Under the pieces are notes generated by a model. It was not told the DNA's origin. It saw only the letters and a program-made list of their open reading frames with translations, and did not search any database. A stretch of DNA of 64,000 nt from an uncultured Clostridia bacterium (GTDB lineage: Bacteria > Bacillota > Clostridia > Oscillospirales > Oscillospiraceae), in assembly GCA_946186375.1 (NCBI GenBank), contig CAMHMZ010000003.1:86905-150904 (forward strand). The letters run 5' to 3'. The position numbers and the translations under genes are program-made. Each line of letters opens with the position of its first letter. Position 1 is the first letter of the stretch. This document shows, in pieces, positions 1 through 64,000 of the stretch.

Positions 1-2
1 CC

Positions 3-167
3 CAACTCTCCAAGGGGAACGACATGGACACCTCCATTAAGCTTGCCACGATCGCTGCTTCCTACAGTGTGTCCAAGGAGGGCGTGCAGAACGCAATTAT
101 CAGTCCTGATCTATTGGATGATTTGTTTAGCGGGGATTACTCTCTATCAGCAATAACGAAGGAATAA
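3..167 (+). CDS. 3' end of an unidentified protein (truncated by window start)
   Basis: Open frame ...QLSKGNDMDTSIKLATIAASYSVSKEGVQNAIISPDLLDDLFSGDYSLSAITKE* ending at 167, followed by a terminator. Confidence 0.5.
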   Translation, partial: QLSKGNDMDTSIKLATIAASYSVSKEGVQNAIISPDLLDDLFSGDYSLSAITKE

Positions 168-184
168 AGTGTACAAATAGCAAG

Positions 185-222
185 AGCCCGACAAATCTCC
201 ATCGATTTGTCGGGCTCTTTCT
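185..222 (+). terminator. Rho-independent terminator
   Basis: AGAGCCCGACAAATC-tccat-cGATTTGTCGGGCTCTTTCTT. Confidence 0.85.
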
Positions 223-282
223 TGTCACTGGTTATTCACAATAATGATATTTGCATGATTATTTATCTCACCTAAATAGGCT

Positions 283-528
283 TCAATCGTTATGATCTAG
301 TCCCGATGCGATTTTCAAATACCCCTCCACATCCCCGCGCAGGACTAGTTCCGCATATTCCAGTGGGGCATTATGGACCAGGTAGTCGAGCGCTGAACGC
401 TGGCGGATGGTTTTGGTATACTCGTCCTCAACGGCATCGCAGTCGATGGCCAGCATGGAGCCGTCGGAGTACTTCAGTTCCACGCGGGCCGTGTCGATGT
501 TGAACTCACAGCTGATCAAAAACTTCAT
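283..528 (-). CDS. Small conserved protein (DUF6061-like)
   Basis: 81 aa ORF MKFLISCEFNIDTARVELKYSDGSMLAIDCDAVEDEYTKTIRQRSALDYL...; coding-like composition. Confidence 0.6.
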   Translation of the reverse strand: MKFLISCEFNIDTARVELKYSDGSMLAIDCDAVEDEYTKTIRQRSALDYLVHNAPLEYAELVLRGDVEGYLKIASGLDHND

Positions 529-599
529 AACAAATCCTCCTTACCGTCTTGTTTTCTGCTTTCTCGGTTTCCGGCTGGCGGGAGGAAATTGCCCGAAGA

Positions 600-658
600 T
601 AAAGCAAAATCCGAACCCATCTCCAACTTGGAAGATATGGTTCGGATTTGTATGCTTT
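600..658 (-). terminator. Terminator downstream of the tRNA genes
   Basis: Inverted repeat AAATCCGAACCcATCTcc...GAAGATatGGTTCGGATTT. Confidence 0.6.
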
Positions 659-732
659 GGTGACCCGTACGGGACTCGAACCCATGTTACCGCCGTGAAA
701 GGGCGGTGTCTTAACCACTTGACCAACGGGCC
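658..732 (-). tRNA. tRNA-Glu (anticodon TTC)
   Basis: Reverse strand GGCCCGTTGGTCAAGTGGTTAAGACACCGCCCTTTCACGGCGGTAACATGGGTTCGAGTCCCGTACGGGTCACCA; cloverleaf with encoded CCA. Confidence 0.95.
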
Positions 733-765
733 AAAAGAAGGCGCAGCGCGTGCGCTGCGCCTGTT

Positions 766-842
766 TGGTAGCGGCACCTGGATTCGAACCGGGGACACTG
801 CGGGTATGAACCGCATGCTCTAGCCAACTGAGCTATGCCGCC
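766..842 (-). tRNA. tRNA-Met (anticodon CAT)
   Basis: Reverse strand GGCGGCATAGCTCAGTTGGCTAGAGCATGCGGTTCATACCCGCAGTGTCCCCGGTTCGAATCCAGGTGCCGCTACCA. Elongator Met versus Ile2 (lysidine) not resolved. Confidence 0.9.
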
Positions 843-918
843 ATGTGCTGCCTGAACAGCATAAAGGATTTTATCAGACGAAAGCCCAGTTGTCAACATC
901 TTTTTTCGTGATCTGTGC

Positions 919-1644
919 TCAGCCGGGGAGATAAGAGAGCGGATCGGCCGCGACGCCGTCGACCTCGACGGAAAAATGCAGGTGGGTTCCCTGCCCGATC
1001 TCGCACAGCGCGGTGGTCCCCACCGAGCCGAGGATCGACCCGGCCTCCACCCAGTCGCCCACCTTGACGGCGGGCTGCTCGGCCAGATTGGCATAGACCG
1101 TGCGTGTGCCGTCACCGTGATCCACGGTCAGCACCGTTCCGTAGAGCGCGTCCTCCACGATGCTCTGCACGATGCCCGCGTGCGCGGCATAGACCGTCTC
1201 GCCCAGGGCGGCGGTGATGTCCACGCCCTCATGGGTGCGCCAGTCGCGCATGGTCACGTCGTAGCGGAGCGCCGACACGCTGTGCGCGCGCTCGACCGAG
1301 CCGCTCACCGGCCAGGTGTATACCTCGCTGACCGCGCCGACAGGCTCGGCCGTCTCGTCCTGGCCCGGAGCCTCGACAAGACCCTCGCTGCTCAGCTGCG
1401 GCGCCTCGGCGGCGATCTCGTCCTCACGCTGCACGTCCGTGCGGCCGGGGATGACGATGGTCTCGACGCGCTGACTGTCCGTCTCTGCGCTGCTCATGAC
1501 AGGCTCCTCTTCCATAGTCCCGTTTCCCGCCGCCATCGTCCAGGCGGACACGCCGATCACCGCGGCGCACAGGAAAAGGACTATGTAGAAGCCCTTGCCC
1601 GTGAAAAATCTCTCCAGCCTTCCGCCGGAGCTGCTGCTGTTCAT
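919..1644 (-). CDS. M23-family metallopeptidase, SpoIIQ-like
   Basis: N-terminal TM, then THEGVDITAALGETVYAAHAG...VDHGDGTRTVYANL...GTHLHFSVEVDG LytM-type domain. Confidence 0.85.
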   Translation of the reverse strand: MNSSSSGGRLERFFTGKGFYIVLFLCAAVIGVSAWTMAAGNGTMEEEPVMSSAETDSQRVETIVIPGRTDVQREDEIAAEAPQLSSEGLVEAPGQDETAEPVGAVSEVYTWPVSGSVERAHSVSALRYDVTMRDWRTHEGVDITAALGETVYAAHAGIVQSIVEDALYGTVLTVDHGDGTRTVYANLAEQPAVKVGDWVEAGSILGSVGTTALCEIGQGTHLHFSVEVDGVAADPLSYLPG

Positions 1645-1718
1645 AGAAGTTACCTCCGTTTACATGAATTGCTTGCAAGCCTATTGTTGCCCGTAAACGG
1701 AAAAACTATACACAAAAA

Positions 1719-1746
1719 GAAAAACCGCCCGCAGGCGGTTTTTCTT
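1719..1746 (-). terminator. eno terminator
   Basis: AAAAACCGCCcgcaGGCGGTTTTT. Confidence 0.8.
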
Positions 1747-1762
1747 TTCTGTTAAGCGTTTC

Positions 1763-3076
<1,314 letters not shown>

Positions 3077-3299
3077 TTATTATTCTTTTGAAATCCCTGC
3101 CCGTACCGCCCGTGCGGACGGGCCGGACAATCTTTGCGGGCATATTATATCCCATTTGTGCGCAAAAGGAAAGAGAAAGTTCCGTTCCTGTGAAAAATTT
3201 TACACAATTCCCAAAACTCACATGCACCGCCGCGCCGCGGCAGTATTTGGGCAGTGTATTTTGCCTAAAAGGGCGCAAAATAAGGGCGAGGTGATAAAA

Positions 3300-3473
3300 A
3301 TGAGTCCCAAAGAACTGCTTTATGTCGAGGACGCGCTCGGCCACGCCCAGTTTCTGACCATCCAGTGCCGCGAGGCGGCCTCGCGCCTGACCGATCCCGT
3401 GCTGCGCGAGCAGGCGCAGCAGCTGACGAACAGCAACCAGCAGCTGTTCGACCGCTTTTTCGAACTGGTGTAA
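3300..3473 (+). CDS. Small coat-associated protein upstream of a CotF-like gene
   Basis: MSPKELLYVEDALGHAQFLTIQCREAASRLTDPVLREQAQQLTNSNQQLFDRFFELV; adjacent to CotF-like CDS. Confidence 0.65.
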   Translation: MSPKELLYVEDALGHAQFLTIQCREAASRLTDPVLREQAQQLTNSNQQLFDRFFELV

Positions 3474-3486
3474 AGGAGGAAAAACC

Positions 3487-3735
3487 GTGAACGACAAGGA
3501 GATCATGGAGAACATCCTGCTGACCACGAAGGGCGCGTGCGACCTGTATCTGCACGGCTCGATCGAGTCGGCCACGCCTCAGGTGCACGAGGCCTTCCAC
3601 GCCGCGCTCAACGACGCGCTGTGCATGCAGGAGAACGTGTACAAGCAGATGGAAAGCCGCGGCTGGTACGCCGTGGAGCAGGAGCAGCCCCAGCGCCTGC
3701 AGCAGGTGCGGCAGAAATACGCCGTGCAGGCTTGA
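3487..3735 (+). CDS. Spore coat protein, CotF family
   Basis: GTG start after AAAGGAGG; MNDKEIMENILLTTKGACDLYLHGSIESATPQVHEAFHAALNDALCMQENVYKQM. Confidence 0.75.
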   Translation: MNDKEIMENILLTTKGACDLYLHGSIESATPQVHEAFHAALNDALCMQENVYKQMESRGWYAVEQEQPQRLQQVRQKYAVQA

Positions 3736-3737
3736 CC

Positions 3738-3782
3738 AGAAAACGCCCTCCGGCCTTGTGGCCGGAGGGTGTTTTCTGGTCA
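3738..3782 (+). terminator. Rho-independent terminator
   Basis: CAGAAAACgCCCTCCGGCCttgtGGCCGGAGGGtGTTTTCTG. Confidence 0.85.
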
Positions 3783-3960
3783 GTTTTCAGTTCTCAGAAA
3801 GAGAAACGGAAGTTTAGCGAGGAGTTTGAAATGATGTCGTAGGGGGCGATGCCCTCATCGCCCCGCCTGTACAGGTCGGATTTGCGGGCCGATCAGGGGA
3901 TCGGCCCCTACGACAGCCCTCGTTTCTCTTCATTCCGAACTCCGCATTCCGAATTTGTCT
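3781..3960. repeat. Modular intergenic repeat cluster R1
   Basis: TTTTCAG units, GTCGTAGGGGGCGATGCCC...GGCCCCTACGAC hairpin, then CATTCCGAACTCCGCATTCCGAAT. Confidence 0.8.
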
Positions 3961-3966
3961 AACGTC

Positions 3967-4614
3967 TCATTTCTCCTTGAGAAGCATTCTCAGCAGCTCG
4001 TCCATGTCCTCGGCGATGGCGGCGGCCCCGGCGCTCTCCAGCTCGCCCTCGGGCGCGTAGCCCCAGCGCACACCGATGCAGGGAATGCCGCAGCGGCGCG
4101 CTCCCTCCACGTCGAAGCGCGTGTCGCCGACGAGGACTGTGTCCTCCGGCCTCGCGCCGCAGTCGGCCATGGCCCAGGTCACGACCTGCCATTTTTCGTT
4201 GTCTATGACCGAGGGATCGCTGCCGCGCACGACGTCGAAGCGCTCCCGCAGCCCGGAGCGGCGCAGCAGCTCCTCGGCCAGAGGCTGCGGCTTCGAGGTG
4301 GCGACGCCGAGAGTCTTGCCCGCCGCGCGAAGCCGGTCGAGCAGCACGTCGATGCCGGGAAAGGGGCGGCTTTCATAGACGCCGATCGGCTCGTAGCGCT
4401 CGCGGAAATCGACGATGGCGCGCGCCGTCTCCTCCTCGCTCAGGCCCGTATAGGCCATGAAGGAATACTGAAGCGGCGGCCCGGCAAAGCGGCGCAGCGT
4501 GTCCATTCCGGCGTCCCTCCCCTGCTTCCGGAGGGCATGGCGCACGCTCTTTGTGATGCCCTCGACCGTGTCGAACACCGTGCCGTCAAAATCAAATAAA
4601 ATCGTCTTTGCCAT
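3967..4614 (-). CDS. HAD-family hydrolase (phosphoglycolate phosphatase-like)
   Basis: MAKTILFDFDGTVFDT...GDTRFDVEGARRCGIPCIGVRWGY. Confidence 0.85.
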   Translation of the reverse strand: MAKTILFDFDGTVFDTVEGITKSVRHALRKQGRDAGMDTLRRFAGPPLQYSFMAYTGLSEEETARAIVDFRERYEPIGVYESRPFPGIDVLLDRLRAAGKTLGVATSKPQPLAEELLRRSGLRERFDVVRGSDPSVIDNEKWQVVTWAMADCGARPEDTVLVGDTRFDVEGARRCGIPCIGVRWGYAPEGELESAGAAAIAEDMDELLRMLLKEK

Positions 4615-4726
4615 GCGATCTCCTCTTTTTCTGTCCATACTATCCGTATATCATACCCGGTCGGCTCTTTTCTGTCAATCCGGTGCAAGGGGCATAGAAT
4701 GGAGCGATCGGAAAAGAGGTGGGATC

Positions 4727-5764
4727 ATGCCAAAACGATATTTTCTCGGCGCCAACTCCCATAGGGGCTTTTTCTCGCTTTACGGCGGCTTTGCATCCGC
4801 GCCGGGAGAGTGCCTGCACATCATCAAGGGCGGGCCGGGCACCGGTAAATCCGGCTTTATGCGGCGCATCGCCGAGGCGGCGGAAAAGCGCGGGCTGGAG
4901 ACGGAGACCGTCCTCTGCTCGGGAGACCCCGACTCGCTCGACGGGGTCTATATCCCCGCGCTGCGGCAGGGCTGGGCCGACGGCACCGCGCCGCACGCGC
5001 TCGAGCCCGCCGTCTTCGGCGTGACGGGCGATTATCTCGATCTCGGCCGCTTCTGCCGTCTGCCGCTGAAGGAGGCCGATCAGGCCGAGGCGCTGCGGCT
5101 GAACGCCGAATATAAGGCGCTCTATACGCGCGCCTACGCCGCGCTTGCTGCGGCGGACGCCCTGCGCCGCGCGGCGCTGCCGGAGCTCTGGACCGGTGAG
5201 ACGCGCCGCACAGCCGAGACGCGCATCGCCTCTCTCCTGCGGCGCTGCGGCGGCGGAGGCGGCGGGGAAAAGCGCGTCTTTCTCAGCGCGCTCAGCTGCC
5301 AGGGGGAGCTGCGGCTGTCGGAGGAGGCCGCGCGCGGCTGTGAGCGCGTGTACGCCCTCGACGACGGCTTCGGTCTGGCCGCCCCGGCGCTGCGCTTTGC
5401 AGCGGAGGAGGCCCGGCGGCTCGGCGCGGAGCGCGTCCTGTGTCTCTCGCCGCTCGCGCCGGAGGAGCCGGAGGCGCTGCTGCTGCCCGGGGCGGGTCTC
5501 GCGCTGCTGCGGGGCGACTGGGGGCTGGCGCAGGTACGCGGGCTGCATCTCGACGCGCTCCTCTCCCCGGAGACGCGGCGGGCGCTGCGCGGCGAGGCGC
5601 GTGCCGCAGAGCGGCAGGTGCAGCAGGCCAGGGACACGGCGCTCGCCCGGCTGCGCGAGGCCAAGGCCCTGCACGACGAGCTGGAGGCCGTCTACCGCCC
5701 CTATATGGACTTCGACGCTCTCACGGACTTTACTGAGCAGGAGCTTATGCGGATCTTCGGCTGA
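4727..5764 (+). CDS. P-loop ATPase, PRK06851-like
   Basis: MPKRYFLGANSHRGFFSLY...IIKGGPGTGKSGFMRRIA Walker A. Confidence 0.65.
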   Translation: MPKRYFLGANSHRGFFSLYGGFASAPGECLHIIKGGPGTGKSGFMRRIAEAAEKRGLETETVLCSGDPDSLDGVYIPALRQGWADGTAPHALEPAVFGVTGDYLDLGRFCRLPLKEADQAEALRLNAEYKALYTRAYAALAAADALRRAALPELWTGETRRTAETRIASLLRRCGGGGGGEKRVFLSALSCQGELRLSEEAARGCERVYALDDGFGLAAPALRFAAEEARRLGAERVLCLSPLAPEEPEALLLPGAGLALLRGDWGLAQVRGLHLDALLSPETRRALRGEARAAERQVQQARDTALARLREAKALHDELEAVYRPYMDFDALTDFTEQELMRIFG

Positions 5765-5922
5765 TACTAGAACCTCATGAAAACCTTTAATCGCTTAATG
5801 GTTTTCATAGCGCCATAGGGCGCGTAGAGGCTCTGTATGAGACGTGTTTTCAGCGTTTTGCGCTGAAAACGCCGCAGAAACTGCGGCGTTCCTGATTAAA
5901 GAATTTAATCAGGAAATAGTAT
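5764..5922. repeat. Element E: 159-bp intergenic element with consecutive stem-loops
   Basis: Ends ATACTA.../...TAGTAT; hairpins ATGAAAACC/GGTTTTCAT, GTTTTCAGCG/CGCTGAAAAC, CGCCGCAG/CTGCGGCG, TTCCTGATTAAA/TTTAATCAGGAA. Confidence 0.65.
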
Positions 5923-5930
5923 GAGAAAAG

Positions 5931-5966
5931 CAAGGGCCGGCCCGGTTTTCCTCCGGGCCGGCCTCA
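5931..5966 (-). terminator. Rho-independent terminator
   Basis: AGGCCGGCCCGGaggaaaaCCGGGCCGGCCCT on reverse strand followed by TGCTTTTC. Confidence 0.75.
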
Positions 5967-5979
5967 GGTATTCTGTTAC

Positions 5980-6063
5980 TTATTCGACCGTCAGAGTGGC
6001 GGGCGCGCTGAAGGCCGCAGTCTCACCCTTCCAGAGACTCTCACGGCAGGACTGGCTCAGGAT
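5980..6063 (-). pseudogene. In-frame Ig-domain remnant after the stop codon of the LRR protein
   Basis: After TAG the same frame reads ILSQSCRESLWKGETAAFSAPATLTVE*, ending like an Ig-domain terminal strand. Confidence 0.45.
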
Positions 6064-7653
6064 CTACGATTCGGTGAGCACGGTCAGCTTTGCGACCTTG
6101 CTCTCTGTCGTTCCCGCGGCGTTGGAGACGACGCAGCGGAACTGATAGCCGTCATAGCCGGGCTCCGCGGTCAGCGTTAAAGTCCGTCCGGTGGCTGAGG
6201 CGCCCGGCAGGTAAGCGATCGAGTACCAGCGGTCGAGCGCAGCATAACGGTACTCCCACTGATAGCTGAGCGCCCCGCCCGACGCTTTCACGCTGAGCTT
6301 CACGGTGCTGCCGGCCTCTGCGCTCCGGTTCTTGGGCTGGGTCGTGATCGTCGGCTTGACCAGCATCTTCAGCGTGGCCGCTCTGCTGTATACCTTTCCG
6401 CCCTCAGTGCTGACGACGCAGCGGTACTGATAGCCGTTGCGCTTGGCCGTCACGGGTACGGTCAGCTTCTCGCTCTTATAGCCCTCCAGCTTGCTGCTGC
6501 AGTTATGCCATTTGCCGGTCGAGCTTGTGCGGTACTGCCAGCGGTAGCTCATATGGACACCGGCAGCGCGTATGGAGAAAACGGCGTTGCTGCCTTTTTG
6601 AGCCTCCACATCCGCAGGATACCCGGCCTCCAGCTTGGCCGGGGCACCAATGACCAGAAAGAGGGCCGGCGCGGACGCGTTCTGCTCCTTCCCGTCGGAT
6701 ACCACGCAGCGATAATACGTCCCGTTGCGCTTGGCAGTCGCCTTGACGGAGAGCACCTCCGACTTCGCGCTGGGAAGCGGGGAGTCCTTCCATTGACCTT
6801 TCGAATCCTGATACTGCCACTGATAGCTGAAGCCATGGCAGGGTGACACCGTTCGGATGTTGCAGGTATTGCCCAGAGAGGTCGCGTACTCATAACGCCA
6901 CAGCTTGATGTACAGCTTCGGCGCGTGGGCCGCCTTCGGCGTCGTGACCGTCGAGGCGTCGCACCAGACGCCGTTAAAGCTGTAATACATCTCGCCGGTA
7001 GCGTAATCCCCGTAGATGACCGTGTCGTCGTCCCGCTTGTAGTTCTCCCACCTATGCTCCAGAATATCGACGAGCTCGGGGCTGTCGCTGACGTCCAGCT
7101 TTTTCAGACTGTTTTTATAGCACTGCAGCGCTTTCAGGGCGCTGCAGCCCTTCAGACTCAGCTTTGTCAGTCTGTTATGGTTGCAGTACAGTGTTTTCAG
7201 CGCGGTGAGACCGGACACGTCCAGCGTCTTCAGCTGATTGTAGTTACATTTGAGATATGTCAGCTTCGTGTTCTTCGACACGTCCAGCGTCTTCAGCTTG
7301 CCATAAGACCAATCGAGCGTTGTCAGCTTGGTGTTCTTCGACAGGTCCAGCTCCGTCAGCGAACTGTTGTTGCTGTGGAGATCCTCCAGTGCGGTGAAAT
7401 ACTCGATGCCCCGGAGCGATTTGGCCCCGCCTGCGGAGATCGTTTTCACTGCGTCGATCTCTGCTTTGCTGAGCACGCCGTTGTGGTCTTTGTCAAATTG
7501 CTCTTTGACGTACTCGCGAAATGTTTTGTCCGGGAAGTTTGTCTTGTTGATGGAAACGCTGCCGCTCGCCGCCTGTGCCGGCTCGGCCGGCAGCAGTGCC
7601 AGACAAAGCAGCAGCGCCAGCAGCGCGCAGATCCCTCGTCTCAGGTTCCTCAT
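6064..7653 (-). CDS. Secreted leucine-rich-repeat protein with EF-hand-like segment and Ig-like domains
   Basis: Signal peptide; NFPDKTFREYVKEQFDKDHNGVLSKAEID; LRRs; repeated YQWQYR...GTYYRCVVS domains. Confidence 0.8.
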   Translation of the reverse strand: MRNLRRGICALLALLLCLALLPAEPAQAASGSVSINKTNFPDKTFREYVKEQFDKDHNGVLSKAEIDAVKTISAGGAKSLRGIEYFTALEDLHSNNSSLTELDLSKNTKLTTLDWSYGKLKTLDVSKNTKLTYLKCNYNQLKTLDVSGLTALKTLYCNHNRLTKLSLKGCSALKALQCYKNSLKKLDVSDSPELVDILEHRWENYKRDDDTVIYGDYATGEMYYSFNGVWCDASTVTTPKAAHAPKLYIKLWRYEYATSLGNTCNIRTVSPCHGFSYQWQYQDSKGQWKDSPLPSAKSEVLSVKATAKRNGTYYRCVVSDGKEQNASAPALFLVIGAPAKLEAGYPADVEAQKGSNAVFSIRAAGVHMSYRWQYRTSSTGKWHNCSSKLEGYKSEKLTVPVTAKRNGYQYRCVVSTEGGKVYSRAATLKMLVKPTITTQPKNRSAEAGSTVKLSVKASGGALSYQWEYRYAALDRWYSIAYLPGASATGRTLTLTAEPGYDGYQFRCVVSNAAGTTESKVAKLTVLTES

Positions 7654-7767
7654 AGGCGCCTCCTCTGTTCTTTGCGTCCCCCGTCACAGGGGGGCGATCC
7701 TTTTTCCAAAATATCACAAATATTATATATAGAACGGCGAGCCCCGTCAAGTTCTCCCGTTCGAAAA

Positions 7768-7812
7768 AAGCGCCGGCCCCGTCTCTCCCTCGGGAGATGA
7801 GGTCGGCGCGTT
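7768..7812 (-). terminator. Rho-independent terminator
   Basis: GCGCCGaCCTCATCTCCCgaggGAGAGACGGGGcCGGCGCTTTTTT on reverse strand. Confidence 0.7.
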
Positions 7813-7825
7813 TTCGCTTTTTTCT

Positions 7826-8659
7826 TCAGGCTCTCAGCCTGCCGAGCAGGGAGAAGAGGCCGAAGGCGACGATATCGACCGCCACGACGGTCGAGCCCAC
7901 GGGCGTGCCCGCGAGGATGGAGACGAGGATGCCGAGCGTGGAGCAGCAGACCGACAGCAGCGCCGAGCAGACCGTGACGGCGCGAAAGCTCTTGAACACG
8001 CGCATGGCCGAGAGCGCCGGGAAAATGACCAGCGCGGAGATGAGCAGCGAGCCGACGAGGTTCATGGCCAGCACGATGATGACCGCGATGATGACCGCAA
8101 TGAGCAGGTTGTAGCGCGCGGCGGGCAGGCCCGTGGCGCGGGCGAAGCTCTCGTCGAAGGTGACGGCGAAGATGCGGTTGTAAAAGAGCACGAACACAGC
8201 CAGCACCAGCGCGGACAGCCCGACGCAGAGCCAGAGATCCGTCTTCGATAGCGTCAGGATGGAGGTCGAGCCGAAGAGCGTGGAGCAGACGTCGCCGGAG
8301 AGGTTCGTGGAGGTGGAGAAGAGGTTCATCAGCAGATACCCGATCGCCAGCGCCCCCACCGAGAACATGGCCACGGCCGCGTCGCCCTTGATCTTGCCGC
8401 GCTGCCCGGTGTGCAGCAGCAGCACGGCGCACAGCACCGTTGCCGGCAGAACGAGCAGCATCCGGTCCGTCAGCCCCACCACGGCGGCCACGGCCAGCGC
8501 GCCGAAGGCCACGTGGCTCAGCCCGTCGCCGAGGAAGGAATAGCGCTTGAGGACGAGCGTCACGCCCAGCAGCGAGGAGCAGAGCGAGATGAGCACGCCC
8601 ACGATGAGCGCATAGCGCACGAAGGGATATTGCAGATACAGGGCAAGCTGAGCGATCAT
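7826..8659 (-). CDS. Metal ABC transporter permease (ZnuB/MntB-like)
   Basis: MIAQLALYLQYPFVRYALIVGVLISLCSSLLGVTLVLKRYSFLGDGLSHVAFGALA; start overlaps ATPase stop. Confidence 0.9.
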   Translation of the reverse strand: MIAQLALYLQYPFVRYALIVGVLISLCSSLLGVTLVLKRYSFLGDGLSHVAFGALAVAAVVGLTDRMLLVLPATVLCAVLLLHTGQRGKIKGDAAVAMFSVGALAIGYLLMNLFSTSTNLSGDVCSTLFGSTSILTLSKTDLWLCVGLSALVLAVFVLFYNRIFAVTFDESFARATGLPAARYNLLIAVIIAVIIVLAMNLVGSLLISALVIFPALSAMRVFKSFRAVTVCSALLSVCCSTLGILVSILAGTPVGSTVVAVDIVAFGLFSLLGRLRA

Positions 8660-9399
8660 GCCTCGGCCTCCCTTCCCGCGCGCAGGTAGTTGCGCCCGAC
8701 CGGGGAGCGCAGGTAGTCGGCCTTGCTGCCGTAGAACCAATCCTGCCCGATCTGCAGGATGTGGCTGGCGCGGCGCAGCGCGTAGTGCATGTCGTGCGAG
8801 ATCATGATGACCGTGATCCCCTCGCGGTTGAGCCCCTCGATAAGCGCGTACATCTCCGAGGTCGCGCGCGGGTCGAGCCCGGAGACGGGCTCGTCGAGCA
8901 GCAGGAGCTTTCTTGTGGCGCAGAGCGCTCTTGCCAGCAGCACGCGCTGCTGCTGGCCGCCGGAGAGCTCGCGGTAGCAGCGGCGGGCAAGCTCCGCGAC
9001 GCCGAGCTTGCCCATGCTCTCCTCCGCCAGGCGCTTCTCCTCGCGCCCGTAGAAGGGCCGCCGCCCCAGCCGCCCCTGACAGCCGGAGAGGACGATCTCC
9101 CGCACGGAGGCGGGGAAATCCCGCTGGATGTCCGTCTGCTGCGGGAGATAGCCGATCTCGGTGGCCCGCAGGCCGCCCGAAAGCGTCACCTTTCCCGCCA
9201 GCGGCGGCTGCAGGCGCAGCAGCGTGCGCATGAGGGTGGACTTGCCCGAGCCGTTTTCGCCCACGATACAGAGGTAATCCCCCTCGCGCACCGTAAAGCT
9301 CAGATCCCGCAGCAAGAGCCGATCCCCATAGCCGAGCGTGAGATTATCGCAGACGAGCTGCGGCGTTCTCTGCTGTTCTTTATCTTCCAGAAAATTCAT
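8656..9399 (-). CDS. Metal ABC transporter ATP-binding protein (ZnuC-like)
   Basis: GENGSGKSTL, LSGGQQQRVLLARAL, LLLDEPVSGLD. Confidence 0.92.
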   Translation of the reverse strand: MNFLEDKEQQRTPQLVCDNLTLGYGDRLLLRDLSFTVREGDYLCIVGENGSGKSTLMRTLLRLQPPLAGKVTLSGGLRATEIGYLPQQTDIQRDFPASVREIVLSGCQGRLGRRPFYGREEKRLAEESMGKLGVAELARRCYRELSGGQQQRVLLARALCATRKLLLLDEPVSGLDPRATSEMYALIEGLNREGITVIMISHDMHYALRRASHILQIGQDWFYGSKADYLRSPVGRNYLRAGREAEA

Positions 9400-9402
9400 C
9401 TC

Positions 9403-10335
9403 TTATCCCAATGCCTCCCTGAGGACCGCGAGGTTATCCCGCATGACCGTCAGATAATCCCGGCCGCCGCTCGGCCCCTGCAGGGAGTGGAGCGTGCGCA
9501 CCGTCTGGTCCTTGTCGCGGCTGGCGTCGATCACCGTCTGCGCGAGCCGTCCGTCCCCGCTCTCGATGATGAGCACGGTCTTCAGCCCCAGCTCGTCGAG
9601 CTTTCCGGCCAGAAAGCTCACGGTCTGGAAGCTGGCCTCGGTCTCGGCCTCGCAGCCGGGGAAGGCCGCGTAATAGCTGAGCCCATAGTCCTCCGTCAGA
9701 TAGCGGAAGGGGAAGCGGTCGGCGAAAAGCAGCGTGTCGCCCGCGCTCTCCGCGACGGCGGCGGCGTAGTCCCTGTCGAGCTGCTCGAGCTCGCGGTCAT
9801 AGCGCTGCTGCGACGCGTCGAGCGTGCGCGCACCGTCCGGGTCGAGCGCGCGCAGATAGGGCAGCAGCGCCGCGCACAAAAGCCTTGCGCGCTTCGGCGA
9901 GAGCCAGACGTGCTCGTCGACGGCGCCGTCGGCCTCGCCCTGCATGCCCTCGCGCAGCTCCTCCGTCAGCGCGCCCTCCCCCAGCAGCGCCAGGAGACTC
10001 GCCCGCTGCTGCTTCGGATTTGTCGGCTGCACGTCGTCGATCCAGGCGTCGCTCTCGCCGCCCACGTAGATCAAAAGCTCACAGTCGGCCACGGCCACCA
10101 TGTCCTGCACGGAGGGCTGAAAGGAGTGCATGTCCACGCCCTCGTCGAGGAGAAGGCGCAGATCGAAGTTCTCCGCGCGCTCGCCGAGGAGGTTTTTCAC
10201 CCAGTCGTACACCGGGTAGATCGTCACCACGACGCGCGGCTTTTCCGGCGTCTCGGGCGCGCTCTGCGCGCCGCAGCCCGCGAGCAGCCCCAGGAGGAGC
10301 AGGCAGGAGAGGATCAGGCAGATCGTTCTTTTCAT
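9403..10335 (-). CDS. Metal ABC transporter substrate-binding lipoprotein (ZnuA-like)
   Basis: Lipobox LLAGCG; VVVTIYPVYDWVKNLLG, DMHSFQPSVQD, EHVWLSP. Confidence 0.9.
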   Translation of the reverse strand: MKRTICLILSCLLLLGLLAGCGAQSAPETPEKPRVVVTIYPVYDWVKNLLGERAENFDLRLLLDEGVDMHSFQPSVQDMVAVADCELLIYVGGESDAWIDDVQPTNPKQQRASLLALLGEGALTEELREGMQGEADGAVDEHVWLSPKRARLLCAALLPYLRALDPDGARTLDASQQRYDRELEQLDRDYAAAVAESAGDTLLFADRFPFRYLTEDYGLSYYAAFPGCEAETEASFQTVSFLAGKLDELGLKTVLIIESGDGRLAQTVIDASRDKDQTVRTLHSLQGPSGGRDYLTVMRDNLAVLREALG

Positions 10336-10736
10336 CGTCTCTCCCCCCTGCAGTCGCCGCAGACGCCGTAGAGCACGGTCTCGGCCCTGTCGAGCGCGAA
10401 GCCCCCGGCCTCCTCCGCCACGGCGTTGACGAGGCGGTTGGCGTCCGTGCGGCGCAGATGGAAGGTGCGCCCGCAGCGCGTGCACGACAGGTGCAGGCAG
10501 CCCCGGCAGAGTTCGGCGCCGCTGTAGCGGTAGCGCAGCTCCTTCCCGGCGCCCGATGCGCTGCGGTGCAGCCGCCCCTCCTCCTCGAGCGCGCTGAGAT
10601 TGCGGTAGACGGCGCTCACGCTGATCTCCTGCGCCGAGAGCGCCTGCGCGATCTGCGCGGCCGACAGGCTCTCGTCCGCGTGCGCTTCCAGATAATCGAG
10701 CAGCGCGCGGCGCTGTCGCGTCATATATTTTGACAT
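10332..10736 (-). CDS. Fur-family regulator (Zur/PerR-like)
   Basis: MTRQRRALLDYL..., SVSAVYRNLSALEEEGR, CHL..CxxC/CGxC zinc ligands; RBS GGAGGC before ATG at 10736. Confidence 0.85.
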   Translation of the reverse strand: MSKYMTRQRRALLDYLEAHADESLSAAQIAQALSAQEISVSAVYRNLSALEEEGRLHRSASGAGKELRYRYSGAELCRGCLHLSCTRCGRTFHLRRTDANRLVNAVAEEAGGFALDRAETVLYGVCGDCRGERR

Positions 10737-10749
10737 GGCTGTCGCCTCC

Positions 10750-10772
10750 AATTTGCGAAACAATCGCAAATT
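10750..10772. promoter_or_regulatory. Candidate Fur/Zur-type operator
   Basis: Perfect 9-5-9 inverted repeat AATTTGCGA-AACAA-TCGCAAATT just upstream of the fur-like gene RBS. Confidence 0.6.
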
Positions 10773-10809
10773 AAAATACTCCAGGCGCGCAGCTTTGTCA
10801 AGAGGTGAT

Positions 10810-11260
10810 ATTCAGTTTTCAGAAGTCAGTTTTCAGATAAGCGGGGGGAAAAGTTTTTAGTTTTAAGTTTTTAGTTTTTAGGAGAGCGCGATAAATTTAG
10901 AGTTTGAAAACAATGAGGAATGAGGAGTTAGGAGCGAGGAATGAAGGGAAACGAAGGATAGAGCGAGGAAATTGGCGTCTGCGCCGTAGGGGGCGATGCC
11001 CTCATCGCCCCGCGCGGTATGGATGAAAAGTTGAATAAAGCCCCGGCGAATACGTACCATTCTGCGAATTCGCCGGGGTTTTTCGTATAATCTTTGGCTT
11101 TTCCTGCCGGGCCGTCGAGGGCGCCGGCCCCTACAAAAGGACGCCCGTACCCCGTAGGGACGAGCATTGCTCGTCCGCCGAGCCTGCATCGTGTCTGCGG
11201 GCGATTCGTGCTCGTCCCTGCGGGGAAAACAAACATATCGCGGCGGGGATCCCGCCGCGG
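10810..11260. repeat. Modular intergenic repeat cluster R2 (composite)
   Basis: TTTTCAG/TTTTTAG units, GGAATGAGGAG units, GTAGGGGGCGATGCCCTCATCGCCCC, CCCCGGCGAAT...ATTCGCCGGGG, GGGACGAGCATTGCTCGTCC. Confidence 0.75.
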
Positions 11261-11277
11261 TTTTGATCCTTACAGGC

Positions 11278-11886
11278 TTATCGCGCCCGGTCAAGCAGGG
11301 CTGTCAGCTCGCCCCAGAGCTCTACGAGGCGAAAGCGCAGCTCGTAGCCCTCCTCCTCGCTGATGAGGGCCAGATCCTCCCCGCGCATGACGCTTTTGAC
11401 CTCCTCGCCCTGCGCGGCCGACAGGCACAGCGGCGGGAACACCACGCACCACCAGTTATGCCCCGCGCCCTCGCCCAGCACCACGCGCAGCGACTCATAG
11501 CGCCCCGCGGGCAGGGCGAAGCCCTCGTAGCGCCGCAGGGGGTAGCGCTCCTCCCCCAGCGTGACGCTGACGGCGCGCCCCTCGGCGGCGCTCTCCGCCG
11601 CCGCCCGGATCTGCGGCAGCCGCGCCGCGATGCGCTCGCGCGCCTCAGAAGCGTCCGCCGCCCCCTCGAGCTCCGGCGCGAGATAGCCCAGCACGGCGTC
11701 GCGCACGCGCAGCTTCAGCGTCTGTTCCTCTTCTTCGTCCGACACGGCCAGCACGTGCAGCCGCACCACCTGCCCGCTCAGCGCCTCCTGTCTCCCCTGC
11801 GCCCAGCAGCCCAGGCACAGCGCCGCGCTCAGCGCCAGCAGCGCCGCCAGCTCCCAGGCCCGCAGATGCTTCTCATAATAGCGCAT
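11278..11886 (-). CDS. spoIIR: Stage II sporulation protein R
   Basis: VVRLHVLAVSDEEEEQTLKLRVRDAVLGYL, GAGHNWWCVVFPPLC. Confidence 0.93.
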   Translation of the reverse strand: MRYYEKHLRAWELAALLALSAALCLGCWAQGRQEALSGQVVRLHVLAVSDEEEEQTLKLRVRDAVLGYLAPELEGAADASEARERIAARLPQIRAAAESAAEGRAVSVTLGEERYPLRRYEGFALPAGRYESLRVVLGEGAGHNWWCVVFPPLCLSAAQGEEVKSVMRGEDLALISEEEGYELRFRLVELWGELTALLDRAR

Positions 11887-11943
11887 GAAAAAACCGCCTC
11901 CCATGTTCGATGAACATAGTATCGGCGGTTTTTACCTGATTTA

Positions 11944-12104
11944 ATACTATTATCTGATAAGAAGTAGACAAAGATTTGCGAGATGGATTTGTGTCAGGCG
12001 AGGCATCGTCCGCAGGGAATACTTTGTGTATTGCCAAGGACGATAACGAAGTATGGCGCAAATCCAGCCGCAAAGATTGTCTGCTTTCTATCAGATAATA
12101 GTAT
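11944..12104. repeat. Element A: 161-bp long-hairpin intergenic element
   Basis: Ends ATACTATTATCTGATA/TATCAGATAATAGTAT (perfect); internal palindromic arms; centre GCAGGGAATACTTTGTGTATTGCCAAG. Confidence 0.85.
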
Positions 12105-12108
12105 AAAC

Positions 12109-12900
12109 TCAGCCGTAGGAGTGCAGGCCCGGCAGGAGCGTATTGACCCCGGCGAAGGTGAAGAACACGACCGGCACCGCGATGATGAGGTACCAGGCCA
12201 TCTTCACGCCCTGCTTTTTCGCGCGCAGGCGCAGGTGCAGATACACGGCGTAGATGATCCAGGTGATGAGCGCCCAGACCTCCTTCGGATCCCAGGTCCA
12301 GAAGGCCGACCAGGCCTGCTCGGCCCAGATGGCGCCGGAGAGGATGACGACCGTCAGAAACAGAAAGCCGAAGGCCACGAGGCGATAGCTCAGAAAGTCC
12401 ATCTGCTGCAAGCGCGCGTCCCCGGCGTCGGCGCCCTTTTTGACCGCGAGCACATAGCGCAGCCCCACGCAGCCGGCGAGCACGAAGGCCGCGTACGACA
12501 GCACCGCCGAGCCGATATGGATGCCGAACCAGCCGCTGCGCAGCGCGGGCATGAGGTCGTGGATCTCCATGGGCTGCAGCGCGGCATAGGTCAGCACGAG
12601 CAGCGCCATGGGCATGGCCGCGACGCTGAGCCAATCGGTCTTCATGCGGCCGCGCAGCACCGCGAGCATGAGCGCGATGCCCCAGGCGAAGGCGTTGGCA
12701 AACTCGAACTGGTTCGACAGCGGCAGCCGCCCGGCGGCGACGCCGCGCACGATGATAAACACCGTGTGCACGGCCAGCGCCCCCAGAAACACAAACCGCG
12801 CCGCCTTGAGAAGCTTTTCTTTTTTAAAGGCCGTACCGGCAAACTGCAGGATCACCGCCGCGGCGTAGATCAGAAACGCGGCAAAAAACAGGATCTTCAT
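12109..12900 (-). CDS. Cytochrome c biogenesis protein ResC/CcsA
   Basis: Multi-TM with WAEQAWSAFWTWDPKEVWALITWIIYAVYLHLRL motif. Confidence 0.92.
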   Translation of the reverse strand: MKILFFAAFLIYAAAVILQFAGTAFKKEKLLKAARFVFLGALAVHTVFIIVRGVAAGRLPLSNQFEFANAFAWGIALMLAVLRGRMKTDWLSVAAMPMALLVLTYAALQPMEIHDLMPALRSGWFGIHIGSAVLSYAAFVLAGCVGLRYVLAVKKGADAGDARLQQMDFLSYRLVAFGFLFLTVVILSGAIWAEQAWSAFWTWDPKEVWALITWIIYAVYLHLRLRAKKQGVKMAWYLIIAVPVVFFTFAGVNTLLPGLHSYG

Positions 12901-14132
12901 GTTTCTTTCTCCCTTTCAAAAAGCGCCCGGAGCTCCAGGCGCGTGCCCTCCGGCTTCGGCCCGCCGACGGCGTAGCCCTCCCCGTCCACCTTGACCACCA
13001 CGGGCGGCAGGAAGAAGGTGATGAAGAGACCCGCGATCATCAGCACGAAGGAGGCAAAGAGCAGCGTCGTCACCGCGCCCGGCGTCACCTTGATGCGCAA
13101 TCCGGGGTATCTCGCCGGGTCGTTGAAGCGGAAGCTCAGCCCGCCGACCTCGACGACCGTGCCGGGGAAGGCCACCTCCTGGCTGCTCACCCCCTCCTCG
13201 CTGCGCTGCAGGAGGTACACGGGGTTCGGATAGTCGCCGGTGGCCGAGCCCGTCGGCGTCAGCACGCCCTCGGGCGTATAGTAGAAGTCGGGATAGACAG
13301 CCAGCACCCACAGCCCGTTATAGTTGTCGAGCGAGAGGAAGGCCGGGTCGGGCAGGAGAAAATCGTCGCTGCCGCCGGTGGCGACGTTCGTCACGGTGAC
13401 GGAGCCGGCCGTGCCGTAGGTCTGCTGATAGACCTTGTAGTTTCCAAAGGACAGCGGATGGTTGACGCTGATGACGCCGGTGCGGCTGCGCCCGTCGGGC
13501 AGCGTGATGGTGAGGTCGCTCGCGTAGTCGAGCTTGCCCTCGGCGTTCTGCGTGCGGAAGGCGCGCACGGCGAAGTTCGCCCCGTCGGGCAGCGTGACGC
13601 TCTCGCCGGGCATGCAGTCGAGATCCGTTACCTGCGGCAGATAGAGCCCCGCTGCGCCGAAAAGGACGGTCAGCAGGATGGCCAGGTGCGTGATGAAGCT
13701 GCCGCAGCGGCCGATAAGGCGCCGGGTGTAGACGCGCGCGCCGCCCGTCTCGGTTTTGCGGCAGCGCCGGGAGGCGAGAAAGCCCTCGAGCTTGGCAAGC
13801 TCCTCCGGCGTGAGCGCGGCCTCGTTCGGCAGCCGCGCCGCGCTTTCGTGGAGCGTCCGTCCGCCTTTGACGACCGACACGATGCGCACGAGCGAGCAGA
13901 GCGTGAGGTTGAGGCACAAGAGCGCAGTCAAAAGCACGAAATACCAGCTTTTGAAAAGTTCGTTGAGCTGCAGCACCAGCAGCACCGGGTGCGTCGTCGG
14001 GTAATTCTCCGCGTAAAAGGCGATCTCCCGCCCCTGCGGGATCAGCGAGCCGAGCACCGAGCAGACGCCGATCAGCGCCAGCAGCAGGATGCCGAAGCGC
14101 ATGGAGCGCAGCGTTTTCCAGATCTTTTTCAT
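12897..14132 (-). CDS. Cytochrome c biogenesis protein ResB
   Basis: N-terminal MRFGILLLALIGVCSVLGSLIPQG...; overlaps resC by 4 nt. Confidence 0.9.
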   Translation of the reverse strand: MKKIWKTLRSMRFGILLLALIGVCSVLGSLIPQGREIAFYAENYPTTHPVLLVLQLNELFKSWYFVLLTALLCLNLTLCSLVRIVSVVKGGRTLHESAARLPNEAALTPEELAKLEGFLASRRCRKTETGGARVYTRRLIGRCGSFITHLAILLTVLFGAAGLYLPQVTDLDCMPGESVTLPDGANFAVRAFRTQNAEGKLDYASDLTITLPDGRSRTGVISVNHPLSFGNYKVYQQTYGTAGSVTVTNVATGGSDDFLLPDPAFLSLDNYNGLWVLAVYPDFYYTPEGVLTPTGSATGDYPNPVYLLQRSEEGVSSQEVAFPGTVVEVGGLSFRFNDPARYPGLRIKVTPGAVTTLLFASFVLMIAGLFITFFLPPVVVKVDGEGYAVGGPKPEGTRLELRALFEREKET

Positions 14133-14157
14133 GATCGCTCCTTCAAAATGCTATGCA

Positions 14158-14186
14158 AAAACGCCCGCCCTCTCGGGCGGGCGTCG
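14158..14186 (-). terminator. Rho-independent terminator
   Basis: ACGCCCGCCCgagaGGGCGGGCGTTTTT on reverse strand. Confidence 0.8.
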
Positions 14187-14202
14187 GCCTTGAAGCTTGT
14201 TT

Positions 14203-15798
14203 TCAGGCGGCCTTGAACAGGCCCAGCGCCTCGTTGCACAGCGCCTCGGCCTTGTCCAGGCACTCGTGCGTCAGCGTCGGGTTGTGGGCGCCCTCGGCGT
14301 TCTCGACGAAGACAAAGTCCCAGTAGAACTGCGCGTCGCGCGCCAGAGCGCGGATCGCGTCGAGCTCGGCCTCGCTGTATTCGCCGCTCTCCACCGCGGC
14401 GGCCAGGCGCTCGGTGAGGAACTGCAGCTCATAGCCGATGGCGTAGGTGCGGCGCTCCACGGCCTCCTGCGAGGCGCGGACCTCCGCGACGAGGTCGACG
14501 TGGCACTTGGAGCACTCGTTCTCAATGAGCTCGGGGTTGTCCAGGGGGCTGATGAGGTAGTGGCTGGAGAAGGTCCTGCCGCTCTCGGACACGGTCTTGC
14601 CCATGTGGCAGTCGGCGCAGGTGTAAGCGTTGCGGTGCTGGCTGCCCTCGCCGAGGAAGGTCTCGAGCTCGGGGTGCTGCACCTTGATCTGCTTGACGCC
14701 GGTGCGGGGGTTGACGTAGTCATAGAAGGGCTCGCCCGTGGAGAAGTTCGAGCCGTCATTGTAGTAGGCCAGGATGGCGTCCGGGCTCATGCTGCTCAGG
14801 CTGTTGTGCGGCAGCGTGGTGGCGCCGGTGTCGGTGGCGAAGAAGTATTCGTTGTGGCACTGGCCGCAGGAGAGGGTAGCCGCGTCGATGCCCTCAAAGT
14901 CCTCGCCCACGCCGTCGGTCAGGAAGGTCTGGGTGACGACGAGGGTGCCGGGGGTGTTGGCGTGGCAGGTGTAGCAGCTGATGGGCTCGATGACCTTGTC
15001 GCGCACGTCCATGAAGGGCAGCGAGTAGATGCCGACGCCCTCCTCGTTGACGAGGTTCGTGAACTGCGGGGTCTTGCAGGTCCAGCAGCTGGCCTTGGAC
15101 TTTTCGCCGATGCGCTTGGTCTCCAGGATGTCGTCCATGGCGAACATGTGGCCGCGGGCGCTCTTATAGTCCTTGGAGAAGCCGTAGGGCTCATAGAGGG
15201 TCTTGAGCATGGGGTAGTCCACGAGATAATCGGTGGCTTCGCTGTTTTCGCTGTTCTGCGCCCAGGTGGCGTACTCGTCCGGGTACTGCTCGGACCAGTC
15301 GGTCGCCAGCTGCACGACGGCGCCGGAATGCGTCTCGACCTTCTGGGCGACGGTCTCCACCTTGACGAGGGAGCCGCCGAAGATCGCGGGCTTGATGCCG
15401 CCGCTTTCCAGGGCGCTGATGATGGCCGTCTTGATGGCCTCGGAGCTGATGGTCGCACCGCTGACCGCGTCCACCTTCAGGCTCTGCGCCTGGAAGATGC
15501 TCGCGGGCAGGCGCTTGACGGCCTCGGAGCCGATGCCCTGGGTCTCCTGCTGGTCGATGACCTTGATCTGGTAGAGCATGTTTTCGTCCGCCACGACGCG
15601 CACGGTCACGTCGCCGTTGCGGCCGGGAGCGGTGCCCTCCAGCGTCAGCGCGGTCGAGGGGATCTCCTTGTCCTTCACGCCGGCCGAGGCCGGGAGCTTG
15701 CTGACGATGATGCTGATCACGGCGATCAGAACCAGCAAAACGCCGCAGCCGATGCCGATCGTGTCAAGGAGCTTCTGTTTTTTCTTCTTGTCGGTCAT
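14203..15798 (-). CDS. nrfA: FMN-binding domain fused to pentaheme ammonia-forming nitrite reductase (NrfA, cytochrome c552)
   Basis: N-terminal TM; SGATISSEAIKTAI FMN-bind motif; CWTCK, CYTCH, CGQCH, CADCH, CSKCH heme motifs; RBS GGAGGC. Confidence 0.92.
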   Translation of the reverse strand: MTDKKKKQKLLDTIGIGCGVLLVLIAVISIIVSKLPASAGVKDKEIPSTALTLEGTAPGRNGDVTVRVVADENMLYQIKVIDQQETQGIGSEAVKRLPASIFQAQSLKVDAVSGATISSEAIKTAIISALESGGIKPAIFGGSLVKVETVAQKVETHSGAVVQLATDWSEQYPDEYATWAQNSENSEATDYLVDYPMLKTLYEPYGFSKDYKSARGHMFAMDDILETKRIGEKSKASCWTCKTPQFTNLVNEEGVGIYSLPFMDVRDKVIEPISCYTCHANTPGTLVVTQTFLTDGVGEDFEGIDAATLSCGQCHNEYFFATDTGATTLPHNSLSSMSPDAILAYYNDGSNFSTGEPFYDYVNPRTGVKQIKVQHPELETFLGEGSQHRNAYTCADCHMGKTVSESGRTFSSHYLISPLDNPELIENECSKCHVDLVAEVRASQEAVERRTYAIGYELQFLTERLAAAVESGEYSEAELDAIRALARDAQFYWDFVFVENAEGAHNPTLTHECLDKAEALCNEALGLFKAA

Positions 15799-15886
15799 GT
15801 CCGCCTCCAAGATCTGGTCGTATTTGGACGATCCTACAGAATATATCATATCGGATTTCCTGCAAAAAAGCAAGAGCCTTGTTCGG

Positions 15887-15962
15887 TTTTCAGCTTTTAA
15901 AAGAGAAACGGGAATTAATCGCTCTCCTGAAAACTGAAAACTGACTTCTGAAAACTGAAAAA
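15887..15962. repeat. Modular intergenic repeat cluster R3
   Basis: TCCTGAAAACTGAAAACTGACTTCTGAAAACTGAAAA. Confidence 0.75.
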
Positions 15963-15995
15963 AGCGCCCCCGGGCAACCGCCCGGGGACGCTTTT
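15961..15995 (-). terminator. Rho-independent terminator
   Basis: AAAAGCGtCCCCGGGCGgttGCCCGGGGGCGCTTTTTT on reverse strand. Confidence 0.8.
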
Positions 15996-16013
15996 GTGAA
16001 CTGTATGGATCAC

Positions 16014-18488
16014 CTACTTGACAGCCAGCATAGCGGGCTGACTGTAGACCGTGCCGCTGCTGTCCGAGATCGCGCAGCGATACTCGTAGCCGCTGCGCTT
16101 GGCCGTGGCCTTCACCTTCAGCGTGGCGCTCTGGTAGCCCTCGGTTTTGCTGCTGCAGTTTTTCCAGCTGCCGCTCGACGAGGTACGGTACTGCCACTGA
16201 TAGCTCAGGCCCGTACCGGTCGCCTTGACCGTGAAGCTCACCTTCTCGCCCAGCTTGGCGGAGACGTTTTTCGGCTGCGCCGTAATCTCCAGCTTTGCCT
16301 TCGATACGCTCAGCGTGGCGGCCCTGGTCGTGACCGCGCCTCCCTCGCCGGAGACCACGCAGCGGTACTGATAGCCGTTCTTCTTTGCCGTTACAGACAC
16401 CTTCAGCGTCGCGGTCCTGTTGCCTGCCGCGGGCGAATTCTTCCACGTGCCGCCGTCAGAAGTGCGATACTGCCACTGATAGCTCAGTTCCTCGCCCTTT
16501 GCCGTCACGGTGAAGATCGCCTTGCTGCCGGCCTTGGCGGTGACGCTCTTCGGCTGTGTCTCGATCACGGGCTTGAGCAGGACCGTCAGCGTGACCGCCT
16601 TGCTGTAGACCTTGCCAACGTCGTTTTTGACGATGCAGCGATACTGATAGCCGTCACGCTTGGCCGCCGCGGTCACCTGCAGCGTCGCGGTCTTGCAGCC
16701 CTCCGCAGAGGACTTTTTCCAGGACGCGTCGGCGGATTTCCGGTACTGCCACTGGTAGCTCAGGCCCTCGCCTTCCGCTGCGACCGTAAAGCTGACCGTC
16801 TTGTCTTCCGCCGCCTTGGCGCTCGCCGGCTGGGTCTTGATCACGGGCTTGAAGGCCGACAAGGTCAGTGTCGCCGGCTCAGAGGCAACGCTCCCGGCGC
16901 TGTTCTTGACCACGCAGCGGTACTGATAGCCGTTGCGCTTGACGGTGGCCGGCACCGTCAGCGTTGCGGTCTTGTTGCCCGCCGCGGGCGAAGCTTTCCA
17001 CTTGCCTGTTGAAGAGGTCCGATACTGCCACTGATAGCTCAGCTCCTCGCCCTCGGCCGAGACCTTGAAGCTCAGTTTCTCCCCTTCCTTGGCAGAGGCG
17101 CTCTCGGGCTGCTCTTTGATCACAGGCGCGGTCATCTCTTCCCAAACGGCGTAGAGCGTGACCGTCGCGTTGCCGTTGACAAGCTCCGGGCAGAGGGTCT
17201 CGGGCTTCAGACTCTCGTCCGCCGGGTCATAGACCTTCGCGTCGCTCTTCGTGCTCAGCGCCCAGCCCGCGAAGGTATAGCCGCTGCGGCTCAGACCGAG
17301 AGCGGAAGCGTCGAACAGAACGTCCTTATTGGCCGAGCCGTAGCCCCAGCTCGACTGCAGCTCCGCCGCGTCCTTCAGGATCTTGCCGGAGGGATCCGAG
17401 CTGTACGGAGCCTTGGAAGCGGTGCCGCCGTTGGCGTTGTACTTCACCGTCAGCGTGTAGGCCTCCCAGACGGCATAGAGCGTGACGCTCCTGTTATCGC
17501 TGTACAGCCCGCCCGGCTGATACTGCGCGGTCGCGGCGTTGTTTGTCGTGGCCCAGCCCTTGAAAACGCAGCCGGTGCGCGTCGGACGCACGTTCTGCAG
17601 TACGACGCTCGCGCCGCTCAGCTTATACTGGGCCGCTGGCGCGCCGGTGCCGCCGTTGGCGTCGTAAGAGATCTTGTAGCCCTTGGTAAAGCTGGTGGAT
17701 TTGCTGGCCGTGCTGCCGTTGACGTCGGTAGCCTCGACCGAGTAAATAAAGCTTCCCGCAGCAAGCTTGTCAAAGATAAAGGCGTCGTTCAGGCCGTCTG
17801 TATGGATGTTATAGGTCTTGCTGCTCCAGTTTCTGGCATACAGGAAGCCGGTCTGTACTTCGCCCGTATCGGCGTTCTTCACCGTGGCCTCGATCTTGGC
17901 GAGGTTGACGGTGGAGCTGATCGTGCCGTACAGCCCGAAGATCGTCATCGTCGGGTAATCCCCGCTCGGCCCTCTGAAATCCGCGCCGAAGCTGACGGTG
18001 GAGACCTTCTGCTGATCCCAGATGGCATAGAAGGTGTAGGTGCTGTCGCCGTTATAGCCGTAGGTCCAGGACGCGTCAAAGGTCCGCACCGCCTTGTCGG
18101 GATAGACAGCCTTCTCAAGATTATCGTTGCTGATCTGGGTCTCGCTCAGCCAGCCCTTTCCGATGACGAACCATTTCCCGTCGCCGTTGCGCCTGGCATT
18201 CCAGCCCTGGAACGTGGCGCTGCCATTGGTAAAGCTGTTGGCCGGGAGGGTAAACTGCTTCCCGTAGGCGACAGAGACGGCGTTCATGGTCCCGCTGCCG
18301 CCGTTGGCGTTAAAGTAGAAGGTGTAGCTGGACGCCGAAGGGATGCTGGGCCTGGCCGCCTCCGCAAATGCCGCGGAGGGCAGCAGGGACAGGCACAGCA
18401 GAAGCACCAGCGTCAGGGTCAAAGCGCGCTTCATCCCTGCGCCAACAGGGCTTTTTTCTGTTCTTTGCGATTGAAGAGTAGCCTTCAT
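16014..18488 (-). CDS. Secreted protein with InlB/Listeria-Bacteroides-type repeats and four tandem Ig-like repeats
   Basis: Signal peptide; YNANGGT...FKGWAT...LYAVWE repeats; four ~85-aa units with LSYQWQYRTS...GYQYRCVVK. Confidence 0.85.
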   Translation of the reverse strand: MKATLQSQRTEKSPVGAGMKRALTLTLVLLLCLSLLPSAAFAEAARPSIPSASSYTFYFNANGGSGTMNAVSVAYGKQFTLPANSFTNGSATFQGWNARRNGDGKWFVIGKGWLSETQISNDNLEKAVYPDKAVRTFDASWTYGYNGDSTYTFYAIWDQQKVSTVSFGADFRGPSGDYPTMTIFGLYGTISSTVNLAKIEATVKNADTGEVQTGFLYARNWSSKTYNIHTDGLNDAFIFDKLAAGSFIYSVEATDVNGSTASKSTSFTKGYKISYDANGGTGAPAAQYKLSGASVVLQNVRPTRTGCVFKGWATTNNAATAQYQPGGLYSDNRSVTLYAVWEAYTLTVKYNANGGTASKAPYSSDPSGKILKDAAELQSSWGYGSANKDVLFDASALGLSRSGYTFAGWALSTKSDAKVYDPADESLKPETLCPELVNGNATVTLYAVWEEMTAPVIKEQPESASAKEGEKLSFKVSAEGEELSYQWQYRTSSTGKWKASPAAGNKTATLTVPATVKRNGYQYRCVVKNSAGSVASEPATLTLSAFKPVIKTQPASAKAAEDKTVSFTVAAEGEGLSYQWQYRKSADASWKKSSAEGCKTATLQVTAAAKRDGYQYRCIVKNDVGKVYSKAVTLTVLLKPVIETQPKSVTAKAGSKAIFTVTAKGEELSYQWQYRTSDGGTWKNSPAAGNRTATLKVSVTAKKNGYQYRCVVSGEGGAVTTRAATLSVSKAKLEITAQPKNVSAKLGEKVSFTVKATGTGLSYQWQYRTSSSGSWKNCSSKTEGYQSATLKVKATAKRSGYEYRCAISDSSGTVYSQPAMLAVK

Positions 18489-18600
18489 ATGATCGCCCCC
18501 TTTATATCTGATTTATTATATATTGCCGTCGAGGGGAAAGTCAAGGGCAGAATGGTATTTCGTGGGAGTTCTTGGGGTTTTGGAACATTTTTTATGACAT

Positions 18601-18635
18601 GGAAAAAGCGTCCCCGGACAAACGTCCGGGGACGA
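18601..18635 (-). terminator. Rho-independent terminator
   Basis: GTCCCCGGACgtttGTCCGGGGACGCTTTTTC on reverse strand. Confidence 0.8.
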
Positions 18636-18656
18636 GGAGCGATCCGTGGATCGTGT

Positions 18657-20369
18657 TTATTTAGCCGTGAGGCTCACGACCGGGCTGTAGGCGCTCTTCA
18701 GCTCCAGCCCATCTCCGGTCACGGCGCGCACTTTATAGTACCAGGTCTCGCCCGCCTTGGCCTTCGTATCCGTATACCAGAGGCTTGCCGTGGTTTTTAC
18801 GCGCTTGAAGCTGCCGTCAGCTCCCGTTTCGCTGCGCCAGATCTGATACTTGACCGCGCCGTCGACATCCTTCCAGCTCAGCGTGGGCTTGCCCTTGTCA
18901 TTCAGGCTTCCTGTCACCTTCGGCGCCGCGGGCCTGATCGTCAGCTGCACGATCTTGCTGTACTCGCCCTTGACGCCGTCCGCTTTTATGGCGCGCACTT
19001 TATAGAAATACGTCGAGCTGACCTCGAGCTTGCGGCTCGTATAGCTCAGGTCTGTCGTGGTCTTGACAAGCTTGAAGGTACCAGCTTCGCCTGAGTCGCT
19101 GCGCCAAACCTGATACTTTGCCGCGCCCTCAACGGCCTTCCAGCTCAGCACGGGACTGCCCTTGTCGTTGAGCTTGCCCGTCACCTTCGGTGCGGCGGGC
19201 TTGGCTGTCTTCGCCGTCAGCTTGACGACCTTGCTGTAGCCGGTCTTCGCGCCGTCGGCGCTGACCGCGCGCACCTTGTACCAATAGGTCTTGCCGGCCT
19301 CAGCCTTGCCGTTCGTGAAGCTCAGCGCAGAGGTCGTAGTGATGCGCTTGAAGGGGCCGCTCTTGCTGGTGGCGCGATAGACCTGATATTTCACAGCGCC
19401 TTCGACCGGATACCAGGTCAGCACAGGCTTGCCCTTGGTGTTGACCTTTCCCTCCAAAATCGTCTTGCGGAAGCTGCCGATGCCGCGCACGACCTCCACG
19501 CCCTTGTCCGTGATGATGTCGTTGTCATGTGCCGGCGCCTGGGGATGCAGATAGAGCTTTTTCAAAGGATTTTTCTCGATGTAGACAATCTCTATCTTGG
19601 GACAAAAGCTGAGATCGAGCGCCTCCAGCTTGTTATCCATGGCGCTGAACTGGAACAAAGCCTTGTTGTGGCTGAAATCCAGTTCGGTGATGGCGTTATA
19701 GTCGCAAAGGACGGTCCCCAGCACGGCATTTTTGCTGACGTCCAGCTTTGTCAGCTCATCGTTGGCGCATTCGAGATACTGCAGCTTCGGGCAGCGGCTC
19801 AGATCGAGGCTCCCGAGCGGGTTATCAGAGCAGCGTAGCTCCTCGAGCGTGGCGCTGTCGGCCTTCAGAGAGCTCATCTGATTATTTGCGCATGCGACAT
19901 GCTTAAGCGATTTCCCCTCGGAAAGGTCGAGCGACTGCAGCATATTCCCGCCGCAATAGAGGATCTCGAGCGCGGGGAAAGCGCTCAGATCCAGCTCGGT
20001 CAGGCGATTATCCATGCAGTAGAGCTCGATCAGCTTATCGTTCTTGTAGGAGCCGAAGGTCGTGATCTGGTTGGCGGCGCAGTAGATCATCGTCACTTCG
20101 GTGAAGTACTCGATGCCCTTCAGGTTTTTGACCCCACTGTCGTAAAAATACAGATCCGTCGCCGCTTCGATCTCCTTCGCGCTCAGCTTTCCGTTGTGAT
20201 CGAGATCCTTGATCGTACGCACATAGGCGCGGAAATTCGCATCCGGGAAGTTTTTCTCGTTGATCGCGATGCTTGTCGCATTGTCCGCCGCGAGCGCCGC
20301 GGGAATGAGCGAGACACACAGCAGCATGGCCAGTGCCAGAGACAACAGCCGTTTGATGGTTTTACTCAT
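18657..20369 (-). CDS. Secreted LRR protein with C-terminal fibronectin-III-like repeats
   Basis: Signal peptide; NFPDANFRAYVRTIKDLDHNGKLSAKEIE; LRRs; three W/Y...VEGAVKYQVYRAT...TYWYKVRAVSADG repeats. Confidence 0.82.
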   Translation of the reverse strand: MSKTIKRLLSLALAMLLCVSLIPAALAADNATSIAINEKNFPDANFRAYVRTIKDLDHNGKLSAKEIEAATDLYFYDSGVKNLKGIEYFTEVTMIYCAANQITTFGSYKNDKLIELYCMDNRLTELDLSAFPALEILYCGGNMLQSLDLSEGKSLKHVACANNQMSSLKADSATLEELRCSDNPLGSLDLSRCPKLQYLECANDELTKLDVSKNAVLGTVLCDYNAITELDFSHNKALFQFSAMDNKLEALDLSFCPKIEIVYIEKNPLKKLYLHPQAPAHDNDIITDKGVEVVRGIGSFRKTILEGKVNTKGKPVLTWYPVEGAVKYQVYRATSKSGPFKRITTTSALSFTNGKAEAGKTYWYKVRAVSADGAKTGYSKVVKLTAKTAKPAAPKVTGKLNDKGSPVLSWKAVEGAAKYQVWRSDSGEAGTFKLVKTTTDLSYTSRKLEVSSTYFYKVRAIKADGVKGEYSKIVQLTIRPAAPKVTGSLNDKGKPTLSWKDVDGAVKYQIWRSETGADGSFKRVKTTASLWYTDTKAKAGETWYYKVRAVTGDGLELKSAYSPVVSLTAK

Positions 20370-20670
20370 GTGGATGCCTTCCTTTCTTTTTCAGTCTTTA
20401 TCCTTTTCACCCGGTCGGATCCCCCGGGTGCATTTTCCATATCTGTCACTTCTTACGTTTCTTATTATACTACTCGTCCTCTCAGAATGCAAGTGCCGAC
20501 CGCGCCGGAGGGACGCTTCACGCAAAGCGCTGCCGTGCACTTTCCGCGAGCTCTGCTGTTTACTATATCCCCTTTTTTCTGGATACCCATGTTTATGATA
20601 TCCCGTTTAATGGGTAATGTCAAGATGGAATTCTGCTGATATAGTTATTCTAATAACAGGGAGGTGCCCA

Positions 20671-20925
20671 ATGGAAGACTATCAAGGAATCGTCAAGACC
20701 TACGTACAGGAGTATGGCCGCATCCGCGTGCTGCTGCGCGAGGCGCTGGACAGTCGGGGCATGACGCGCAACCGGCTGTGCACGCTGACCGGCGTCAAAT
20801 ATGACGTGATCGACCGTTATTACCGCTCGGACAGCGTCCGCATGGTCGATCTGGATCTCTTTGCCAAGATCTGCTGCGTCCTGCATTGCGAGATCGATGA
20901 GCTTCTGCGCTACGAGAAAGACTGA
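20671..20925 (+). CDS. Small XRE/Cro-type HTH regulator
   Basis: LLREALDSRGMTRNRLCTLTGVKYDVIDRYYR...DLFAKICCVLHCEIDELLRYE. Confidence 0.85.
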   Translation: MEDYQGIVKTYVQEYGRIRVLLREALDSRGMTRNRLCTLTGVKYDVIDRYYRSDSVRMVDLDLFAKICCVLHCEIDELLRYEKD

Positions 20926-20965
20926 GGCTCTTCCGCCGACGAAGGTCGCGGAAGAGCCTCGATCT
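20924..20965 (+). terminator. Rho-independent terminator
   Basis: GAGGCTCTTCCGCcgacgaaggtcGCGGAAGAGCCTCgatcttt. Confidence 0.8.
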
Positions 20966-20969
20966 TTAT

Positions 20970-21137
20970 TCATGAGGAATGAGAAGTGAGGAATCAGGAA
21001 TTGGGCAGCGTCCAACAATGATACAAGAAATGGACGTTTTCCCTCATTCCTAACTCCTCACTCCTAACTCCTCATTCCTAATTTGCCGCTAAACTCTAAT
21101 TTGTCGCTCTTCTAAAAACTAAAAACTTAAAACTAAC
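20970..21137. repeat. Modular intergenic repeat cluster R4
   Basis: ATGAGGAATGAGAAG..., CCTCATTCCTAACTCCTCACTCCTAACTCC, CTAAACTCTAATTTGTCGCTCTTCTAAAAACTAAAAAC. Confidence 0.75.
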
Positions 21138-21372
21138 ACTCCCGGTACATGGCGGGGGCGTCGGCCTTGCCGGCCGTTTCGCTCAGCTGCAGCACCTCCA
21201 CCTTCAGCGTGCGCTGGCCGAAGGCGATCTCGATGATATCCCCGAGCTTGACCTGATAGCTGGCCTTGGCGGGCTTGCCGTTGACGCTCACCCGCGCGCC
21301 GTCGCAGGCGTCGTTGGCCACGCTGCGGCGCTTGATGAGCCGCGTGACCTTCAGATATTTATCCAGGCGCAT
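21133..21372 (-). CDS. S4-domain RNA-binding protein (RqcP/YlmH-like small)
   Basis: MRLDKYLKVTRLIKRRSVANDACDGARVSVNGKPAKASYQVKLGDIIEI. Confidence 0.88.
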   Translation of the reverse strand: MRLDKYLKVTRLIKRRSVANDACDGARVSVNGKPAKASYQVKLGDIIEIAFGQRTLKVEVLQLSETAGKADAPAMYREC

Positions 21373-21400
21373 GGTTTTCCTCCTCCCTCTGTGCGAAAGA

Positions 21401-21431
21401 AAAAGCAGCCGACCGGCGGTCGGCTGCTTTT
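21401..21431 (-). terminator. hup terminator
   Basis: AAAAGCAGCCGACCgccGGTCGGCTGCTTTTT on reverse strand. Confidence 0.85.
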
Positions 21432-21443
21432 GTATCGTCAAGC

Positions 21444-21719
21444 TTACTTGTTGACGGCGTCCTTGAGGGCCTTGCCGGCCTTGAAGGCGGGAGCGCGGGA
21501 AGCCGCGATCTCGATGGTCTCCTTGGTGCGGGGGTTGCGGCCCACGCGAGCCTCGCGCTCACGAACCTCGAAAGCGCCGAAGCCGACCAGCTGAACCTTG
21601 TCGCCGGCGACGAGAGCGGAAGTGATGGCATCAAAAGCGGCGCTGACGGCCTTCTCGCTGTCCTTCTTGGACAGACCGGTCTTCTCCGCAACAGCGGCGA
21701 CCAATTCGGTTTTATTCAT
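21444..21719 (-). CDS. hup: HU-family DNA-binding protein
   Basis: [30 protein letters not shown]...[22 protein letters not shown]. Confidence 0.97.
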
Positions 21720-21935
21720 GTGTTTTCCTCCTGTAATTCGTGGGCCTTGCGGCCCCTGTTATGATGAGTCTGCCCGATGTGCTGGCAGAATACTCATGCG
21801 TTTTCCTCGCTGTTTTCGCAACAGCACAGAAAATCTATCATATTTTGCGCGGATAATCAAGCCTTATTTTTAATTTAACACGATCTTTACAGATTTCTTC
21901 GGGTTTTTTTGCTCTGCGGGCCTGAAAAAGCTCTG

Positions 21936-23543
21936 TCAGCGCATGCGCAGCAGTCGTGCGAGCTTCTCTCCGCCGGGAATGAGCTTCATATCCTCCTTCG
22001 TGATCGTGCGCAGGGCGACGGTCATGAAGAGATAGATCGCCACGGCCGCAAGGATCGCGGCGAGCATGCACAGCATCGTGTGCAGCCTTCCGACGCCGGG
22101 CAGAAAGCGCTCGGCCAGGCCGTTGACAGACCAGGCGAAGGCCGCCATGACGACGGTGCAGACCGCGGGTCGGATGAGGATCTGGCGCAGGCGCGGGTTC
22201 TTGTCGAGAACGACGCACATGAAGACGAAATTCATCACCGCCATCACGACGTAGCTTGCGAGCGTCCCGATGGGCGCGCCGTAGATGTTCACCTCGGGCC
22301 GGGCCACGAGGAAATAGTTGATGACGACCTTGACGACGCCGCCGACGATCATGCTGATCATGGGCAGCAGCTCGTGTCCGGTGGCCTGCAGCACGGCGTT
22401 TTCCATCAGCACCATGCACACGAACACCGCCGCCACGCCGAGCAGCGCCAGCAGCGGCGCGCCCGCGGGATGGCTGCCGCGATAGATGGTCTCCATGATG
22501 GGCCGGGCCAGCACCGCCAGCCCCACGCCCATCGGCAGGCTCAGCACCGCGGCGATGCGCATGGAATCCTCGGAGATCTGGGTCGCCAGATCGTCCTCAT
22601 GGCGCACGATGGCCGCGGAGACGGCCGGCACAACGGAGATCGTCAGGGGCGTGATGATGGCAGCGGGCAGGTTGAAGATCGTCTGCGCCTTACCGTAGAC
22701 GCCGTAGAGCACCTTGGCCTCCATGTAGTCAAAGCCAGCGGCCTGCTGCAGGCGGCCCATGCAGAGGCTGGAGTCGATCAGATTCAGCAGTGCCAGAACG
22801 CTCGAGCCGAGGGCGATCGGCACGCCGATGCGCAGGAAGCGGCGGATGATCTGCGCGGAGGAGTCCGGCTCGTCGGGCGTCTCGGGCTCTTCTTCGCGGT
22901 AGTGTCTTCTCTTGAAGGCCCACATATACACGAGCGCCGCGGCCGAGCCCGCCGTCACGCCGAAGATGGCGCCGGCCGAGCCCATGGGCTTGCCGTATCC
23001 GCGGTGCATGAAGAGCCAGGCCAGCGCCAGGCCCAGCGCGAACTTGATCAGCACCTCCAGCACCTGCCCCACGGTGGTGGGGATCATGTCGCCGAAGCCC
23101 TGGCAGTAGCCCCGGTAGGCCGAGACGAGGCAGACCAGCAGCACTGAGGGCGACATGACGCGGATGCTCAGCGCCGCGTCGGGGTTATGGAGGATCTGTC
23201 CGGCGATAAAGCGCGGGAAGAGCGCCATCACCAGCGAGCAGAGCAGGCCGATCCAGAAGAAGGTCCACCAGGCCACCGTGAAGGTGCGCCGCACCTGCAT
23301 CACGCGGCCCTCGGCGTTGGCCTCGGAGATGAGGCGCGCCAGCGCGATCGGGAGACCCGCCGTGGACAGCGTGAGAAAAACGTTATACACATTGTAGGTC
23401 GCCAGAAACATGGAATAGCCGTCGTCGCCGATGATGTTGCCGATGGGCATCTTGTACAGGAAGCCCAGGAGCTTCATGACGATGACGCCCGCGGTCAATA
23501 TCGCCGCGCCGTGCAGATAGTTCTGGCCTTTTTTCTCGCCCAT
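21936..23543 (-). CDS. Polysaccharide/lipid flippase, SpoVB-like
   Basis: MOP-type multi-TM, 535 aa; KLLGFLYKMPIGNIIGDDGYSMF. Confidence 0.85.
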   Translation of the reverse strand: MGEKKGQNYLHGAAILTAGVIVMKLLGFLYKMPIGNIIGDDGYSMFLATYNVYNVFLTLSTAGLPIALARLISEANAEGRVMQVRRTFTVAWWTFFWIGLLCSLVMALFPRFIAGQILHNPDAALSIRVMSPSVLLVCLVSAYRGYCQGFGDMIPTTVGQVLEVLIKFALGLALAWLFMHRGYGKPMGSAGAIFGVTAGSAAALVYMWAFKRRHYREEEPETPDEPDSSAQIIRRFLRIGVPIALGSSVLALLNLIDSSLCMGRLQQAAGFDYMEAKVLYGVYGKAQTIFNLPAAIITPLTISVVPAVSAAIVRHEDDLATQISEDSMRIAAVLSLPMGVGLAVLARPIMETIYRGSHPAGAPLLALLGVAAVFVCMVLMENAVLQATGHELLPMISMIVGGVVKVVINYFLVARPEVNIYGAPIGTLASYVVMAVMNFVFMCVVLDKNPRLRQILIRPAVCTVVMAAFAWSVNGLAERFLPGVGRLHTMLCMLAAILAAVAIYLFMTVALRTITKEDMKLIPGGEKLARLLRMR

Positions 23544-23608
23544 GCCGCGCCTCCGGGATCAAAGGATAGTACTACTATATGCGCCAAATGTTACAAAATC
23601 AAGCCGTC

Positions 23609-23785
23609 GAAGTTTTCAGTTTTTAGTTTTTAGTTTTTAGAAAGAGAATCGTCAATTCCTGCGCAGATCTTTCGTTTCCCTTCATTCCGCATTCCGAATT
23701 CTGAATTTTGTCGTTCTCCTGAAAACTGAAAACTGGCTTCTGAAAACTCATGATTCCGAATTCCGCATTCCGAATTCCGCATTCG
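23609..23785. repeat. Modular intergenic repeat cluster R5
   Basis: TTTTCAG/TTTTTAG units; CTTCATTCCGCATTCCGAATTC; ATTCCGAATTCCGCATTCCGAATTCCGCATTC running into the downstream CDS. Confidence 0.8.
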
Positions 23786-25151
23786 CCAGGATGTGCCTTG
23801 CGGCGTGGACGCCGCTGGCCGAGGCGTGGCTGAGCGAGTGGGTGACGCCCGAGCAGTCGCCGATCACATAGAGTCCCGGCAAAGCGGTCTGGAGATTTTC
23901 GTCGATGGTGACCTCCATATTGTAAAACTTCACCTCCACGCCGTAGAGGAGCGTGTCGTCGTTGGCCGTGCCCGGCGCGATCTTGTCGAGGGCGTAGATC
24001 ATTTCGATGATGCCGTCGAGGATGCGCTTGGGGATGACAAGGCTCAGATCGCCCGGCGTGGCGGAGAGCGTCGGGGTGACAAAGCTGTCGCGGATGCGGG
24101 AGACCGTGCTGCGCCGCCCGCGCACGAGGTCGCCGAAGCGCTGCACGATCACGCCGCCGCCCAGCATGTTCGAGAGGCGCGCGATGCTCTCGCCGTAGCC
24201 GTTGGAGTCCTTGAAGGGCTCGGAGAAATGCTTGGAGACGAGCAGGGCGAAGTTCGTGTTCTCGGTGTGGCGGGCCGGGTCCTCGTAGCTGTGGCCGTTG
24301 ACGGTGACGATGCCGTTGGTGTTCTCGTTGACGACGACGCCGTGCGGGTTCATGCAGAAGGTGCGCACCAGATCCTCAAATTTCTCGGTGCGGTAGACGA
24401 TCTTGCTTTCGTAGAGCTCATCCGTCAGATGCGCGAAGATCTCCGCGGGCAGCTCCACGCGCACGCCGATATCCACGCGGTTGGAAAGCGTGGGCAGCTG
24501 CATCTCCCGGCAGACAGACTCCATCCACTTGCTGCCGCTGCGGCCGACGGAGATGATGCACCTGGGCGCGGTGAAGCTCTCGCCCGTGGCGGTGTGCAGC
24601 CGGTAGCCGCCCTCGATGCGCTCCACGCGCTCGACGGCGGTGTTGAAGCGAAAGTCCACCTTCTCCTTCAGCTCCTCATAGAGATTGGCGAGCACGACGT
24701 AGTTGATGTCCGTGCCGAGGTGGCGCACCTGCGCGTCCAGCAGGTGGAGGCCGTTTTTGAGGCAGGTGCGCTTGATCTGGGTGTTGGCCGTGGAATAGAG
24801 CTTCGTGCCCGCGCCGCCGTGGCTGACATTGATGTCGTCCACATAGCGCATGAGCTCGATGGCCTGCTCCTTGCCCACGTGCTCATAGAGCGTGCCGCCG
24901 AACTGGTTGGTGATGTTGTACTTGCCGTCGGAGAAGGCTCCGGCGCCGCCGAAGCCGCTCATGATGCTGCAGACCGGGCACTTGACGCAGCTTTTCACCT
25001 TTTTCCCGTCGATCGGGCAGCGGCGCTGCTCCAGGGGGCGGCCCAGCTCCAGCACGCCCACGCGGAGCGAGGACCTGTGCGCCAGCTCCCAGGCGGAGAA
25101 GATGCCGCCGGGGCCCGCGCCGACGATCAGTACGTCATAATCGAAGGTCAT
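23748..25151 (-). CDS. FAD-dependent oxidoreductase with repeat-encoded C-terminus
   Basis: MTFDYDVLIVGAGPGGIFSAWELA; 4-Cys CPIDGKKVKSCVKCPVC; C-terminal GDCSGVTHSLSHASASG. Confidence 0.88.
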   Translation of the reverse strand: MTFDYDVLIVGAGPGGIFSAWELAHRSSLRVGVLELGRPLEQRRCPIDGKKVKSCVKCPVCSIMSGFGGAGAFSDGKYNITNQFGGTLYEHVGKEQAIELMRYVDDINVSHGGAGTKLYSTANTQIKRTCLKNGLHLLDAQVRHLGTDINYVVLANLYEELKEKVDFRFNTAVERVERIEGGYRLHTATGESFTAPRCIISVGRSGSKWMESVCREMQLPTLSNRVDIGVRVELPAEIFAHLTDELYESKIVYRTEKFEDLVRTFCMNPHGVVVNENTNGIVTVNGHSYEDPARHTENTNFALLVSKHFSEPFKDSNGYGESIARLSNMLGGGVIVQRFGDLVRGRRSTVSRIRDSFVTPTLSATPGDLSLVIPKRILDGIIEMIYALDKIAPGTANDDTLLYGVEVKFYNMEVTIDENLQTALPGLYVIGDCSGVTHSLSHASASGVHAARHILANAEFGMRNSES

Positions 25152-25180
25152 GGTATTCTTCCTTTCTCTTGCAAAACAAA

Positions 25181-25213
25181 AGCCGCGCCCGTGGGAATCC
25201 ACGGGCGCGGCCC
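25181..25213 (-). terminator. Terminator-like inverted repeat
   Basis: GCCGCGCCCGTGgattccCACGGGCGCGGC. Confidence 0.55.
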
Positions 25214-25282
25214 AACAAATATCCTTAATTATTTATACCACGCGCAGCACAGCTCTGTCAAGTGAACAAGCTGTAAATGCGC

Positions 25283-27181
25283 TTATCTAAGGTTCATCGG
25301 GGTGATCTCGAGATACTTCTCAAGCGGGGCGTCGGCAAGGAAGAGCTCGATGATCTTGCGGCCCATCGGGTCGAGATCGTCCGTGAGGAATTCCTTCACC
25401 TGCTCCTTCATGAAGTCGGTGAGGATCTTTGCGCCGGCGTCGTAGCCCTGCAGGCCGAGCTTCGACTGCAGCTCCGGGCGCAGGAAGGTGCGGCGGACGT
25501 ACTGGCCGTCGATCTTCATCTCGTCCAGGGAGAAGCCGAAGATGGGGTTGCGCGCCGGGACGAGGTGGTGCAGGCGCACGGTGCCGTTGCGGCGGGCCAG
25601 GTATTCACGCGTGATCCACTCGCCCATGAAGCCGACGTGGTAGGCGCCGATGTGCTGGTTGGGGATGAGGATGTTGAGCGTGTTGGGCGTGGCGAGCATC
25701 TGCTCGAGCAGGAGATTGGCCTGCCGGACCTTTTTGCCGGTGGCGAAGGGCCAGTAGGAGCCGACGCCCTCGGCCTTGAGGCCGCTGCCGGCGCCGCTGT
25801 CGGCGATGGAGGGGTTCTTGTAGCCGCGCGGGGACACGAGCCGCCACAGCCAGGCGATGCTGGTGGGGACGAACTGCACCATGCCCATCACGCCGTAGTT
25901 GGGCGCGGCGGCCGTGGAGGGCGGCATGCGCACGCCGAAGGAGCGGACATTGACCTCCTGCGGCTTGTTGCCGGGCACGATGTTCTCGATCATGTCGCGC
26001 GGGATGATGACGCGCGGGTTGGAGCAGGGCTTGCCGGTGGAGTCGAGCACGTGCTCCCAGATGAGGCAGGTGGCGCCGGGGGTGCCGTCCATGTTGAAAA
26101 ACTCCAGCGGCTCGGGCGGATGGATGCTGATGCGCTCGTACATGGGGCTGTTGCCGTAGTAGTTGTCGCCGTCCATGCGCAGAAACCAGCCGTCCTCGGC
26201 GTCGGCGATCACGAGATGGCCGCTGCCGTTCTGCAGATCCTTGTGCGCGAGCACCATGTCGTCGGCGATGGGGTGGATCTTGCAGGTCTCGCCCACGGTG
26301 AGGTAATATTTCTCACCGCTGACGGTGTGGGTGCCGAGCAGGACCTGGCCGTTTTCCTCCTTGTGGATCTCTTCGAGCATTTCGCTCTTGCCGCCGCCGG
26401 ACGCGCCCTCGTGCATGAAAACGACCTCGTTTTCATAGGGCGTCTCCAGCACGGCCGCGGAGGCGTGATCGGTGATCCAGCCCTCGTGCTCGCCGATATC
26501 CAGCAGCATCGAGAACACGCCCTTCTTGGCGGAGGGGCCGGGATAGAGGTTGTAGGAGAAGACCTCGTGCACATCCTCGCTGCGCTGGTGGACGACCACC
26601 TGCTTGCCCTCGAAATGCGTGATGCGGAAGGGCGGGGCGACGTAGATGATGCCGCGCGGCTTGTAGCCGGGCTGCACGTCGTGGATGCTCACGAAGCCCT
26701 GCATGTTCGCCAGCGACAGCGCGAAGAAGGCAGCGTTCGTCGGGCAGACCATCAAAGCGTCATAGCCGTAGTGCTTGCCGCCCGCGTGGAAGGGCAGCAG
26801 GATGAGGCCCTGGGTCTCGAGCCAGTCCATGGTCTCCTTGCGGAGCTTGGAAAACTCATAGCCGTACACGTCGCGGAAGCGCGGCTTGTCGGTGGGCTCG
26901 TCGTCGCCGATGCGCATGCAGTCGGGGTCGCGGCGGCGCATGTAGTCCTCCATGAAGTTCACCACGGGGCCGTTCTTGCAGCGCACGACCTCGGCCTCCT
27001 TGACGATGCCGCGGCCGGGGATGTTGTAAGTCACGTCGTAGCGGGAGCTGTGCGTCGGGCCGAAGCAGAGCTCCAGAAGCTGATCCTTGGTCTCCGGATA
27101 GCAGCGCCACTTGCAGTTGGACACGGCGGTCTTGAGATCCTCGGGCAGCTCAAAACGGTTGAAAAAAGAGTCGATAAACAT
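25283..27181 (-). CDS. DUF4914-family protein with P-loop
   Basis: ~632 aa; VFMHEGASGGGKSEMLEEIH P-loop; family call from memory. Confidence 0.7.
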   Translation of the reverse strand: MFIDSFFNRFELPEDLKTAVSNCKWRCYPETKDQLLELCFGPTHSSRYDVTYNIPGRGIVKEAEVVRCKNGPVVNFMEDYMRRRDPDCMRIGDDEPTDKPRFRDVYGYEFSKLRKETMDWLETQGLILLPFHAGGKHYGYDALMVCPTNAAFFALSLANMQGFVSIHDVQPGYKPRGIIYVAPPFRITHFEGKQVVVHQRSEDVHEVFSYNLYPGPSAKKGVFSMLLDIGEHEGWITDHASAAVLETPYENEVVFMHEGASGGGKSEMLEEIHKEENGQVLLGTHTVSGEKYYLTVGETCKIHPIADDMVLAHKDLQNGSGHLVIADAEDGWFLRMDGDNYYGNSPMYERISIHPPEPLEFFNMDGTPGATCLIWEHVLDSTGKPCSNPRVIIPRDMIENIVPGNKPQEVNVRSFGVRMPPSTAAAPNYGVMGMVQFVPTSIAWLWRLVSPRGYKNPSIADSGAGSGLKAEGVGSYWPFATGKKVRQANLLLEQMLATPNTLNILIPNQHIGAYHVGFMGEWITREYLARRNGTVRLHHLVPARNPIFGFSLDEMKIDGQYVRRTFLRPELQSKLGLQGYDAGAKILTDFMKEQVKEFLTDDLDPMGRKIIELFLADAPLEKYLEITPMNLR

Positions 27182-27307
27182 AGAGACACACCTTTCAGTC
27201 GGGGTGGAGCGGGCGTTGCGCCCGCGTCGGTTTGAGTCTTGTTTCAAACTTAACAATATTTTAGCACAATTTGTGAAATTCATCTATCCGGAATTTTTCC
27301 GAAAAAA

Positions 27308-27340
27308 AGACCCCCGGGTCTGGAAAAACCCGGGGGCGAT
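27308..27340 (-). terminator. Terminator-like hairpin
   Basis: CCCCCGGGTctggaaaAACCCGGGGG. Confidence 0.6.
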
Positions 27341-27365
27341 TGGGCATTATGACGGGAAATCCCCG

Positions 27366-27566
27366 TTATTTTCCTCTCGTCTGCTCAACGATGAGCAGGA
27401 CGGAAGTCAGCACGCTCATGCCGCAGAGGAGAAAGATATAGGCCTTGGAGATGCCGCTCGTCAGCCACTCCATCATGGGGTTGAAGCCGTCGAGCACCGC
27501 GAACACGGCCAGGCCCAGCGCCAGCACCAGCGTCAGGTGCGGGATGAATTCAAGGATCCTGCGCAT
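27366..27566 (-). CDS. Small two-TM membrane protein
   Basis: MRRILEFIPHLTLVLALGLAVFAVLDGFNPMMEWLTSGISKAYIFLLCGMSVLTSVLLIVEQTRGK. Confidence 0.65.
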   Translation of the reverse strand: MRRILEFIPHLTLVLALGLAVFAVLDGFNPMMEWLTSGISKAYIFLLCGMSVLTSVLLIVEQTRGK

Positions 27567-28728
27567 CGTCGCTTCCCTCCTCCGTCGGCAGCTCACAGAT
27601 CATCAGAAAGTCGCCGCTGTCGCGGCCGCTGAGATACGGGCGGTTGTACACCTCGCCGTCAAAGCTCATCACCGAGGAGCGGCCGCCGTCCATGTTGTAG
27701 GCCGCCTTGCAGCCGAGATCGGCGAAGAGCTGCGCGAAGCGGTCGATCTCCAGGCCGCGGGAATAGCCGTTCTGCCGCCCGTCGACGAGGATGAAGCAAT
27801 AGTGTCCGGGCTCAAAATAGCCGAAGCCGCTGCGCGGGTTCTCCCAGGAGATCTCGGCGCTGGTGTTGTACTGCGTGAGGGGCTGTCCCTCGGCGTCGAG
27901 GAGCGCCGGGCCGAATTTCCAGACCTGATAGGGCGCGCGGGCGATGATGTCCTCGGCGCTGTACTCGGTCGGGCCGTAGGTCTCCACCGTGCCGTCGTAA
28001 TACATGACGCAGATGTCGTTTGTCGTCTGCTCGGAGAGATAGAGCTCGCCGTTTCGCACGAGAAGGCCGGTGTACTGCGCGTCGGCGTAGTCGCCGTTCA
28101 TGCAGAGGATCGCGTCGTGGCGCTTTGCGGCCGAGACGACGCTCTCCGCCGCCCAGTTGCGGTAGCTGTCCCCGGCGAAGGCGGTCTTGAAGTTTTCAAG
28201 ATGGGCCACGTGGATATCCGCCACAAAATAGGTCGTGGGGATCTTGTCGTCGTTCGTGACCTTCGTCAGCTGGATCGAGATATCGGGGCTGCGGTAATAG
28301 TCCTCGCCCTTTTCGACCGTCTCGCTGAAGTATTCGGCAAACTTCGTCTTCCAGTCCATCGGGTCGGGCGTGGGCTCCGGCGTGGGTTCGGCCGTGGGCT
28401 CGGCCGTCGTCTCCGGATCCGGATCCGGCATCGTGCCGGGCGTCGTTTCCGGCGACTGCGCCTGCGAGGGCGTCGGCGTCACAAGGCTGACCGGCGCGGG
28501 CGCAGAGCGGTGCGAGGCGCTGATGCGCGGGAGCACATGGTGGAAAAAGGCGAAGACAAGGAGGATCAGCCCCAAAAGCAGCAGATCCCGCAGCACGAGG
28601 CGCAGCACCCCGCCCGCTCCGCCGCGCCGACGCCGCCTCGGGCGATAGCCCTGCGGCCGCCGGACGGTCTGGGGCGTCCGGTGCGCGTTCTGCGCCCTTC
28701 CCGAGGGCGCCACATGTCTGCCTTCCAT
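27550..28728 (-). CDS. Phosphodiester glycosidase (NAGPA-like) family, membrane anchored
   Basis: TM anchor, Pro/Glu/Thr linker, C-terminal AAYNMDGGRSSVMSFDG...NRP motif. Confidence 0.8.
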   Translation of the reverse strand: MEGRHVAPSGRAQNAHRTPQTVRRPQGYRPRRRRRGGAGGVLRLVLRDLLLLGLILLVFAFFHHVLPRISASHRSAPAPVSLVTPTPSQAQSPETTPGTMPDPDPETTAEPTAEPTPEPTPDPMDWKTKFAEYFSETVEKGEDYYRSPDISIQLTKVTNDDKIPTTYFVADIHVAHLENFKTAFAGDSYRNWAAESVVSAAKRHDAILCMNGDYADAQYTGLLVRNGELYLSEQTTNDICVMYYDGTVETYGPTEYSAEDIIARAPYQVWKFGPALLDAEGQPLTQYNTSAEISWENPRSGFGYFEPGHYCFILVDGRQNGYSRGLEIDRFAQLFADLGCKAAYNMDGGRSSVMSFDGEVYNRPYLSGRDSGDFLMICELPTEEGSDDAQDP

Positions 28729-28895
28729 CGCTTCACCTGCTTTTGATCAGTTTCGCCGCCCATTATAGTCCATTCCGTTTTTTCTGTCAATCGCGGCTCT
28801 TCGTCCGCGCAAAGATCGGAACGCTCGCTTGACAGCCGCGGCCCGCAACTTTTATAATGATCATAAGGTTCATCAAGTTCTTCCGGGAGGCGCCT

Positions 28896-29582
28896 ATGAA
28901 ACGCTCTGAGATCAACCGCGCGCTGCGCGAGCTGGAGGAGATGTGCAGCACCCAGCGCTGCTATCTGCCGCCCTTCTGCCATTTCAGCCCCGAGGAGTGG
29001 GGCAGGCTCGGCCATGAGTACGATGAGGTGCGCGACTGTATGCTGGGCTGGGATATCACCGACTACGGGCTGGGCGACTTCGACCGGGTCGGCATGTCGC
29101 TCATCACCATCCGCAACGGCTGCCGGGCCATGCCGGACAAATACCCCAAGGTCTACGCGGAGAAGCTTCTGTATCTGAAGGAAGGGCAGTATAGTCCCAA
29201 CCACTTCCACTGGTACAAGACCGAGGATATCATCAACCGCGGCGGCGGCAACGTCCTCATCCGGGTCTATAACAGTTTGCCGGACGAGGAGATCGATCGC
29301 GATTCGCCCGTCACCGTGCAGACCGACGGCCGTGCTTACACCGTCCCGGCGGGCACGCAGATCCGTCTGACGCCCGGAGAGAGCATCCACATCCGGCAGC
29401 GTCTGTACCACGATTTCAGCGTGGAGCCCGGCACCGGCCCGGTGCTGCTGGGCGAGGTGAGCCAGTGCAACGACGACAAGACCGACAACCGCTTTTATCC
29501 CCCGGTCGGCCGCTTCCCGGTCATCGAGGAGGACGAGCCGCCCTACCGCCTCCTCTGCAGCGAATATCCCGCGGCGGATTAG
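28896..29582 (+). CDS. D-lyxose/D-mannose isomerase-like cupin protein
   Basis: KLLYLKEGQYSPNHFHWYKTEDIINRGGGNVLI...TPGESIHIRQRLYHDF; metal-ligand His pattern. Confidence 0.78.
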   Translation: MKRSEINRALRELEEMCSTQRCYLPPFCHFSPEEWGRLGHEYDEVRDCMLGWDITDYGLGDFDRVGMSLITIRNGCRAMPDKYPKVYAEKLLYLKEGQYSPNHFHWYKTEDIINRGGGNVLIRVYNSLPDEEIDRDSPVTVQTDGRAYTVPAGTQIRLTPGESIHIRQRLYHDFSVEPGTGPVLLGEVSQCNDDKTDNRFYPPVGRFPVIEEDEPPYRLLCSEYPAAD

Positions 29583-29864
29583 TTTTCAGTTTTCAGGAGC
29601 GTGACAAATAAGAGTTTATCGCTGAGTTTATAATGAAGCCGTAGGGGCGGCCCTAAAGGACTAGCTTCGCGTCGCTATCAGCCGCCCGCGGACACGGTAC
29701 TGGTTTGACGGGCGGCTGATAGCCGCCCCTACGACGTCATCCTGAGCGAGCGAAGCGAGTCGAAGGATCTTAAGATTCTTCGTCGCTGGCGCTCCTCAGA
29801 ATGACAGCGCTAAACTCTAATTTGCCGTTCTCCTGAAAACTAAAAACTTAAAACTAAAAACTTT
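29583..29864. repeat. Modular intergenic repeat cluster R6
   Basis: TTTTCAG units; 97-bp CCGTAGGGGCGGCC...GCCGCCCCTACGAC module (29639-29735); CATCCTGAGCGAGCGAAGCGAGTCGAAGGATC; CTAAACTCTAATTTGCCGTTCTCCTGAAAACTAAAAAC. Confidence 0.85.
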
Positions 29865-29865
29865 C

Positions 29866-30468
29866 TCATTCCGCCTTCGCCTGCGCGATCGCGCGCACCG
29901 CGGCGGCGACGCCGTGCGTCAGCTCCTGCGCGCTCAGGCCGAAGGCGCCGGGCTTTTCCGCCGCCTGCTCGGTGAGCCAGGGCAGATGCAGAAAGCCTCC
30001 CTTCACCTCCGGGAACCACTCCAGCAGCGCGTACATCACCGCGTTGCAGACGAAGGTCCCCGCCGTGTTGGAGATCTCCGCGGGCAGCCCCGCCTCCCGG
30101 ATCGCTGCGGCCATGGCCCGGATGGGCAGCGTGGCAAAATGCGCGTCCGGCCCGCCGGGCACGAGCGGCTCGTCTATCGGCTGCTGCCCGGCGTTGTCGG
30201 GGATGCGTGCGTCAGCGCAGTTGATCGCCACACGCTCCGGCGTGAGCGCCGTGCGTCCCCCGGCCTGCCCGAGACAGAGCACCGCCTCCGGCTTTTCACG
30301 CCCGACAGCTTCCTTCAGCCTGTCGGGCGCGGCGCCATAGGCCACCGGCAGCACCGCCTTCACGAGCTGTGCGCCGCCGAGCTCGTCCGGCAAAAGCCTC
30401 AGCACCGCGAGCGAGGCGTTGACTGTCTCGCCGCCGAAGGGCTCAAAGGCCGTGACCAGGATCTTCAT
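29866..30468 (-). CDS. pcp: Pyroglutamyl-peptidase I
   Basis: MKILVTAFEPFGGETVNASLAVL...SNTAGTFVCNAVMYALL. Confidence 0.93.
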   Translation of the reverse strand: MKILVTAFEPFGGETVNASLAVLRLLPDELGGAQLVKAVLPVAYGAAPDRLKEAVGREKPEAVLCLGQAGGRTALTPERVAINCADARIPDNAGQQPIDEPLVPGGPDAHFATLPIRAMAAAIREAGLPAEISNTAGTFVCNAVMYALLEWFPEVKGGFLHLPWLTEQAAEKPGAFGLSAQELTHGVAAAVRAIAQAKAE

Positions 30469-31415
30469 GCTTTTTCCTCCCCGTATTTTACCGTGATCGT
30501 GCGGAAGGCACGCGGGAGCAGGGCGATCAGATCGGACGGGGCGAGCGCGTACTCGCTCCCCTCCTCCGCTGCCAGATCCCCGGCCAGCCCGTGCAGATAC
30601 ACGGCGCGCCGCGCGGCGAGCACAGGCTCCGTCCCCTGCGCCAGCAGCGCGCAGAGCAGGCCGCTCAGCACGTCGCCCGTGCCGCCCCTGGCCAGCGCCG
30701 GGCCGCCGGTCGGGTTGACGAAGGCCTCCCCGCCGCGGCAGACGAGCGTCCCATAGCCCTTGAGGATCAGCGTGAGGCGCGGATGCGAGCGTGAAAAGTC
30801 CAGCGCGCCAGCGAGCCGCCCCTCGCCGAGCTCCCCGCCGAGGCGTCTGAACTCGCCCTCGTGCGGCGTGAGCAGAAGCTCCGCCCGGCTCTCGCTCAGC
30901 AGCGCCGGTTCCTCCGCGCAGGCGTTGAGCCCGTCGGCGTCGAGCACCAGCGGGCAGGTGCATGCGCGCAGCACCGCCTTTACGACGGCCCGCGCCCCCT
31001 CTCCCCGCCCGAGCCCCGGGCCGAGAGCGACGGCGCTCGCCTTTTCCAGAAGCGTGAGGATCGTCGGCACCGCCGCGGCCGAAAAGCCCCCGTCCTCCGC
31101 CGCCGGCAGCGGCGTCATGACGGCCCCGTCGCAGCGCGCGGCCGCGATGGGATAGATGCTCTCCGGCACGAGAAGCTGCGTCAGTCCCGCGCCGCCCCGC
31201 TCGCAGGCATTGGCCGCAAGGGACGCCGCGCCGGAATAGCCCCGCGCCCCGGCGATGAGCAGCGCGCGGCCGCAGCTGTATTTATGGCTGACGCGCGGGC
31301 GCGGCGGCAGCAGCAGATCCTCCCGCTCCGTCTCGCGCAGCCGTGCGGCGTCCTCCGGGCGGGCGGAACGATCCCCGTATCGCCGCGTATAGTCTTCGAC
31401 CGTGATGTTCTTCAT
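30465..31415 (-). CDS. nnrD: ADP-dependent NAD(P)H-hydrate dehydratase
   Basis: RALLIAGARGYSGAASLAANA; VLDADGLNA; LLTPHEGEFRRL; GGTGDVLSGLL. Confidence 0.9.
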   Translation of the reverse strand: MKNITVEDYTRRYGDRSARPEDAARLRETEREDLLLPPRPRVSHKYSCGRALLIAGARGYSGAASLAANACERGGAGLTQLLVPESIYPIAAARCDGAVMTPLPAAEDGGFSAAAVPTILTLLEKASAVALGPGLGRGEGARAVVKAVLRACTCPLVLDADGLNACAEEPALLSESRAELLLTPHEGEFRRLGGELGEGRLAGALDFSRSHPRLTLILKGYGTLVCRGGEAFVNPTGGPALARGGTGDVLSGLLCALLAQGTEPVLAARRAVYLHGLAGDLAAEEGSEYALAPSDLIALLPRAFRTITVKYGEEKA

Positions 31416-31434
31416 AGTCTCCCCTCGTCCTGTT

Positions 31435-32193
31435 TCAGTGCAAAAAGCCCAGATACTCGTCAAATACGTTGAACAGCATATCCCCGGAGCAGACCGGCAG
31501 CAGGCGGTCTGCCTTCCCGATCGGCACGAAATCAAACAGTTCCCGCGCCGCCGTCAGGACGAGCACCGGGATGATCTCATACGCCGGGCCGAAGACGGTC
31601 TCGAGGTAGGGGCTGTATTTGGCCGCCTGCAGCACCTCGTCCGGATCGACGCGGTCCTTCATCTTGAATTCCAGCGAGAAGACCCGGTTTTCCGTGATGA
31701 GCAGGACGTCCGCGTAGAGGCGCACCGTCCGCGCGCGCTTGAGGCGCAGCTCGAAGGCGAGCTCCCAGCCGAGGCACTCCTCCCCCAGCATCTCCCGCAG
31801 ATCCTCCAGAAGCCGACGGATCTGCTCCCGGCAGTCCCGGAAGGAATGCAGGAGGCCGCGCGTGTCGTTCAGACTGCGGCCGATCCGGGCACAGCCCTCC
31901 GTTAATTGCGTGAGCCAGGCCTCCTCCGACAGCAGAAGGAAGTCTCCCGCCCGGCCGTACCAGCCCGAAAATTCCTCCAGCCCGAGATGCGGCCGCTCCT
32001 GCCTCACAAGCGCGTGCCAGCGGCAGTCTCTGTCCTGCCAGCAGAGCTCCTTCAATAGCGGGGAGGCGTAGAGAATGTGGTTGACGGTCTTTTTCTCCAG
32101 CCCGGTTCTCGCCGCGATCTCACGCGCCTTGAGTCCGTCCCCGGCGGCGCAGATGGCGGCGCAGACGGCGCGCTCGGCGTCTCTCTCCGTCAT
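31435..32193 (-). CDS. Winged-helix protein with C-terminal PD-(D/E)XK nuclease-like domain
   Basis: N-terminal HTH; C-terminal VRLYADVLLITENRVFSLEFKMKDRVDPDEVLQAAKYSPYLE (D...ExK...QxxxY). Confidence 0.6.
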   Translation of the reverse strand: MTERDAERAVCAAICAAGDGLKAREIAARTGLEKKTVNHILYASPLLKELCWQDRDCRWHALVRQERPHLGLEEFSGWYGRAGDFLLLSEEAWLTQLTEGCARIGRSLNDTRGLLHSFRDCREQIRRLLEDLREMLGEECLGWELAFELRLKRARTVRLYADVLLITENRVFSLEFKMKDRVDPDEVLQAAKYSPYLETVFGPAYEIIPVLVLTAARELFDFVPIGKADRLLPVCSGDMLFNVFDEYLGFLH

Positions 32194-32492
32194 GAGGCGT
32201 CCTCCCTGTTCGTCAGCCGGACGGGCTGACCGTTATAGCGTTCCGGTTCCATGCTTTTCCATCCTCCTCGCCTTTGAAAAGCATTATATCACAGCTTCCC
32301 GCCATATTCGAGCCAAGAACGAAAAAAGAAAAGGCACAGGGCCTTTTCAAACCACGAGCAGAGGAAGGCGAGAAAAGGCCGCACAGGCATCAGCCGCCGG
32401 GAGGACATGGCTTATGCCGCTGAATCAGACACCCACACTTGCGCCGGAGGAAAGGCCGTCGCCTTTGACGGCATAAAGAAGACTGATACTAA

Positions 32493-32525
32493 GTAAACGC
32501 TGATCAATACGCTGCGGCGCTTTAC
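32493..32525. repeat. Element D: 33-bp mini-derivative of elements B/C
   Basis: GTAAACGCTGATCAATACGCTGCGGCGCTTTAC; matches one end of B/C then ends in TTTAC. Confidence 0.6.
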
Positions 32526-32686
32526 AGAAAGTCGTCCGTGGCCGCGTTGAAGCATTCGAGCTCGTCGATCCAGCCGAGCTCGTCTCTGCGCCTGCGCGCG
32601 GCTTTTTTGCGCGCCTTCTCTTTGCGCTTCTCTCCCGCCCTCGAAAGCAGCCAGAACAGCAGCGCCATGGCGATCAGGACTTCCAT
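32522..32686 (-). CDS. Short membrane-anchored basic protein (54 aa)
   Basis: MEVLIAMALLFWLLSRAGEKRKEKARKKAARRRRDELGWIDELECFNAATDDFL*; RBS AAGGAG upstream. Confidence 0.5.
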   Translation of the reverse strand: MEVLIAMALLFWLLSRAGEKRKEKARKKAARRRRDELGWIDELECFNAATDDFL

Positions 32687-32788
32687 TTTTGGTTCTCCTT
32701 TCCGGTCTTTCCCCGTTCCTTTTCTGTTCTGCTTTCATCCTATCACAGCCTCTGTCCGATAAACAGGACTGTGTGCGGCAAACCCGCA

Positions 32789-32821
32789 AAAAGCGGCAGA
32801 TCGCTCTGCCGCTTTTGCTTT
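32789..32821 (-). terminator. Rho-independent terminator
   Basis: AAAAGCGGCAGAgcgaTCTGCCGCTTTTTG on reverse strand. Confidence 0.8.
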
Positions 32822-33606
32822 TATTCGGTTTTCGCCGTGTGAAGCCTGTCGGCGAGCGCAAAGCCCCCGGTGATGAGGGCCATGTACGCGCCGAGGATGA
32901 GGCTGCTGGGCAGCAGATAGAGGTAGGGCACGGGGATGAAGCGGTGGAAGAGCTCGAGCAGGAAATTGCCCTCGGTCTCGACCGCGAAGAAGTAATTGGC
33001 CTTGGGGTGCAGCCCGCTCCAGCGCAGCAGCAGGTCGAGGAGAAAAATGCCGAAGCTGATAACGAGCGCGGCCAGCATGGTGCGCGGCAGGTCGCGAAAG
33101 CGCGGCCGGTAGAGCCCGAAGCAGACGATGGCCAGCCCTTCGATGACGATCATGAAATGCGTGCCGTAATAGCCGAGCATGCGCGGCAGCAGCAGCGAAT
33201 AGCCGTCGAAGCCGTTGCCGGGCATGCACAGCGCCATCAGCGCGCCGAGCGGCCCGAGGAAGAAGGAGAAGGCCATCAGCGGCCTGCTCTTGCGCAGCAC
33301 GGCGATGGGGATGAGGATCATGTTGATGTTGCATAGCTGCAGCGGCAGCTCGCCCCACCAGTTGAAGCCGCCCATATTCGCCGTAATAACGTTGTAATCC
33401 GCGTCGAGCGACAGATAAAACTTGTAGATAAAATACCCGATCAAATTCAGCAGACAGGCCGTGACGAGCACCGTCTGCTTTGTCCTCTCGCTTTTGCCGC
33501 GCAGCAGCAGGCTCGCGAGGATCAGCGCCGCGAGAAAGACGGCGAAGGCGATCAGGAAAATCGAGTTGAAGGGTGTGAGCACCCAGACTTCCGTGCCGTT
33601 TTGCAT
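32821..33606 (-). CDS. YwaF/TMEM164-type membrane protein (TIGR02206-like)
   Basis: Multi-TM; WWGELPLQLCNINMILIPIAVLRKSR; YYGTHFMIVIEG. Confidence 0.75.
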   Translation of the reverse strand: MQNGTEVWVLTPFNSIFLIAFAVFLAALILASLLLRGKSERTKQTVLVTACLLNLIGYFIYKFYLSLDADYNVITANMGGFNWWGELPLQLCNINMILIPIAVLRKSRPLMAFSFFLGPLGALMALCMPGNGFDGYSLLLPRMLGYYGTHFMIVIEGLAIVCFGLYRPRFRDLPRTMLAALVISFGIFLLDLLLRWSGLHPKANYFFAVETEGNFLLELFHRFIPVPYLYLLPSSLILGAYMALITGGFALADRLHTAKTE

Positions 33607-33641
33607 CGTAAGCCTCCTGTTCTCTCCCGGCGGAGCCGGGG

Positions 33642-34064
33642 TCAGTCCGTCACAGGTCCTGTTTGTGTCCGCGGGGCGTCACCGCGCCGGTTCAGCTCCT
33701 TTTCGACCTTGTTGAGCGTGTCGAAAAAGCGCTGCGTGGCGACGGCCGGGCCCATCAGCGGCAGCCCGAACACGTTCCAGTCGAACATGTGCCGAAAGGA
33801 CGTGAGCTTTCCTTCGATGCCGAGCGAGAGCGCCTTCGCCTTCAGCTCCTCGGCGATGCGCGCCATCCAGACGAGGGTGTAGATAAAAAGCGTCGGGATC
33901 CCGAGCAGATAGGCGATATGGTAGCGCTGCGTGCGGCGGCCCAGGATCGCGTCCAGCTCGTCCTGCAGCCCGCAGCGCATATAGACGAGGAAGAAAAGCC
34001 CCGCTGTAAAAAAGTCGATAAAGCCCAGCAGAAAGCCGGGTCTGTCCGTATGCTTGAATGTCAT
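33642..34064 (-). CDS. Small membrane protein (DUF4234-like)
   Basis: MTFKHTDRPGFLLGFIDFFTAGLFFLVYMRCGLQDELDAILGRR... Confidence 0.5.
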   Translation of the reverse strand: MTFKHTDRPGFLLGFIDFFTAGLFFLVYMRCGLQDELDAILGRRTQRYHIAYLLGIPTLFIYTLVWMARIAEELKAKALSLGIEGKLTSFRHMFDWNVFGLPLMGPAVATQRFFDTLNKVEKELNRRGDAPRTQTGPVTD

Positions 34065-34130
34065 GCTGTTCCCTCTCGCCTCCGCTCTGTCGAAGGTTCT
34101 GACATGAGTATAGCACAGTTTGCCGAAATA

Positions 34131-34233
34131 GTCTTCAGAATTCAGTTCTCAGTTTTCAGAAAGAGAGACGGACGTTTCGCACAAGCTCTTCGTTTTCCTC
34201 ATTCCGAATTCCGAACTCCGCATTCCGAATTCA
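34131..34233. repeat. Modular intergenic repeat cluster R7
   Basis: CAGTTCTCAGTTTTCAGAAAGAGAGACGG...CATTCCGAATTCCGAACTCCGCATTCCGAATTC. Confidence 0.75.
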
Positions 34234-34998
34234 TCACTCACTCTGTCTGCGCGCGGCGACGATCGGCTGATAGAAGCCGGTCTCCTCCGGGAAGAGCCAG
34301 TCCGCCGTCCGGCAGCCCGCGGCGAGGAGCAGCTCCGTCAGCTCCGCCCGGCGCAGCGCCCGGTATTCACAGCGAAAGCTCGAGACGCCGAGCTGACCCT
34401 CGTCCTCGATCATGTACTGCGTCAGCGCGTAGCTATCGCCCGTCCAGTCCCAGGTCTGGAAGGAGACGCGCTGTCCCCGGTCGGTCTTGTGGATGTACGG
34501 CGGGGAGTAGGGCGGCTTTGTCTTGAGAAGGCTGTCATAGTCCCGGATGCTGGCGACGAAGAGCCCGCCGGGGCGAAGCCTTTCAACGATGCTCCCGACC
34601 GCCGCGGCCAGCTCCCCTTTTGTGAGCATGTGCGGCAGGGCGTTGTCCATGGCGATCACGAAGTCGAAGTGCTCCGAAAAGGTCTCGGACAGGGCGCGAA
34701 AATCCGCGCGCTCGAAGCGCAGGGCCGCGCCGCTCTCCGCCGCGCGCCTGCGCGCCTCACGGAGGGCGCCCTCGCTGAGATCCGAGGCCGTGACCTCGTA
34801 GCCGAGCGCGGCCAGGCCGATCGCCTGCGTGCCGATGCCGCAGGCGCAGTCGAGCACGCGCGCGCCGCGGTCAAAGCCGCAGCGCTGAAAGATCCCCTCG
34901 AGGATCCGCGCCTGCTCGCGCACCGCGCCCGGCCAGTCGAGGAACAGACTGTCGTACTGCGGCGCCAGCTCGTCATAAAAGCTCTGTGTGATGTCCAT
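34234..34998 (-). CDS. Class I SAM-dependent methyltransferase
   Basis: GARVLDCACGIGTQAIGLAALGYEVTASDLS...FDFVIAMDNALPHM. Confidence 0.9.
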   Translation of the reverse strand: MDITQSFYDELAPQYDSLFLDWPGAVREQARILEGIFQRCGFDRGARVLDCACGIGTQAIGLAALGYEVTASDLSEGALREARRRAAESGAALRFERADFRALSETFSEHFDFVIAMDNALPHMLTKGELAAAVGSIVERLRPGGLFVASIRDYDSLLKTKPPYSPPYIHKTDRGQRVSFQTWDWTGDSYALTQYMIEDEGQLGVSSFRCEYRALRRAELTELLLAAGCRTADWLFPEETGFYQPIVAARRQSE

Positions 34999-35010
34999 GG
35001 CGATCCCTCT

Positions 35011-35901
35011 TCAAAACAGATCCAGCGCGCTGTCGAGATAGATCTCCTCCCGCACGCGCAGCTGATACGCGGGCTTTGTGAGGTAGTAGAGCAGAAATTC
35101 CAGCACGACGGCGCTGCCGAGGCTGCGCCCCTCGAGCTTGAACTGGGAAAAGCCCCGCGGCAGATAGACCTTTTGAATGTCCCCGACGCCGATGAAGGCG
35201 GGGTTTTGCATCGCGTCGGAGAAGCGGTAGCCCCTCCCGGCCGTCGGGGAGGCGCAGACGTGTTCGGCGTCCTCGCCGAGACTTCTGCGGCTGACGGCCT
35301 CATAACAGGCCTTCCGCTCCGGGCAGTCGAAGCGGCAGCATTCGTTGCAGAGAAATTCGAGCTTCCCCTTCAGCGTCTCCGGCAGCGCGTCCAGCCGGTC
35401 AAAGGCCTTGTTCAGCCTGAAATCCGGCACGACGAAGCGAAAGTCCTCCCGCTTGAGCTCTTCGCGCAGCTGCCCGAAGTCCGTCAGCACCTTGGTGGTG
35501 GAGGAGACAAAGTAAAACCCGGGATAGCGCTTTTTGAGATAATCAAGCAGCAGATCCGAGGCGAGGATCACGCCGTTTTGCACCGTGCCACTCTTTTCAA
35601 ACATCGCGCATAGGGCGTTGCACTTCGCGTCGCTCAGATGCTCCGTGCGCAGCAGCGAATTGCTGAAGGTGAGCCGCGCGGAGACGCCGTATTCCCGCAG
35701 CAGCTCCGCCGCGTCCTCCGCCGCGTCCTCCCCGAAGCCGACGCGGCCGCCGCCCCAGAGGCAGTCCGCGGGCGCGCCGTAGACCGAGCCGATCTCGCAC
35801 CAGTCGTAAAACCAGTCCCGGTGCGAAAAGAACAGCGGAAAAAACAGGCGGTAGAGCTCGATGAATTCAAAGAGCCCCGGAAGATGATAGATGGCTTTCA
35901 T
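35011..35901 (-). CDS. Uncharacterised Cys-cluster protein adjacent to the methyltransferase
   Basis: 297-aa ORF; GSVYGAPADCLWGGGRV; CNECCRFDCPERKACYEAV cluster. Confidence 0.6.
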   Translation of the reverse strand: MKAIYHLPGLFEFIELYRLFFPLFFSHRDWFYDWCEIGSVYGAPADCLWGGGRVGFGEDAAEDAAELLREYGVSARLTFSNSLLRTEHLSDAKCNALCAMFEKSGTVQNGVILASDLLLDYLKKRYPGFYFVSSTTKVLTDFGQLREELKREDFRFVVPDFRLNKAFDRLDALPETLKGKLEFLCNECCRFDCPERKACYEAVSRRSLGEDAEHVCASPTAGRGYRFSDAMQNPAFIGVGDIQKVYLPRGFSQFKLEGRSLGSAVVLEFLLYYLTKPAYQLRVREEIYLDSALDLF

Positions 35902-35912
35902 ACGTTTTGTTA

Positions 35913-36193
35913 GTTTTCATAAAAGAGAAAAAAGTTTTTAGTTTTCAGTTTTCAGTTTTTAGGAGAACGACAAATTGGAGTTTAGTGTCGAATTTGGAAT
36001 GAAGGAAACGAAGGACAGCGCGAGGAAATTGACGTCCACGTCGTAGGGGCGGCTATCAGCCGCCCACCAAGCCCGTACCATGTCCGCGGGCGGCTGATAG
36101 CGACGCGAAGCTAGTCCTTTAGGGCCGCCCCTACGGCATCCTTTCAAACGCAGCGCTAAACTTCCGTTTATCTCTCTGAAAACTGAAAACTGC
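35913..36193. repeat. Modular intergenic repeat cluster R8
   Basis: TTTTCAG/TTTTTAG units, GAGAACGACAAATTGGAGTTTAG, 97-bp GTCGTAGGGGCGGC...GCCGCCCCTACGG module (36040-36136), CTGAAAACTGAAAACTG. Confidence 0.85.
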
Positions 36194-37357
36194 TCAGTCG
36201 ATATACCACAGGTCGTCGGTGTCGTAGGAGTCGGGGAGCTGGATCCAGTTGCCGAAGGATTCCTCGATCCACCAGCCGTCCTCGTCATGCTCCATCCAGC
36301 CGTAATCGCCGAAATCGGAGGAGATGCCCTCGAACCAGTACTGCCAGACGCCGGGCTCGACGTCGGTGTTATACCAGAGCCAGCAGTCGCTCGTCTCGTC
36401 ATAGTAGCTGTCCTCGGCCGCGTCGTACACAAGCAGCCTGTCCGCCCGCAGCGGGTCCGTGACCAGGTGATAGCTGCCGTCGGATTGCTTTTCGAGATGC
36501 AGCGTGTCCGCCTGCGGCGCAGCCGGCTCGTCGAGCTGCGTCACCTCCATGGCAGGCTCGGCATAGGTGAGCTCGTGCTGCTGCCCGCGGAGCACGCTCC
36601 GGGCCGTCTGGAAGATGATCAGCACGACCGCGGCCGTGATCACGAGAAAGAGGGCCGGGCTGCGCTTTTTCTTCGTCCCTCCGAAGGCCTTTTCCAGCGA
36701 GGCCTCGGAGTCGTAGGTATGCGTGTTCTCCGCACCCTGCCCGGCGATCTCGTCCAGCTCGCTCTGGATCTCCATCGTGGCCCCGCAGTTGGGGCACTGC
36801 ATGCTCTGGCCGGAGCCGGCGCTGTTCTGGAGGTTCATGACGGTCTTGTAGTCGCAGTAGGGGCAGTGGCAGACGACGTTCTCGTAGCGGCCGTTCTTCT
36901 GAAAGGCCACGCTGTCATAGAACTTGCCGTTTTCGTCGTAATAGCCCTTCTCGTAGCGTGTGCCGGAGGCAGAGTCCGTCCAGGACTCGGGATAATAGAC
37001 ATAGTCGTGACGGCGGCCGTAATAATAGGTCGGGCGCAGGGTCTGGCTGAGCAGAAAACCGACGGGCTGATTGATGCGCGGCCGACGGGCAGGCTGCGGC
37101 GCGGGCCGGGACGACGAGCTGCTCTGCGAGCGGCCTGTCTGGCGGAAAAAGGATCCGCTTCCGCTGCGGGAGGAGCTGCTGTGGCTGGAGGAGGAATGGC
37201 GGCTCGGCCCGCTGCCGGAGCGGCTCGAGGAATACGACGAGCGGCTGGAGCTCGACGAGGAGCGGGAGCTTGAGGAGCGCGAGGAGCTTGACGAAGAACG
37301 GGAGCTCGACGAGCGCGAGGAGCTCGAATGAGAACTGGAGCTGTGATGACTGGGCAT
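36194..37357 (-). CDS. Ser/Arg-rich protein with zinc ribbon and TM segment
   Basis: ~70-residue S/R/H/G tract; CHCPYCDY...MQCPNCGATME; TM PALFLVITAAVVLIIFQT. Confidence 0.65.
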   Translation of the reverse strand: MPSHHSSSSHSSSSRSSSSRSSSSSSRSSSSRSSSSSSRSSYSSSRSGSGPSRHSSSSHSSSSRSGSGSFFRQTGRSQSSSSSRPAPQPARRPRINQPVGFLLSQTLRPTYYYGRRHDYVYYPESWTDSASGTRYEKGYYDENGKFYDSVAFQKNGRYENVVCHCPYCDYKTVMNLQNSAGSGQSMQCPNCGATMEIQSELDEIAGQGAENTHTYDSEASLEKAFGGTKKKRSPALFLVITAAVVLIIFQTARSVLRGQQHELTYAEPAMEVTQLDEPAAPQADTLHLEKQSDGSYHLVTDPLRADRLLVYDAAEDSYYDETSDCWLWYNTDVEPGVWQYWFEGISSDFGDYGWMEHDEDGWWIEESFGNWIQLPDSYDTDDLWYID

Positions 37358-37552
37358 GGAAGAAGCCTCCTTTTTTCTGCTGAGCGCTTATCGCAAATAG
37401 TTTTTCTTCCGTTTCCCGCGAGGCTTGGCCGGCCGCGGCGGGATCATCTTTCATACCGCGCGGAGCGTCTGCCCCGCCCTTGGCTGCAGCATCCCGATCT
37501 GATTATACCCTATGCGTTCCCGGCCGTAAAGAGCCTGTCGCCCTCCGGAAGG

Positions 37553-37579
37553 AAAAAACCGCCCCGCAGGGCGGTTTTT
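37553..37579 (-). terminator. Terminator-like hairpin
   Basis: AAAAACCGCCcTgcggGGCGGTTTTTT. Confidence 0.65.
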
Positions 37580-37581
37580 CT

Positions 37582-37774
37582 TTCTGAAAACTGAGTAAAC
37601 GCTGATCAAATCGCCTGCGGCGCCTCCCGGAAAATTTGCGCCCTGATTTCGTCACTTTTTCTTGAAATACACAAAGTATTCCTGCAAAAAAGTGCCATCA
37701 TCAGAACACAAATTTTCTCGGGATCCGCTCTTGCCGATTTAATCATCGTTTACCTGAAAACTGACTTCTGAAAA
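37582..37774. repeat. Modular repeat cluster R9 interrupted by element B
   Basis: TTCTGAAAACTGA | element B | CTGAAAACTGACTTCTGAAAACTA. Confidence 0.8.
37595..37753. mobile_element. Element B: 159-bp MITE-like palindromic element
   Basis: Ends GTAAACGCTGATCAAATCGCC / GCCGATTTAATCATCGTTTAC; flanked by direct CTGA; reverse complement identical to element C. Confidence 0.85.
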
Positions 37775-38878
37775 CTATTTCCCGGCGAGCAGGGCTTCGA
37801 CCTGGGCGCGCTTTTCGTAGAGGACGCAGCCGCCCTCGTGATCGTCCAGGAGGATATCGCCGCTGCGCAGGGCCGTGAAGAGCGGCGAGTGCATGGCCTC
37901 GCGCAGAGAGATGCTGCGGATATTCACATCGGAATAGGGCGAGAAGGGGCAGGGCTCCGCACCGCCGTGGGAATTGATGTGGAAGAAGCCGCGCCCGGCC
38001 GCCACGCAGCCGCCGGATTCCTTTTCGTCCCCGGGGAAGGAGATATACACCATTTCCGGGTGCTCCTCGCGCAGCCGCGCGATCTCCGCGCGCAAAAACT
38101 CGCGCTCTTCATCGCCGGGAGCCAGCTCCTTCGCCTCCTCCGTGACGGGCACGAACTCCACGAAGATCACGAGCCTGCAGCCCCGGTCGGAGAGCTTTTT
38201 CAAAAAGGCCTCGGAGGAGACCTCGCGCAGGTTCTCCGTCGTCACAGTGACGGAGGCGCCGAAGAGCAGACCGCGCCGGTGGAATTCGTCCATATTGGCG
38301 ATCAGCCTGTCATAGACGCCCCGGCCGCGCCGCGCGTCGGTGGCCTCCCGCTCCCCCTCGATGCTCATGACGGGGACGAGGTTGCGGCAGCGGTCGAAGA
38401 TCTCAAAATAGCGCTTGTCGATAAAGGTGCCGTTCGTGAGGATGGGAAAGAGGATGTTCGGCTTTTTCCCGGCCGCTTCGATGACGCCGCGGCGCAGCAG
38501 CGGCTCGCCGCCCGCGAGGAGGATGAAGCTGATGCCCATGTCATCGGCCTCGTCAAAGACGCGCAGCCATTCCTCGTCACTGAGCTGCTGCACGGGTTCA
38601 CTGTCGACGGTGGCCTTGTTGCAGCGCGAATAGCAGCCCGCGCAGTGCAGGTTGCAGGCGCTGGTGATGCTGGCGATCAGATAGCTGGGGATGTGTTCGC
38701 CCGCGTCCTCCGCCTCGCGGCGCTTCTTCGAGGCGGCGCGGCTGGCCGCGGCAAATTTCAGCAGGAAGGCGCTCTCCCGCGGGTCCCTGAGCGTCGCCTT
38801 CAGCGCGTCTGCGACGACCTGCTCCACGCCCTTTGTCAGATAGGCCTGCAGGTCAAAAGCCTCTTTGTTCTCGATCAT
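37775..38878 (-). CDS. Radical SAM protein
   Basis: SITSACNLHCAGCYSRCN (CxxxCxxC); AGGEPLLRRG. Confidence 0.9.
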   Translation of the reverse strand: MIENKEAFDLQAYLTKGVEQVVADALKATLRDPRESAFLLKFAAASRAASKKRREAEDAGEHIPSYLIASITSACNLHCAGCYSRCNKATVDSEPVQQLSDEEWLRVFDEADDMGISFILLAGGEPLLRRGVIEAAGKKPNILFPILTNGTFIDKRYFEIFDRCRNLVPVMSIEGEREATDARRGRGVYDRLIANMDEFHRRGLLFGASVTVTTENLREVSSEAFLKKLSDRGCRLVIFVEFVPVTEEAKELAPGDEEREFLRAEIARLREEHPEMVYISFPGDEKESGGCVAAGRGFFHINSHGGAEPCPFSPYSDVNIRSISLREAMHSPLFTALRSGDILLDDHEGGCVLYEKRAQVEALLAGK

Positions 38879-38938
38879 GCTTCGTTCCTCCTTTGGTCCG
38901 GTGCGGATGCGCTTTCGTGCCCGCGGGTCTGCCGCTGT

Positions 38939-40096
38939 TCATTCTGATACCCGGACCCACATGGCCGGGCGCACGGCATAGTCGTCCGTATCCACAAAGC
39001 TGCCGATGCGCATGAGGGCCCCGTCCGGCGTGACCGCGGAGGCAAAGCTGTTGTCAAAGCCCGGCGTGCGCAGCCACCACCAGCTTTTGAGGGCGCGCGC
39101 CCCGTCGTCCGGGAGCGCCGAAGCCTCCTCCGCGCTCAGAAGGAACAGACGATCCTCCGTCTGCGGCCCGCCGGGCGTGCCGAAGTTGTGGTTATCCGGC
39201 GTCGTGACGGCGGTGGGCAGGATGCGCTCGCGCTGCGCGGGGCTGAAGCTGAGCGGCAGAAAGACCGTGTTGAGCCAGCGGCGCAGCGCGCAGCTTTCCC
39301 AGCTGACGTCCTGGAGCTCCTTATGATAGGGCAGCACGGCGACGGCGCTTTCGCACAGGACAAGCGCGCGGCCCGCCTCGCGGCGCAGCACCCGCCAGCG
39401 CAGCGGCCTTTCGGCACTGCCGCGCTTTTGCATGGCGCAGCCGAGCGTGATCGTCTCCCCCTCGTCCGTAAACGCGCCCGTTTCCCCGGCAAAGACGCGG
39501 CTCACGCGCGGCAGGGGCTCGAGCGCGAAGAAGGCCGCGGCGTCCGCTCCGACGACGATCTTGCCGCCGATGGACGCCGGGATCTCGAAGCTCCGCTGCG
39601 GGACCCGGACGCCGCAGACGCACACGCCTTCTCTGACGTAGCGCAGACGGTAGAGCCTGCGCAGTTCTTTTTCGTTCGGCTCGGCCAGGCCGAGCTCCAG
39701 ATCGAGCTGCCGCTGCTCGAGCGCCGTGAACTCCGACGGGCTGTAGTGCTTGCGCCGGTAGTCCAGCAGCAGCGCCGCGGCCTCGGGGCTCTGGCAGCTC
39801 TCCGCAAAGCGAAAAAGCTCTGTGAAGCGCTCCGGCTCCAGCCGCCGCTGCGGCAGCAGAAAACGGAGCGCGTCGAGCCTGTCCGTGCGCACTGCCTCGC
39901 GCAGCAGCTCGTCGCGCCGCCGGGACAGCGTACGCGCGGGAAGCTCCCCCGCCGCCGCCCTTTCGAGCAGGGCCGGGAGCACGGCGGCGGGATCCTTTTC
40001 CTCCAGCTCGTCCTCGCTGACAAAGCAGCACTGGTTCACCATCCCCCCGCCGATGGGCAGATAAAACTGCACGGGGATCTCTTTCTTTTTGCTCAT
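38939..40096 (-). CDS. DUF6273-like C-terminal domain protein, helical-repeat N-terminus
   Basis: C-terminal SWESCALRRWLN...FLLSAEEA...WWLRTPGFDNSFASAVTPDGAL...VRPAMWV; overlaps MoxR gene by 4 nt. Confidence 0.6.
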   Translation of the reverse strand: MSKKKEIPVQFYLPIGGGMVNQCCFVSEDELEEKDPAAVLPALLERAAAGELPARTLSRRRDELLREAVRTDRLDALRFLLPQRRLEPERFTELFRFAESCQSPEAAALLLDYRRKHYSPSEFTALEQRQLDLELGLAEPNEKELRRLYRLRYVREGVCVCGVRVPQRSFEIPASIGGKIVVGADAAAFFALEPLPRVSRVFAGETGAFTDEGETITLGCAMQKRGSAERPLRWRVLRREAGRALVLCESAVAVLPYHKELQDVSWESCALRRWLNTVFLPLSFSPAQRERILPTAVTTPDNHNFGTPGGPQTEDRLFLLSAEEASALPDDGARALKSWWWLRTPGFDNSFASAVTPDGALMRIGSFVDTDDYAVRPAMWVRVSE

Positions 40097-41574
40097 AGCT
40101 CTTCTTCGAGCGCGTCGAGCTCGCGCAGGATGGTCTGCTGCCGCTCATGGAGGAGCAGCGCCTCGTTGTGGCGGTAATAGCCCTCGCTTCCGTAGCGGGC
40201 GATGAAATGGGCGCTGTGGCTGTCGGCCGTGAGCTCTGTGACCAGGATCAGCAGCTCCCGCCCCTCACCGAAGGCCCGCTCGCAGAAGGCAAAGCTGTTC
40301 TCCAGCGCCTGCCCGGCCTCGCGGGCGGCCTCGGCCACGGCGGCGCGCCGCTCGGTGAGAAGCGCGCGCAAAAGCTCCGGGAGCTCTTCTCCGGCGGAGA
40401 GAGCGTCCTGGGTCCGCTCCAGCGCGGCGATCGTGCGCCGCCGGATCTGCTGTTCGCTGCGGGAGAGCTTTCCGGCCTGCCTGGCGGCGGCGAGCGCCTC
40501 CTTCTTTTCCCCGATCAGCGCGGCGAGCCCCTTTTCCGGCTCCTCGCGCAGCTCCTTGGCGGCATTGATCAGGCTCTCGTTGACCTTCTCGTCCGTCTCG
40601 ATCGCGGCGAATTTTTCCTCCAGCCCCGAGAGCAGCAGGCCCAGCAGGCTCAGCTTTTCGTCGAATTTCGCCGCGCGTGCGCGCAGCAGGATCTCCTCCT
40701 CGGCTTTCCCGGCGAAGATGCGGTCGACCTGATAGTCCGACTGATATTTGCGGAAGAGATCGTAATAGAGCGCAAAGCCCTTGGCGACCTCCTTGTTCTG
40801 CAGATACTGGATGACGAGCTCGGCGTCGACGGGAAGGCCGTTTTTCTCATAGAGCCGCAGCATGTCGCTTAAGTCAGACCAGCCGCGGGCCGTGACGAAG
40901 GTCTTGCCGTCCACGCTGCTCTCCACGCGGTAGAAATCGCTCTCCTTGATATCGAGATACGAGCGGATGGCCGGGTGCACCATGGTCTCGGCGGCGTACT
41001 CCTTCCAGGCCTTGTAGTCCGGCTCGATGTCGATGCGCTTGAGCCGGTCCCAGGTCACGATGTCGAACTCGCGCACGGAGTTGTTGTACTCGGGCGGGTT
41101 GCCCGCCGTGACCACGATCCAGCCGTCCGGCACATGGTGGCGGCCGAAGATCTTGAACTGCAGAAACTGCAGCATGGCCGGGGCCAGGGTCTCGCTGACG
41201 CAGTTGATCTCGTCGAGAAAGAGGATGCCCTCCCGCACGCCGGTCTCCTCCATCAGATCGTATACCGAGGCGATGATCTCGCTCATCGTGTACTCCGACA
41301 CGCTGTATGCTTTGCCGCCATAGGTCTTCGTGGCGATAAAGGGCAGGCCGATGGCGCTCTGGCGCGTGTGGTGAGTCATGGAATAGCTCACGAGCCCCAC
41401 GCCGAGCTCCTGCGCGATCTGCTGCATGATGGCGGTCTTGCCGATGCCCGGAGGGCCCATGAGGAAGATGGGCCTCTGCCGCTCGAGCGGGATCTCGTAT
41501 TCTCCGAACTCGTCCTTGGAAAAATAGGCGGTCATGGCGTTTTTGACCTGGAGCTTTGCCTCTTTGATGTTCAT
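40093..41574 (-). CDS. MoxR-type AAA+ ATPase
   Basis: PIFLMGPPGIGKTAIMQQIA, EGILFLDEINCVSETLAPAMLQFLQ. Confidence 0.9.
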   Translation of the reverse strand: MNIKEAKLQVKNAMTAYFSKDEFGEYEIPLERQRPIFLMGPPGIGKTAIMQQIAQELGVGLVSYSMTHHTRQSAIGLPFIATKTYGGKAYSVSEYTMSEIIASVYDLMEETGVREGILFLDEINCVSETLAPAMLQFLQFKIFGRHHVPDGWIVVTAGNPPEYNNSVREFDIVTWDRLKRIDIEPDYKAWKEYAAETMVHPAIRSYLDIKESDFYRVESSVDGKTFVTARGWSDLSDMLRLYEKNGLPVDAELVIQYLQNKEVAKGFALYYDLFRKYQSDYQVDRIFAGKAEEEILLRARAAKFDEKLSLLGLLLSGLEEKFAAIETDEKVNESLINAAKELREEPEKGLAALIGEKKEALAAARQAGKLSRSEQQIRRRTIAALERTQDALSAGEELPELLRALLTERRAAVAEAAREAGQALENSFAFCERAFGEGRELLILVTELTADSHSAHFIARYGSEGYYRHNEALLLHERQQTILRELDALEEEL

Positions 41575-42929
41575 GCTTCCTCCAAAATCTCCTCCGGCTC
41601 CAGCGTGAGCCGGATGGCCCAGGGCGGAACCTCGTATTGATTGCCTTCGTTTTCCAGAAACACGAAGGCGGCGTCATAATCGGGCTTTTGCTGCGGGTAG
41701 CTGCCGCAGCCGTCGGTGAAGTACAGCAGCCCCTTGAGCTGCTGCAGCTCTCCGGCGCGGCGCTGCCGGTCGATATACTCGAACACCGGGCGAAAATCCG
41801 TCCCGCCGAAGCCCTTGAGCGTCAGCGTCTGCAGCGCCGCGTCCAGATCCCGCTGACTCGTCACGCGCACTTCGTCGCGGATATCTATGTCGCACTGCAG
41901 GATGCGCAGGTCCACGCGGGAAAAGAAGCTCTCGGTGGCCTTCAGGATGTTGAAGGTCTTCTGCAGAAAGGCGTGCGCGAGCTCCTCGGAGATCGAGCCG
42001 GAGGTGTCCACCGCGATCACGAAGGAGCGGATGCGCAGATCCTCCCGCAGCTCCATCGGCTCGATGAGGGGGAGGTTTCCGTACAGGCGCAGGCCGTAGG
42101 TATAGTAGATATAGTCGAACTCCGCCGGGTCGAGCTGCATCACCTCGCCCCGCACGGCGAATTTTTTCAGAAAGGCGGCGTAGTCCCGCTTCTCCCGGTT
42201 GAGCCGTTTGAGCGCCTTGCGAAGACCTGCGGCGGCGTCGCCCGCCTCGCGGGAGAGGGTGTTCATGTCCTCCTCGATGCTGTCGGCCACGTCGCGCCAG
42301 TCCTGCTCGGTCTCCATGGGCGGGGCGTTCGGCTCCGGGAGCTGGGGCGAGTCCTCGTCCCGCTCGTTCTGCCGCTCCTTGTCGTCCTGTTCCGAAAACC
42401 AGCCCCGGTGGTCGTCGGCACAGAAGAGCTCCTCCAGGCGTGAGCGCTCAGCCTCCGGCAGGGGATCGTCGAGAAAACAGCGATAGAGCTTTTCCGCCGT
42501 GAAGGGCTTCACCTTCTCCCGGAAGGGCCGCAGGGCCTCCTGCTGCGCCTCCTGCCGCCTGACCGCGGCGGCGCGCAGATCCAGCTCCGCGATCAGATCC
42601 TCCACGACCATGTCACAGGCGAGCGACCACCACTGCTTTTCCACCGGCGCGTGCAGGTACATGTGCCGGAACACGCAGTGCAGCACGGCGTGCAGATAGT
42701 CCCGGGCGGGGTTTGTCTGCTCCTCCCGGTAGCGCAAAAGCACGTGCATCGGCGCGTAGGAATAGCGCTGCCCGTCTGTCCAGACCGTGCCCTTGGGCAT
42801 CGGCGTGAAGCTCAGCCGCCCCAGCGCGCTCTCCATGAAGCGCAGGCGCAGCAGCAGCGAGGCGCAGGCCATCTGCAATATCTCGCCCGACAGGAGGTCT
42901 GCCTTCAGCTTTTTCGTCTCTTCATCCAT
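41571..42929 (-). CDS. VWA-like protein with DUF2201-type N-terminus
   Basis: SFVIAVDTSGSISEE MIDAS; N-terminal YLHAVLHCVFRHMYLHAP; overlaps MoxR by 4 nt. Confidence 0.82.
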   Translation of the reverse strand: MDEETKKLKADLLSGEILQMACASLLLRLRFMESALGRLSFTPMPKGTVWTDGQRYSYAPMHVLLRYREEQTNPARDYLHAVLHCVFRHMYLHAPVEKQWWSLACDMVVEDLIAELDLRAAAVRRQEAQQEALRPFREKVKPFTAEKLYRCFLDDPLPEAERSRLEELFCADDHRGWFSEQDDKERQNERDEDSPQLPEPNAPPMETEQDWRDVADSIEEDMNTLSREAGDAAAGLRKALKRLNREKRDYAAFLKKFAVRGEVMQLDPAEFDYIYYTYGLRLYGNLPLIEPMELREDLRIRSFVIAVDTSGSISEELAHAFLQKTFNILKATESFFSRVDLRILQCDIDIRDEVRVTSQRDLDAALQTLTLKGFGGTDFRPVFEYIDRQRRAGELQQLKGLLYFTDGCGSYPQQKPDYDAAFVFLENEGNQYEVPPWAIRLTLEPEEILEEA

Positions 42930-43482
42930 AATATTTTTCGATCCCGCCATAGCCCATGATCCGTTTGTTCCGGCGCGTTTTTTCGATAAAGCTCCGCAGC
43001 CTCTTCCGAAACTCCTCCGGCCGCTTTCTGGCCGCGTCGATATAAGCGACGCGGATGCGCCGATAAGGCTCGGAAAAGCGGCAGTAGTTTGCCCACACGG
43101 TCTCATCCTGCCGGAGCGCGGCCAGGATATCCTCCGGAAAAACGAAGGGCTTTTCAAGCAGCGGGAGAACGCTCTCGCGGACCGTCGGGTGGAGAAGCCC
43201 CCGCGCGTCCAGCCAGAGCAGCCGCTCGATATTCGGCTGAGAATAGGCGCTGCCCTTTTTCCGAGGCGAGAAGCGCCGGATGCAGTGCGTCTCGTCCAGG
43301 CGGCGGTTCGTGCTGTCGATCCAGCCGAAGCAGAGCGCTTCCTCCACGGCGTCGTTGTAGGAAAGACTCTCCTCCCCCGCCTCGCGCGTGGGAAAGACGA
43401 ACCAGACCTCCTCCGCCGTTTCAAAGTGCTCGGCGAGGTAGGCCCGCCACGCGTCGCGCCGATCGGTGCCAAACAGCTCCAT
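42922..43482 (-). CDS. YdeI/OmpD-associated family protein
   Basis: FGTDRRDAWRAYLAEHFETAEEVWFVFP...SYNDAVEEALCFGWIDS. Confidence 0.82.
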   Translation of the reverse strand: MELFGTDRRDAWRAYLAEHFETAEEVWFVFPTREAGEESLSYNDAVEEALCFGWIDSTNRRLDETHCIRRFSPRKKGSAYSQPNIERLLWLDARGLLHPTVRESVLPLLEKPFVFPEDILAALRQDETVWANYCRFSEPYRRIRVAYIDAARKRPEEFRKRLRSFIEKTRRNKRIMGYGGIEKYYG

Positions 43483-43640
43483 ACGCGGCCACCCTCCCGG
43501 TTTTGTTTTGTATAAAAGGTATTGTATCATATCCGTCCCGGTCATGACAATCGCTTTTCTGCCCCTCTGCCGTCCTTCCCCCGTAACATATCTGGCGGCG
43601 CCGGCTGGCAGATCCCGAAAGCGGAAGGATACGCCGTGCG

Positions 43641-43692
43641 ATGAAAGAAGGCAGAGCCCCGGCTTGATCGGAGCTCTGCCTTCTTCGCGTTT
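43641..43692 (-). terminator. Rho-independent terminator
   Basis: GAAGGCAGAGCTCCgatcaagccGGGGCTCTGCCTTCTTTC on reverse strand. Confidence 0.8.
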
Positions 43693-43720
43693 CACACGGC
43701 GCGCCCTCTCCCGGGCGCTT

Positions 43721-45298
43721 TCAGCCATAGCTTTTCATCTGGTCTATGATCAGCTTTCCGACTGTATCGGCAAAAGTCGAAAAGTCGCGGATCCTCACAA
43801 AATCCTGTCCGTACACCATTTTTGCCGCGGGCAGGTTCTCGTCCTCGCCGGTAAAGATGCAGAGGACGGCGATCCCGTCAGCGCGCAGACGTCTGACCTC
43901 CTGCGCCGTGTCGTTCAGCGCGCGGATCGAGTCGTAGGGCTGGCCGATGTCCCGCTCGTCCCTGCGGATCCTGGCCGCGGCGTCCAGGGGCTTTACGTCT
44001 GAAAGCACGATGAGCATCCTGTGCTCACAGGGGCTTTGCTTCACCAGTTCTCCCGCCGCGCGCAGGGCAAGCCCGTCCCGGCCGCAGCCCTCGGCATAGT
44101 AGTCGAAGATGCTGCTGTTGTCCCCGGAGGCGGCATAGTCGCTGAACAATCGCAATACGGTAAAGCCGCTCATGGAGCAGAAGCTCATCACCCGGCAGGG
44201 GACGCCGCAGTGCGAGAGCGCCTCGGCGATGATGTAAGCCTGGGAGGAGATCTTGTCCGTCCGGTTCACCTGGGAATGGGACGCGTCCAGCAGGAGGTCC
44301 ACGCTCACGTCCCCGGCGTTTTCGTTCTCTCTTCGTTTGAAAACTCTCTCGTCGCCCAGTCTGTCGGCCCGCCAGACGAGCGCGGGATCCAGCGCGCCGG
44401 CGCCGGCTTTTCTCTCGGTCGGCTGCAGGTGCAGCAGGACCGAATTCATGATGCTCGTGCTGAGCCTTGCGATCAGCAGCCGGTTTTGGCGCAGGTTTTT
44501 CTGATAACCGGCGCGGTTAGACGCGATCACTTCCTGCTGGCGTTTTCGCTGGTGCATCTCGAAGGTACTGTAGATCCCGCTCAGTTCGCCGATCTCGCCC
44601 GCGGTATAGAGCAGATGCGTGAATTTGTGGTTTCCGCTGCAGAGCTTCTTTTCCAGCTGCAGCATGCGCTCCGGCGGAACGATCGACTTGCCGAACTTGG
44701 TCTCCAGAAAGGCGCGCAGTTCCGATTCGCTCAGCTTCGAAGCGGACGTATAGCCGCCGCTGCAGCCGGGGATGTCCCCGTGATAGAGCCCCTGCTCATG
44801 CCGGATGATCGGCCCCCGCTGCAGAAAGCTGTCCACCGACATCCTTCTGAAGCGGGGCAGACGGAATTTCAGCCGGATCTTCCCGTCTCCGGTCAGCCCG
44901 TAGCGCTCATAGAAGAAGCGCCGGGCGGCCTCGACGATCTCCTCCGTCGTCATGCCGTCCTCGAGCTTCAGGTCCGTCTCCGTCGGTTCCGGGCGCATCG
45001 CCTCCAGCACCGGGCGGGCGGAGAGCTCCTTCCGATACAGGACGGGCTCCAGCGCGTTCCAGAAGACGGTCTCGTATAAGGCGGCGTCCCGGTATTTATC
45101 CAGCATGGCGAAGAGCGCTTCCAGCTTCTCGTAGGCGTAGTGGCGCCTGGCGGAGCCGAAGATGATGTTCCAGTAGAGATCCGCGTCGCCGCTGCGGTCG
45201 CAGGCCTTGAAATCCGGCGTAAAGGAGTAGTCCTCCGCGCTCGTCCAGATGATGTTGTCGGCGCGCCTCTTCTGAAGCTCTGTCATGTTCCGGTCCAT
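43721..45298 (-). CDS. VWA/CobT-NorD-like protein
   Basis: VSVDLLLDASHSQVNRTDKISSQAYIIAEAL MIDAS-like DxSxS; 525 aa. Confidence 0.78.
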   Translation of the reverse strand: MDRNMTELQKRRADNIIWTSAEDYSFTPDFKACDRSGDADLYWNIIFGSARRHYAYEKLEALFAMLDKYRDAALYETVFWNALEPVLYRKELSARPVLEAMRPEPTETDLKLEDGMTTEEIVEAARRFFYERYGLTGDGKIRLKFRLPRFRRMSVDSFLQRGPIIRHEQGLYHGDIPGCSGGYTSASKLSESELRAFLETKFGKSIVPPERMLQLEKKLCSGNHKFTHLLYTAGEIGELSGIYSTFEMHQRKRQQEVIASNRAGYQKNLRQNRLLIARLSTSIMNSVLLHLQPTERKAGAGALDPALVWRADRLGDERVFKRRENENAGDVSVDLLLDASHSQVNRTDKISSQAYIIAEALSHCGVPCRVMSFCSMSGFTVLRLFSDYAASGDNSSIFDYYAEGCGRDGLALRAAGELVKQSPCEHRMLIVLSDVKPLDAAARIRRDERDIGQPYDSIRALNDTAQEVRRLRADGIAVLCIFTGEDENLPAAKMVYGQDFVRIRDFSTFADTVGKLIIDQMKSYG

Positions 45299-45305
45299 GG
45301 CGGTT

Positions 45306-46220
45306 TTACGGGCGGAAGAGCTCTTCTCTCCCGAGCTTGCCGTCGATGCGGGCGGAGACGATGTCCTCCACCAGCGTCCTTTCAAAGGCGTCGAAGCTCT
45401 TGTTGATGATCGCGATGCTCAGCGCCTCGCGCAGGCTCAGCCCGTTTTCCACGAGCTTGACCGCCGCGAGCAGGCCGCGCAGATCCAGCGCCTTGGTGGA
45501 GATCTCGGAGCTTTCGCACTTCTTGCGGATCTCCTCAAAGAGCGCTGCGAGCTGGGCGGCGCAGTCCGGTCTGAGCGCCGGGTGCTGCTGCAGCAGCAGC
45601 TTCTCCAGGTTCTCTCCGGAGATCAGCGGCATATTGATGACCATAAAACGCGAGGCGAGCGCCTCGTTGAGCTCGCGCGTGCCCGCGTAGCCGTAGTTCA
45701 TGGTGGCGATGAAGCGGGTCGAGGGGGCAAGGCGGATCCTGCTGTAGCCGGGCACGTCGATGATCCTGCGGTAGTCCAGCGTGGCGTGGAGCACGGCGAG
45801 GGATTCGTTTTTCGCCATGTTGATCTCGTCCAGCACGCCGAAGCCCCCGGCCTCGGCGCAGGCGCAGATGGGCCCCTTCCGGAACGAGACCTCGCCGTTA
45901 CGGAAGGTGTCCGTGCCGATCAGGCTCGAGGCGTCGGTGTTCAGATAGAAGGAGACGTCCCATTCGGGTCTCGAGAAAACGGCGGCGAGGTTTTCGGCCA
46001 GCACATTTTTGCCGGTTGCCTTGGGCCCGACGAGAAGAAGGTTTTCGCCGGACAGGAGGGCCGTGATCGCCAGCGTCCAGATCTCTTTCCCGTAGTATTT
46101 GAATCTGGGCGCCGGGATCCGGATCGCGTCGCTTTCGGCCGCGGGATACTCCCGGCGGAATTGCTCGACGCGAGCGATCAAAGCCCCGTCGATGCCTTCC
46201 TGTTTCAAAAATTCGAGCAT
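45306..46220 (-). CDS. MoxR/NorQ-type AAA+ ATPase
   Basis: LLLVGPKATGKNVLAENLA, GGFGVLDEINMAKNESLAVLHATLD, RFIATMNYGYAGTRELNEALASRF. Confidence 0.88.
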   Translation of the reverse strand: MLEFLKQEGIDGALIARVEQFRREYPAAESDAIRIPAPRFKYYGKEIWTLAITALLSGENLLLVGPKATGKNVLAENLAAVFSRPEWDVSFYLNTDASSLIGTDTFRNGEVSFRKGPICACAEAGGFGVLDEINMAKNESLAVLHATLDYRRIIDVPGYSRIRLAPSTRFIATMNYGYAGTRELNEALASRFMVINMPLISGENLEKLLLQQHPALRPDCAAQLAALFEEIRKKCESSEISTKALDLRGLLAAVKLVENGLSLREALSIAIINKSFDAFERTLVEDIVSARIDGKLGREELFRP

Positions 46221-46667
46221 ATGCTTCACTCCTCACGGTTATAGTCTTTCTGTTTATGAGTCTAATGGGAAGAGGTGCATTTGTCAATCGCAAGCAGTAC
46301 TTCTTTTTTCTCTGCCAAAAAGAGCGGCGTGCATGCGCTCCGCCCTTTTCACAGCCCTGTCATAAGAAGACGGTCTTTACAACGGAGCGTTTCCCATATA
46401 TACTGAAAATAGTTCTCGTAAATGCGTTGATCGCCCGGTTTTTCCGGGATTTGTAAGTTTTTGATCATGGCGCAGTGTGATCCTCTCTACAGGGCGTGAT
46501 GGAAATGAAACAACGCGGCAGATATTCGGCTCTTCTCCGGGCGATCACATGTCCCTGCAGGGCGGCATTATGAAGAGAAACGATATCCGGCCGTTTACCC
46601 TGGAGCTGCTGGAGCTGATCGAAGCATTGCCGCAAACCTGAACACGCCAGGACAAGGAGGAAAACGC

Positions 46668-47054
46668 ATGTCCATCACCGCCGAAGAAAGAAAAGTCCTT
46701 CTCAGATCCCAGCAGGGAGAGCTGGACGCCGTCAGGATGTACAACGCGCTCTCGAAGGTCGTGAAGGACCCCAGAGACGCGGAGACCTTCCGGCAGCTCT
46801 CCGCCGAGGAGGGGCGCCACGCAGCCGTCTTCAAGGCCATGACGAACGAGGTGCTCAAGCCGAAGAGCACCAAGGCCATCGTGATCCCGCTCCTCTACCG
46901 GCTCATCGGAAAGAAAAAGCTGTATCCGCTCATTGCCAAAGGAGAATACGACGCGGTGAAGAAATACGAGCCGGTCGCGGCGCGCTTTCCGGAGGTGGAG
47001 AGCGTGAAGGCCGACGAGCAGCGGCACGGAGATACGGTGCTGGCTCTGCTGTAA
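46668..47054 (+). CDS. Ferritin-like/rubrerythrin-domain protein
   Basis: SQQGELDAVRMYNALSKVVKDPRDAETFRQLSAEEGRHAAVFK. Confidence 0.8.
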   Translation: MSITAEERKVLLRSQQGELDAVRMYNALSKVVKDPRDAETFRQLSAEEGRHAAVFKAMTNEVLKPKSTKAIVIPLLYRLIGKKKLYPLIAKGEYDAVKKYEPVAARFPEVESVKADEQRHGDTVLALL

Positions 47055-47071
47055 GAGAAGGAGGGCACCTC

Positions 47072-48280
47072 ATGCAATACAGGAAAGACCGAAACGGGAA
47101 CGAGCTGAGCATCCTGGGCTACGGCTGCATGCGCTTTACCAAAAAGGGCAGCGGCATCGACGTCGACAAGGCCGAGAAGGAGCTGATGGCCGCTTTCCGC
47201 GCGGGGGTCAACTACTTTGACACCGCCTATATCTATCCCGGCAGCGAGGCCGTCGTGGGCGAGATCTTCGAGCGCAACCACATCCGGGACAAGATCAACA
47301 TCGCCACGAAGCTCCCCCAGTATCTGATCGGCAGCCGTGCAGCGCTGGACCGCTATTTTGACGAGGAGCTGAGCCGCCTGCGCACCGACCACGTGGATTA
47401 TTACCTGATGCACCATCTGACTGACGTGGCCATGTGGGAAAAGCTCAAAAAGGTCGGCATCCTCGACTGGATCCGGGAGAAAAAGGAGAGCGGCGCCATC
47501 CGGAACATCGGCTTTTCCTACCACGGGAACACCGAGAACTTTCTGAAGATCCTGGGCGACTACGACTGGGATTTCTGCCAGATCCAGTACAACTATCTCG
47601 ACGAGGTGGCCCAGGCGGGCAAGGCGGGGCTTCAAGCCGCCGCGGCCAGGGGGCTTGCCGTGATGATCATGGAGCCGCTGCGGGGCGGCAAGCTTGTAAA
47701 CCTCCTGCCCGAGGCGGCGAAAAAGGCCATGGCCGACAGCCGGCGCGGCTGGAGCCCGGCCGAGTGGGGCCTGCGCTGGCTGTATGACCAGCCGGAGGTC
47801 ACGGTGGTCCTCTCCGGCATGAATTCGGTGGAGATGGCAGAGGCCAACTGCCGCACGGCCAATGATGCCCAGGCGGGCTCTCTGACAGCCGCGGACTTTG
47901 AGACGCTGGAGAAGGTCAAGCGCGCCATCCGGGAGAAGGAGCGGGTCGGCTGCACGGGCTGCCGCTACTGCATGCCCTGCCCCAGGGGCGTGGACATCCC
48001 GGGCATTTTCCGCTGCTGGAACACGATGTACACCGAGTCCAAAAGCGAGGGGCGTTCCCAGTTCATCCAGACCGTCGGCCTGACCCGCGAGCCGGCCTTT
48101 GCCGACCAGTGCATCCGCTGCGGCAAATGCGAGCAGCACTGCCCGCAGTCGATTCCCATCCGTCAAAAGCTGCAGGAGGCCGACCGGGCGCTGCGTCCTC
48201 TGCCCTATAAGCTCGCCATTTCCGCGGCGCGCGCGTTTATGTTCCGCAAGCCCGGCGTCAAATCACAAGCAAAGGAGTAA
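47072..48280 (+). CDS. Aldo/keto reductase with C-terminal ferredoxin-like domain
   Basis: ILGYGCMRFTKKG...FDTAYIYPGSEAVVGE; CTGCRYCMPCPRGVDIPGIF; CIRCGKCEQHCPQSIPI. Confidence 0.93.
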   Translation: MQYRKDRNGNELSILGYGCMRFTKKGSGIDVDKAEKELMAAFRAGVNYFDTAYIYPGSEAVVGEIFERNHIRDKINIATKLPQYLIGSRAALDRYFDEELSRLRTDHVDYYLMHHLTDVAMWEKLKKVGILDWIREKKESGAIRNIGFSYHGNTENFLKILGDYDWDFCQIQYNYLDEVAQAGKAGLQAAAARGLAVMIMEPLRGGKLVNLLPEAAKKAMADSRRGWSPAEWGLRWLYDQPEVTVVLSGMNSVEMAEANCRTANDAQAGSLTAADFETLEKVKRAIREKERVGCTGCRYCMPCPRGVDIPGIFRCWNTMYTESKSEGRSQFIQTVGLTREPAFADQCIRCGKCEQHCPQSIPIRQKLQEADRALRPLPYKLAISAARAFMFRKPGVKSQAKE

Positions 48281-48285
48281 AGCAT

Positions 48286-49260
48286 ATGCTGCTTCAGGAG
48301 CCTGTTCAGATCGGCTCGCTTCCGATCGCCAACCGTCTCGTCATGCCGCCCATGCAGACGAACAAGACACATCACGGCCATGTCACGGAGGAGCTGGTAC
48401 AGTATTACCGGGATCGCGCCGTTTTCAGCCGCCCGGGCCTCATCATCACCGAGCACAGCTGCATCACGGAGAGCGGCCGCGCCGCGGAGGGGCAGCTTTC
48501 GATCGCCTCGGATGCGTTGATCGAGGAGCACCGGCGTCTTACCGACGCCATCCACGAGGGCGGCAGCAGGGCCTTCGTGCAGCTCAACCACGCGGGCAGC
48601 AACGGGATCGGCGAGGCGGTCTCCGCGAGCGCTGTGAGCATCCCCGTAAAAAAGCTGGCGAAGCGCCCCCGCGCGCTCACGGCCGGGGAGATCATAGAGA
48701 TCGAGGAGCAGTTTGCCGCGGCGGCTCTCCGCGCCCTCAGAGCCGGATACGACGGGGTGGAGATCCACTGCGCGCACGCCTATCTTCTCAACCAGTTCTA
48801 TTCCCCGCTGACCAACAAACGCACGGACGAATACGGCGGGAGTCTGGAAAACCGGCTGCGCATCACGGTAGAGACCGTGGAGCGCGTGCGGGAGGCGATC
48901 GGAGGCGAGATCCCCATCGCCGTACGCCTGGGCGGCGCGGATTATCTGCCCGGCGGCTCGAAGGAGGCCGACGCCGCGGAGGCCGGAACGCTTCTGGAGG
49001 AGGCGGGCGCGGATCTGCTGGACCTCTCCGGCGGCATGTGCTTTTACCTGCGCCCCGGCCATCTTGAGGCAGGCTATTTTGCCTCTATGGCCGAGAAGGT
49101 CAGGGCCGCCGTCTCCGTCCCCGTCCTGCTCACGGGCGGCGTGAAAGCGATCGGAGAAGCGGAGGCGCTGCTCCGGGCCGGGAAAGCCGACCTCATCGGC
49201 GTGGGCCGCGCCCTGCTGAAGGACGCCGCCTGGGCGCAGGAGGCCTTCGGCGGGCAATAA
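48286..49260 (+). CDS. NADH:flavin oxidoreductase (Old Yellow Enzyme family)
   Basis: NRLVMPPMQTNKT, YDGVEIHCAHAYLLNQFYSPLTNKRTDEYGGSLENR. Confidence 0.93.
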   Translation: MLLQEPVQIGSLPIANRLVMPPMQTNKTHHGHVTEELVQYYRDRAVFSRPGLIITEHSCITESGRAAEGQLSIASDALIEEHRRLTDAIHEGGSRAFVQLNHAGSNGIGEAVSASAVSIPVKKLAKRPRALTAGEIIEIEEQFAAAALRALRAGYDGVEIHCAHAYLLNQFYSPLTNKRTDEYGGSLENRLRITVETVERVREAIGGEIPIAVRLGGADYLPGGSKEADAAEAGTLLEEAGADLLDLSGGMCFYLRPGHLEAGYFASMAEKVRAAVSVPVLLTGGVKAIGEAEALLRAGKADLIGVGRALLKDAAWAQEAFGGQ

Positions 49261-49428
49261 AAAAGGGCTGTTTCAGCCGCCCTTCAGCCTGTTTATCATC
49301 AGGAAGCATCATACCGACGTCTGACAGCAGGCCCTGCGCCTTTGCGCGCGGAAAGTTGCCTTCCGTCGGAAAACCGGGCAGAACAGAGCCTGCGGCTCTG
49401 CCGATCTGCCGCGCGAAGGAGGAGCGCC

Positions 49429-49914
49429 ATGTTTGAAGAACGCTTTATCAAGCTCGTGGAAGAGACCGGCGGCTTTGAGTATTATCAGGCTTACCGGGGC
49501 GACGTCGATCATATCCTCGGCGGCAAGGACGGCGTCTTTTGGTACCTCGTCATGAAAAAGGGCAAGGTCACGGAGTCGTACATCGCCAAACGCAGCGGCG
49601 ACAAGTGGGAGGATATCTGCGTCAAGGGCAGCGGCGCAAGCAAAAAGACGAGCGCCATGCCCTCCGGCAGCACGATCAAAAAGATCGCCGTTAAGGCGTA
49701 TTGGATGCAGAATGAGACCTGGGTCACGCGGCGCACGCCCAAGCCCATCGAGGACGCGCATCCGCACTATCACTATGTGTACGGCTTCGGCGACAAGGGG
49801 CTCGACGTGTCCGTCCGCTACGGCGTGACCATCGCCTACAACGACCTCAAGGACGAAAAGGCGGGCTTTCATCTGAGAACTCTTTACACCGGCAGCGAAG
49901 TGGAGCTGCCGTGA
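49429..49914 (+). CDS. Hypothetical protein
   Basis: 161 aa ORF with RBS AAGGAGGAG; MFEERFIKLVEETGGFEYYQAYRGDVDHILGGKDGVFWYLV. Confidence 0.7.
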   Translation: MFEERFIKLVEETGGFEYYQAYRGDVDHILGGKDGVFWYLVMKKGKVTESYIAKRSGDKWEDICVKGSGASKKTSAMPSGSTIKKIAVKAYWMQNETWVTRRTPKPIEDAHPHYHYVYGFGDKGLDVSVRYGVTIAYNDLKDEKAGFHLRTLYTGSEVELP

Positions 49915-49931
49915 CCTCATGACGCACGAAC

Positions 49932-49966
49932 GCACCGCAGGGGCTCCCTGCGGTGCGTCTTTTTTA
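49932..49966 (+). terminator. Rho-independent terminator
   Basis: CGCACCGCAGgggctcCCTGCGGTGCGtctttttt. Confidence 0.85.
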
Positions 49967-50018
49967 TCCCGGCGTCCTCCGCCGTGCTGCGGAGGCTCAG
50001 TTTTACGCGCGTCCTTCT

Positions 50019-50186
50019 TTATCGCTTCAACTCCATATAAATATGCTCGTCCCTGCGGTCGAATTCCTTGAAGCCGCACTTTTGATAAACATGGATCGCC
50101 CTGCCGTTATCGGGCTTCGTCCGTAAAAAGATCCTTTTCAGCCCTAACCGGCGAAGGCCGTATTCCGTTATCGCAGAAACAGCTCC
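50019..50186 (-). pseudogene. GNAT acetyltransferase C-terminal remnant
   Basis: Frame reads SAITEYGLRRLGLKRIFLRTKPDNGRAIHVYQKCGFKEFDRRDEHIYMELKR*; no N-terminal part. Confidence 0.7.
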
Positions 50187-50745
50187 CGCCCGGCGAACCG
50201 GGGGTCTGTGCTTTTCCTGTCAATCGGGCCGCCAGCTTATAAAGGCCATATCCGATCGCAGCGCCGGCCGTATTGAGGATCAGATCATCGATATCGGTCA
50301 CACTGCCGGGAAGGAGCAGCTGGATCATCTCGATGGCAAAGGACAGCCCCGCACCGGCCGGCAGCACTTTCCGGAAACGGTCCAGCCGCTTGTACAGGAT
50401 CGGCATGATGACGCCTGTCGGTATGAACAGGCAGGTGTTTCCGATGATATTGATGGCAGCCTCGCGTTTGCTGTCATAATCCAGAATGTTTGCAAGCGGG
50501 AGGAAGTTGACCCGAGGCGGCTGAATACCGCCCCTGTTGATGACAAGCGGCTGGACCTGGCCGTTGACCGTGAAAAAAGGGTAAAAGACAAAGCGGATCA
50601 AAACAGCGAGGTTGATCGCCATCAGGAGCAGAAAAGCCTCTCTTTTCCAGACGATCTTCTTCTGCCGTATCCATATGATCCCTCTGCCGAGGAGCCACAG
50701 CGCGGCGAAAAACAATTCCCCGGTCAGCAAAGATATTTCGATCAC
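50107..50745 (-). CDS. VanZ-like family protein (C-terminus runs out of frame through GNAT remnant)
   Basis: NIIGNTCLFIPTGVIMPILYKRL...GLSFAIEMIQLLLPGSVTDIDDLILNTAGAAIGYGLYKL; GTG start after GAGGAGG. Confidence 0.85.
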   Translation of the reverse strand: MIEISLLTGELFFAALWLLGRGIIWIRQKKIVWKREAFLLLMAINLAVLIRFVFYPFFTVNGQVQPLVINRGGIQPPRVNFLPLANILDYDSKREAAINIIGNTCLFIPTGVIMPILYKRLDRFRKVLPAGAGLSFAIEMIQLLLPGSVTDIDDLILNTAGAAIGYGLYKLAARLTGKAQTPGSPGGSCFCDNGIRPSPVRAEKDLFTDEAR

Positions 50746-51524
50746 GCGCCATACCTCCTCACGATCCGTGTCCGGCGCCTGTCCCCCCGAACGATCTGCC
50801 GGACGGCGTTTGCGTACCGGTCCGCGTGGTTGATCGAAAACTCGCCATGCCGCAGCTTCGGAAGGAGGTGCAGGCTGCACGACGGGCGCGCACGGCAGAT
50901 CGCTTCCGCGGAGCGCAGGATCTCGCTATTCTCCTTCTCTCCGACGAAAACATGCACCGCCGCCTCGGTATCCCGAAAAGAGTCCTTCAGGGCATAGGCT
51001 GTGTTCGCCTTCAGAAAGGCGATCATATCCTGTTTCCGGATCCGGCAGGTGTCCCGGTAGTAGTCCTCGAAAAGCTCCGGTTTCATGTGCAGGGACTGAA
51101 ACTGCATTTTGGCAAAGCTCCTGTTTTGGATCAGTCCGTAGCTGCTGCCGAAGGCCGGGCCAATGAGCGCGTTCGTCAGCCGGGACGGGAGCACGGCCGC
51201 GCTCTCGACCAGAGCATACGGACAGACCTCCGCACGCTGTGACAGCATTTCCAGCAGGATCTGCCCGCCCAGCGACAGCCCTCCGATCAGCAAAACGGAG
51301 CCGCCGAGCCGCTCGTCGATGAAGGAGAGGAGCTCTGCGGCGTTGTCCTCGATCGTCGTAAACGGCCGGTCGCTCCCCGCATGCCCGTCCAGGACCGGAA
51401 GGATCACGTGATAGTCTTCCCCCAGCTTCTCCGCGGCCTCCCGATAGTTCCACCAGGACAGGCCTCCGCCGTGGAGCAGCAGGATCGTCTCCTTTTGACC
51501 GGCGCCGTATTCGTGAAATTGCAC
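50742..51524 (-). CDS. Alpha/beta hydrolase
   Basis: ETILLLHGGGLSWWNY, GLSLGGQILLEML, LRHGEFSINHAD. Confidence 0.9.
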   Translation of the reverse strand: MQFHEYGAGQKETILLLHGGGLSWWNYREAAEKLGEDYHVILPVLDGHAGSDRPFTTIEDNAAELLSFIDERLGGSVLLIGGLSLGGQILLEMLSQRAEVCPYALVESAAVLPSRLTNALIGPAFGSSYGLIQNRSFAKMQFQSLHMKPELFEDYYRDTCRIRKQDMIAFLKANTAYALKDSFRDTEAAVHVFVGEKENSEILRSAEAICRARPSCSLHLLPKLRHGEFSINHADRYANAVRQIVRGDRRRTRIVRRYGA

Positions 51525-51530
51525 GGTTCT

Positions 51531-52196
51531 TCACCCTTCTTTCTGCGGCGGGCTCCACACGAAAAGCCCCTCCGCGGCGGCCAGCGCCCGGAGCTTGTCC
51601 AGCAGCGCCGCGCCCGGATCATAGACCGTCAGATACGTGTCGTTGCGGTCGTAGTCGATCATCACGTTCTGCCGGGCAAACACGGCGCGGAGAAACTCGT
51701 TTCCGCTCAGCCCCGCCACGCGCTCCACAAAGGCCTCCGGGTCGGGATTCATTTCCCAGGACGCGCAGAAGTCGAAGGATACCGCCATATCGGCATAGCA
51801 GTTGAGCCGCAGAAGGAGCTCGGCGTATTTGCGGCGCAGCGGGACGATGCGCGGCCTCTGCCGGAAATAGCGCTCCACGGCGAAGTACTGTCCCGCGGCG
51901 TCTGCGCTCACCTGCTCGGGCAGGATGTCCACGATCCAGAACGGGCCCTCCAGAAGCCGGCCCATCTGCTCGTCATAGCGGCGAGGATCCGTGGCCTCGC
52001 GCACGGCCTTGGGCAGCTCCTCGATACTGCGGATATCAGCCTTGAAGATGACCGCGTCGTCTATCTGGATCCCCTCTTCTTCGCGGTCAAACTCATGAAG
52101 CCCGTAACCGGAGGGAAAGACCTCCGCGAGCCCCGTGAACACGGCTCCGTCCTCGGTCGTGATGTGTACCTCTTTGTTCTGATAGCGCTGCAGCAT
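51531..52196 (-). CDS. Uncharacterised protein with N-terminal SH3/Sm-like segment
   Basis: MLQRYQNKEVHITTEDGAVFTGLAEVFPSGYGLHEFDREEEGIQIDDAVIFKADIRSIEEL. Confidence 0.6.
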   Translation of the reverse strand: MLQRYQNKEVHITTEDGAVFTGLAEVFPSGYGLHEFDREEEGIQIDDAVIFKADIRSIEELPKAVREATDPRRYDEQMGRLLEGPFWIVDILPEQVSADAAGQYFAVERYFRQRPRIVPLRRKYAELLLRLNCYADMAVSFDFCASWEMNPDPEAFVERVAGLSGNEFLRAVFARQNVMIDYDRNDTYLTVYDPGAALLDKLRALAAAEGLFVWSPPQKEG

Positions 52197-52291
52197 GTTT
52201 ACTCCCCCGTTTACCGGTCGGCTTCAACCGCCCGGAGCAGATATGTTCGCCGGGCCCAACAGGCCCGTTTCATGGGCTATTCCCTTTGCTT

Positions 52292-52720
52292 TCAGTCGGC
52301 CGTGAAGAACGCGCGGAGCTCCCGCTCATTGTGAAGAACGACTTCCGGCGCGCCGTGCAGCATCACGTTGTCATAGCCGTCGATGAAGCTGCGCGCGTCG
52401 GTCTTATAGCCGATGCAGTCCTTCCCCTTCGCGTAGCAATAGCCCAGCTCGAAGCAGGCGCCCTCGTCCGGCACCCGCCCGTCGAAGAGGAAGAGGATCG
52501 TGTCGCACCAGTCCATATGCTTACAGTCGAGCTTGAAGAGATACTTCCTCTTCGGCAGGCCCTCGATCACGTCCGGCAGATCGGCCACGCAGCCTCCCTC
52601 CCTCTGGGGCAGGAAGGTCTCGTGGCCGCAGTCGCGCAAAATAGCGTCGATGCGCTCGTTGAAGGCGCGCTCGCCCTCGTTGAAGAGCGGCGCCGCGATA
52701 TAGATCTTTCTCTTTTTCAT
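52292..52720 (-). CDS. Nucleoside 2-deoxyribosyltransferase family
   Basis: KIYIAAPLFNEGERAFNERI...DTILFLFDGRVPDEGACFELGYCYAKGK. Confidence 0.88.
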   Translation of the reverse strand: MKKRKIYIAAPLFNEGERAFNERIDAILRDCGHETFLPQREGGCVADLPDVIEGLPKRKYLFKLDCKHMDWCDTILFLFDGRVPDEGACFELGYCYAKGKDCIGYKTDARSFIDGYDNVMLHGAPEVVLHNERELRAFFTAD

Positions 52721-52748
52721 CGGTGTTTCTCCTTTGCCCGTCATCCGT

Positions 52749-53159
52749 TTATATCAGCACGCCATTGCAGTGGTCGATCTCGTGCTGGATGATCTGCGCT
52801 GCAAAGCCCGTGTAGGTCTTGAGGCGGGTCTGGAACTGCTCGTTTTGGTACTGCAGCTTGATCGAGCGATAGCGTCTGGCCCTGCGCGTGCCGGGCAGCG
52901 ACAGGCAGCCCTCCTCGGCTTCATACGCCCCGGAGCATTTGACGATCTCCGGGTTGAACATCACGGTCGCGCTGCCCTTGTCGTCGAAGATGATGATCCT
53001 TTTGGCCGCGCCGATCATGTTGGCCGCCATGCCGACGCAGCCCTCCCGGTGCGCCTCGAGCGTGTCCCGCAGATCCTGCGCGAGCGGCAGATCTGCCGTC
53101 GTGGCCGCGGCGGACTTCTGCGAAAGAAAGATCGGGTCTTTCATAATGGGTCTGATCAT
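52749..53159 (-). CDS. def: Peptide deformylase
   Basis: GxAANMIG-like VGMAANMIGA, EEGCLSLPGTRR, IIQHEIDHCNGVLI. Confidence 0.92.
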   Translation of the reverse strand: MIRPIMKDPIFLSQKSAAATTADLPLAQDLRDTLEAHREGCVGMAANMIGAAKRIIIFDDKGSATVMFNPEIVKCSGAYEAEEGCLSLPGTRRARRYRSIKLQYQNEQFQTRLKTYTGFAAQIIQHEIDHCNGVLI

Positions 53160-53749
53160 GGTGTGCCTCCCAGCTTCTGTTCATTCGCATGGGCGTACAG
53201 GATGCGCTTCGGGTGCCGGCTCAGGATCTGCTCCCAGTCGCTTTTCAGCGCGGGGTTTTCGTCGTAGCCCGCCAGATACGCGAGCGGCTCCAGATCGCCC
53301 ACGAAGCAGCTCCCGTCGTCTAAAAGGAGCGAAACGCTGTCCTCGCTGTGGCTCGGCGTGCGGAGGATCTCCCCGTCGACGCCGAGCGCTTTCAAAACCG
53401 CCCGGCTCTCTCCGCAGGAAAAGCTCGCCGCCGCGCTTTCATCCACCGGCAGGAAAGTCAGCCTCCTGTCGCGGGCAAAGATCCCGTCCGAGGCGTGCAC
53501 GAAGGGGCGCTGCACCTCCGCGAGCAGCAGCTTCACGCCGAACTGCTGGAGCTGGCCGGCCAGACCCATGTGATCCGGGTGGTAATGGGTGATGAGCAGG
53601 GCCGTGATCGCTTGCATCCCGATCCCGGCCGCCTTGATCGCCCTGTAAAACTGCGGCAGCGTCCCGGCCCAGTCCGTATCCACCAGCAGGCCGCCGCTCG
53701 TTCCGGGGATGTAAAACGTATTGGTATTGCCGTATCGGAGCTTTATCAT
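53156..53749 (-). CDS. MBL-fold metallo-hydrolase
   Basis: ALLITHYHPDHMGLAGQL; TPSHSEDSVSLLL; CFVGDLEP. Confidence 0.9.
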   Translation of the reverse strand: MIKLRYGNTNTFYIPGTSGGLLVDTDWAGTLPQFYRAIKAAGIGMQAITALLITHYHPDHMGLAGQLQQFGVKLLLAEVQRPFVHASDGIFARDRRLTFLPVDESAAASFSCGESRAVLKALGVDGEILRTPSHSEDSVSLLLDDGSCFVGDLEPLAYLAGYDENPALKSDWEQILSRHPKRILYAHANEQKLGGTP

Positions 53750-53894
53750 GGCGCACCTCTCACCGTTGATCGTATTTTGCCTTGCCGCCCCGGCCTTTTT
53801 TCTCTCTGACCCGATTTTATCACATTCCTTTTCGCATGAACAGATTGAAATCGGGATGCGGATCCCTTTTTGTCCGATACTGTTTTTCCATGCA

Positions 53895-53923
53895 TTGACT
53901 TTTTCCGCGGCATTTGTTACAAT
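53895..53923 (+). promoter_or_regulatory. Sigma-70-type promoter of the MATE leader
   Basis: TTGACT-N17-TACAAT. Confidence 0.75.
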
Positions 53924-53929
53924 ACGCAT

Positions 53930-54016
53930 CGCTTGCTCGGAGGGCGAGTCATTCGTGGGAAATGACAAGCCGGATAAGGCTGCAGGCTGAAACGCCTGTT
54001 CTCTTATCCGGCTTTT
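53930..54016 (+). ncRNA. Candidate cis-regulatory leader (three-way junction plus intrinsic terminator); possible guanidine-IV/mepA-type riboswitch
   Basis: GCTTG[CTCG-gaggg-CGAG][TCATT-cgtggga-AATGA]CAAGC, overlapping terminator AAGCCGGATAAG...CTTATCCGGCTTTTTCTTT just before RBS GGAGGG. Confidence 0.6.
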
Positions 54017-54030
54017 TCTTTGGAGGGTTT

Positions 54031-55380
54031 ATGGATACCACAAGAGATTTTACCAGCGGGCCGATCGTCGGGCCGCTGATCCGGTTTTCTCTGCCGATCC
54101 TGGCGGCTCTGTTTCTGCAGGCGCTCTACGGCGCGGTGGATCTGCTGGTGGTGGGCAAATATGCGGCGACAGCCGACGTTTCTGGCGTCGCGGTCGGCTC
54201 ACAGATCATGATGACCGTCACCGGCCTCATCAGCTCCCTCGCCATGGGGAGCACGATCCTGCTGGGGCAGAAGCTGGGCATGCGAGCGGAGAAGGACTGC
54301 GGCAGCGTGATCGGTGTGAGCATCGCCTTCTTCGGGCTGGTGGGGCTTGTGCTGACGCTGCTGCTGCCGGCGCTTTCCGCAGTTCTGGCCAAACTTATGA
54401 ACGCTCCGGAGGAGGCTTTCCTGGAAACCCGGCAGTACCTTGCCATCTGCGGCGGCGGGAGCCTTGCCATCGTCGCCTACAACGTGCTGGGCAGCGTGAT
54501 GCGCGGCCTGGGCGATTCCCGCACGCCGCTCATGACAGTGGCCATTGCCTGCGCGGTCAATATCGCCGGAGATCTGCTGCTGGTGGCGGTCTTCCGTCTG
54601 GGTACGGCAGGGGCGGCGATCGCCACTGTGGCCGCCCAGCTCATCAGCGTTCTTGTCTGCTTTCTCGTGCTGCGCAGACGCGGTCTGCCCTTTCCCTTTT
54701 CGAGGCGGGAGGTCCGCTTTGACGGCGCTTCTCTCCGCCCGATGCTCCGCTTCGGCGCACCCATCGCCCTGCAGGACGTGCTGGTGAGTCTGAGCTTTCT
54801 CGTGATCCTCTCCATCGCCAACAGTCTGGGGCTGGCGGCCAGCGCGGGCGTTGGCGTGGCGGAAAAGGTCTGCGCCTTCATCATGCTGACGCCTGCCGCC
54901 TTTATGCAGGCCATGAGCGCCTATGTGGCCCAGAACCACGGCGCGGGGCGGGACGACCGGGCAATTCGGGGCCTTCGCATCGCCATCGCTCTCTCCACCG
55001 CCTTTGGCCTTGCGATGTTCTATCTGGCCTTCTTCCACGGCGATCTGCTCTGCGGGATTTTCGCCCGGGACGAGAGCGTTATCCTCGCGGGGGCGGATTA
55101 TCTCAAAGCCTACGCCATCGACTGTCTGTTCACCTGTTTCCTGTTCTGCTTCATCGGCTTTTATAACGGGCTGGGCTACACCGGCTTCGTTTCGGTGCAG
55201 GGCGTGGCGGCGGCCTTTCTGGTGCGCATCCCCGTGGCGATCCTCATGCGCCGCGTCCTCGGCACGCTCTTCGGCATCGGTCTGGGCGTACCCGTGGCGA
55301 CCGTGTTCCAGATTCTGGCCTGCTTTGTCTTCCTCGGGCATCTGAACCGGAAGCGATTGTTGAAACGGCAGGTCGGTTGA
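54031..55380 (+). CDS. MATE-family efflux transporter
   Basis: 12-TM protein; TSGPIVGPLIRFSLPILAALFLQALYGAVDLLVVGKY. Confidence 0.93.
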   Translation: MDTTRDFTSGPIVGPLIRFSLPILAALFLQALYGAVDLLVVGKYAATADVSGVAVGSQIMMTVTGLISSLAMGSTILLGQKLGMRAEKDCGSVIGVSIAFFGLVGLVLTLLLPALSAVLAKLMNAPEEAFLETRQYLAICGGGSLAIVAYNVLGSVMRGLGDSRTPLMTVAIACAVNIAGDLLLVAVFRLGTAGAAIATVAAQLISVLVCFLVLRRRGLPFPFSRREVRFDGASLRPMLRFGAPIALQDVLVSLSFLVILSIANSLGLAASAGVGVAEKVCAFIMLTPAAFMQAMSAYVAQNHGAGRDDRAIRGLRIAIALSTAFGLAMFYLAFFHGDLLCGIFARDESVILAGADYLKAYAIDCLFTCFLFCFIGFYNGLGYTGFVSVQGVAAAFLVRIPVAILMRRVLGTLFGIGLGVPVATVFQILACFVFLGHLNRKRLLKRQVG

Positions 55381-55488
55381 GAAGGGAGCAGTTCTCCTCG
55401 CCACGGTGGAAAAGCCGCCGAAAACATGATACAATAACGGAGCGATTGCAAGTTGACGAAAGCTTCAAATCTTACAGGAGGGAACGCA

Positions 55489-56142
55489 ATGCTTAGAAAG
55501 ATCATCAAAATCGACGAAGAACGCTGCAGCGGCTGCGGGCTGTGCGCCAAGGCCTGCCATGAGGGCGCGATCGACATCGTAAACGGCAAGGCAAAGCTGA
55601 TGCGGGAGCATTTCTGCGACGGCTTTGGCGATTGTCTGCCCGCCTGTCCGATGAACGCCATTTCCTTTGAGATGCGGGAGGCCCCCGGCTATGATGAGCA
55701 GGCCGTTTGGGAGGCCGGGCGCAGAAAAGAGGCCAAAAAGCCGGAGGACGCAGGCGGAGACGCCCCCAACGCGCTGAACAACTGGCCCGTGCAGCTGTTT
55801 CTCGTCAGCCCCACGTCCCCCGTCTTTCACGGCTGCGAGCTGCTGATCGCGGCTGACTGCACAGCCTACGCCTACGGGAACTTCCACCGGGACTTTGCCG
55901 CCGGCCGGACGACCGTGATCGCCTGTCCCAAGCAGCGGGAACACGATCAGGCCGGGAAGCTGACCGCCATCTTCCGGGAAAACGAGATCCGCTCCGTCAC
56001 GCTCGTGCGCATGTTCGTGCCCTGCTGCGGCGGGCTGGAGTACGCGGTCTGTCAGGCGCTGGCGGAATGCGGGAAGCCGATCCCTCTGCGGATCGTTACC
56101 ATCGGCGCAGACGGCAAGGTACTGAAAGAGGAGATATTCTAA
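55489..56142 (+). CDS. 4Fe-4S dicluster ferredoxin-like protein
   Basis: CSGCGLCAKACHEGAI...CDGFGDCLPACPMNAI; RBS AGGAGG. Confidence 0.92.
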   Translation: MLRKIIKIDEERCSGCGLCAKACHEGAIDIVNGKAKLMREHFCDGFGDCLPACPMNAISFEMREAPGYDEQAVWEAGRRKEAKKPEDAGGDAPNALNNWPVQLFLVSPTSPVFHGCELLIAADCTAYAYGNFHRDFAAGRTTVIACPKQREHDQAGKLTAIFRENEIRSVTLVRMFVPCCGGLEYAVCQALAECGKPIPLRIVTIGADGKVLKEEIF

Positions 56143-56828
56143 ATCAAAACCACCGGTTGAATGAACCGGTGGTTTTGATTATATTCGGCGTCTGCCAGCC
56201 GAACCAGCTCTTTGCCCAGCTGCCGGGCTTTTTCCAGATCCAGCGGGAACTGCTTTTCGTGGTGGGCCATCTTGTGCTCGGCGTTGAAGCCCGCCATGCT
56301 GAACTTGCTGTAGTCCTTGACCTGCAGCGTGTCAAAGCTGCAGAGCGTCTGCACCTTGCCGTTGAGACTGCGGAAGGCGTTTGCCTGTTCGGTCAGCCTT
56401 TTCTTATACTGCAGCTGATAATAAGCCTGGGGCGCGTTCATCGTGAAGATCACGCCCACGTTCACCTTGCCGGTGAAATAGTTGCTGTAATCATCGTAGA
56501 ACAGCGTGCAGAAGTGCAGCCTCTCCACGAAGGCGTGGAACTGGCTGGTGGTGTCGCCGAGATAAATGGGCGAGCCGATCAGCAGCACGTCGGCGGCAAA
56601 GACCCGGTCGAGCAGCGGGCTGAGCTCGTCCTTCCAGAAGCACCTGCAGCGCTCTCCGTCCTTGCGCTTGCACAGAAGGCAGCTGCGGCAGCCGGTGAAG
56701 CTCAGATCATAGAGGTCGACGTATTCGGTCTCGGCTCCGGCCTCCTCCGCGCCCTTCCGGGCCGCCTTCAGAAGCTGCGCCGTGTTCCAGTTCTTGCGGG
56801 GACTTGCGTTGAGTATGATGGCTTTCAT
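56139..56828 (-). CDS. Flavodoxin-fold NAD(P)H-dependent FMN reductase-like protein
   Basis: MKAIILNASPRKNWNTAQLLKAARKGAEEAG...SPIYLGDTTSQFHAFVERL. Confidence 0.9.
   Translation of the reverse strand: MKAIILNASPRKNWNTAQLLKAARKGAEEAGAETEYVDLYDLSFTGCRSCLLCKRKDGERCRCFWKDELSPLLDRVFAADVLLIGSPIYLGDTTSQFHAFVERLHFCTLFYDDYSNYFTGKVNVGVIFTMNAPQAYYQLQYKKRLTEQANAFRSLNGKVQTLCSFDTLQVKDYSKFSMAGFNAEHKMAHHEKQFPLDLEKARQLGKELVRLADAEYNQNHRFIQPVVLI
56144..56181. terminator. Bidirectional terminator inside the 3' end of the flavodoxin CDS
   Basis: AATCAAAACCACCGGTTgaatgAACCGGTGGTTTTGATT. Confidence 0.8.
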
Positions 56829-56860
56829 CGTGTTCTCCTCCCCATAGGGTTCTTGGTGCT

Positions 56861-57280
56861 TTATGCTTTATGATACCCGGAAAGCGTCCCGGTGTCCAGC
56901 CGCCCTGCGGCAGATCTGCGGGCCATAACAGGAGACGCTCCCGACAAGCCGGAGATCAATCGTCTTGTTTTGCTTTTTTGGGGTTTCCTTTCCGGCAGTT
57001 CCGCAAGCATGGCCTCCAGTAATTCTGCGATCAGATCCGCATCTTCAAATCTGTCAAATACGTGCATCAGCGTCTTTGAGCCTTCGTAAGGATAGCGCAG
57101 TTCCGAGCCGGCAAGAAGTCTGTCCGACGTCGGCGTTCTCTTTAAAAACAGTTCCTTACCTCCGATATCGCCGATCAGTTTACCGTTAAGGTACACAAGA
57201 TATCCGCCCATCATGGGTTTGATGACAAGCTCGCCGGCTGCGGAAAAACACTCCCGCACATATTCGTTACATTCATTCAC
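56861..57280 (-). CDS. TfoX N-terminal-domain family protein
   Basis: KPMMGGYLVYLNGKLIGDIGGKELFLKRTP; PYEGSKTLMHV. Confidence 0.8.
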   Translation of the reverse strand: MNECNEYVRECFSAAGELVIKPMMGGYLVYLNGKLIGDIGGKELFLKRTPTSDRLLAGSELRYPYEGSKTLMHVFDRFEDADLIAELLEAMLAELPERKPQKSKTRRLISGLSGASPVMARRSAAGRLDTGTLSGYHKA

Positions 57281-57310
57281 GATGGCTGCCTCCGCAAATT
57301 CCGCTTGGCC

Positions 57311-57895
57311 TCAGCTCGTATAAGCGCTCTCCGCCGTGCTGCGGAACTTCTGCCCGGAAAGCCGCTCCAGAAGTTCCTTCGCTTCCCGAACGACTTCTTC
57401 ATTCCCGTTGTATCGTACAAGCGTGCCCAGCATATTCTCCAGCTCTCCCCTGTATACGGGTCCGGGCTCATTCTCGTCCTCTTCCGCGCTCCATGTGCTG
57501 TTTCCGCTGCGCCAAGGAGCCATGCCGGGGACAGCTCTTTCTGCAAGGGACGGGAGAGCATCCTTCATACAGGCCAGCATTCTGAGGATCTGGGTATCGT
57601 CTTCCGATTCCAGGATCTCTTCGATCAGGTCGGTCCCCCACTCCAGACACTTTTTCTCTAAAAGCCCATACTTTTCAGAATAATGTCCGAACGGTCCGTC
57701 CACCTCTTCCAGGCTTGTGACGCTTGCGATGTCGTCTTGATAAAACAGCATCGGGTTAAGAAGCAAAGCCTCCTGATCGCGGCCGTATTCATGAAAAACA
57801 TATTCCCGGCCGCAATACGATACGATCCCCTCATAGATCTCTCCCGAGGCGGTGAGGATCCTTACACATTTGTTGTCAAAGCTTTTCAGTTCCAT
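57311..57895 (-). CDS. Uncharacterised protein with N-terminal SH3/Sm-like segment (distant paralogue of 51531-52196)
   Basis: MELKSFDNKCVRILTASGEIYEGIVSYCGREYVFHEYGRDQEALLLNPMLFYQDDIASVTSLEEV. Confidence 0.6.
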   Translation of the reverse strand: MELKSFDNKCVRILTASGEIYEGIVSYCGREYVFHEYGRDQEALLLNPMLFYQDDIASVTSLEEVDGPFGHYSEKYGLLEKKCLEWGTDLIEEILESEDDTQILRMLACMKDALPSLAERAVPGMAPWRSGNSTWSAEEDENEPGPVYRGELENMLGTLVRYNGNEEVVREAKELLERLSGQKFRSTAESAYTS

Positions 57896-57966
57896 ATCTG
57901 TATCCAAAGAAAACTCATTTCGCTTTCAACCGCATTCCGTTCTTCCTTAACGCCGCGGCGAGTATT

Positions 57967-58674
57967 TCAGCTCTGCAGGACGCGCCTGATGGCGGCCAGC
58001 AGAAGAAGGTGCCCCGGATAAAAGATGTAAAACAACCACTTCAGTCCTTTCCCTTTCTGCCCGTTATACAGGGCAAGGGGGATAAAGCTGAAGCCTGTAG
58101 CGGCATAATAGCCCATCGTCCTCGTGAGGGCAAGAAAGGCCACGCCCACGCCGCTCCGGAGCAGCGGATGCTTCTGCCGGAGCGCGTAAAACAGGAACAC
58201 CGCAAGGACCGCGAAGACGGTGTAATCCGCACGCAGCAGCAGTGCCAGGACGGCGACCCCCGCGACGGCGAACACGCCCAGAGCGGTTTTGACGACGGGT
58301 ACCCGCTCTCCTTCCGGGCTGCTCCCGCCCCGGATCCGGTCGAACAGCATCAGCGCTGCGACGGCGAGAAAGAAGCTCAGCATGATGTTCTGATGTCCCG
58401 GCCCGAGCCTGCCTTCAAAAGCCAGATCAAAGGGGAGCTCACTGATCAGAGCAAAAAGGCCGAGGCGGCCAAGGTATTTCGTTTTGTCCCTTGTATGCGC
58501 AAAGCCTTCCGCGACGCAAAAAGAAAAGATGGGCATGGCCAGCCTGCCGATCATTCTGGGCCACATGAGATCGGGAAAGAACATATCGCCCACGTGATCG
58601 AATACCATGCTGATCATGGCGATGATTTTCAGTGTGGTCCCGTCCAGTATCTGATGTTTTTTCCCGCTGCTCAT
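57967..58674 (-). CDS. TraX-family membrane protein
   Basis: DGTTLKIIAMISMVFDHVG...RMIGRLAMPIFSFCVAEGFAHTRDKTKYLGRLGLFALISELPFDL. Confidence 0.85.
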   Translation of the reverse strand: MSSGKKHQILDGTTLKIIAMISMVFDHVGDMFFPDLMWPRMIGRLAMPIFSFCVAEGFAHTRDKTKYLGRLGLFALISELPFDLAFEGRLGPGHQNIMLSFFLAVAALMLFDRIRGGSSPEGERVPVVKTALGVFAVAGVAVLALLLRADYTVFAVLAVFLFYALRQKHPLLRSGVGVAFLALTRTMGYYAATGFSFIPLALYNGQKGKGLKWLFYIFYPGHLLLLAAIRRVLQS

Positions 58675-58817
58675 CTGCACCGCCCCGCAAGAAGCATATT
58701 TTCTTGGATTATACCACACTCCCCGGTCTTGCGAAAGCCCGAAACGGTGAAAACAGGCAGGCGGGAGCTTATCCTGCAACAGCCGAGTCGAAACGATCCA
58801 TGAATCCCCCACCGCTC

Positions 58818-58885
58818 TATGACAACGAAAAGAAGAAAGCACAGAACCGGGATCATCCATCCGTTTCTGTGCTTTCCTTCTGTTA
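58818..58885 (-). terminator. Terminator downstream of a small MEKFIPY... ORF
   Basis: GAAAGCACAGAAaCGGatggatgatCCCGGTTCTGTGCTTTCTTCTTTT on reverse strand. Confidence 0.7.
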
Positions 58886-59007
58886 TAGGCTTTCGAGTTT
58901 GCAGGCCTGCGGGTCACCGGGCTGATGGCCCAGAGCGTCCGTCTGCCTGCGTCCAGCTCCCGCTTCTTCTTTTTCGAGAGCTTCGCATACGGGATAAACT
59001 TCTCCAT
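58860..59007 (-). CDS. Small conserved-looking protein, open in frame into TraX
   Basis: MEKFIPYAKLSKKKKRELDAGRRTLWAISPVTRRPANSKAYNRRKAQK...; no stop before the terminator. Confidence 0.4.
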
Positions 59008-59084
59008 GCTGGGGTACCTCCTTCTGTTGTATAAATCAGCGTATCATTTTCCTGGCCGCAAGTCAACATGGAGCGAAATGAAAG

Positions 59085-59243
59085 GTAAACGATGATTAAA
59101 TCGGCAAGAGCGGATCCCGAGAAAATTTGTGTTCTGATGATGGCACTTTTTTGCAGGAATACTTTGTGTATTTCAAGAAAAAGTGACGAAATCAGGGCGC
59201 AAATTTTCCGGGAGGCGCCGCAGGCGATTTGATCAGCGTTTAC
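59085..59243. mobile_element. Element C: 159-bp MITE-like palindromic element
   Basis: Identical (159/159 by eye) to the reverse complement of element B; flanked by direct AAAG. Confidence 0.85.
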
Positions 59244-59250
59244 AAAGAAA

Positions 59251-59336
59251 CTATATAGCAAAAACCGCCTCGAAACAGTATATTTTAAGACGATTTCTGC
59301 CTGCCTTGCGGTAAAGGGCGTCTGTCCCGAGGTTTA
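59251..59336. repeat. Hairpin repeat copy 1 (AAATCGTCTTGAAA family)
   Basis: CTATATAGCAAAAACCGCCTCGAAACAGTATATTTTAAGACGATTTCTGCCTG...TGTCCCGAGGTTT. Confidence 0.65.
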
Positions 59337-59458
59337 GAATTATGTCAACTTGATCGCCGTGCGATCCCCAGCTTCCGGGTCTGCATCTGCTCTGCAGAGC
59401 AAGTACCGGCCGGTTCCTTCTTTCGCTGCTCACGGTTCAGACGGGCGTGTGTATTTGA

Positions 59459-60659
59459 TTATTCCAGACCTTCCACAGTCGTGCAGCCGCTAAATCTTGA
59501 AAACCGCGTCACTGCATGATCCATGGCGGTCTGAACTCTTTTGGTCAGACGGATACCGGGTTCAAACCAGATGTTTTTTACACGGAGGGTCCTGCCCTTA
59601 TAATCCGCCGTCATCTCAATTCGCCCGATAAACCGTACACCCCAGAGTATTGGTAAAGTATAGCAGCCATACTTTCGCTTGTCTGCAGGCGTGTAAATCT
59701 CCCAGGAATAGCGGAAGTCCCAGAGCGCGGCGATCATGGCCTTGTCCCAAAGCATGGGATCCAGAGGCGCCATAAACTCCAAACGCGGCTTGCTGTCGAT
59801 CTTTTCCGCAATGACATCCTGCATCAGGGGATCATCCTCTGAACGATAATACAACGGGGATTTGATCCCTTCTACTCGGGCCGGCAGAATTGCGCCGGAG
59901 GCCTCCAGCGCGGAAAAGGCCTGCCTGCGCTGATCCGCCTTCATAGGGATGCCCAAAAAGGCAGATGAATTCTTATCCCAAAGCAATCCAAGCGCACCGA
60001 TACGTCGGAGAACACGCCAGCAAAGAAATGCTTTCTCGTCTTCATACGGAGCGGCTGCCAAAAGCAAGGATGGATCGAGATAACGCTCGGCCAGGTCATA
60101 GAACTTGCGGGAACCGGTTTTATGATGGATCACGAGAGTCCCGTCGGTATAAAGCTGTTCAAGTACAGAACGGGCTGCCTTTGAATTCTTATGCCAGTTT
60201 CCGCTCCAATGCATGGATGAATGCCAGAAAAGCTCCCCATCAAGGGGAAGCGTGTCGCTTGAGACCGGACCGTTTGCCCGAATATAGGTGAGCGCTTCAC
60301 GCTCCAGCTCGGCAAATCCGGGAAAACTTTCCCCATGAATGCGGCTTAACTCTCGAACGGAAGAGAAATACGGCCAATCCTCCGTGGGCCAGATAGAAAG
60401 CTCCTTATCCACATAGTCTACAAGTAATCGGTCCCGGTATAACAACTCTTCCAGCATGGTTTTTTGAAAGCCTTTGACGCGGGACTGAAGTGTTAACTCC
60501 GCATTTTTCCCGCACACGTCAACAGGATCAAACTGAATACATCCTGCCTGCCGGATATAGTCATACGCCCCTTTCTTGCCCGAAAAGCGATACCCGCCCA
60601 ATAAGCCCTGTTTGGCAAGGATGAATTGTCTTGCTTGTGTTATTGTCAATTCAATCATA
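59459..60659 (-). CDS. Winged-helix protein, YcaQ-like
   Basis: MIELTITQARQFILAKQGLLGGYRFSGKKGAYDYIRQAGCIQFDPVDVCGKNAELTLQSRV. Confidence 0.85.
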
Positions 60660-60743
60660 CCGACATTTCTCCATTCTGTTCCGGGAGCAGGCAGAATTCT
60701 TCCAAAAGGTTGGACTGAGTATACCATGAGTCGGCAGCTGTAA

Positions 60744-60790
60744 CAACAGAAATCGTCTTGAAGCAAAGCATTTCAAGACGATTTCTGGCA
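60744..60790. repeat. Hairpin repeat copy 2
   Basis: AACAGAAATCGTCTTGAAgcaaagcaTTTCAAGACGATTTCTG. Confidence 0.75.
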
Positions 60791-61068
60791 GGGGAAGAAG
60801 GCTTCGAACAGAATTTGGGTATTTTTCGATACTTTTAAACGTCATTTTACGTCAATTTTGCTATTTTTAAGAACTTTTCTAAACCGGTCTGACCACTGCA
60901 TTTTTTTAGGTTCAATAAGTTGGGGGTCAAGCAAGGGGTCGAAACGCACTCTGAAGGCGGTTCGCCGAGTGTCCTGATTTGCATTTGCATATATTCATTT
61001 TTCGGCTTGTTTTCCCCTCCACCACCAAGAACAGAATCAACCATTTGACTTGAAAAGGAGTACTGATT

Positions 61069-61416
61069 ATGGATCTGGCATATACCCGAAACGGGGACAA
61101 TCTGTTCCCCGCTCTCTACCTCGAAGACGAGAATCTGCCCATCGGGAAATACGGCCTGTTGCGAAAGAGCTACCTGAAAGAACACAAGCGCGGATGGTAT
61201 TCCAGCCTGCTGCTGACCGGCAAGCTGGACGCGCATCTGGCCGAGATCGACCACAGTTGCAATGAACGCATTGAACTTATTATGAATCAACTGGCTAGGC
61301 GCGAGGGCGTGACCGAAGCACTCAAAGCCTCCGATCAGATGGAGTGGGTCAGACGCATGAACAGCATCCGGGCTAGAGCGGAGGAAATCGTTTTGAGCGA
61401 ATTGGTTTACTGCTGA
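61069..61416 (+). CDS. tnpV: TnpV-family transposon-associated protein
   Basis: MDLAYTRNGDNLFPALYLEDENLPIGKYGLLRKSYLKEHKRGWYSSLLLTGKLDAHLAEID. Confidence 0.8.
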   Translation: MDLAYTRNGDNLFPALYLEDENLPIGKYGLLRKSYLKEHKRGWYSSLLLTGKLDAHLAEIDHSCNERIELIMNQLARREGVTEALKASDQMEWVRRMNSIRARAEEIVLSELVYC

Positions 61417-61426
61417 TGGAATGGTT

Positions 61427-61460
61427 TGAGCCCGTGACAAATCGTCACGGGCTCATTTTG
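61427..61460 (+). terminator. Rho-independent terminator
   Basis: GAGCCCGTGACaaatcGTCACGGGCTCATTTT. Confidence 0.85.
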
Positions 61461-61536
61461 TGTGTTTCTTTTTGCGTTCAAACAACGCTTTGTTCAAACG
61501 CCCTATACACGTCACTTTTGGAGGCTAATCTTTCTC

Positions 61537-61622
61537 ATATATAGCAAAAATCGTCTTGAAACGAAACATTTCAAGACGATTTCTGTCTGTGTTGCACCAA
61601 ACGGTGTCCAGACGAGGGTTTT
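61537..61622. repeat. Hairpin repeat copy 3
   Basis: ATATATAGCAAAAATCGTCTTGAAACGAAACATTTCAAGACGATTTCTGTCTGTGTTGC...CGAGGGTTT. Confidence 0.75.
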
Positions 61623-61733
61623 ACTACCAGAAGGTGCCTGATATTATGTAAACTATTTGTCGGGCCGTGCGTCTCGTTTTTTGCCGAGATATACAGCCGT
61701 CTATTATCATGTGATTGCTTTTTTCGGAGCAGA

Positions 61734-62645
61734 TCATTTTCTGCGTGTTCCCGTGTTCTCCGAGCCGCGGATCTCCTCGTGATAGAAATAGTCCACGATC
61801 ACAGGATGCCCCTGTGGCACTCTGCCGTAAGGCATCTCGTTGTCCACAAAGGGACAGTCATACCGTTTTGCCATGGCTTCAGCTCTGGCCTCGAGTCCTT
61901 CAAAGTAGCTCCGGTCTTTCTTGTTGTAGATCGCATCGTACAACCCGACCAGTTCCGGCCTCTTCTCCGCGATATAGTCCATGATCGTCTTTTTGAAGCC
62001 TCCGCGCAGATTCAGATTTTCCAGCCAGAACAGATCACACTGATCCTTGACGCGCTCGAAGATCGCCTCAAAGTCCGTGATGCCGGGAAAGACCGGGGAG
62101 ACAAAGCAGACCGTGCGGATTCCCGCATCGTAGACCTTTTTCATGGCGGACAGGCGGCGCTCGATGGAAACAGCGGAATCCATGTCGTCCTTAAACGCCT
62201 CGTCCAGCGTATTGATCGACCAGGAGACGGTGACCTGCCCCAATTCCTTGAGCAGATCGAGGTCCCGCACAACAAGGTCCGACTTGGTGCAGATCAGGAT
62301 ATCCGCACCGCTGCCGCGAAGCTGTTCCAGAAGCTTTCTGGTATTCTGAAAGACCTCCTCCTGGGGATTGTAGCCATCGGTGACAGAGCCGATCACCACG
62401 CGCTGTCCGGCGTATTTCCGAGGATTCTTGATCTCCGGCCAGTGCTTGACATCCAAAAACGTGCCCCATTCCTCCGTATGCCCGGTGAAGCGCTTCATGA
62501 AGCTTGCGTAGCAATACCTGCAAGCGTGGGTACAGCCCACATAGGGATTGACCGAATAGCCGCCCACTGGCAGGCTGGATTTGGTCATGATATCTTTGGT
62601 TTCGACCTCTCCGATCAAAATGCCGTCCATCATCATTTGCGCCAT
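61734..62645 (-). CDS. SPL-type radical SAM protein ('radical SAM mobile pair' B-like)
   Basis: NPYVGCTHACRYCYASFMKRF; IGSVTDGYNPQEE; ADILICTKSDLVVRDLDLL. Confidence 0.85.
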   Translation of the reverse strand: MAQMMMDGILIGEVETKDIMTKSSLPVGGYSVNPYVGCTHACRYCYASFMKRFTGHTEEWGTFLDVKHWPEIKNPRKYAGQRVVIGSVTDGYNPQEEVFQNTRKLLEQLRGSGADILICTKSDLVVRDLDLLKELGQVTVSWSINTLDEAFKDDMDSAVSIERRLSAMKKVYDAGIRTVCFVSPVFPGITDFEAIFERVKDQCDLFWLENLNLRGGFKKTIMDYIAEKRPELVGLYDAIYNKKDRSYFEGLEARAEAMAKRYDCPFVDNEMPYGRVPQGHPVIVDYFYHEEIRGSENTGTRRK

Positions 62646-63322
62646 GCTTTCTGTTCCTCCAACACCTTGTTGAACGGTTCCGGGAGTTCCTGAACCATGC
62701 TTTCCTCCCCCATGATTGGAAGAAGATCCTCCTTCCAGAACACGGGGATATTCCTCACGTGCGCCTGCTCTGTCAAAGACCTGGCCCAAGCAGGGTCCGT
62801 ATGCACCTTCCGGCTCTGCGCACCAGTCATCGTGCCCACCACGAGCCAGCCAATCCCTTGCAGATCCACCTCGCCGGGATCGTCGAACAGCGGTTCAAAG
62901 GTGACGTGATAGTGCTTCGCGCGGACATTCTTTCGCAGCGCGTCGATCCGCCACAGATCGGCCCGTCTTGTGACCGTCACACCGAACCACGCGTTATCCA
63001 GCTCACAGTCGATGTTCAGCAGATCGGGCCGCTTGGACAGAAACAGAAATTGATGCTGCGGGTTGGCCCGCATTTTGGCGAGCACTTCCTCCAGCCATTC
63101 CGGCTTCCAGACACAGAGGTCGCTCATGCCCGTGAGCAGAAAATTCTGCGGGCGGGGCTTTTCCATCAGCCGCAGCTTTCCCGGATAAAACTCTGGCTTT
63201 GAAAAATCGTCGAGCATGTGATAGCGCTTTACATTATTGCGGGCATAACAGTAGTCGCAGCCCACCGTACAGCCGATCACGAGGTTCATGTTTTGGATCT
63301 GATCCTTGATACAGACGCTCAT
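62633..63322 (-). CDS. Phage Gp37/Gp68-like radical SAM protein ('radical SAM mobile pair' A-like)
   Basis: MNLVIGCTVGCDYCYARNNVKRYHMLDDFSKPEFYPGKL; QFLFLSKRPDLL; ovrlaps both neighbours. Confidence 0.82.
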   Translation of the reverse strand: MSVCIKDQIQNMNLVIGCTVGCDYCYARNNVKRYHMLDDFSKPEFYPGKLRLMEKPRPQNFLLTGMSDLCVWKPEWLEEVLAKMRANPQHQFLFLSKRPDLLNIDCELDNAWFGVTVTRRADLWRIDALRKNVRAKHYHVTFEPLFDDPGEVDLQGIGWLVVGTMTGAQSRKVHTDPAWARSLTEQAHVRNIPVFWKEDLLPIMGEESMVQELPEPFNKVLEEQKAWRK

Positions 63323-63756
63323 GGTCTCTGTCCTCCTTCCAGATTATCCAGAACGCGACGCAGGAAAGACTCAAACAGCCGGATTTCTTCCTCGCTGAAG
63401 CCCTCATAAAAGACCTCGCCCATCTGCGCCGATACGGCCTCGTAATCCTCCCGTAAAGCATAAGCACGATCTGTCAGAAAAAGCAGGGTTTTCCGCTTGT
63501 CTTTCTCGTCACTCTCACGACGGAGAAGCCCCTGCTTTTCCATGCGCTCCAGCATGGAGGTCAGGGAAGTAATTGCCAGACCGCATTGGTCCGACAGGGC
63601 TTTGATGGAAATGCCGTCTCCCTGCCACAAGACATATAGGATGCGGCCCTGTGCGCCGTTGAAAGCGTCGATTTTCTTTTCATTGAGGATCTTCTCAAAA
63701 AACCGGTCACTCAGCTGCTTCACCTTTGTGACCAAAAAACCTCCATTTGTATTCAT
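63319..63756 (-). CDS. MarR-family transcriptional regulator
   Basis: IKALSDQCGLAITSLTSMLERMEKQGLLRRESDEKDKRKTLLFLTDRA wHTH and wing; overlaps next gene by 4 nt. Confidence 0.92.
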   Translation of the reverse strand: MNTNGGFLVTKVKQLSDRFFEKILNEKKIDAFNGAQGRILYVLWQGDGISIKALSDQCGLAITSLTSMLERMEKQGLLRRESDEKDKRKTLLFLTDRAYALREDYEAVSAQMGEVFYEGFSEEEIRLFESFLRRVLDNLEGGQRP

Positions 63757-63759
63757 ATC

Positions 63760-63815
63760 AAAAGCTCCTATATAGTAGTTGTTTGCATTCTACTATATAG
63801 GAGCTTTTCTGTCAA
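63760..63815 (-). promoter_or_regulatory. Promoter with overlapping 19-bp perfect palindromic operator
   Basis: AAAAGCTCCTATATAGTAG-n11-CTACTATATAGGAGCTTTT; reverse-strand TTGACA-N17-TAGAAT. Confidence 0.8.
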
Positions 63816-64000
63816 GCTTTTTAACGGATCCGACCTTTAGGCTTGTCGAACCATATGTCTGGGCGAGTTTTATTGTTTCCGAGACATGTAAAACACCCTA
63901 AGAAGTCCGAACACAAGGGGTTCAGATCTCTCAGGGCATTTCATTCTTTTGGGGATCCATTTAAGCGATCCGTCGTGCTTGTCGTGTTGAGGCGATATAG

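Follow-up and report, generated by a model that had tools for sequence, protein, structure and literature searches.

Two base-for-base identical palindromes of 159 bp lie in opposite orientations within a 64,000-nucleotide stretch of DNA from an uncultured Clostridia bacterium of the Oscillospiraceae (the whole stretch is called the window here), and they raise a double question: are these hairpins mobile elements, moved by an enzyme encoded elsewhere, and does their interior do anything besides fold? Our comparisons, which are of sequences throughout, lead us to conclude that the repeat is an IS5-type MITE containing an RNA-like module, of no Rfam 15 family, that is common to unrelated MITEs. 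The reading we prefer, with a probability of roughly 60%, is that of a MITE moved by an IS5-type enzyme and carrying a covarying RNA module, which would be recognised by a clostridial protein when transcribed.

The anatomy of the element is largely as originally predicted: copies B and C (Table 1) are 100% identical over 159 bp in inverted orientation, have imperfect terminal inverted repeats, and are flanked by CTGA on both sides and by AAAG on both sides, respectively. Being short, repeated, bounded by terminal inverted repeats of ~21 bp and devoid of an ORF, the element is a MITE. It does form the long hairpin expected of it (z = -6.6 for the single-stranded DNA, with 0 of 200 shuffled sequences equally stable); what had been overlooked is that its interior holds a conserved, covarying module common to unrelated mobile elements. 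When folded as RNA, the structured strand reaches -79 kcal/mol and its complement -56 kcal/mol. If the two flanks of copy B are joined, a CTGAAAACT repeat is restored, as had been claimed, but the intact motif to which it corresponds lies at 15927-15956 and not at 15939-15960.

Table 1. Positions of the elements and repeats discussed (coordinates of the window unless loci are named).
Feature	Position	Strand	Remarks
MITE copy B, 159 bp	37595..37753	-	RNA-like structure on minus strand
Copy B target duplication CTGA, left	37591..37594	.	
Copy B target duplication CTGA, right	37754..37757	.	
Copy B left terminal inverted repeat	37595..37615	+	GTAAACGCTGATCAAATCGCC
Copy B right terminal inverted repeat	37733..37753	-	minus strand reads GTAAACGATGATTAAATCGGC
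Copy B conserved structured core	37629..37719	-	model R2, 64.6 bits
MITE copy C, same sequence as B, inverted	59085..59243	+	structured strand is plus
Copy C target duplication AAAG, left	59081..59084	.	
Copy C target duplication AAAG, right	59244..59247	.	
Copy C conserved structured core	59119..59209	+	model R1 (other MITE family only), E = 1.1e-7
Solitary left end of the 159-bp MITE family	32493..32520	+	CTAA before GTAAACGCTGATCAATACGC, remainder lost
IS630-type MITE carrying the same core	11947..12101	+	TA at 11945-11946 and 12102-12103
Structured core in the IS630-type MITE	11980..12069	+	99 bits
~280-bp composite elements at L164, L166, L167, L169, L170, L171, L174, L175, L161	around 1170-1712	either	
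CTGAAAACT/AGTTTTCAG-type arrays	10804-10888, 15902-15956, 21087-21136, 23608-23748, 29808-29864, 34127-34166, 35930-35985		
Inverted-repeat family GCTATCAGCCGCCC...GGGCGGCTGATAGC	29598-29737, 36038-36177, also 3776-3845		
Palindromic repeat CAGAAATCGTCTTGAA...TTCAAGACGATTTCTG	59259-59299, 60747-60787, 61545-61585		3 copies in 2.3 kb

The repetition of B and C is not due to chance, since ~31 copies or fragments of the element, 5 of them identical, occur in the draft genome, which comprises 3.29 Mb in 133 contigs and is 84% complete; several sit at contig ends, as repeats should, and the loss of repeats from metagenome-assembled genomes bears on this count as on the distribution counts given below. 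Tabulating the 4-mers that flank the copies, a check that the original prediction had proposed, yields identical pairs at 16 of the 26 scorable copies, where random re-pairing of left with right flanks gives 3.7, and at 49/94 copies in relatives, against 9.4 by chance. YTAR is found at 37 of the 52 flanks in the genome itself. An insertion event can be read directly at locus L003 (contig C18), where a copy with TTAG on both sides is nested within another, IS630-type mobile hairpin: removal of the element and of one TTAG leaves a junction that aligns unbroken to intact hairpins of other genomes (172 bp, 84% identical to L142). The gene beside copy B has orthologues in many relatives, and its locus is read without the element in 18 of 19 of them, the exception (G050) having its own 159-bp-family copy there with other ends; the flanks of the 18 are too diverged for the orthologous empty site to be rebuilt base by base. 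The view of a recently mobile, non-autonomous element that duplicates 4 bp is thus supported by near-identical copies, genuine duplications, a nested insertion and element-free orthologous loci. A search for phage or plasmid copies found none.

Other repeats lie nearby. The CTGAAAACT/AGTTTTCAG-type short-repeat arrays, which are intergenic, host several MITE insertions, and at L031 (G000:C15:26704-26756) the 159-bp element is reduced by internal deletion to 53 bp, with CTAA and TTAA as flanks. The window also has the GCTATCAGCCGCCC...GGGCGGCTGATAGC family, which gives no match to the core models described below, and the clustered CAGAAATCGTCTTGAA...TTCAAGACGATTTCTG palindrome.

Which enzyme moves the element has to be judged from relatives, because the 84%-complete draft genome has no PF01609 transposase. 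IS5-family elements of the genus are 1135-1223 bp long, encode transposases matching NF033581, PF01609 and PF05598, and end in TTAA-GGCAACACCGC and TTAA-GGAAACACTGA/GGAAACGCTGAATAAATCGG; their two end types, GGAAACGCTGA and GGCAACACCGC, are the two alternative ends seen on relatives' copies of the 159-bp MITE, and their duplications are TTAA, CTAA or TTAG. These matching end types and YTAR duplications make mobilisation in trans, as first proposed, appear well supported. An IS5-type element from another genus has an end, GAATACGATGATTAAA, that agrees with the right end of the MITE at 14 of 16 bases. The target YTAR is documented for IS5 (PMC10359306), and the 159-bp MITE mostly makes the 4-bp YTAR duplication that marks this family. 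Set against IS5-family ISs and their MITE derivatives, the element is alike in its YTAR-type duplications and, through relatives' copies, in the end types of the genus; it is unlike the ISs in lacking an ORF, in an interior that derives from none of the ISs examined, and in its exact GTAAACG ends, since a full IS with such ends, the search for which had been suggested, was found neither in the draft genome nor in the relatives examined. REP sequences are 20-40 nt hairpins with a linked Y1 transposase and no target-site duplication, and a REP/RAYT (HuH) identity was rejected for an element of 159 bp with 4-bp duplications. The hairpin is thus a real mobile element, and its mover is most likely a borrowed IS5-type enzyme.

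The interior has a history of its own. Many relatives match the 159-bp MITE at interior positions 18-147 only and have different ends, and a core of ~91 nt, laid out as GAG..stem..RA-GGC..stem..GCAG..hairpin..CAAG..stem..AACG..stem..CC, is conserved while the ends of the elements change. The window holds one of ~20 genome copies of a second MITE that has central motifs in common with the first and is of IS630 type, having TA on both sides and ends and subterminal sequence like those of the genus's IS630-family (PF13358) elements, some of which have TA-flanked CTAATTTTCAATAGAAAGTAGACAA ends (for example L306 and L302). A covariance model, R1, built solely from ten cores of the IS630-type family matches the window only twice at E up to 10, and one of these matches is the core of copy C; the other hairpin repeats of the window give none. 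Relatives' copies of the 159-bp family match R1 always on the same element strand, with E from 1e-8 to 1e-5; the E-values of R1 and of R2, the model built from the combined alignment, are rough, and alignment A4 was fitted to the model. Autonomous IS5 and IS630 elements lack the core, the single match (L298) being a MITE that abuts an IS630 element.

At that locus (L298, 880-2027), the IS630-family element stands directly beside the core-carrying IS630-type MITE, and the two apparently have a TA in common. Several IS630-type MITEs (L120, L134, L142, L128, L086 and others) end 4-5 bp within a called gene end, a pattern as if they had inserted at the TA of a stop codon.

The core is widespread: R1 matches 74 of 102 genomes of the genus, and 109/301 sampled genomes of the family (60/106 genera), and R2 matches 81/392 sampled genomes of the class (53/223 genera), all of these counts being lower bounds because few candidates were scored per genome. 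Most of the named core-carrying genomes are MAGs of Oscillospiraceae and Ruminococcaceae from the rumen. The element ends vary among core loci (TA-type, GG-type and others), and in some genera two convergent cores lie inside a larger element with ends that resemble a tRNA T-arm, GGGTTCGACTCCC. That the core is also found within the hairpins of a second, unrelated mobile family, in many gut and rumen Clostridia, suggests that it probably does more than hop.

The larger composites are palindromes of ~280 bp with T-arm-like ends (GGGGTTCGACTCCCC) and a variable, complementary acceptor-like stem; the one at L170 is flanked by TTAA. A tRNA or tmRNA identity was rejected for them, ARAGORN making no call over the cores.

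Several lines of evidence indicate that the core is RNA-like: (i) in a set of 76 distinct cores drawn from different types of element, two-sided changes affect 26 of the 28 core pairs, and paired cells make up 97.1% of the alignment, against 71.4% in shuffled and less than 40% in slid controls; the covariation score is 0.687 (control, 0.208), so that compensatory changes exceed what shuffling and sliding produce. (ii) Internal-loop columns are more conserved than stem columns (1.35 versus 1.04 bits), the bases kept being GAG, AAGG, GCAG, CAAG, AACG and the terminal CC. (iii) On a tree of 112 distinct copies of the 159-bp family, retrieved with BLAST or through an exact central pattern and hence without selection for structure, Watson-Crick pairs of the core changed to G-U 53 times and to A-C 23 times (14:2 on internal branches, p ~0.004); the same count in the terminal repeats gave 45 G-U and 33 A-C, which is not significant. 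The IS630-type and other cores gave 29 G-U against 6 A-C, in a sample chosen by a model that itself leans that way. Since this excess is one-stranded, the selected form would be that strand, single-stranded, and most simply RNA.

Known RNA families do not account for it. Rfam 15 gave nothing in the window at gathering score except two tRNAs, and on the cores of 13 loci no family at gathering score except one T-box call overlapping L155. Matches to miRNA-precursor and other models on the elements fell far below threshold (the best, mir-4796, at 32.9 against 90 bits) and were set aside as chance. A hammerhead-like CTGATGA...CGAAA pattern in the 159-bp family was also rejected: no third stem is apparent by eye, and the IS630-type family does not retain these bases. 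The T-box call at L155 (1369-1744) overlaps a core-carrying element and is probably a leader with an inserted hairpin element.

Could the interior nevertheless be the functionless relic palindrome of an ordinary IS5-type MITE, its core common to other elements through one past recombination and its pairs kept by template-switching correction between the arms? We consider this unlikely, yet it is the alternative that survives best. MITEs with long hairpins occur in many bacteria (PMC2229807, PMC10969869), and template switching within an inverted repeat can also yield two-sided changes. The placement of the element would suit neutral survivors too: by gene calls that were hexamer-based and made for this analysis, all 126 IS5-type MITE loci are intergenic, and the structured strand has no preferred orientation relative to the gene upstream (among copies with a called upstream gene, 58 are sense and 60 antisense). 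However, arm correction restores perfect pairs and should neither favour G-U over A-C on one strand, preserve unpaired loop bases during the turnover of stems, nor maintain a single core in elements of several types throughout a class.

A poorer prospect is that the module acts as single-stranded DNA, one strand extruding at replication forks and being bound by a host or element protein that aids transposition or replication. The very stable fold of the element as single-stranded DNA would suit such a role, DNA too tolerates G-T better than A-C, and HuH transposases use single-stranded DNA hairpins (PMC6006769). Use of a single replication strand, however, should leave a bias relative to local GC skew, and the absence of one (57 versus 65) leads us to reject it; the 4-bp and TA duplications, moreover, fit DDE transposases acting on double-stranded DNA.

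The weakest proposal, and in our view a very improbable one, is that MITEs spread a regulatory RNA or mRNA element of use to the host (an sRNA, for instance, or an element stabilising 3' ends), which would fit the position of copy B on the mRNA sense strand, with a stop codon on one side and a terminator-like hairpin on the other, the lean of IS630-type copies to gene 3' ends (16/34 between convergent genes) and the orientation-dependent effect of ERIC elements on mRNA stability (PMC2229807), but the IS5-type copies, unlike a selected host regulator, have no gene or strand preference. Most copies are therefore not placed for transcription of the structured strand from the upstream gene, a point that counts against our preferred reading as well, and an mRNA-element orientation is rejected for this family. 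The lack of bias does not speak against an RNA that would act whenever a copy is transcribed.

Under the IS5-moved RNA module that we favour, an IS5-family DDE transposase (the class being judged from relatives) would recognise the ~21-bp inverted ends in trans, insert the MITE at YTAR-like sites and duplicate 4 bp. The interior is not filler: the stems of the core covary, and its loop bases are kept, in two transposition systems at least, the IS5-type and the IS630-type, and throughout the class Clostridia. A transcript running through any copy would fold into the core hairpin, whose internal loops might be recognised by a protein that is widely conserved in clostridia, such as a processing nuclease resembling RNase III or some other RNA-binding protein; by processing or insulating the transcript, this protein would make intergenic insertions tolerable and so let module-carrying elements spread. 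We infer a role in RNA processing or protein binding, the partner being, on the analogy of NEMIS and ERIC (PMC2229807, PMC10969869), most likely a processing nuclease. It seems about an even chance that the core represents a new structured-RNA class which MITEs from two or more unrelated transposase families, and further clostridial palindromes, have taken up: a passenger RNA to which these mobile hairpins would owe their success.

Comparable elements are known. A similar logic governs RUP of Streptococcus pneumoniae, a MITE whose hairpin is short and which IS630-Spn1 mobilises in trans; it uses TA targets as does the IS630-type sister family in the window, and it differs in sequence and host, and the account of RUP in PMC2229807 describes no cross-family core. 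Correia/NEMIS and ERIC (PMC2229807, PMC10969869) are also hairpin MITEs that lie between genes, and their transcripts undergo processing or alter mRNA stability; they are likened here by description and not by sequence, and differ in that the inner module of our element is common to MITEs with unrelated ends. IStrons (PMC4227781) similarly pair an RNA module with a DNA transposon, whereas the 159-bp MITE has neither a group I intron nor signs of self-splicing. In the open-access literature searched we found no description of a structured module common to MITEs whose transposases belong to different families. Among the motifs listed with PMC8040213 are 20 palindromic candidates that lack an explanation.

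The usual expectation for MITEs is that the ends are conserved and the interior is free. Here this is reversed, with an RNA-like module that persists across transposition systems. If the module is functional, the interiors of MITEs would be under selection and could pass from one transposon to another, and transcription, processing and protein binding could be tested directly on a structure that is very common between the genes of gut and rumen Clostridia.
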